A DNA stretch of 23,693 nt from the IMG/VR virus record IMGVR_UViG_3300038825_000561, positions 1-23,693 of that record. The stretch is one strand, 5' to 3'. This DNA is from a virus. Position numbers and translations under genes: made by a program. Numbering within the stretch: position 1 is the first letter of the stretch; every line of letters begins with the position of its first letter. This document shows positions 1 to 23,693 of this stretch, piece by piece. The notes beneath the pieces were generated by a model. The model made no database searches and was not told where the DNA came from. It saw only the letters and a program-made list of their open reading frames with translations.

Positions 1-152
1 TATACGAAGAATGGTGATTCTTCAGGAGCCAATTCAGCAACTCGATCACTAAAATCGTATAACCGTCTTCTATCAGGAGCTTGACCTACACCTGCGCTAG
101 TTGCAGCAGCCGTAATATTACTAGAGAGTTTAGTTCCCTGTGTAATAGCCAT
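1..152 (-). CDS. Major capsid protein, N-terminal part (truncated by window edge)
   Basis: The reverse strand opens with ATG at 150-152, preceded by a strong GGAGG Shine-Dalgarno site at 161-165 with 8 nt spacing. About 50 residues are visible, beginning MAITQGTKLSSNITAAATSA and running on through a RRLYDFSDRVAEL segment and a PEESPFF segment. This start resembles the N-arm of major capsid proteins from many environmental tailed phages. The position supports it: it is the next gene after terminase, portal and an acidic scaffold-like protein, the standard head-gene order. The rest of the protein lies outside the window, so fold and family cannot be tested. An alternative would be another head protein such as a decoration protein, but the order makes the capsid protein more likely. 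Confidence 0.72.
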   Translation of the reverse strand, partial: MAITQGTKLSSNITAAATSAGVGQAPDRRRLYDFSDRVAELAPEESPFFV

Positions 153-177
153 TTAATAACCTCCGTTATTTTTTATT

Positions 178-1053
178 TTAAAGTAATCTTCCTGCGTTGC
201 CAGCTTTTAAAATTCTATCCCACGAAACATCTAACTCGCTTTTTACCTTAGGATCTCCTCCTTGTAAAACGCCAGCAGACATAGGGATTGATTGAGTCTC
301 TGTCACAGCTTGTAAATTTTCAGATGGTTGAGCATTAACACCTTTGTTATAATGCTGTCTATAAACATTGATTAATAATTCAACTGGCAATTGATCTCTT
401 GGAGTCATTGCGAAGTTAATAAATTCATCAATTTCATTATCATCTGCCATACCATACTTAGATTTTAACTCACCTTTTAAATTTTGCATAGCAACTTGAC
501 TTTGGATACCAGCCATCTGTTCAGAGACTGCTTCGTTAACCAAAGCCTTTTCCTTCTCTACTCGTAACTTGTACGAAGGAGAGTCGGGTTTATAATAGGC
601 TTCCCACGGGTCAAATGAGGCTTCGTCAACAGTATTATCTGTAGGCGAACTCGATGTATCACCACTAACAGGCTTATTCTGTAATTTATCTTGAAGAGCT
701 TGAACTACATCTGGTCTAGATTCTAGAACCTGCTGTAACTGCTTTAAAGGCTCAAGAGATTCAACTTGCTTTTCAAGCGAAGCGTAATCTGCTTTTTGCT
801 TATCATACATAGACTGAAACTTTCTAGTCTCTTGTTCCCAATCAGTTCCGTAATCAACTTGAGATTCGTCACCTTCAGCTACAATTTCAGTTGGTTTTTT
901 ATGACCTTGTTCATCGACTTCTTCTTTTACGTCTTGAGGACTTTCATCACTAACTATCTCTACGTCTGGCATCGATATTGACATTCCTTCATTATCTCTA
1001 GCCAGCCTATCCTCATAAGTCTGTTCTGTGCTTTGTGTTGCTTGGTCTTCCAT
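178..1053 (-). CDS. Probable capsid scaffolding protein
   Basis: This 291-residue protein is very acidic in its first 80 residues and then helical. A coiled-coil-like stretch lies around residues 78-130 (heptad-like runs of Leu, Gln, Lys and Glu), and there is a second charged helix around 165-205. No enzyme motif is visible. Acidic, coiled-coil proteins encoded between portal and major capsid protein are typically internal scaffolds that shape the procapsid and leave before or during packaging. The start ATG at 1053 has a purine-rich GGAAAGGAAAT just upstream. The gap to the capsid gene is 25 bp, so the two are probably co-transcribed. The call rests on position and composition, not on sequence similarity. 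A prohead protease is less likely because no Ser/His protease motif is seen. Confidence 0.65.
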   Translation of the reverse strand: MEDQATQSTEQTYEDRLARDNEGMSISMPDVEIVSDESPQDVKEEVDEQGHKKPTEIVAEGDESQVDYGTDWEQETRKFQSMYDKQKADYASLEKQVESLEPLKQLQQVLESRPDVVQALQDKLQNKPVSGDTSSSPTDNTVDEASFDPWEAYYKPDSPSYKLRVEKEKALVNEAVSEQMAGIQSQVAMQNLKGELKSKYGMADDNEIDEFINFAMTPRDQLPVELLINVYRQHYNKGVNAQPSENLQAVTETQSIPMSAGVLQGGDPKVKSELDVSWDRILKAGNAGRLL

Positions 1054-1132
1054 ATTTCCTTTCCGAATCTTCTTACTCCTTTATAAACCATACCTTTCGA
1101 TATTTTCCAGGTAAGACTTGACTCTAGTTTTG

Positions 1133-3145
1133 TTAACCTTCAACGCCTTCTTCGGCACCCACTATGCCTTCCTTAGTATTAGCGTACCTAGCTTGTAAAT
1201 CAGCTTTATCGATTACATTTTCCATCCGATTCAGATTTTTTCGTTCTTTATCTTTTATTTGATTAAGAGCGGAATCAAGATTTGTCTTGAATTTCTGAGT
1301 GATAGTTTGTTTTCTAGCATTTACTGCTTCACGTTCTGACGTTTGCAAATCACCACTTAGTTTCTTAACCTGTTCTTCAAGTTGTTGTATGTAACCCTGC
1401 ATCTGACTCATAGCACCTTTACGCTTTAATACACCTTCTTTGTCATAGATTTCTGATTTTTTCAGAACCTCGACATCGTCCACCAGACCCAACTTGTAAG
1501 CATCTAAATACATATTGTATTCAGCCATCTTATTAGACGGCAATGTTGAGCCTGATACTATTCTAATATCATGCTGACCTAAACTAATGTCATTATCAAT
1601 TGTTTGTAACTCATTCGTCTTATCGTCATAGAGCCTATTATTAATAGTAAACTCAGATATGTCATTATTAGGTTGCACGATTCTAAAAGTCTTTTTAAAG
1701 TTATAATGTCCTTTAGCAAAGTTATAAACTACTCTGCCAAGAATATCCAAACTTCCCTCTATATCCCTAAGTTTTGAGCGACCACGGCTTTCTCCCATCT
1801 CCTGTAAAAGATACGTTCCTCTAACTGTATCTGGAGCACCGCTTTTAAATCCCTGCATTAACTCGGATATACCAAAATTTAAATCTATATAAAACTCTAC
1901 CCTCGATATCAATCCATAAAACTCAGAAGCCAAAGGTTGTGGAGCTGGATAATGAGGTTCACCAAACTCTGGATTGTACTCAATAACAGCATTAGGGTTA
2001 GCCCAATCTCTCTCTAATTGACCTAAGTCGTCAACGCTTCCTTCTGGAACTAATAGCTTTAGACCAGCTGAGGCTTGTGCATGGCTTAATGTCAAAGAGA
2101 ATAATTTATTAATTAATCTCTGAGAATCTTTAACTTTAGTTACATCTGATTTTGGATATGGAGTATTAGTCCAAATGTTTGGGACTGGTATAATTGGATA
2201 TGTATCCGTATTGAGAACTTGCTCATATAATAAAACTTGTCCTACAGTTGCAACATGGTTGATCCTAGTCTGTAGAACCTCAACTGCCTCGATCAGTCCC
2301 GACTCGATTAAGTGTGAGTTTTCAGCCAATACTTTTTCAAAAGATTGTAAATCAACAATTTTTTCTTCTTGAGTTTCTTTATTGAATAATCTATAATAAG
2401 GAACTTTGATTTTAGAAAAGCGTTCAATCACTCTATATTTTTCATACCCTCCTCTATCATAATCCTTTACAACGTCTGGAGTAAATGATGAAGATGAGTT
2501 TTTCTTTTTAGATGCTGGATAGTCTTCTTCTTCTGTAGAACTATCAATACTATCTATAATTTCTTCAAGTTTAGGATATAATCCTAGCAATTGATCTTTT
2601 GTTAATATTGTGGAAAGAAGCATTGAAGATGCATCTGCATAGTATCTATCTCTAGATGCAGGATCAACATATACTCTAAAAGGATTTACGCTTGTTACTT
2701 TTACATCGCCTCTACCGAAGTCTGACTCCGTATCTACATATACATAAAAATAACCCAAACCAGAAACAGAGTAGTCATGAACCACTTGCTTAAAGTGAGT
2801 GTTACAATCTGAGATGTCCCAGACATATTCTAATATTGTTCTCCAAACATTTGAAAGCTTGTAGTCAGAATCTTCTCTGGCTACTGCTGAAAACTTAGGA
2901 TTTCTAGATGTTAATAATGATTTTAACTTATCGACCGCAGCATATACCCTGTCAATAATAAAATCACCTTGTCCAACGGATTGCAAAACCTCAGATTCTT
3001 CTGTTGAATAATGATTGCCAAGTGAAAAATCAATGGCATCCCTAGCTTCAACTTCCCAATTCGATCTTGCATCCCTCCACCTTCTCCAAAGTTCTCTGTT
3101 TTTTTGAGCTTCATCGTGCTCGGCAAAAGTTTCTACGTAATTAAT
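1133..3145 (-). CDS. Portal protein, probable ATT start
   Basis: The portal forms the dodecameric ring at the capsid vertex, through which terminase drives DNA and to which the tail attaches. The ORF encodes about 670 residues. The N-terminus has a P22/podovirus-like portal pattern: a Trp/Arg-rich WRRWRDARSNWE helix, an Asp-Phe-x-Leu-Gly motif, then GQGDFIIDRVYAAVDKLKSLL and NPKF. The C-terminal 120 residues form a charged coiled coil. The frame stays open from a TAG at 3164-3166, yet it has no ATG, GTG or TTG before a TTG at 2986. Starting at 2986 would remove the conserved N-terminal helix. AAGGAG at 3152-3157 lies six bases before ATT at 3143-3145, and a promoter lies just upstream, so ATT is my choice of start. 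A sequencing error is the main alternative. Confidence 0.82.
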   Translation of the reverse strand: MNYVETFAEHDEAQKNRELWRRWRDARSNWEVEARDAIDFSLGNHYSTEESEVLQSVGQGDFIIDRVYAAVDKLKSLLTSRNPKFSAVAREDSDYKLSNVWRTILEYVWDISDCNTHFKQVVHDYSVSGLGYFYVYVDTESDFGRGDVKVTSVNPFRVYVDPASRDRYYADASSMLLSTILTKDQLLGLYPKLEEIIDSIDSSTEEEDYPASKKKNSSSSFTPDVVKDYDRGGYEKYRVIERFSKIKVPYYRLFNKETQEEKIVDLQSFEKVLAENSHLIESGLIEAVEVLQTRINHVATVGQVLLYEQVLNTDTYPIIPVPNIWTNTPYPKSDVTKVKDSQRLINKLFSLTLSHAQASAGLKLLVPEGSVDDLGQLERDWANPNAVIEYNPEFGEPHYPAPQPLASEFYGLISRVEFYIDLNFGISELMQGFKSGAPDTVRGTYLLQEMGESRGRSKLRDIEGSLDILGRVVYNFAKGHYNFKKTFRIVQPNNDISEFTINNRLYDDKTNELQTIDNDISLGQHDIRIVSGSTLPSNKMAEYNMYLDAYKLGLVDDVEVLKKSEIYDKEGVLKRKGAMSQMQGYIQQLEEQVKKLSGDLQTSEREAVNARKQTITQKFKTNLDSALNQIKDKERKNLNRMENVIDKADLQARYANTKEGIVGAEEGVEG

Positions 3146-3174
3146 GGTAGGCTCCTTAGATATCTATGCTATAT

Positions 3175-3203
3175 AATATAGTATAAAAAGGTTAATAAGT
3201 CAA
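3175..3203 (-). promoter_or_regulatory. Sigma-70-type promoter for portal-scaffold-capsid genes
   Basis: On the reverse strand there is TTGACT (3198-3203), a 17-bp spacer and TATATT (3175-3180). Each box matches five of six bases of the sigma-70 consensus. The predicted transcription start is about 3168, giving a leader of roughly 23 nt that contains AAGGAG and then the proposed ATT start of the portal. The same boxes with the same spacing occur at 6285-6313 and 8261-8289, which argues against chance. Confidence 0.75.
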
Positions 3204-3211
3204 GTATTATT

Positions 3212-4732
3212 TTAAATTCTTTGTCCAGTTATCCAACTTCTAACTTTAGATTTTACTTTTTTAGCGATATCTGAATTTTCCTGTACATTAAAATCTTTAG
3301 ATTCAAAGCTTTTACTTATTGGAGATCTTGCATTTGTAACCGAATACCAAAGACCATCAAGTAAGTCATCATTCTTTCCTTTTGGAAAATGAAACATTTC
3401 ATCAATTATTTCTTGATGATGTTTTTTTATATATAATTTACCTCTATTAACAAGAGGGCAAAGAGTAGATTCCAACCTATCTTCTTTTTTTATTCCATGT
3501 GGAGGTCTAACTCCTCTTGCAAGTCCTGGTGCCATCTTTCTATCAATTCCACTCATTTGATTCACAGAGTCTTTAATAATTCCTTGCGCTCCTACGTGCT
3601 CTACGTTTACTCTCCTTATAGGAGAGTAAAGCCTAGCAAGCTCAAATATCTTCTTTGGCATCTCATACAAAGGTAGGTGTTCGTGATAATAATCAATCAC
3701 ATAAAAATTCTTTTCGCTATCAACAGCAGTAACCATTATAACTTGATAATCATTGTTAGCATTAGACTCGTAAGCTAAGTCTACTCCCATATAAATATTT
3801 ACAGGAATAATTGTATCGCCATTTTTTAAATAAGCTTGGTTCGCATTACTGACTAACTCATAATCATGTTTTTGTATTTTATCTATTTTAAATTTTGCAG
3901 TTGCCAAGTCTCTAGCATCATTCATGTACTCTTGTGCAAACTTATGTAATTGACCTACGTTTTCATAATCTTTTCTTATTTGATTTATTTTTTCTTTTGA
4001 AAAGTAAGAAGCCCACAATGGATTACCGTCTTCTAATACTCTGTGAAATATTACATCCCAAGTATATGATTCCTTTTTTTCTTTTGCTTCTAAGTATCCG
4101 TCGTATATAGCTTGCAATGCAGAATCGTAATGGACTATTGTTCCAATCAGCCAAATAGCTCCTTCGTTTCCTTTTGATTCTTCAAGAGATGGATATACTG
4201 TTGACATGAGCCACTCTTTAATTTCTCTACGTCTGTCTGGAGTTTTAGTATTTAACTCAGATTCAAAGTCATCAAGAATAATTTTTGTATATCTTGTTCC
4301 AAGTTCAGATCTACCACGAAGCCTCTGACTAGTTCCTTTAGCTATTATTCTATCTCCTCTGCTAGTTGTTATTTCTTTCTCAGTCCACTTATCTCCAACT
4401 AAATCTCCAAAGTAATAATTTAAAGCATTGTTATATTCAATATGATTTTTAATATATTTTAGATGGTCTACTGCTTGCCCTTGCTCTTCTGAAACCCATG
4501 CTGCAAATTCTTTTTTCCCTTTGGGATTAAAATATATCTTATGCATCAATGCTGCCTTAGCCATCGTAGATTTAGAATGACCACGAGGCAATACAATACA
4601 TAGTTTTCTAATATCAGAATCTAAAAGCTTCTTACCAACTTCATAATGAAATGGAGCAGGAGATGACTTCATAAAATCTTCTGGCAAAAATAGCTGTCCG
4701 AAAGCAATTAGATCTTGAGATGCTAATCCCAA
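3212..4732 (-). CDS. terL: Terminase large subunit (packaging ATPase/nuclease)
   Basis: TerL hydrolyses ATP to pump DNA through the portal and cuts concatemers. Numbering from the TTG at 4732 (506 residues), the ATPase domain has a Walker A-like loop PRGHSKST at 49-56 and a Walker B stretch IILDDFESE at 151-159. The RNase H-fold nuclease domain has an acidic motif MGVDLAYES near 315-323 and a late acidic motif NDDLLDG at 454-460. Length is normal for the family. The start is uncertain. The frame stays open upstream to a TAA at 4802-4804, through a residue run (QKEKDRVLGLASQDLIAFG) that looks like part of the protein, so initiation may lie farther upstream at a non-ATG codon after the GGAG at 4794-4797. 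The gene follows the GGCT-like gene and precedes portal. Confidence 0.93.
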   Translation of the reverse strand: MGLASQDLIAFGQLFLPEDFMKSSPAPFHYEVGKKLLDSDIRKLCIVLPRGHSKSTMAKAALMHKIYFNPKGKKEFAAWVSEEQGQAVDHLKYIKNHIEYNNALNYYFGDLVGDKWTEKEITTSRGDRIIAKGTSQRLRGRSELGTRYTKIILDDFESELNTKTPDRRREIKEWLMSTVYPSLEESKGNEGAIWLIGTIVHYDSALQAIYDGYLEAKEKKESYTWDVIFHRVLEDGNPLWASYFSKEKINQIRKDYENVGQLHKFAQEYMNDARDLATAKFKIDKIQKHDYELVSNANQAYLKNGDTIIPVNIYMGVDLAYESNANNDYQVIMVTAVDSEKNFYVIDYYHEHLPLYEMPKKIFELARLYSPIRRVNVEHVGAQGIIKDSVNQMSGIDRKMAPGLARGVRPPHGIKKEDRLESTLCPLVNRGKLYIKKHHQEIIDEMFHFPKGKNDDLLDGLWYSVTNARSPISKSFESKDFNVQENSDIAKKVKSKVRSWITGQRI

Positions 4733-4775
4733 TACTCTATCTTTTTCTTTTTGCTTATCTGAGTTTATATTAAAA

Positions 4776-5120
4776 TTATCTATTGTACCAATCTCCGCTT
4801 TTTATCTCTGTAAACATACTACTTCTTTGAAGTAATTCATCTCCAGCAACATAAATCCATACATTCTCTGTATCTCCGTCATCCATCTTAACTTCCGCTT
4901 TTACTCGTCTATACAATCCAGAAGCCACACCCTCATATATATCATATCTTTTTATATCATCTTCTGTAACATCATGAACCTCAACAACAGTTCCCTTGCC
5001 TTTTTTATTTTGTATAACAGCTGGAAATTGCTTATGACCTGGATATACAAGTGAAGAGTTTTCTAAAACACCTGTGTTTTTATTTCCACTCCTTAATGTT
5101 CCATATACAGCTAATTTCAT
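4776..5120 (-). CDS. Gamma-glutamylcyclotransferase-like (AIG2/GGCT fold) protein
   Basis: This 114-residue protein has the signature of the AIG2-like GGCT superfamily: YGTLRSG at 6-12, which forms the glycine-rich substrate-binding loop, and YEG at 62-64, where the Glu is the usual catalytic acid/base, followed by a LYRR strand. Family members cleave gamma-glutamyl amides or gamma-glutamyl-amine bonds, releasing 5-oxoproline and a free amine. Start and stop codons overlap with the upstream 74-residue gene (ATGA), so the two are translationally coupled, and TerL follows. It is unexpected inside a packaging operon. The same genome encodes a class II glutamine amidotransferase and an amidoligase on the other strand, a set associated with the GGCT fold in comparative genomics. 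The substrate is unknown. Confidence 0.85.
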   Translation of the reverse strand: MKLAVYGTLRSGNKNTGVLENSSLVYPGHKQFPAVIQNKKGKGTVVEVHDVTEDDIKRYDIYEGVASGLYRRVKAEVKMDDGDTENVWIYVAGDELLQRSSMFTEIKSGDWYNR

Positions 5121-5341
5121 TTTTTTGTTTTTGCTTTAGGCTTTGCTTTCTTTTTTCTTAAATCAAATTTTATATTACCTATACTAAAGTTTGAAGGATA
5201 ATCTCTTTCTCCAATAACTTGCAACGTAAAAGCATCAAAAGATTCTTTATTTATAAAATAACGAGATATATATTCTTTTATTACTTCATCTTTTAAATCA
5301 TCATGTACTTCTACTTCTAGATCAAAATTAACTTTTTTCAT
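5117..5341 (-). CDS. Small hypothetical protein with Lys-rich tail
   Basis: I do not recognise this 74-residue protein. The first 60 residues are mixed alpha/beta in character, with alternating hydrophobic strands (VNFDLEVEV near the start, FTLQVIGE in the middle, IGNIKFDL late). The last 13 residues are a basic Lys/Ala/Pro tail that could contact nucleic acid. Its ATG overlaps the stop of the upstream zinc-finger gene (TAATG), and its TGA overlaps the ATG of the GGCT-like gene, so it is embedded in a translationally coupled run between TerS and TerL. It could be a small packaging accessory factor, but only position suggests this. Confidence 0.7.
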   Translation of the reverse strand: MKKVNFDLEVEVHDDLKDEVIKEYISRYFINKESFDAFTLQVIGERDYPSNFSIGNIKFDLRKKKAKPKAKTKK

Positions 5342-5547
5342 TAAGATATTCCTATTATGTTTGGTATTCCTAAGTGTTCAAATCCTAGTTCGTGATTATA
5401 TATTGTCATACATTCAACGCACTGTGCATAGTATTGATTTGTATCAATATCTCTGATGACAACATAATTGCCATCCAATGGAATGTTACAAAGCTTACAG
5501 TCTTTAGACCTCAACTTCTCTTTCAGCCGACGCAAGTTTCTTGACAT
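5341..5547 (-). CDS. Small zinc-finger protein
   Basis: Start chosen at 5547, where GGAGGAGG (5550-5557) sits directly upstream, giving 68 residues; an ATG at 5565 has no comparable ribosome binding site. The protein begins with a basic helix (RNLRRLKEKLRSK), then CKLC, a central beta-rich segment, and CVEC, so two CxxC pairs could bind one zinc ion. It overlaps the end of the TerS-like gene by 44 nt in another frame, and its stop overlaps the next start. A basic helix plus zinc knuckle next to terminase genes would suit DNA binding or recruitment of HNH-like partners, but no catalytic His/Asn pattern of an HNH nuclease is seen. The function is unknown. Confidence 0.72.
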   Translation of the reverse strand: MSRNLRRLKEKLRSKDCKLCNIPLDGNYVVIRDIDTNQYYAQCVECMTIYNHELGFEHLGIPNIIGIS

Positions 5548-6268
5548 TTCCTCCTCCAATAGCATCTAATTGTTCTTTGGTAAACCCTTGAAAGACAGCA
5601 ACAGACTCTTGCCTTTTTTCTGTATCCATCATTCCACTTATTTGCATTAATGTTTTTAAAGCCTGTATCTTATCTCTATCTTGAGAATCTTCTTTATCAA
5701 TAACGTGTCTCATTTGCTCTAATAGATATAAAGGAGTTATCTCAGCAGCGCTTAATACCTTATCTATTTCTTCTCTAATCATTGTTTGAATCCGTTTAGC
5801 CTTCATCAGTATCTTGGCTTGACCTTCAGCGTAAGGTCTGTTATTTGTAGGAAATGCTTTTACAAAAGCATCTATTAAGTTTTCACCTTTTGCTACGTAT
5901 TGAGCAAAAAGAAACTCTCTTTGTGTGGTGTTCTTTTTATTAACTTTATGATCGTATGCACTTTTATCAAGCAAACCAAATGAATAAAGATTTTTTCTTG
6001 GTTTACCTTCAATTTTTACACCATCAGCGCAAATAAAAGTTCCGAGAGCAACCCTAACATAATAGTTAGTTACTTTATCTTTTGCTTTATTAAGCATCTT
6101 CCCACGTTTCAGCACTTGACAAACTTGACCATCGTCTGAAACTACCCAGCTACCTTCGGTGCCTTTCCTCCAATTATCAACTACCTCAAGGTCAGGGTTT
6201 CTCTCTTTGAACTCTTCTTTACTACTATAAATCGGATGATTTATTTTATTAATTTTTCTAAAAATCAT
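5504..6268 (-). CDS. terS: Terminase small subunit-like protein with N-terminal extension
   Basis: Residues about 113-215 of this 254-residue protein look like a terminase small subunit: TTQREFLFAQYVAKGENLIDA followed by AFPTNNRPYAEGQAKILMKA and then IQTMIREEI, the helix-turn-helix plus oligomerisation pattern of Terminase_2-type TerS. TerS recognises the packaging site and loads TerL. The first 110 residues are a separate region containing a VVSDDGQVCQVLKRGKM beta-rich motif, which resembles small domains used for DNA or protein contacts and is longer than in standard TerS. The gene is first after its own promoter (6285-6313), and TerL lies three genes downstream. A general phage DNA-binding protein is the alternative. 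Confidence 0.75.
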   Translation of the reverse strand: MIFRKINKINHPIYSSKEEFKERNPDLEVVDNWRKGTEGSWVVSDDGQVCQVLKRGKMLNKAKDKVTNYYVRVALGTFICADGVKIEGKPRKNLYSFGLLDKSAYDHKVNKKNTTQREFLFAQYVAKGENLIDAFVKAFPTNNRPYAEGQAKILMKAKRIQTMIREEIDKVLSAAEITPLYLLEQMRHVIDKEDSQDRDKIQALKTLMQISGMMDTEKRQESVAVFQGFTKEQLDAIGGGNVKKLASAEREVEV

Positions 6269-6284
6269 TTATAGCCTTACTACT

Positions 6285-6313
6285 AATATAATGGAAAATG
6301 ACATAAAAGTCAA
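6285..6313 (-). promoter_or_regulatory. Sigma-70-type promoter for terminase operon
   Basis: The reverse strand carries TTGACT (6308-6313), a 17-bp spacer and TATATT (6285-6290), identical in boxes and spacing to the promoters at 3175-3203 and 8261-8289. The expected transcript start is near 6278, only about 10 nt before the ATG at 6268, so the leader is very short and holds just an AAGG-like element at its edge. Confidence 0.72.
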
Positions 6314-6314
6314 G

Positions 6315-7289
6315 TTATCTTGCAACTGACCTCTTAGAAACTTCTCTACTAGCCTGGTTTTCTTTACTTCTAATGTATGGAGAATTACATCCACCACAAA
6401 CATATAAATTAAACTTACTGGTTCCAGTATAGTAAAACTTTCCAGTCTCTTTTAATGATTTACTTCCACATACAGTGCAAGCGTCTTCATCCATCATTAC
6501 AGCTATATTAGGATGCGATCTCATATAAGGTCTTAGTTTTAAATATAATTGCTCTAGACCTATAACATCATGCTTATTATACTTAAGCATTCTATCTAAA
6601 GCTTTTTTATCTCCACGCATACAATCAACCCACAATTGAAAGTCAGTACTTAACTTTTGTTCTATCTTTAAAAATTTAGTTAAGAAGTCTTGTTTGTTAG
6701 ATGAGAAAGAAAATTCTCTTCTAGCTGCTTTTAACGTATCAATTGTTTTAAATGGTAACGGAGCATTTAATCCATTTGCAATAAACCTAGTACTCAACTT
6801 AGGTAAATCAAATCTATCTCCGTTATGTGCTATAACAATATCAGCTTTATCCAACAATTTCCAAACAGAACTTACAATTCTTTTATCTTCTCTATTCTTT
6901 GCCTCGGCTGGAGTTATAACATCGCTCAAGACGTTATCGTCATACAGCCATTTAGCAGACCAACTAATAAGATGCCAGTCCATAAGTACGTTATTGTCGG
7001 TTTTCATTATTGTATTATGACCAACGTATTGTTTTCCAAGACTCCAGACCCACACACCCATAGGGGTAGTCTCAATATCTACTATCAATACCTTAGGTAG
7101 TTTATATACATCTAAATTACCGTAAGCCTTTTTACAGCCTAGGTTTTCAATCTTTCTAGTTACAGCCTTGAAACTTCTTTTATATCCAGCTTTTTCCAGG
7201 TCGTCCTGAATATCGCGTCTTGTTTTATGATTTCGTTCATAAGATCTTACAATGTCGATTTCTTCTGAAGTCCATTTTTTTAAATTCAT
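6315..7289 (-). CDS. DnaQ/YprB-like 3'-5' exonuclease with HTH and zinc ribbon
   Basis: This 324-residue protein has three parts. Residues 1-52 form a SANT/Myb-like helix-turn-helix (WTSEEIDIVRSYERNH, then SFKAVTRKIENLG). Residues 65-255 form an RNase H-fold exonuclease: DIET at 71-74 is Exo I, HNGDRFD at 155-161 is Exo II, and YNKHD at 237-241 is Exo III, giving a complete DEDD-type site closest to the YprB/RNase_H_2 group. Residues 271-301 form a zinc ribbon (CTVC and CGGC). It could act as a proofreading-type or repair exonuclease, but no polymerase domain follows. It is transcribed with the packaging strand rather than with the replication genes, which is unusual. Whether the substrate is DNA or RNA cannot be told. 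Confidence 0.85.
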   Translation of the reverse strand: MNLKKWTSEEIDIVRSYERNHKTRRDIQDDLEKAGYKRSFKAVTRKIENLGCKKAYGNLDVYKLPKVLIVDIETTPMGVWVWSLGKQYVGHNTIMKTDNNVLMDWHLISWSAKWLYDDNVLSDVITPAEAKNREDKRIVSSVWKLLDKADIVIAHNGDRFDLPKLSTRFIANGLNAPLPFKTIDTLKAARREFSFSSNKQDFLTKFLKIEQKLSTDFQLWVDCMRGDKKALDRMLKYNKHDVIGLEQLYLKLRPYMRSHPNIAVMMDEDACTVCGSKSLKETGKFYYTGTSKFNLYVCGGCNSPYIRSKENQASREVSKRSVAR

Positions 7290-7375
7290 TTTTTATTCCG
7301 ATTAGTTAGTAGTTTTATAAATAACTTTATTAGCCTAGCTTCTATTCTTAAACAAAAACTTCTTACTTTCCTCAT
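7286..7375 (-). CDS. Possible 29-residue basic peptide
   Basis: A tiny ORF fills the gap between two genes exactly. Its ATG (7373-7375) overlaps the stop of the upstream 86-residue gene as TAATG, and its TGA (7286-7288) overlaps the ATG of the exonuclease gene as ATGA. An AGGG lies four bases before the ATG. The product is basic and amphipathic, starting MRKVRSFCLRIEARLIKLF, with hydrophobics spaced as in a membrane-active or protein-binding helix. The start and stop overlaps on both sides are the main evidence; without homologs it could be a leftover coupling ORF whose translation, not product, matters. Confidence 0.4.
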   Translation of the reverse strand: MRKVRSFCLRIEARLIKLFIKLLTNRNKK

Positions 7376-7635
7376 TAGTCCCTATTCCTACGTTGCCTTC
7401 TTTTTCGCCCTGAAAGCTCTTTTTTTTGAACTTCCGTAATCCATTGTTCAAAATGTCTAGATAATGGATATTTCTTTTTATTATCACACCCTAAGCTTCC
7501 ATCATTATGAATAAATCGTACACTTCCTTCATAGTCCCAAACCATCATAATATTGTGATAATCTTTTGTAAATGGTTTATTACAAGTATCACAATACATT
7601 TTTAATACACCATTTTTATTTTCTATTAATTTCAA
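7375..7635 (-). CDS. Small Cys/His zinc-binding protein, TTG start
   Basis: I do not recognise the family of this 86-residue protein. It has CDTC near residue 15, then two beta-rich segments, a HNDGSLGCD stretch with a third Cys, and a very basic C-terminus (GRKRRQRRNRD). This suggests a small zinc-stabilised domain with a nucleic acid-binding tail. The start is a TTG at 7633-7635, supported by GGGGA a few bases upstream, just past the stop of the preceding gene. The first in-frame ATG, 12 codons later, has no SD. It lies one base downstream of the Nmad1-like gene. Confidence 0.7.
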   Translation of the reverse strand: MKLIENKNGVLKMYCDTCNKPFTKDYHNIMMVWDYEGSVRFIHNDGSLGCDNKKKYPLSRHFEQWITEVQKKELSGRKRRQRRNRD

Positions 7636-7636
7636 T

Positions 7637-7987
7637 TTATTTTCCCCATTTTGCTTCCGAGACTAATTGAGCTATTATTCCATAAATAGATAAATCTATA
7701 AAAGCATCTAGATATGTTTCGTTCTTAACAGCATTCTTACCATTATTTTTAATAATTATGTTTTTCAACCTATTGATCTTATCGTTCATCCTAATTACCA
7801 ATCCAGTCAAAGATACCATACGACCCTCTTTCGTATCCATGTCTTCTCCTAAAGTAATATTAGAACTTCCATAGTCATACTGCTTTCTACAAAACAACTT
7901 CCACTCTTCCTCAAGTATCTCCTTAAACCTTTTAGACATTTCTGGATATGTTTTATCTATGTATTCAATTACATCGGTATCATTCAT
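7637..7987 (-). CDS. Nucleotide modification-associated domain 1 (DUF1599)-like protein
   Basis: This 116-residue, all-helical protein shows the DUF1599/Nmad1 pattern: a first helix ending in YDYGSSN (the K/R-x-x-DYG element), then LTGLVIRMNDKINRL with the DK-R core, and finally VKNETYLDAFIDLSIYGII, where the E-x3-D-x3-D acidic helix is typical. Such proteins occur in phages and are proposed to act on nucleotides or their pools, in a way reminiscent of MazG-type all-alpha pyrophosphatases. The exact reaction is not settled. The ATG at 7987 has GGGAG about eight bases upstream, just past the stop of the 68-residue gene. No clear base-hypermodification enzyme is visible in the window, so the context does not identify a substrate. 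Confidence 0.68.
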   Translation of the reverse strand: MNDTDVIEYIDKTYPEMSKRFKEILEEEWKLFCRKQYDYGSSNITLGEDMDTKEGRMVSLTGLVIRMNDKINRLKNIIIKNNGKNAVKNETYLDAFIDLSIYGIIAQLVSEAKWGK

Positions 7988-7992
7988 ATTCT

Positions 7993-8199
7993 CTATCTCC
8001 CTTGGTTTCTAATTGACGGAACAACTATTCTCTCAAAATACTCACAGCCATTATCAACGACACATGGTTTTCCCTGTAACTTAGAATCCACAAGCATTAC
8101 TAGCTCTCCGTCGACTCTAGGCATCATACAACCCAGGCAATCACCAGCATCCCAATTAGCACAATGAGTACGTGCATCGTTTTTACTGTAACTTTTCAT
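7993..8199 (-). CDS. Small Cys-rich protein, first gene of the leftward block
   Basis: This 68-residue protein has six Cys/His positions in an order seen in small metal-binding phage proteins: H-C early, then CLGC around residues 21-24, a VDSKLQGKPC segment and NGCEYFERIV. It probably binds zinc or an Fe-S cluster; the function is unknown. It is the first gene after the leftward promoter at 8206-8234. The -10 box ends six bases before the ATG, so the predicted transcript begins at or within a base or two of the start codon and the mRNA may be leaderless. No SD is present, which fits. Confidence 0.75.
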   Translation of the reverse strand: MKSYSKNDARTHCANWDAGDCLGCMMPRVDGELVMLVDSKLQGKPCVVDNGCEYFERIVVPSIRNQGR

Positions 8200-8205
8200 A
8201 TAGAC

Positions 8206-8234
8206 AATATATGTATAAAAGACTATTAATGCAA
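8206..8234 (-). promoter_or_regulatory. Leftward promoter of the divergent pair
   Basis: The reverse strand carries TTGCAT (8229-8234), a 17-bp spacer and TATATT (8206-8211). The -10 box and spacing are the same as in the other three promoters; the -35 box is weaker. It faces away from the rightward promoter at 8261-8289, with only 26 bp between the two -35 boxes, so one regulator could control both. Confidence 0.65.
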
Positions 8235-8260
8235 GAAATAAAAATAATTAATGTTTTTAC

Positions 8261-8289
8261 TTGACTTTCACTGGATTAACTCTTATATT
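8261..8289 (+). promoter_or_regulatory. Rightward early promoter
   Basis: TTGACT (8261-8266), a 17-bp spacer and TATATT (8284-8289) are near-consensus sigma-70 boxes. The expected start is about 8296, leaving a leader of about 80 nt before the first ATG at 8376. The leader contains a 12-bp palindrome TTAAATATTTAA at 8307-8318 and a stronger dyad at 8338-8357. It is the only strong rightward promoter I found, and it heads the long early block. Confidence 0.75.
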
Positions 8290-8337
8290 GTATATAGCTT
8301 AAGTGGTTAAATATTTAATATATATACTATTAAAAAA

Positions 8338-8357
8338 GATATTATTAACATAATATC
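8338..8357 (+). promoter_or_regulatory. Leader dyad: operator or hairpin before first early gene
   Basis: GATATTAT (8338-8345) and ATAATATC (8350-8357) are perfect inverted repeats around a TAAC loop. The dyad lies between the early promoter and the AAAGGA ribosome binding site of the gene at 8376. It could bind a repressor or form a leader hairpin near the ribosome site. The base content is AT-only apart from its ends, so chance is a real possibility. Confidence 0.4.
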
Positions 8358-8375
8358 CAAAAAGAAAGGAATTGT

Positions 8376-8558
8376 ATGACTTGGTTTTATTTGCATTGTG
8401 TGGCAGCTTTGGTTATTATAGTCGCTGATTACAAAGGAACGCTAGAACCAGCTGTAAACGCTTTTGAAAAGAAAATAGGTATTTACAATGAACCAGAAGA
8501 AAAAGAGGTCGATGAAGAAAAAAAGAGTGAGGAGATAGATAATGAGCGTGAAAGGTGA
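8376..8558 (+). CDS. Small membrane-anchored acidic protein
   Basis: I do not recognise this 60-residue protein. Residues 2-18 (TWFYLHCVAALVIIVAD) are hydrophobic and could form one membrane segment or signal anchor. The last 25 residues are almost all charged and acidic (Glu/Lys/Asp), presumably cytosolic. AAAGGA lies just before the ATG. It is the first gene of the rightward early block, where phages often place small proteins that act on the host membrane or host processes. Its end overlaps the next gene by 17 nt. Confidence 0.65.
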   Translation: MTWFYLHCVAALVIIVADYKGTLEPAVNAFEKKIGIYNEPEEKEVDEEKKSEEIDNERER

Positions 8559-8700
8559 TAAAAGCAGAGTTACCGATCGTACTCGTTATGAAAAAAATTA
8601 TACAAAAATATTTGGGAATTGGGTAGAAACAAAAACAACAGTTCCAGACCTAAAAAGAGAGAAAAAGTTGAAAAAACAAAAAACGCCTAATTTACTATAA
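8542..8700 (+). CDS. Small basic protein (52 residues)
   Basis: This ORF starts at ATG 8542-8544 inside the end of the upstream gene, with GAGGAG (8529-8534) at normal spacing, and stops at TAA 8698-8700. The product is strongly basic, starting MSVKGDKSRVTDRTRYEKNY and ending in a Lys-rich tract (KREKKLKKQK). It has no cysteines or membrane segment. It may bind nucleic acid. The SD and overlap make it likely to be translated, although no family is recognised. Confidence 0.6.
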   Translation: MSVKGDKSRVTDRTRYEKNYTKIFGNWVETKTTVPDLKREKKLKKQKTPNLL

Positions 8701-8920
8701 AAACTAACAAGTTGGTATCTATACTCGAAGAAAGTAAAAAGATCGATTTAAACTATAAATTTGGGACAAATAAGACTATATCTATATTAGACCTGAACCC
8801 TATGTTTTAGATTCTAGGCAAAAGTTATAAAAAATGCAGTATTTTGTGTGTTGATCTTATTATACTCAGTACCCCTCCCCACCTATTCTATTCCAATACT
8901 AATGTTTAGTTGAAAAATGT

Positions 8921-9018
8921 GTAACTACGTTACCCTAAAGAAACTATAAGAAATAAAAAGGTATACTTCGTATACATAAAGAAACTATAAGAAATAAAAG
9001 AAGGTGTACTTCGTACCC
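8921..9018 (+). repeat. Three phased hairpins with 41-43 bp period
   Basis: Hairpin 1 is GTAAC-TAC-GTTAC (8921-8933), hairpin 2 is GTATAC-TTC-GTATAC (8961-8975) and hairpin 3 has core GTAC-TTC-GTAC (9006-9016). Their centres are 41 and 43 bp apart. Between them lies a 23-bp direct repeat (8936-8958 and 8977-8999) starting TAAAGAAACTATAAG and ending in ATAAAA. Both the hairpin and the spacer are repeated, so this is a tandem duplication that has kept dyad symmetry, as expected of binding sites for a dimeric protein or iterons. Confidence 0.65.
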
Positions 9019-9060
9019 TATACTATCCCCTCGCAAAAAAAAATTTTCTCTCGGAGGCTC

Positions 9061-9102
9061 GCACCTCTCGCACCTTGCACCTCTCGCAACGTCGCACCTC
9101 TC
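9061..9102 (+). repeat. Tandem GCACCTCTC repeats
   Basis: GCACCTCTC occurs at 9061-9069, 9077-9085 and 9094-9102, with 16- and 17-bp periods and a degenerate GCACCTT between the first two. The GC-rich pyrimidine-strand repeat stands out sharply in AT-rich surroundings and follows an A-tract. It could be a binding array for an initiator or regulator. Confidence 0.6.
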
Positions 9103-9243
9103 CAAGTCTTATTATATAGAGACTTACAGCGTCTAAAAATAATTTGAATTGAGACATTATTATTTAGGTTTTCTCGCATAAATTGCTTAATATTATATAT
9201 GATAATTGACGAAAAAAAACCAATAACACAGGAGACAAATAAA

Positions 9244-9561
9244 ATGTCTAAAAATACAGAAGTGCCTAAACAGGCTAAAATAATCGTGACTGGTAAAATC
9301 TCGCTTGAAGAGTATAACGACAAGCAAGAATTAAACGCACTATTAATCGAGACTGGTAAACAAGAAAAATATGACTTGTCTAAAGCCGAGGTTAATTTTG
9401 GAGACTTACCAACACAGTTCTTAAATACTGAACATGCTTCACCCGAGAATATAGCCTTAAAGGAATTTATCGAGACATATGGGAGACAATTCTTTTTCAA
9501 GGATATGAACGGAAACGAGGCTGTCATTAGAATAAATGGAGCTAAAGTCTCTAAGGACTAG
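9244..9561 (+). CDS. Hypothetical protein (105 residues)
   Basis: The start chosen is ATG 9244-9246 because AGGAG (9230-9234) lies nine bases upstream; an ATG at 9199 has no SD and would add a low-quality N-terminus. The protein is soluble and mixed alpha/beta: a KIIVTGKISLEEYNDKQEL start, an acidic middle, and a C-terminal beta region ending with NEAVIRINGAKVSKD. No known motif is visible. It is the first gene after the repeat-rich stretch, and a tRNA-like element begins nine bases after its stop, so it may be a regulator or a replication accessory, but that is positional guesswork. Confidence 0.72.
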   Translation: MSKNTEVPKQAKIIVTGKISLEEYNDKQELNALLIETGKQEKYDLSKAEVNFGDLPTQFLNTEHASPENIALKEFIETYGRQFFFKDMNGNEAVIRINGAKVSKD

Positions 9562-9570
9562 ATCCAGATC

Positions 9571-9616
9571 AGGAACGCTTGGAGCTAAGGGTAGGTTCGA
9601 TTCCTACCCGTTCCTC
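9571..9616 (+). other. tRNA-like acceptor/T-arm minihelix
   Basis: AGGAACG (9571-9577) pairs perfectly with CGTTCCT (9609-9615), forming a 7-bp acceptor-like stem. GGTAGG (9590-9595) pairs with CCTACC (9603-9608), closing a 7-nt loop TTCGATT, which fits the universal T-loop pattern TTCRANY with its closing G-C pair. The two stems abut as acceptor and T stems do in tRNA. The D-arm and anticodon arm are missing: only 12 nt (9578-9589) link them, with a possible 3-bp mini-stem CTT/AAG. C9616 would be the discriminator. It is not a decoding tRNA. It could be an RNase P processing site, a tRNA relic, or an attachment-site remnant; no integrase is in the window. Confidence 0.7.
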
Positions 9617-9652
9617 TATACACATATAAACACACTAACCAAAGGACAGTCT

Positions 9653-10126
9653 ATGAACGATAACGACAGAGAGAGTCAATACTTTCTAGAGAAATCCAAG
9701 CTAGAGGGAGAGATTAAATCTCTACAATCTAAGCTAGAGAGTCTAGAGAGTAAGAGAGTAAAAGAGAATATAGTCGTAGCCAGATACGAGATTGCGAAAG
9801 TATCTAGTAAGTGGGTTCTCTACACGCCAAGAGATAGAGAGATTTCAAGAAAGACTCTAAAGGATTTGATAGAGTTATTTATGGATTATAGAGAATTTCA
9901 CTACGAGCAAGGCGAAGCTATCTCGATATATGACAGAGATAGAAAGATATTACACGAGGGATTCCCCTCAGCCTACAAGTTATTAACCGAGACACTAGTA
10001 GATAGAGAGAGAATACAAGCTAGGCAAAAGAGATATAGAATTACAAATAATGAGAGAATCAAGGAAGTTAAGAAACACGACCCGAAGATTCTACGACCAA
10101 TACACAGAGACGAAAGGACATGGTAG
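9653..10126 (+). CDS. Hypothetical protein with N-terminal coiled coil
   Basis: The ATG at 9653 follows AAAGGA. A longer reading from 9536 would run through the tRNA-like element and is rejected. The 157-residue product begins with a clear heptad coiled coil (residues about 10-38, SKLEGEIKSLQSKLESLESK), continues with a mixed domain containing KWVLYTPRDREISRKTLKDL and an IYDRDRKILHEG segment, and ends with a very basic helical tail. It is probably an oligomeric, perhaps nucleic acid-binding protein. The coding sequence is unusually rich in GAG, AGA and CTA codons, giving an AGAGAG-like texture that is shared with the following genes. Confidence 0.72.
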   Translation: MNDNDRESQYFLEKSKLEGEIKSLQSKLESLESKRVKENIVVARYEIAKVSSKWVLYTPRDREISRKTLKDLIELFMDYREFHYEQGEAISIYDRDRKILHEGFPSAYKLLTETLVDRERIQARQKRYRITNNERIKEVKKHDPKILRPIHRDERTW

Positions 10127-10215
10127 ACAAGATGAAAGTAGACTGGAAAGAATTAGCGATTTTTATAATCCTAATAGAGAGCGTTTTAGCTCTAGTAATA
10201 GTAGTTAATCTATAA
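10120..10215 (+). CDS. Tiny single-pass membrane protein
   Basis: An ORF of 31 residues overlaps the previous stop by seven bases and ends at TAA 10213-10215. A second in-frame ATG at 10132 would give 27 residues. The only SD-like element, AAAGGA at 10113-10118, is too close to the first ATG and rather far from the second, so the start is unsure. Residues ELAIFIILIESVLALVIVV form one strong transmembrane helix, preceded by a short charged N-terminus. Such mini-membrane proteins are common in early phage regions. The function is unknown. Confidence 0.5.
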   Translation: MVDKMKVDWKELAIFIILIESVLALVIVVNL

Positions 10216-10233
10216 ACCAAACAGGAGACAATC

Positions 10234-10425
10234 ATGACTAGAGAGTTTAAAAAAGATGGTAGCATAGAGCTATCCTGGAGAATCACAGAGTTTGATACTC
10301 TATTTAGACGTAGATATTATGGAGTGACACTAAGCGAAGCTAAGGATAAGTTTCGTAGAGAGATCAGATCGGAAATAAAGCTGCTTAGAGAGAATAATTG
10401 TTGCAATAACTCTTGTGGGTGCTAG
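10234..10425 (+). CDS. Small basic protein with Cys-rich tail
   Basis: This 63-residue protein has AGGAG shortly before its ATG. The first part is beta-like (GSIELSWRITEFDTLFRRRYYG), then a basic helix (LSEAKDKFRREIRSEIKLLREN), then an unusual C-terminus CCNNSCGC with four cysteines in eight residues, which might bind a metal or form a cluster as a dimer. The pattern of a strand pair followed by an amphipathic helix resembles small phage DNA-binding or anti-host proteins. No family is recognised. The end of the gene lies inside a strong hairpin (10412-10447). Confidence 0.65.
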   Translation: MTREFKKDGSIELSWRITEFDTLFRRRYYGVTLSEAKDKFRREIRSEIKLLRENNCCNNSCGC

Positions 10426-10447
10426 AGAATATACATCTCTCCACAAG
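10412..10447 (+). other. Hairpin spanning a stop codon
   Basis: CTTGTGG (10412-10418) pairs with CCACAAG (10441-10447), and AGAGA (10424-10428) pairs with TCTCT (10436-10440) around loop ATATACA, leaving a 5-nt bulge on the 5' side. The stop codon of the upstream gene (10423-10425) lies within it. There is no U-tract, so it is more likely an mRNA 3'-end stabiliser, processing site or attenuator than an intrinsic terminator. Confidence 0.5.
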
Positions 10448-10494
10448 CCTATTGCGTCTATATAAAATAAGTGTTAAATTAAAGTATAATTTAT

Positions 10495-10653
10495 ATGCGT
10501 AAAATCTATAATATACCAATTCCACCCTCTACGAGAGAACAAGCTAGAGAGTGGATGATGCGTAGATTCAAACTAAGCAAGAGAGATGCTAGTAAATATA
10601 CACTCAAGAGAGTGAGAGCAATATTTTACTCAGAGATAAACAAAAGGAGATAG
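10495..10653 (+). CDS. Small basic protein (52 residues)
   Basis: The ORF runs from ATG 10495-10497 to TAG 10651-10653. The product, starting MRKIYNIPIPPSTREQAREW, is rich in Arg/Lys and probably folds into two helices. No SD is seen; TATAAT (10485-10490) lies five bases before the ATG, so a near-leaderless transcript is possible but no -35 box is convincing. The AAAGGAG that serves the next gene is embedded in its last codons, consistent with an operon. No family is recognised. Confidence 0.55.
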   Translation: MRKIYNIPIPPSTREQAREWMMRRFKLSKRDASKYTLKRVRAIFYSEINKRR

Positions 10654-10654
10654 T

Positions 10655-10789
10655 ATGTGGATAGTAGAATTTACAGATGGAGAGACAAGTTGGTGCCAGG
10701 GAATCGCAGCTGTCTCGGAAGAAGAATTGTACGACAGACTTGAATGGGAGTTCCCAGAGTTTGACATAATTAACATAAGGAGAATCTAA
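10655..10789 (+). CDS. Small acidic hypothetical protein (44 residues)
   Basis: The ORF has AAGGAG at good spacing before ATG 10655-10657 and stops at TAA 10787-10789. The product starts MWIVEFTDGETSWCQGIAAV, then has an acidic helix SEEELYDRLEWEFPEF, then a strand DIINIRRI: a compact beta-alpha-beta pattern reminiscent of small phage regulatory proteins. The next gene's SD lies in its final codons, so translation is probably coupled. The function is unknown. Confidence 0.6.
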   Translation: MWIVEFTDGETSWCQGIAAVSEEELYDRLEWEFPEFDIINIRRI

Positions 10790-10790
10790 T

Positions 10791-10946
10791 ATGATAGAAA
10801 CATTAAAACATATACTAGGTGTATGTGGAGAGGGTCATGGACTTCTACACGCTATGTACGTATTTGGTGCATTTCTAGGCACTATGGCTCTATATGTCTA
10901 TAAGTCTATGAAGTGGTGGATTAAAGACAACATTTTTAATAGATAG
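10791..10946 (+). CDS. Small membrane protein (51 residues)
   Basis: ATG 10791-10793 follows AAGGAG by about eight bases, and the TAG at 10944-10946 directly abuts the next gene's ATG. The central hydrophobic stretch (LLHAMYVFGAFLGTMALYVY) should span the membrane once, followed by a basic, Trp-rich end (KSMKWWIKDN) that fits the positive-inside rule. It is one of three putative small membrane proteins in the early block. The role is unknown; superinfection exclusion or host membrane modulation is possible. Confidence 0.62.
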   Translation: MIETLKHILGVCGEGHGLLHAMYVFGAFLGTMALYVYKSMKWWIKDNIFNR

Positions 10947-11363
10947 ATGCAGACATTTTTACCCTACGAGGATTTTACTCTCTCTGCTCAAGTCTTAGAT
11001 TATAAGAGACTAGGTAAACAGAGAGTCGAAGCTCTACAAATATTTAACGCTCTATCTGGAGTACCTACAAAGACAGGTAGAAGCTATAGAGGGTGGCTAA
11101 ATCACCCTGCCGTGACTATGTGGCGTGGCTACGAGGAAGCCTTACTTCTCTACAAGAACAAGATGATCGAGGAGTGGATTCTGAGAGGTTATAATAATAC
11201 TATGGAAATGATAGGAGTCTCAGAAGATGTAGAGATGCCACATTGGTTAGGTAACGAGAGATTTCATGCTTCTCACAGAAGCAATCTACTGAGAAAAGAC
11301 AAAGAGTTCTACTCACAGTATGGTTGGAGAGAACGTGATAACCTAGAGTATTACTGGATATAG
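10947..11363 (+). CDS. Pyr_excise / MSMEG_6728-like protein
   Basis: This 138-residue protein matches the pattern I know from the MSMEG_6728-type branch of the pyrimidine dimer DNA glycosylase (Pyr_excise) family: MQTFLPYEDFTLSAQVLDYK, then RLGKQRVEALQIFNAL, then GWLNHPAVTMWRGYEEAL, and late HASHRSNLLRKD. The nearly invariant blocks are the LP-F-S-LD-RLGKQRVE start, HPA-MW-GYE and ASHRS-LLRKD. The T4 relative, DenV, excises cyclobutane pyrimidine dimers using its N-terminal residue as nucleophile, but this branch is only distantly related and its activity is not established to my knowledge. It directly abuts the upstream membrane protein gene and lies just upstream of the glutamine amidotransferase. 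Confidence 0.8.
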   Translation: MQTFLPYEDFTLSAQVLDYKRLGKQRVEALQIFNALSGVPTKTGRSYRGWLNHPAVTMWRGYEEALLLYKNKMIEEWILRGYNNTMEMIGVSEDVEMPHWLGNERFHASHRSNLLRKDKEFYSQYGWRERDNLEYYWI

Positions 11364-11411
11364 AGATGTTTATATGTAGTAATACTTTAACAACGATAGA
11401 AAGGAGATTCT

Positions 11412-12521
11412 ATGTGTGGACTAGCTGGTTTCGCCAAAAAGCCGTACGAGCAAAACAGGCACCAGATGAGAAAAGTTCGTAAGATATCTAAGTCTCTACT
11501 AAGAGGTATTGCCGATAGAGGCAAGCACTCTACGGGAGTATCAGTTATCTCAGAAAAAGATGAGCCTATCATATACAAGACTCTACAGAGTTCTGATGTA
11601 TTTGTAGACTCACCAGAGTATAACAAGATATCTAATGAATATAGATATGATACTAGTATATGTATGCTCCATACGAGACACGCTACAGAGGGAGCCATTA
11701 CAGCTCGTAATGCTCACCCATTTGTAGTGGGTAATACGATTGGTGCTCATAATGGTATGATATACAATCACGAGGACATAGACGAAAAGCATAAAGAGTT
11801 ATATGAGGTAGACTCTCAATACTTGTTTCATTTTATAAATGATAACGAGAGTTTACAGAAAGCTCTAGATGAGATATATGGAGATTATGCACTGTCTTGG
11901 ATAAAAAATTCTAAGACTGAACTTAATCTATTACATGAGGGAGGTAGAGACTTAGCAGTTGCCTATTGGAAAAAAGCTAAGGTATTATTCTACGCCTCTA
12001 CCAAAGAACATCTCAAGAAGGCTCTATCTAAATATGGAGTCAAGGCTTATATATATGATGTTACGATAGATACACATTATATATATGATGTAAATAAGTT
12101 CTCTGATACAGGCACCAACGCTAAGTTAGAGAAGATAGAGTCTAATACATTAGAGTACAACTATACTCCTCTCAAGAATTACTATGGCTACAATTCTTAC
12201 GACTATTTTAATAGTACAGAGTTTGTAGATTATTCTGAGAGACCTATTTGTATATATTGTAATAAAAAGACAGAGTATATAGACTTAATCAAATATGGAG
12301 AAGACTACTCTTGTCTAGATTGTGAAGTAGATAGAACTAATCTAGATAGTAAGATTAAAGATGTAGGCTTAGACTGTTGTATCTGTGGAGACTATGCAGA
12401 CATAGCAAGGAGAGAGGGTGATTACTATTACTGTGAGAGTTGCCACGGAGACGTAAAGATAGATGAGCAACTTCAGATAGAGGGAGGTTCTTATGGCTCT
12501 GCTTACAAAAAGTGGATATAA
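11412..12521 (+). CDS. Class II glutamine amidotransferase with C-terminal zinc ribbons
   Basis: This 369-residue protein is an N-terminal nucleophile glutaminase: Cys2 is the nucleophile (MCGLAGF), followed by RGIADRGKHSTG (31-42), HTRHATEG (87-94), HPF (102-104) and AHNG (112-115). All key GAT-II motifs are present, so it should release ammonia from glutamine. Residues about 125-215 complete the fold. The C-terminal 100 residues are not a synthase domain but two zinc-ribbon-like modules: CIYC...CLDC (280-304) and CCIC...CESC (322-344). So ammonia must be used by a partner, most plausibly the amidoligase encoded one gene downstream, which has similar zinc ribbons. AAAGGAG precedes the ATG. 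It overlaps the next gene by 29 nt, so the module is coupled. Confidence 0.93.
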   Translation: MCGLAGFAKKPYEQNRHQMRKVRKISKSLLRGIADRGKHSTGVSVISEKDEPIIYKTLQSSDVFVDSPEYNKISNEYRYDTSICMLHTRHATEGAITARNAHPFVVGNTIGAHNGMIYNHEDIDEKHKELYEVDSQYLFHFINDNESLQKALDEIYGDYALSWIKNSKTELNLLHEGGRDLAVAYWKKAKVLFYASTKEHLKKALSKYGVKAYIYDVTIDTHYIYDVNKFSDTGTNAKLEKIESNTLEYNYTPLKNYYGYNSYDYFNSTEFVDYSERPICIYCNKKTEYIDLIKYGEDYSCLDCEVDRTNLDSKIKDVGLDCCICGDYADIARREGDYYYCESCHGDVKIDEQLQIEGGSYGSAYKKWI

Positions 12522-12819
12522 AAAGAAAAAGAGAATGGCTGTTATTGTAGGGATAGATTCTCCTATAAAGATAAAGTCTAAGAGATATGTAATGGAGATG
12601 CTCTATAATAGAGCTAAGAAAAATCCATTCGTAGAATCTGAGAATATCGAGGAGTATATGTCTCACTTAGCAGATAGAATCTCTGAGGTCAATGGCGAGA
12701 TCGTAGATGACCTATCTCCAGAGAATATGTATCGTACACTAAAACGTATTGGTTGGTTAAGAGAGATATCACACTCTGTGTTTATCTTAATCTCTGCTAG
12801 TCATTATGCTATATCATAG
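12493..12819 (+). CDS. Hypothetical protein between GAT-II and amidoligase
   Basis: This 108-residue protein starts inside the end of the GAT-II gene; GGGAGG sits five bases before its ATG. It is basic at the N-terminus (KSGYKKKKRMAVIVGI), helical in the middle (RYVMEMLYNRAKKNPF), and has a winged-helix-like LSPENMYRTLKRIGWLRE segment, followed by a short hydrophobic C-terminus. No family is recognised. Because it is wedged between two genes of the same amide-chemistry module, it could be a regulator, an adaptor or even the modified substrate. That is inference from position only. An alternative is a DNA-binding protein based on the basic helices. Confidence 0.72.
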   Translation: MALLTKSGYKKKKRMAVIVGIDSPIKIKSKRYVMEMLYNRAKKNPFVESENIEEYMSHLADRISEVNGEIVDDLSPENMYRTLKRIGWLREISHSVFILISASHYAIS

Positions 12820-12827
12820 GAGTATAT

Positions 12828-14165
12828 ATGCCTACAGATAATAATAATGATATGGTTAGAATAGACCCAGATGTGAACGACCCTCTATTAAAGACAGACT
12901 CTATTCCTGTTGAAGAAGAGAATATAAAGTGTGAAGCTTGTCAAGGAATCATCTCTGAGAGTGAGCGTGTTTGTGGCTTTCATGGAGAAGACTATTGTGA
13001 AGATTGCTATGAAGAGAGACATTGCGAATGCCAGTCTTGTTGCGATGATTACCCCATTGATGACGTATACACTATGGATGGAGAGACATATTGTGATGAT
13101 TGTTATCACGAGATATTCACATATTGTGAGAGTTGTGATAATACTGTCAATAGAGACTACGCTTTATGGTCTGAGACACACCAAGAATACTACTGTGAGG
13201 ATTGCTATCCTGGAGAGGGAGAAGATGTAGACTTAGATAGTTATGGTAATGTAGACTTACACGAGTCTAAATGCTTTAATAGAAATAAGTTTAGCAGAGC
13301 AGTAGGCTTAGAGCTAGAAGCTGTGAATGATGACTATGAAGCTATGGAATACGGCTACTACGAAAGTAACTGGGAGTTTAGAAACAACTGGAGAGTAGTT
13401 CATGATGGAAGTATAGATTCTGGAGATGGTGTTGGCAGAGAATTTATAACTAGAGGTGGTTTATCTGGAGATGAGCTATACCAATCTATTGATAATATCA
13501 CTACAGATTTAAAACGAATAGGGTGGTCAGTCAATAGAAGTTGTGGTATGCATATACACATAGACGCTAGAGACTTAAAGTGGAGAGAGATTAAATATAT
13601 ATTAGCAGTCTCAAAGCTAAGTGAACAGATAATATATAAGATGCTACCAGACTCTAGGAGAAATAGTAGGTGGTGTAAAAGAATACCAATGACTATGGAA
13701 CACATAATGGATATTTGTGATGACCAAGATTTCATAGACACTTGGTATCAAGCGTTCGATACTTACCCCTCTTACGAGAAGTATAATGATGCTAGATATT
13801 GTGGAGTTAATATGCACTCTAGGATAATACATGGCTCTATAGAGTTTAGACATCACTCTGGAACACTAGATGCAGAGAAGATTATAAATTGGATAGAGAT
13901 ATGTCAGAGAATAGTTGAAGCAGGAATAAAACTAGCTAGACTAGACAGAGGTAATATAACTACTTTCAACGAGTACAAAAAGACCTATGCACTAAACCAA
14001 TACATAGAGGCATCTAAAACCTCAATGACTCCATTAGCTGTAGATGAATTCTTCCACCTATTAGAAGTAGACTCAGAACTAAGAGCCTACATGATGAAAA
14101 GAATATTAAAATTCTATAACCCTGAAATAGTTGGAGAATATACAGAAATAGGAATAAACATATAG
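12828..14165 (+). CDS. Amidoligase-family enzyme with N-terminal zinc ribbons
   Basis: Residues about 155-400 of this 445-residue protein match the putative amidoligase family (Amidoligase_2, glutamine-synthetase-like COOH-NH2 ligases): VGLELE (159-164), HDGSI (192-196), GREF (203-206), SCGMHIHID (238-246) and SIEFRHHSGTLD (337-348). These acidic and His residues correspond to the ATP/metal site. Such enzymes form amide or isopeptide bonds with ATP. Residues 35-126 hold about eight Cys pairs (CEAC, CEDC, CQSC, CDDC, CESC, CEDC) like chained LIM or treble-clef ribbons, probably for target recognition. AGGAG precedes the ATG. Together with the GAT-II gene it probably makes an amide-linked product; the substrate is unknown. 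Confidence 0.9.
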   Translation: MPTDNNNDMVRIDPDVNDPLLKTDSIPVEEENIKCEACQGIISESERVCGFHGEDYCEDCYEERHCECQSCCDDYPIDDVYTMDGETYCDDCYHEIFTYCESCDNTVNRDYALWSETHQEYYCEDCYPGEGEDVDLDSYGNVDLHESKCFNRNKFSRAVGLELEAVNDDYEAMEYGYYESNWEFRNNWRVVHDGSIDSGDGVGREFITRGGLSGDELYQSIDNITTDLKRIGWSVNRSCGMHIHIDARDLKWREIKYILAVSKLSEQIIYKMLPDSRRNSRWCKRIPMTMEHIMDICDDQDFIDTWYQAFDTYPSYEKYNDARYCGVNMHSRIIHGSIEFRHHSGTLDAEKIINWIEICQRIVEAGIKLARLDRGNITTFNEYKKTYALNQYIEASKTSMTPLAVDEFFHLLEVDSELRAYMMKRILKFYNPEIVGEYTEIGINI

Positions 14166-14173
14166 GAGAGAAT

Positions 14174-14560
14174 ATGGACACAAAGAATATGAACTCTGCT
14201 ATACATAAGGTACTTGATATGTATGGCATCAGCGAGATAAAGAAAGTAAACATAAAGTATAATAACTTTAGACATAGGATAACATTCATAGATAATATGG
14301 ATAGAGAAATAGAAATGCAGCTCAATGTTCCAGAGACAGATACATGGTACGAGCTTTACACATCTGAGATCGATACAGAGAAGATAGAATCTGTTTACTC
14401 TGGCTTGGAATTGACAGATGTATATGAAAAAGCTAAAGAGGTATTCAAGGATAAGACTGATGATATAGAGCTTGTGTTTATAGAGAGAATGATAGGTATA
14501 GAGAATAAAGAGCCAGAGGTAGATAGGCAATTTAAAACAATAGTAATGGAGGAGGAGTGA
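14174..14560 (+). CDS. Hypothetical acidic protein (128 residues)
   Basis: AGGAG lies just before the ATG, eight bases after the amidoligase stop. The protein starts with an amphipathic helix (MNSAIHKVLDMYGI), then beta-like KKVNIKYNNFRHRITFID and IEMQLNVPETDTWYELY, then acidic helices with many Glu residues. It has no cysteines and no membrane segment. The function is unknown; being third after GAT-II in the same run makes a role in the amide module possible. Its TGA overlaps the next ATG. Confidence 0.7.
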   Translation: MDTKNMNSAIHKVLDMYGISEIKKVNIKYNNFRHRITFIDNMDREIEMQLNVPETDTWYELYTSEIDTEKIESVYSGLELTDVYEKAKEVFKDKTDDIELVFIERMIGIENKEPEVDRQFKTIVMEEE

Positions 14561-14808
14561 TGGGAGATGTGTTAACAGATAAAGAATCAGATAGACTAGA
14601 GAAACGTCTATCGGATATAGAGATAGAACAAAGACAGGCATGGGGTTTACATAGGATTAGTGGAGGTTTTGTCAATGCAGAGTTTGATTATGTAGATGAT
14701 GATAAAATATATATAACACTAACAGATGGTATTCAAAGTGATTGTCAGAACACAACTAACGTAACGCATTGCTCTCTATGGAGAGATAATTTAGAATGGA
14801 CAGATTAA
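14560..14808 (+). CDS. Hypothetical protein (82 residues)
   Basis: The start is taken as ATG 14560-14562, whose A is shared with the upstream TGA and which follows GGAGGAGG at ideal spacing; a GTG one codon earlier is less likely. The protein has an N-terminal charged helix (DKESDRLEKRLSDIEIEQRQ) that may form a coiled coil, then a beta-rich part, FVNAEFDYVDDDKIYITLTD, and a short end with two Cys (SDCQ and THCS). The family is not recognised. Confidence 0.68.
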   Translation: MGDVLTDKESDRLEKRLSDIEIEQRQAWGLHRISGGFVNAEFDYVDDDKIYITLTDGIQSDCQNTTNVTHCSLWRDNLEWTD

Positions 14809-14828
14809 AAAAACAGAAAGGGATTGTA

Positions 14829-15548
14829 ATGGGAAATGTATACCACGGAAATGTGGAGACTAAGAGTAAGAAGAAAACTTATTACATAAGAGCAGATAAG
14901 TTTATAGAGTGGATGTATAACAACGAGAGAAATAATATCGCTGAGAAATTAGATTTAGCTGATGAGTTACTCTCTAATATGGAGAATGGAGATAGTAGTG
15001 TCGATAAGAATTTAGACGACGTATTACAAGCTGTTTTACAGTTAATACCAACCTCTATAATAGAAGGATATAATAATGATTATGGCTGTCAATTAAAAGA
15101 CTTGAGAGAGGATTATAATATAGATTGGGACAAGGATACTTTTTGTATAATATATTCTAAAAATTATTCTAAGTTTAAGAAGAAGCAGATAGAGAGAAGG
15201 GATATGTTAAATAATATCAGAAAAGTACAGAGACTTAGTCCTCACGATTACAGATATAATAAAAGTGAGTTGATTGACTACCTAAAAGCTACTGTAGAAA
15301 GTTGGTCTGGAGAGTTAGAGACAGATGATATATATTGGGATTGTCTAGATGGATATGATATAGGTATTTCTGTTGATAAAACAATCGGTGATAGAAAGAT
15401 ATATAGTGTTCATACTTACAAGTTGCTAGAGGGAGAAGATGGAACCTTGTATGGAACTCCAGATGAGATAGCGTCTTTTAGAATATGTATTGTCTCTATA
15501 AGTAATAGACATACGAGAAATGAAAAAATTATAAAGGAGGTTTTTTAA
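14829..15548 (+). CDS. Hypothetical protein (239 residues)
   Basis: The start chosen is ATG 14829, with AAAGGG six bases upstream; an ATG at 14796 lies inside the preceding gene and has no SD. The protein is soluble. It opens with a basic beta part (KSKKKTYYIRADKFIEWMYN), followed by an acidic helical stretch around residues 35-75, a central region with YDYRYNKSELIDYLKAT-like helical character, and a late beta part (YDIGISVDKTIG, IYSVHTYKLLEGEDG). No catalytic motif is apparent. It may be a structural or host-interaction protein. It is in the same early run as the amidoligase. Confidence 0.7.
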   Translation: MGNVYHGNVETKSKKKTYYIRADKFIEWMYNNERNNIAEKLDLADELLSNMENGDSSVDKNLDDVLQAVLQLIPTSIIEGYNNDYGCQLKDLREDYNIDWDKDTFCIIYSKNYSKFKKKQIERRDMLNNIRKVQRLSPHDYRYNKSELIDYLKATVESWSGELETDDIYWDCLDGYDIGISVDKTIGDRKIYSVHTYKLLEGEDGTLYGTPDEIASFRICIVSISNRHTRNEKIIKEVF

Positions 15549-15550
15549 AT

Positions 15551-15763
15551 ATGTTAATTGATAAAAGAAAATTGAAAAAGAAAGAAGGAATCGATCTAGA
15601 CGAGATGGGATTCTCTGATTGTGGAGAAAGTTCTTGGGAGTTTATTGATGGAGAAGATTATGGAGATGGTGGTTGTGAGAGATGGAGAGACCCTAAGACT
15701 GACAAAGTGTATGAGATAATGTGGGATAGAGTTAGACATACTAATGATGCTGTGGAGGTATAG
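15551..15763 (+). CDS. Small acidic protein (70 residues)
   Basis: A perfect AAGGAGG (15534-15540) lies upstream, with a long T/A spacer before the ATG. The protein has a basic start, MLIDKRKLKKKEG, then is acidic and Trp/Gly-rich (SSWEFIDGEDYGDGGCERWRD) and ends with DRVRHTNDAVEV. Two Cys residues (SDCG and GGCE) are spaced too far apart for a simple CxxC. The family is not recognised. Confidence 0.66.
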   Translation: MLIDKRKLKKKEGIDLDEMGFSDCGESSWEFIDGEDYGDGGCERWRDPKTDKVYEIMWDRVRHTNDAVEV

Positions 15764-15765
15764 TA

Positions 15766-15930
15766 ATGCCTATGCCTAATCATTGTATAGATTGCGACAA
15801 GGTCGCTGTAGTTATTGAGGACAATGTTCCTTATTGTGCAAAATGTTATCTCCATAATTTAAAAGGTGAGCCTACAACTGCTGATGAATTTAACAAACAA
15901 CTAGATAGAACTAGAGAAAGTAAAAAGTAG
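15766..15930 (+). CDS. Small zinc-ribbon protein (54 residues)
   Basis: ATG 15766-15768 follows GGAGG (15754-15758) by seven bases and ends at TAG 15928-15930, two bases after the upstream stop. The product starts MPMPNHCIDCDKVAVVIEDN and continues VPYCAKCYLH, so it has a single rubredoxin-like C-x2-C...C-x2-C knuckle, followed by a charged helix. It may bind nucleic acid or protein as a zinc knuckle. It ends the amidoligase-to-15.9 kb run. Confidence 0.68.
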   Translation: MPMPNHCIDCDKVAVVIEDNVPYCAKCYLHNLKGEPTTADEFNKQLDRTRESKK

Positions 15931-16077
15931 TATATATATATAGCCCAACCAACAAAGATACTTACAATATAATCGCTAATCAAACGAAAAGCAAGCAGAA
16001 AATTATTTTCTTGTTTAGATACCCTAGTAAGTATTAATATTATATGTTAAAAATAATAGAATGAGAGGAGTCTTATA
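15931..16077 (+). promoter_or_regulatory. Intergenic region with nested dyads
   Basis: This 147-bp gap has an outer inverted repeat, ATACTTAC (15958-15965) with GTAAGTAT (16027-16034), and an inner near-perfect hairpin, AGAAAAT-T-ATTTTCT (about 15999-16013). A TATAAT hexamer lies inside but has no good -35 box; a TTGTTT upstream of TTAATA-like sequence is weak. It sits at the switch from the amide-module genes to the recombination genes, so it may be an operator, attenuator or processing site. Confidence 0.4.
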
Positions 16078-16962
16078 ATGCCAGGAATTGGTTTTAAATA
16101 TCCAGATGGCGAGACAATTACTTTTGAAGATGCTTTAGATAATGACAAGCTAGACTTAGAGAGAATGGGTGTATATTATACTGCTCTCAAAGAGATGTCT
16201 AAGGTCAGAGATCCAGACAGAAAGCCTAGTGTTACCGAGTTAATTAATGGAACCTGTCAAGCTTATCTAGAGAGAACAGAAGATTATTATTTAGACCCTC
16301 AGGCTCAAGCATTTGCTCTAGCTGGTACACTACATCATAAAAGATTAGAAGATAATGCTAGCGAAGAAGATGCAGAGATTCAGCTAGAAGGAATAGATAT
16401 AACAGGAATTGTAGATTTATATCAAGAGTCTACAGAAACATTAATAGATTATAAAAATACTGGCTCTTTCAAAGCAGCTAAGGTTCTTGGTCTAGATTTT
16501 TATTTAGATGATGACCCTAGTGGAGCAGTCTATAAAAGGAGTGGTAGATGGGGCAAGGCAGGAACTCCTAAAAAAGTAAAGAGGTGGTGGAGGAATCCAG
16601 AGAAAGCAGACCTAGAGGATTGGGGTTGGCAAATAAATATGTATAGGTATCTATTAGAATCTACAGGAAAAAATGTAGAGAAGATGTATGTTCAGATGAC
16701 AGTTCGAGATGGAGGTCTTATGGCTGCTAGAGATAGAGGAGTAGATAAGAATATATATTTAGTAGAGGTTCCATATATACACAACGATCATTTATTAGAA
16801 TTTTTTACAACAAAAAGAGATGCACTACTTGAGTCACTTGAGAACAAAAAGACTCCGAGTAAATGTAGCGACGTAGAAACTTGGGGTGGGATAAAATGTC
16901 AAAGATTTTGTCCTGTCAGAGAGTTTTGTCCTCATGTATCTTTTGAAATAGGAAGCGAGTAA
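16078..16962 (+). CDS. Cas4/RecB-like PD-(D/E)XK nuclease with probable Fe-S cluster
   Basis: This 294-residue protein has RecB-family nuclease motifs: GTLHH (83-87), GIVDLY with Asp113, LIDYKNTG with the D124-x-K126 core, and QINMYRYL (185-192), the motif IV Gln-Tyr helix. Cysteines C60 (TELINGTCQAY), C274, C278 and C284 (KCQRFCPVREFC) match the split four-Cys pattern that holds a 4Fe-4S cluster in Cas4 and AddB. It probably acts as a 5'-3' or end-processing exonuclease, making single strands for the annealing protein next door. AGGAG lies eight bases before the ATG. A CRISPR function is not indicated; no array or other cas genes are present. Confidence 0.88.
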   Translation: MPGIGFKYPDGETITFEDALDNDKLDLERMGVYYTALKEMSKVRDPDRKPSVTELINGTCQAYLERTEDYYLDPQAQAFALAGTLHHKRLEDNASEEDAEIQLEGIDITGIVDLYQESTETLIDYKNTGSFKAAKVLGLDFYLDDDPSGAVYKRSGRWGKAGTPKKVKRWWRNPEKADLEDWGWQINMYRYLLESTGKNVEKMYVQMTVRDGGLMAARDRGVDKNIYLVEVPYIHNDHLLEFFTTKRDALLESLENKKTPSKCSDVETWGGIKCQRFCPVREFCPHVSFEIGSE

Positions 16963-16966
16963 TAGA

Positions 16967-17542
16967 ATGAATAGCGTTTTTGAAAAGCTAGATAATATAG
17001 ATGTCTCTGCTAAGTCAGAAAAGAAAGGTATGTTTACCTATCTTAGTTGGGCATGGGCAGTTAGGGAGCTACTTAGAGTTGCTCCAGATGCTACCTGGGA
17101 GACACACGATTGGGAGGTTAATGGGATTAGGCAACCATACATGGAGACAGAAGCTGGTTGCTTTGTAAAGGTATCTGTTACAGTTAATGATATAACTAGA
17201 GAACAAGTACACCCTGTATTAGATAATAGAAATCAAACAATAAAGAAGCCTAATGCTTTTGAAGTTAATACATCAATACAAAGATGTCTAGCTAAAGCAA
17301 TAGCTCTACATGGTTTAGGTCTATATATATTTGCAGGTGAAGACTTGCCAGATACTTCTATATCATCAGATGAAATAAAGTACTTAGAAGCTATAGCAAA
17401 AAAAGTGGGAGAACCACACCTAAGTAAAGTTAAGAATGCACTAGAGAGTGGTAAGGTCAATAAGTCAAACTTGGAAAAGACAGTCCAAGCTTTAGAGCAG
17501 TTGATATCAAAAGAAAAAGATAAGGAGACAGATAATGTCTGA
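16967..17542 (+). CDS. Single-strand annealing protein, DUF1071/Sak-like
   Basis: This 191-residue protein resembles the DUF1071 (Sak-like, Rad52-superfamily) annealing proteins: FEKLDNIDVSAKSEKKG, then FTYLSWAWAVRELLRVAPDA with the conserved YLSW-AW block, a beta region, and the NTSIQRCLAKAIALHGLGLY helix that is characteristic of these phage recombinases. Such proteins anneal complementary single strands during phage recombination and repair. The final 60 residues are a charged helix (SLEKTVQALEQL type). It lies four bases after the nuclease and overlaps the SSB-like gene by eight bases, completing the classic exonuclease-annealase-SSB order. Confidence 0.85.
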   Translation: MNSVFEKLDNIDVSAKSEKKGMFTYLSWAWAVRELLRVAPDATWETHDWEVNGIRQPYMETEAGCFVKVSVTVNDITREQVHPVLDNRNQTIKKPNAFEVNTSIQRCLAKAIALHGLGLYIFAGEDLPDTSISSDEIKYLEAIAKKVGEPHLSKVKNALESGKVNKSNLEKTVQALEQLISKEKDKETDNV

Positions 17543-18107
17543 CGTAGATAATATAATGGCTAGTGACGAAGCATATTACGATCCATCACAAGATATACCT
17601 ATGCTGATTCCAGAGGGAAAGTATAAGGCTAATGCACTAGAGTTGAGTAAAAGAGAAGTTAAGGTAAGGAATCAGTTCTTAGCTGACGTATACGATATAA
17701 TGTTTGAGGTAAGTGAAGATAATAAAGGTGAATCAGTTGAGAGCGATGGTAAGGAAGTAGACAAAGGTTTGTTCTCTGGTAGAAAACTAAAGTCAAAAGG
17801 TTTTTTTAGATTTAAAAAACCAGACCCTTCCAACGCAGACCACGCTGGTCTAGAAGAAAATAGTCGTTCTAATAAATCATACTTAGAACTATTAGATTCA
17901 TTCCAGATTAAGACAGAGGCAGATAACGAAGGTAAATTTTTTCTACCAAATATAAACGAAAGTGATATATCTGGTATGCCTGTTATTATAGATGTAGTCC
18001 ACGAGTCTTGGACTAATAAACAAGGCGAAGAAAAAGTATCTGCTAAAGCTCAGTCTATATTTATTTGGGAGGGAGCAGAAAGAAAAGAAGAAGAACTTCC
18101 TTTCTAG
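17535..18107 (+). CDS. Single-stranded DNA-binding protein-like
   Basis: This 190-residue protein ends in EEELPF, like the acidic tip by which bacterial and phage SSBs recruit partners (consensus D-D-x-x-P-F). The body is beta-rich (MLIPEGKYKANALELSKREV, VYDIMFEVSED, KGFFRFKKPD, MPVIIDVVHESW, AKAQSIFIWEGA), fitting an OB-like or DUF669-type fold. A long acidic loop occurs around residues 60-80. AAGGAG precedes the ATG, which lies within the end of the annealase gene. The order nuclease-annealase-SSB supports the call. A DUF669-type partner of the annealase is the near-equivalent alternative. Confidence 0.75.
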   Translation: MSDVDNIMASDEAYYDPSQDIPMLIPEGKYKANALELSKREVKVRNQFLADVYDIMFEVSEDNKGESVESDGKEVDKGLFSGRKLKSKGFFRFKKPDPSNADHAGLEENSRSNKSYLELLDSFQIKTEADNEGKFFLPNINESDISGMPVIIDVVHESWTNKQGEEKVSAKAQSIFIWEGAERKEEELPF

Positions 18108-18121
18108 TTTATTGATCAGTC

Positions 18122-18173
18122 AGAGGGTACGGTTTTTTCATTGGTTTATTTATCGTACCCTCTAAATTTTTAG
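18122..18173 (+). terminator. Hairpin with U-tract: intrinsic terminator
   Basis: AGAGGGTACG (18122-18131) pairs perfectly with CGTACCCTCT (18154-18163) around a 22-nt T-rich loop, and is followed by AAATTTTT. The 10-bp GC-containing stem and U-run fit a rho-independent terminator just after the SSB-like gene, probably partial, since no strong promoter follows and downstream genes are in the same direction. Confidence 0.6.
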
Positions 18174-18182
18174 GAGTTTATT

Positions 18183-18317
18183 ATGAAGATGTGCAGAGAT
18201 TGTCTAAAGGATTTTGATTTATTAAATGATAATTTATGTAACGCGTGCAAAAGAAGAGAAGATATGTTTTGGGATGATTTATTAAAAATAATTACGGAGA
18301 GCTATGATGAAATTTAA
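18183..18317 (+). CDS. Small C4 zinc-finger protein (44 residues)
   Basis: ATG 18183-18185 follows AGGAG (18172-18176). The TAA at 18315-18317 lies inside the next gene. The product begins MKMCRDCLKDFDLLNDNLCN and continues ACKRREDMFW, giving two CxxC pairs 15 residues apart, which is a single treble-clef or zinc-ribbon knuckle, followed by an amphipathic helix. It is too short for the gene list of most callers but has a clean SD. The function is unknown. Confidence 0.65.
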   Translation: MKMCRDCLKDFDLLNDNLCNACKRREDMFWDDLLKIITESYDEI

Positions 18318-18501
18318 AATGGTAGATGAGCTAGAATCCCTAGTAATAACAATGGGTTCTGATGCAGACCAGGAAGACGTAGATGATTTTGTAAAGTTTA
18401 TATGGAAGAAGGCAGAGCAAAGAGGATTAGTGGTAACTAGAAAGGATAAAAGAGAAGATGAAGGTAGAAATTTGGAACGAGATAATGGAGAAAATGTGTG
18501 A
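18304..18501 (+). CDS. Small acidic hypothetical protein (65 residues)
   Basis: The ATG lies in the end of the zinc-finger gene, with GGAG just upstream. The protein has a hydrophobic strand (ESLVITMGS), an acidic DADQEDVDDFVKFIWKKAEQ helix, then a basic tail (RKDKREDEGRN). No motif is recognised. It overlaps the following gene by 44 nt. Confidence 0.55.
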   Translation: MMKFKMVDELESLVITMGSDADQEDVDDFVKFIWKKAEQRGLVVTRKDKREDEGRNLERDNGENV

Positions 18502-18679
18502 GCTTATGGGCGAGAAGGATGGTATTGATGCCTGTGTGGAGGTCAAAAGAGAGGTTAAACCTAAGACTCCTATATATGACCTGTCCCCTAGAGATGATAA
18601 GCATTTAATTTTTAAGCTTAGAAAAATCTATTCTAAACATAGAGAATCTACTAAGCTAAATGGATATAATTTAGAATAA
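18458..18679 (+). CDS. Small hypothetical protein (73 residues)
   Basis: This ORF overlaps the previous one by 44 nt. None of the possible starts (ATG 18458, 18485 or 18494) has a strong SD, so the start is uncertain. The protein is basic in the second half (VKREVKPKTPIYDLSPRD, then KHLIFKLRKIYSKHRES), possibly a nucleic acid-binding helix. The stop is just before the structured element at 18687-18802. The family is not recognised. Confidence 0.5.
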   Translation: MKVEIWNEIMEKMCELMGEKDGIDACVEVKREVKPKTPIYDLSPRDDKHLIFKLRKIYSKHRESTKLNGYNLE

Positions 18680-18686
18680 AAGATTT

Positions 18687-18802
18687 GGCAAGTGAGTATC
18701 TTTTCAGATATCAAATTAAGATTGAAAGGTCTTTTTGATGTGTGGTGGTTTACTTATAGGGTAAATATTGAAATTGATACGATTGGTTGGCACCCACTTG
18801 CC
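18687..18802 (+). ncRNA. Candidate structured RNA with four or more helices
   Basis: Within a 146-bp intergenic gap, GGCAAGTG (18687-18694) pairs perfectly with CACTTGCC (18795-18802). Inside are hairpins TATCT/AGATA (18697-18701/18706-18710, loop TTTC), TCAAA/TTTGA with nested AAGA/TCTT (18711-18738), and TTTAC/GTAAA (18749-18753/18761-18765). GGTG (18744-18747) can pair with CACC (18791-18794), abutting the closing stem. This is a compact multibranch fold with no ORF, no U-tract and the only long gap in this gene run. It may be a riboswitch-like leader of the gene at 18826, a trans-acting phage RNA or a processing site. I recognise no known RNA family. Confidence 0.5.
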
Positions 18803-18825
18803 GTAAATTTAAATGGAGATAATAG

Positions 18826-19068
18826 ATGTTAAGATCGAAAAGAAAAAAACCTACAAACAAAGAGTTGTATAGAGACATGGGTACTCTTTTTAAGCTTGTT
18901 AATTCTATAGGCAGTAATGTAGATTCAATGCGTATTGTTATAGAGAATTACTTAGATATGAAAAAAGATACAAAAAAGTTAGCAAAATATATAGAGAAAA
19001 AAGCAGAGGAAATGAAAGATGAAAGCAAGCGAAGTAAAGAAGTTCAAGAAGATAAAACTACCGAGTAG
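18826..19068 (+). CDS. Small helical basic/acidic protein (80 residues)
   Basis: A GGAG lies shortly before the ATG. The product has a basic N-terminus (RSKRKKPTNKELYRD) and then two long helices (LFKLVNSIGSNVDSMRIVIENYL, then a Lys/Glu coil KKLAKYIEKKAEEMKDESKR). This looks like a small dimeric coiled coil. It overlaps the next gene by 50 nt. The family is not recognised. Confidence 0.6.
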   Translation: MLRSKRKKPTNKELYRDMGTLFKLVNSIGSNVDSMRIVIENYLDMKKDTKKLAKYIEKKAEEMKDESKRSKEVQEDKTTE

Positions 19069-19324
19069 TTGTTCTCTGTGCAGCAAAGTCGATAGTGAAT
19101 ATTGGTACGCAGTACTTTCTTGTCTTACTCCAACTGAAATTAAAAACTATGATACGGAGGATTTACTTCCTGTAGTTGGAGGTGTTAGTCATTATGTCTT
19201 ATGTGAAGATTGCAGTAAGAGATACAATGCCCAGCCTCCAGAGTATCAAATATTTATGAGGAAAAACTTAATGAAAAAAGCTAAATGTAATTGTAGCTGT
19301 GGGATGTTACTAGATGCCGAATAG
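19019..19324 (+). CDS. Cys-rich zinc-binding protein (101 residues)
   Basis: The protein opens with a basic helix (KKFKKIKLP), then CSLC, a long beta-rich middle (EYWYAVLSCLTPTEIKN), a CEDC pair in the YVLCEDCSKRYNAQPPE segment, and a Cys-rich end, KCNCSCGMLLDAE. The two CxxC pairs fit a zinc ribbon, and the terminal CNCSC may bind a second metal. It overlaps both neighbours (50 nt and 11 nt), typical of a packed early block. The function is unknown; nucleic acid binding is a guess. Confidence 0.65.
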   Translation: MKASEVKKFKKIKLPSSCSLCSKVDSEYWYAVLSCLTPTEIKNYDTEDLLPVVGGVSHYVLCEDCSKRYNAQPPEYQIFMRKNLMKKAKCNCSCGMLLDAE

Positions 19325-19625
19325 AAGTAAGCAAAAAGGAAACAGATTCGAAAGAGAATGTGTTGGCATGGCAAAAGAAAAAGATTTAAAAGCGCAAAGA
19401 GCGTGGGGTTCTGATGGTCGATCTTTGGGAGAGCATGAAGAGGTCGACCTATTAATTAATAAACACAAAGCACAGTGTAAAGTAAGAAAGAGGATAGCAA
19501 AATGGCTAAAACCCAGCGAGGAAGTGGACATACAGATAGTGAAGGAAGACCGAGGGGAGGTTTACGTAATCCAGAAATACGAAGATTGGTTAGAGAGGGA
19601 AAAGCTTCTCCTAGTTCAGACATAG
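19314..19625 (+). CDS. Holliday junction resolvase-like PD-(D/E)XK nuclease
   Basis: The 103-residue protein follows the Hjc-type layout: KGNRFERE with Glu13/Glu15 in helix 1, a flexible GSDGRSLGEH loop, EVDLLI with Asp45, and QCKVRK where Lys56 is the catalytic Lys of the (D/E/Q)-x-K core (here Gln54 replaces the usual acid). The end, KPSEEVDIQIVKEDRGEVYV, fits the second half of the fold. It would cut branched DNA made by recombination or replication. It is next to other recombination genes. The last 124 nt overlap the following gene in another frame. Confidence 0.72.
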   Translation: MPNRSKQKGNRFERECVGMAKEKDLKAQRAWGSDGRSLGEHEEVDLLINKHKAQCKVRKRIAKWLKPSEEVDIQIVKEDRGEVYVIQKYEDWLEREKLLLVQT

Positions 19626-19918
19626 GTAGAACTAAAAATTCTAAGGCTCATAACGAGCATAGAAGAAAAGACTATGCTGTATTAGAAACTATGATTCATT
19701 ATTTTGATGAGGAGTGGTTTGATTTAGACTCAGATAAGAGGCAAAACCAAGGAAGAACGAGAGAGAAAAACAAAGTTTCTTATGAGCCTGTAAGATGCAA
19801 CCTCTGTGAGAGAGGCTGGGTTAATTACAAGGTATCCAAAGAAGGAGGTCACTATTATTTAGAGCAGGATTTATTTAAAAATATTCCATTAAATGAAGAG
19901 ACCTGTCCAGAATGTTAA
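19502..19918 (+). CDS. Zn-knuckle protein, paralog A of a tandem pair
   Basis: This 138-residue protein and the next gene share the C-terminal 75 residues: YFDEEWFDLDS here against YFDDEWFDFDS there, then RCNLC against RCENC, KNIPL in both, and a final CPEC against CREC. So both hold a CxxC...CxEC zinc ribbon after an acidic Trp/Phe motif. The N-terminal 65 residues, Arg/Gly-rich (TQRGSGHTDSEGRPRGGLRN), overlap the resolvase gene. The ATG at 19502 has AGAGGA upstream, and no better in-frame start lies before MIHYFDEEW. The function is unknown; DNA binding by an Arg-rich region plus zinc ribbon is likely. Confidence 0.65.
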   Translation: MAKTQRGSGHTDSEGRPRGGLRNPEIRRLVREGKASPSSDIGRTKNSKAHNEHRRKDYAVLETMIHYFDEEWFDLDSDKRQNQGRTREKNKVSYEPVRCNLCERGWVNYKVSKEGGHYYLEQDLFKNIPLNEETCPEC

Positions 19919-19943
19919 AACAATAAAGAAAGGAGTTGGTGTG

Positions 19944-20375
19944 GTGAGCACTTCAACAGAATTAAAAATAAAGAATGATTTGAGAAATGCATCGACAAGA
20001 GATAGAGTTAGAAAAGGATTATTAATATTAGGTAGCAAGACAGATAAGTCAGACGCAAGGATAGATACAAGTTCTCAGACTTATTTTTCAGATAAGTCTT
20101 ATGCTAATATAAGTACAATGCTTAATTACTTTGACGATGAATGGTTTGATTTTGATTCATTAATTAAAGATAGGGTATCTTTAAAAATAAAAGGTAATAT
20201 AGTAAGATCGGTGAGAGGTTCCTACGGAAAGATATCTTCACTTCCTTATAGATGTGAGAATTGCAAGAAACCTTTTCAAATATTTAAAGACAGAGCAAAT
20301 GTAATATTAGATTATTTAGATGTAGATACCTATAAAAACATTCCATTAGAATATTTAAATTGCAGGGAGTGTTGA
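19944..20375 (+). CDS. Zn-knuckle protein, paralog B of a tandem pair, GTG start
   Basis: An ATG at 19893 lacks an SD and lies in the previous gene. Start chosen at GTG 19944 (or 19941), because AAGGAG at 19930-19935 sits 5-8 bases upstream, giving about 143 residues. It is the tandem paralog of the upstream gene: YFDDEWFDFDS, RCENC, KNIPL and CREC repeat the same order. The N-terminus is Ser/Thr/Lys-rich and different, suggesting rapid divergence outside the shared core. Its TGA overlaps the next ATG (TGATG). The role is unknown. Confidence 0.68.
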   Translation: MSTSTELKIKNDLRNASTRDRVRKGLLILGSKTDKSDARIDTSSQTYFSDKSYANISTMLNYFDDEWFDFDSLIKDRVSLKIKGNIVRSVRGSYGKISSLPYRCENCKKPFQIFKDRANVILDYLDVDTYKNIPLEYLNCREC

Positions 20376-20764
20376 TGCCTGTATCTAAGAAAGACAGATG
20401 TCCTACTTGTGGCTCTGTATATAAGGGTAAGAACCTAGAAAAACAAATTAAGTCAATGAGACTTTCACATAGCGTAGAATATGGAAAGCTTTTAGACCAC
20501 ATAATCTGGAAAATAAATAGCGTAAGAACAAAACCATTATCTGATAGAGAGATATTAGGATTCCTAACTTCAGTTAATGATTGCGATGACGAGATGGCAG
20601 TGATATCTATGAATAATTATATAGAAAAAAAGTATGCTATCTCTGGTAAGGGACTTCCTTATCTAGCATCTATGGTATTTAACTCTAGTGTTAATAAAAA
20701 ATCAAGACAAGATTATGAGTTTAAATCTTTAGATAGACTACCACCAAGAATTGATGAGGCTTAA
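20375..20764 (+). CDS. Hypothetical Zn-finger protein upstream of DnaB
   Basis: The start is ATG 20375, one base shared with the upstream TGA, with GGGAG five bases ahead. The 129-residue product has an N-terminal CPTCGSVYKG zinc-knuckle half with no obvious second CxxC (a late Cys, NDCDDE, might serve), then helices (LEKQIKSMRLSHSVEYGKLLDHIIWKIN type) and a PLSDREILGFLTSVND element. Such a small protein next to a replicative helicase could be a helicase loader or primosome accessory, but no AAA+ ATPase motif is present. It ends directly at the DnaB ATG. Confidence 0.62.
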   Translation: MPVSKKDRCPTCGSVYKGKNLEKQIKSMRLSHSVEYGKLLDHIIWKINSVRTKPLSDREILGFLTSVNDCDDEMAVISMNNYIEKKYAISGKGLPYLASMVFNSSVNKKSRQDYEFKSLDRLPPRIDEA

Positions 20765-22114
20765 ATGCACAATAAAGACACAGAAGAAGCTCTATTATAT
20801 TGTATCATGAATAAACCAGAATACATAGAGTCATTAAGGAGGTGGATACCAGACAATAATGTATTCTATAATGATTTTAATAAAGATATTTGGAAAACAA
20901 TATGTAAATTAGATGAAAAAGGTGAACCTGTAGACCTCGTATCTGTATCAACTAACTTTCCTAAGCGTAATTATCCTGATAGGACTTATACTTATGAGAT
21001 AACCAGAATAGGTACGGATGGAGTCACTACAGCAAATGCAGAGTATCTAGCAAAAAAACTATATGAATATTATCTTCGTAGAAATATTGTTGATAATTCT
21101 CATAGGCTTATAAGTAAAGCCAACGATGACTCTGTAGAGTTTGACGATATAATAGAGCGGATCAATACAGATACTGGAAATATAATAAACACAAAGCCAT
21201 CTAAGCATGAGTTTGATTTAGATACATTGCTTGAAGATACAGATGATTCTATATTTAAGAGTAGAGGTATTATAAAAACTGGAATATCTAAACTAGATAG
21301 TGTTATATATGGCATGACTCGTGGAGAGATTACTATTATAGCAGGTAGACCAGCGAATGGAAAGACTACTGTAGCAGCTAATGTTGCTAGAGAGTTAGTA
21401 CTTAGTGGTAAGAGGGTTATGATGTTAAACAGAGAGATGCCTAATACGGAGATGATGAAGAAGTTTATAGCTATGGAATCTGACAGTCTATCGTATAGAA
21501 ATCTAAGACATGGAGCCACTACCTCTAAGGTAGAGGTTAGGTCTGTAATAGACTATATAAGAGAAACGTATAAAGATAAGCTATTCATGTATGATTCTGT
21601 TCGTGATTTACAGTCTACATTTGAAGAAGTAAAAAGAATAAAACCAGATGTGATTATAGATGACCACATAGGTTTAATAGAGTATTCTTCTAATGATACA
21701 AGAGACGTAAGACATAAGATAAGAGAAACAACTATGAAGTATAAATGGCTTGCTAAATCACACGATATGTGTGTAATATTAGTATCTCAATTGAACAGAA
21801 ACATTGAACATAGAATAGATTCAACTCCAAGATTATCAGACTTAGCAGAGTCTGGTTCTTTAGAACAAGATGCTGAAATGGTGGTGTTCACTCATTACCC
21901 TTATGTTACTAGATTTGGTCAAGCAGATTCAGATGGTAGGGTATGGGGTCAAAATGAAATGATGTTAATAGTATCAAAGAATAGATATGGAACTCCAGGA
22001 AGCGTAGAGATGGGATACTCTGGAGATAGTTGTAAGTTATTTAATGATATATTAGAAGCTCAAGACCATGAAACAAGAAAGAAGGTTAGTTTTGAAAACG
22101 GATTACTCGACTAG
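20765..22114 (+). CDS. dnaB: DnaB-like replicative helicase
   Basis: This 449-residue RecA-fold helicase has an N-terminal helical domain (residues 1-115, with the NKDTEEALLYCIMNKPEY start typical of DnaB-N), a linker, then ATPase motifs: GRPANGKTT (194-202) Walker A, LNREMPNTEMMKKF (H1a-like) at 221-234, DVIIDDHIGLIE (295-306) Walker B, LVSQLNR (339-345) with the sensor Gln, and RLSDLAESGSLEQDA (356-370), the conserved DnaB element. It unwinds DNA ahead of the fork as a hexameric ring. The length and domain order are normal. No DNA polymerase or primase is within the window; the phage may encode them elsewhere or use host enzymes. The ATG follows the upstream stop directly. Confidence 0.95.
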   Translation: MHNKDTEEALLYCIMNKPEYIESLRRWIPDNNVFYNDFNKDIWKTICKLDEKGEPVDLVSVSTNFPKRNYPDRTYTYEITRIGTDGVTTANAEYLAKKLYEYYLRRNIVDNSHRLISKANDDSVEFDDIIERINTDTGNIINTKPSKHEFDLDTLLEDTDDSIFKSRGIIKTGISKLDSVIYGMTRGEITIIAGRPANGKTTVAANVARELVLSGKRVMMLNREMPNTEMMKKFIAMESDSLSYRNLRHGATTSKVEVRSVIDYIRETYKDKLFMYDSVRDLQSTFEEVKRIKPDVIIDDHIGLIEYSSNDTRDVRHKIRETTMKYKWLAKSHDMCVILVSQLNRNIEHRIDSTPRLSDLAESGSLEQDAEMVVFTHYPYVTRFGQADSDGRVWGQNEMMLIVSKNRYGTPGSVEMGYSGDSCKLFNDILEAQDHETRKKVSFENGLLD

Positions 22115-22484
22115 AAGAAAGGTAGCTAAGTGGGTTTTAGGATGTTATGACCTACAGCCTACAATATCAACAGATGATACTATTAATTGTAATGGCTACT
22201 ACTTACCAGATGAAGATACAGTTGTTCTTAATCCAAAGCTAAGTGCTTACGATTTTATTGAAACAACAATTCACGAAGCAAAGCACGTTATGGATGCCTA
22301 TAAGTATGGCATTGATAAGTTTAGAACTAGATATAACCAAGCATCTGTCGTAGCAGTAAATTGTGGTAACGATCCGTACTTAGATAATAAGTGGGAGGTT
22401 AGAGCAAATAATTTTGCAGATAGAGAAATGAAAAAGAAATGGAGAGATTTGTACAATGATTATAGTAAAAGCTGCGAAGAATAA
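22068..22484 (+). CDS. HExxH metallopeptidase-like protein
   Basis: The protein carries IHEAKHVMDA with the HExxH zinc motif (His69, Glu70, His73) and, about 37 residues on, a KWEVRANNFADRE segment whose Glu110 could be the third ligand, as in gluzincins of the ImmA/IrrE or DUF4157-like type. The first 30 residues are basic. The start is uncertain. ATG 22068 has no SD, while TTG 22092 lies six bases after AGAAGG and would cut eight residues. Either overlaps the DnaB end. It could cleave a repressor or host protein, or just be a structural zincin relative. Ser/Asp-type anti-repressor motifs are absent. Confidence 0.7.
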   Translation: MKQERRLVLKTDYSTRRKVAKWVLGCYDLQPTISTDDTINCNGYYLPDEDTVVLNPKLSAYDFIETTIHEAKHVMDAYKYGIDKFRTRYNQASVVAVNCGNDPYLDNKWEVRANNFADREMKKKWRDLYNDYSKSCEE

Positions 22485-22632
22485 ACCTATAGCTAAAATG
22501 ATTTCAGAGTTTAAAAAGAAAGTTAGAGAGTCTGGATTATTAGAAGAGCTGGAAGAGCGAAGGTTTTATACTAAGCCCTCCCAACTCAGGAGGGAGAGAG
22601 AGAAAAAATCAAAATTTTTAAATAGACAGTAG
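22456..22632 (+). CDS. rpsU-like: Ribosomal protein bS21-like protein
   Basis: This 58-residue ORF, ATG 22456-22458 to TAG 22630-22632, overlaps the metallopeptidase end by 29 nt. Its product starts MIIVKAAKNKPIAKMISEFK and has KKVRESGLLEELEERRFYTK, then KPSQLRRER and a basic tail. This matches the bS21 pattern: strand of I-V-K, N-P-x-x-x-x-x-x-F-K helix, G-x-L-x-E-x-x-x-R-x-x-F-Y-x-K-P hinge, then R-rich helix. bS21 sits on the 30S platform near the anti-SD and influences mRNA selection. Phage-encoded bS21 homologs are known from pelagiphages and other phages. GGAG at 22441-22444 is 11 bases upstream, a slightly long spacing. It is the last rightward gene before the terminator. Confidence 0.85.
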   Translation: MIIVKAAKNKPIAKMISEFKKKVRESGLLEELEERRFYTKPSQLRREREKKSKFLNRQ

Positions 22633-22653
22633 ATTTACTCCTATGCTCATCAT

Positions 22654-22695
22654 GAGGGGTGTGGTTTTATCCTTACTATGCCCCTCTCTTTCTTA
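22654..22695 (+). terminator. Hairpin terminator between convergent blocks
   Basis: GAGGGG (22654-22659) pairs with CCCCTC (22681-22686) around a 21-nt loop and is followed by TCTTTCTT on the plus strand. It lies between the last rightward gene (stop 22632) and the first leftward stop (22693), so it should end the early transcript. The reverse strand has no U-tract, so it is not a good terminator in the other direction. Confidence 0.65.
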
Positions 22696-23025
22696 AGAAT
22701 CAGACGGTTTATCTTTAGTTAAATCTTGCAATCTTCCTGGAAATGTTCTCACTCTTTCTTCAAAACTAGGTTCTCTATACCCACCACTTAAACTATTTAA
22801 GAAATCTATAATCGTATCAGAAGAATATTTAAGACGATCTTTTTTCATAGGCATTTGACTAACATCTACATTAGTATTCTCTGCCATAGCTTCAGATAAA
22901 AACTCAGCCATATCAGCTTGTTTTATAATATCATCTATAGATTTAGGTTCTCCTACGTCACGAACCATCCCCTTAGAACCACCTCCTGTTAGCTGAGATA
23001 ACAGCATCATTAATTGTTCATTCAT
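22693..23025 (-). CDS. Hypothetical protein (110 residues), leftward block
   Basis: I do not recognise the family. The N-terminus has MMLLSQLTGGGSKGMV, then helical and acidic regions (IDDIIKQADMAEFLSEAMAEN), a MPMKKDRLKYSSDTIIDFLN stretch and a polar C-terminus (SGGYREPSFEERVRTFPGRL). AAGGA lies about eight bases before the ATG. It converges with the bS21 gene and is the last gene of the leftward transcript entering from the right edge. Genes in this transcript are probably virion-related, because the leftward strand elsewhere codes for packaging and capsid proteins. Its start overlaps the small basic gene upstream by eight bases. Confidence 0.65.
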   Translation of the reverse strand: MNEQLMMLLSQLTGGGSKGMVRDVGEPKSIDDIIKQADMAEFLSEAMAENTNVDVSQMPMKKDRLKYSSDTIIDFLNSLSGGYREPSFEERVRTFPGRLQDLTKDKPSDS

Positions 23026-23131
23026 TGCTCTTTTCCTTTTGTAATTTTTTCAATTCTCTTTTTCTACGCTTATTCTGTATCGCTAGTTTTAAGCGCAATC
23101 TTTTTCTGTTCTTAGCTTTTTTGTTTGGCAT
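23018..23131 (-). CDS. Small Lys/Arg-rich protein (37 residues)
   Basis: The ATG (23129-23131) overlaps the upstream stop as TAATG, and the TGA overlaps the next gene's ATG region by eight bases. The product begins MPNKKAKNRKRLRLKLAIQN and has more than 40% Lys and Arg. It is likely a nucleic acid-binding helical peptide; no SD is present, so translation depends on coupling. It is not on standard gene-call lists because of its length. Some doubt remains, since basic tracts in AT-rich DNA occur by chance. Confidence 0.5.
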   Translation of the reverse strand: MPNKKAKNRKRLRLKLAIQNKRRKRELKKLQKEKSNE

Positions 23132-23693
23132 TATTTTATAGGGCTTTTTATATCTTTTACTGTTTTGTAAAAAGGAGAAAACCCAGACTGATTATATAGC
23201 TTTAATAAATTACTTAGAGTTTTCATATTTAAGCTTTCAGCAGCAGAAGCTTCTGACAACTCTAACATTTCTTTTGATAGTTTTTTTCCTACAGATCCAC
23301 TTAAATTTTCTCTAAAAGCTTTTTGACTAAGAAGGGAACTTGCAACGTCTGGACTAAATTCAACAGCTTCTCTCGGAGCAAATGCTTCTATGTCATCGTA
23401 AAGTCTAGGATTTTTATTTTTTATAGACTGTAATAAATTAGATAATTTTCCTATTGATATATCTGGCTGCTTCCCAGATTTATCGCTTAGTTGTTTTACT
23501 GATTTAGAAATAGAACTAGACTGCTTTCCCCTTTCAGACATTTCTTTTAAAATTTGAGATATTTTTTTAGAGCCAGGTGGTATCATGCTTGCAGAACCTA
23601 CCACACCAATTATTAAATTATCTAAATCTCCTTGGGTAAATTTATCAGTTGGTTTTCCAAATATATTTTTACCAGATTCAAATAAAACTTTAC
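23131..23693 (-). CDS. Hypothetical protein, N-terminus beyond window
   Basis: The frame is open to the right edge, so this is the C-terminal part (at least 187 residues) of a larger gene. A GTG near 23604 is a shadow start, because the frame upstream (FESGKNIFGKPTDKF, then TQGDLDNLIIG) continues without a break. Visible are a helical, Ser/Lys-rich middle (KEMSERGKQSSSISKSVKQL, then QPDISIGKLSNLLQSIKNK) and a late helical part (LSKEMLELSEASAAES). No enzyme motif is recognised. Position in the leftward block and Ser-rich helices suggest a virion or internal head protein. This is tentative. Confidence 0.68.
   Translation of the reverse strand, partial: KVLFESGKNIFGKPTDKFTQGDLDNLIIGVVGSASMIPPGSKKISQILKEMSERGKQSSSISKSVKQLSDKSGKQPDISIGKLSNLLQSIKNKNPRLYDDIEAFAPREAVEFSPDVASSLLSQKAFRENLSGSVGKKLSKEMLELSEASAAESLNMKTLSNLLKLYNQSGFSPFYKTVKDIKSPIK

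Follow-up and report, generated by a model that had tools for sequence, protein, structure and literature searches.

Where translation of the portal gene begins, and why it begins there, is the question raised by one locus of an uncultured marine phage, analysed here as a 23,693-base record (the window). Read from stop to stop, the portal frame has TTG at 2986 (residue 54) as its first ATG, GTG or TTG, and re-reading of the sequence agreed with an earlier, sequence-only reading that no such codon lies between the in-frame TAG (3166-3164) and this TTG. The 5' end of the gene reads, on the minus strand, TAG ATA TCT AAG GAG CCT ACC ATT AAT TAC GTA, where, as that reading had pointed out, AAGGAG (3157-3152) precedes ATT (3145-3143) by six bases. 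Its predicted transcript start at about 3168 is fair as a prediction, derived from the pair formed by TTGACT (3203-3198) and TATATT (3180-3175), 17 nt apart on the minus strand. The features of the site are as follows.

1133..3145, minus strand: portal protein gene, P22-like, 670 codons from ATT
3143..3145, minus strand: ATT start codon of the portal gene, a conserved AUH (AUU, AUC or AUA) behind a Shine-Dalgarno (SD) sequence; coding conservation starts at this ATT
3152..3157, minus strand: SD sequence AAGGAG, with a 6 nt spacer to the ATT
3164..3166, minus strand: in-frame TAG stop 5' of the portal start
3175..3203, minus strand: sigma-70-like promoter TTGACT-17-TATATT, directly 5' of the portal gene

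Start Codons of Related Portals

Among the best 80 of 272 portal relatives found in viral contigs, one (L055) is cut at the 5' end, and the other 79 without exception carry ATT or ATC behind an SD; in L068-L070 the AUH start is read two codons further on. The near-identical contigs L002-L005 (99-100%), from four other metagenomes, repeat the ATT of the window, which rules out a read error at this codon. All 24 further loci, obtained from 68 fetched, also have AUH, represented in six of them by AUA; L098, L099, and L122 contain in addition an in-frame ATG six codons upstream, located before the SD and lacking an SD of its own. In the clade nearest to the window (clade A), the start is ATT in 40 and ATC in 2 of 42 distinct contexts, with GGAG 6-7 nt upstream. 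The ATT start is conserved in this clade beyond chance expectation, the codon and the upstream GGAG being kept and the next codons evolving as coding sequence.

Clades C and D were added by a wider pattern scan (among the matches listed), two further searches and scripts. Portals of clade C ("GQADF" portals) are about 67% identical to that of the window and those of clade D 51-53%. Most clade C lineages read TGGGAG-TTT-ATG-GCT and others TGGGAG-AAT-ACT-ATC or TGGGAG-TAA-ACC-ATC, with AUH one codon downstream of the AUG position of the sister lineages; the third of these forms contains an in-frame TAA stop, separated from AUC by ACC alone. The nearby AUG in sister lineages confirms AUH as the mark of the start region. 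A scan of bacterial genomes for a prophage or host found no relative, and among annotated phages identity did not exceed 23.4% for the window portal (14 records) or 22.2% for a clade C portal (20 records).

The whole collection comprised 420 sequences (419 loci plus the window, many loci being overlapping fetches of the same contigs). The anchor motif was found in 394 of them, giving 174 distinct contexts with enough upstream DNA, and the 160 whose portal stretch reached 590 residues or more were labelled. Their starts are ATT in 54, ATC in 33, ATA in 11, TTG in 1, and ATG in 61; that is, AUU, AUC or AUA in 98, AUG in 61, and UUG in 1 of the 160. The comparison with start codons of related portals, proposed earlier as a check, showed no case among the 160 contexts in which the window's clade has ATG in place of its ATT or in which the later TTG start is needed.

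Two other readings of the site can be weighed against this survey. Translation might begin at TTG 2986 or at some other canonical codon, the frame 5' of it being untranslated, as an ORF list limited to ATG, GTG, and TTG had returned; this is hardly credible. The Pfam profile P22_portal (PF16510) matches the AUU-started protein over residues 18-587 (E 2.6e-51; 175.3 bits vs a curated cut-off of 26.1) and PHROG 156, "portal protein," matches it from residue 12, so that both begin upstream of the TTG. Codons 2-53, compared between the window and 41 other distinct clade A contexts, show a mean pS of 0.66 and pN of 0.09 (ratio 0.133), evidencing selection at the protein level and excluding this TTG as the main start; the earlier claim that the N-terminal part of the portal is encoded 5' of it was therefore correct. 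Moreover, in 77 of the 99 non-AUG contexts the stretch from the in-frame stop to the conserved helix motif is free of ATG, GTG, and TTG; the other 22 contain such a codon, upstream of the start in 6 cases (ATG in one) and between start and motif in 16. Alternatively, AUH could be an internal isoleucine, with ribosomes arriving from the upstream terminase gene (terL) through readthrough or a frameshift, a view that draws on AUU, AUC, and AUA being mutually synonymous Ile codons and that we consider very improbable: every context has an upstream in-frame stop 1 to 37 codons away (a single codon separating stop and start in 5 of the 99), AUH stays while the flanking residues diverge, the sister lineages have Ala at the AUH position behind their AUG, and third-base usage at the start differs from that of internal Ile codons (ATA 1801, ATT 1637, ATC 485).

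Based on the lack of a canonical alternative and on in-frame coding conservation from the AUH codon onward, the proposal that the portal gene begins at the rare start codon AUU is well supported. The suggestion that this start is a selected one likewise held, given its clade-wide conservation and the distance of a single codon that separates it from the homologous AUG in sister lineages.

The sequence around the start is also constrained at the nucleotide level. Synonymous diversity along the clade A portals reaches its minimum, among 184 windows, in codons 1-5, and TAC GTA GAA directly after the start (3129-3140, minus strand) is frozen at synonymous sites across the 42 contexts; low synonymous diversity in the first five codons is what a ribosome footprint would give. 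Synonymous diversity is low here in the AUG portals of clade C as well, without being the minimum among their 187 windows, and TAC GAC after the start is frozen likewise. Compared with shuffles, folding is weaker in the leaders of clade A (mean z +1.0, 42 contexts), and those of clade C have a mean z of -1.3 (74 contexts), with one (L310) at -3.7, some of whose paired bases may precede the predicted transcript start. Given the weak folding of its leaders, an RNA hairpin operator covering SD and start is not supported for the window's clade. Nor is a DNA operator at the frozen TACGTAG after the start supported by the copies of CTACGTAG, which number 6 against 6.4 expected, with no excess; a longer motif of this site, allowing up to 3 mismatches, occurs in 39 copies vs 27.8 in shuffles.

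Start Codon and Shine-Dalgarno Spacing

All 99 non-AUG starts have an SD core 6-8 nt upstream, a figure partly built in, since a spacing of 5 nt or more was required for the label; no non-AUG context failed this rule. The AUG starts, chosen without any spacing condition, lie 3 nt behind the core in 48 of 61 cases and 4 nt behind it in 4, the remaining 9, all from clade D, having no core, and none of the 61 is found 5 nt or more behind a core. No in-frame AUH occurs 6-8 nt behind a core in any of these 61 contexts, and AUG is found in none of the 77 contexts of clades A and B. A 3-nt SD spacer is in general poor for initiation and would be so here. Other ATG genes with a core in the AUG-lineage loci show a spacing peak at 6-8 nt and 0 of 130 at 3, in a control that preferred starts with an SD core where present and so favours normal spacing. 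With the E. coli anti-SD, which is assumed and may not be that of the host, median SD/anti-SD energies are -8.2 for clade A, -8.4 for clade B, -7.3 and -6.8 for the non-AUG and AUG members of clade C, respectively, and -3.3 for the AUG starts of clade D. That AUG is restricted to sites with too short a spacing (3-4 nt) or no SD core suggests that weak initiation is the conserved trait.

When 145 distinct portal proteins are placed on a tree, using the sequence from the anchor motif on, the AUG/AUH/UUG states need 5 changes and AUG/non-AUG about 4, out of 15 start-codon changes in all. Well-supported branches provide three independent pairs, and in all 3 a change of codon comes with a change of spacing; with a sign-test p of 0.25, this is consistent with a trade-off and not significant by itself.

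A Proposed Weak Start in the Context of a Probable Head Operon

The portal gene adjoins the upstream terL in the window, and the gene that follows it is listed below.

178..1053, minus strand: gene after the portal, probable scaffold by position, ATG start with AGGA 3 nt upstream

No scaffold profile matches this gene, which is named by its position, as in Thalassomonas phage BA3. In relative L150 the portal is followed by a 294-aa gene and by the PHROG 1328 major head protein, two genes downstream of the portal, and the window ends before that position. This P22-like gene order agrees with the terminase, portal, scaffold, and head protein of BA3, which has a small gene between terminase and portal. 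A promoter-like pair matching at least 10 of 12 positions of the sigma-70 consensus stands before the portal start in 95 of the 99 non-AUG contexts, and the best scores in AUG contexts are 8-10. AGGA stands 3 nt before the AUG of the probable scaffold gene in 29 of 31 rows of the window's clade examined (window 1051-1060, minus strand), indicating that short spacing is not unique to the portal.

Altogether, the explanation that we regard as probable is that the portal is the first gene of a promoter-driven head operon and that a weak initiation site holds this low-copy protein down. In such an arrangement, initiator fMet-tRNA would start portal synthesis at AUU (AUC or AUA in relatives) behind a strong and well-spaced SD, on an mRNA that would be transcribed from the portal's own consensus promoter and would continue into the probable scaffold and the major head protein. 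The mismatched start codon would cut initiation, so that each mRNA would yield far less portal than head protein. Stoichiometry would then be the reason for the weak start, which may represent the simplest route to the portal/head ratio from one mRNA; P22, with the same kind of portal, is described as having 12 portal vs 415 coat subunits (PMC9962691).

The sequence-only reading had called the start "low-level or regulated," and these two possibilities fare differently. Portal synthesis could follow the IF3-to-ribosome ratio of the host during infection, as for infC, considering that IF3 represses AUH-type starts, that infC is given an ATT start in E. coli and ATC in Streptomyces (PMC5472188), that all three AUH codons occur and that AUG is absent from clades A and B. 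However, the relatives with AUG at 3-4 nt or without a core would lose start-codon control by IF3 and keep weak initiation, and a scan of the window and of 18 pieces from 8 long relatives detected no tRNA gene, which also counts against a phage-borne initiator tRNA. Timing sensed through IF3 is thus unlikely and, as the weakness persists while the codon changes, "low-level" describes the start better than "IF3-regulated": the first part of the earlier claim is favored by the codon/spacing trade-off and the second fits less well. Neutral drift is quite unlikely too. Under drift, a strong SD would let any AUN suffice, efficient portal synthesis being unneeded, and AUH would persist unselected, in line with a third base that changes freely among U, C, and A; yet drift would often produce AUG at the same site, and AUG is lacking both at spacings of 5 nt or more and throughout clades A and B.

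The Terminase Start

A comparable situation may exist at the gene upstream of the portal, for which the following features are considered.

3212..4783, minus strand: terminase large subunit (terL), probable AUA start at 4783-4781, GGAG 9 nt upstream (4796-4793)
4776..5120, minus strand: gamma-glutamyl cyclotransferase-like gene upstream of terL, its 3' end overlapping the terL start

In ten long contigs, homology that extends far 5' of the first canonical codon is confined to the portal and terL (the latter in the window, G003, and G009), once conserved short SD stretches ahead of ATG, frames on the antisense strand, and frames truncated at contig ends are set aside. AUA 4783-4781 is the only consistent start-like terL codon in the window's clade. 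In the gene that overlaps it, among 61 distinct contexts, an Asn/Asp codon ends in T and Arg is encoded by AGA in all 61, and Tyr is TAC in 56 and TAT in none, compared with a Tyr 22 codons earlier that is TAT in 53 of the 61. The terL start position is mostly ATG in clade B and ATG in clade C, by which the AUA start of the window's clade is graded as probable only; AUU-like terL starts are seen in L242 and L276. A GTG start for terL in this clade was rejected, as the codon alternates between GTG and GCG by synonymous change in the overlapping gene. That initiation strength and not the codon is conserved family-wide, with stoichiometry set by a start-codon mismatch and terL obeying the same rule, is a wider proposal that might hold, and towards which we are nearly evenly divided, leaning slightly against it.

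Comparison with Known Non-canonical Starts

An AUU start in a phage morphogenesis gene is known from T4 gene 26, where it is an internal restart giving a short product and is not known as a main start or a clade-wide one. Portals of the P22 type (PF16510, PHROG 156) belong to the same protein family as that of the window, and in the two distant annotated members examined an SD-like sequence stands 5 and 8 nt ahead of an ATG start. The gene for IF3, infC, likewise has a conserved non-canonical AUN start that limits initiation; however, it is autoregulated via its own product, and the portal protein is not known to take part in start selection. In Staphylococcus aureus the infC start is reported as AUA, and in cvfC1 (AUU) and ccpN (AUA) a strong extended SD directs a conserved start, as in the portal; these are, in contrast, cellular and not phage structural genes, and the account consulted describes no turnover of codon and spacing for them (PMC13009471). 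Reporters with AUU or AUA and strong SDs reached about 10% of AUG in poor medium in this species, and one of them up to 30% in rich medium (PMC13009471). The GTC start of Streptomyces sigR is described as setting the ratio of SigR to its partner RsrA and differs from that of the portal in the codon and in that its IF3 dependence was demonstrated by experiment (PMC5472188). Rises of 3-15 fold from non-canonical starts are reported in infC fidelity mutants (PMC5472188). Neither a phage portal with an AUH start nor a clade-wide non-canonical start in a phage structural gene was found in searches of the open-licence PMC literature.

Non-canonical starts are thus already known (infC, sigR) and those characterized experimentally are few; AUH starts escape gene callers restricted to ATG, GTG, and TTG. 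Viral databases are likely to contain truncated N-termini for the portals of this family, and perhaps for their terminases, with consequences for structure prediction and virion proteomics. A clade-wide AUH in an essential structural gene, naturally swapped for a badly placed AUG, would provide a ready-made evolutionary experiment for asking how a single phage operon sets the ratio of 12 portal to hundreds of head subunits.

Other Genes and Contigs

The window also encodes a DnaB-type helicase and a Sak-type annealing protein. Genes related to glutamine amidotransferase, amidoligase, and gamma-glutamyl cyclotransferase occur together in this one phage (11412-14165 and 4776-5120) and are possibly a cell-wall or glutamyl-peptide module. 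Regarding the relatives, one contig (L017, record G004; 80,282 bases) carries two different portal genes of the window portal's family, for which it may be a join of two phages, and in another (L024, record G005) one in-frame TAA crosses the portal match.
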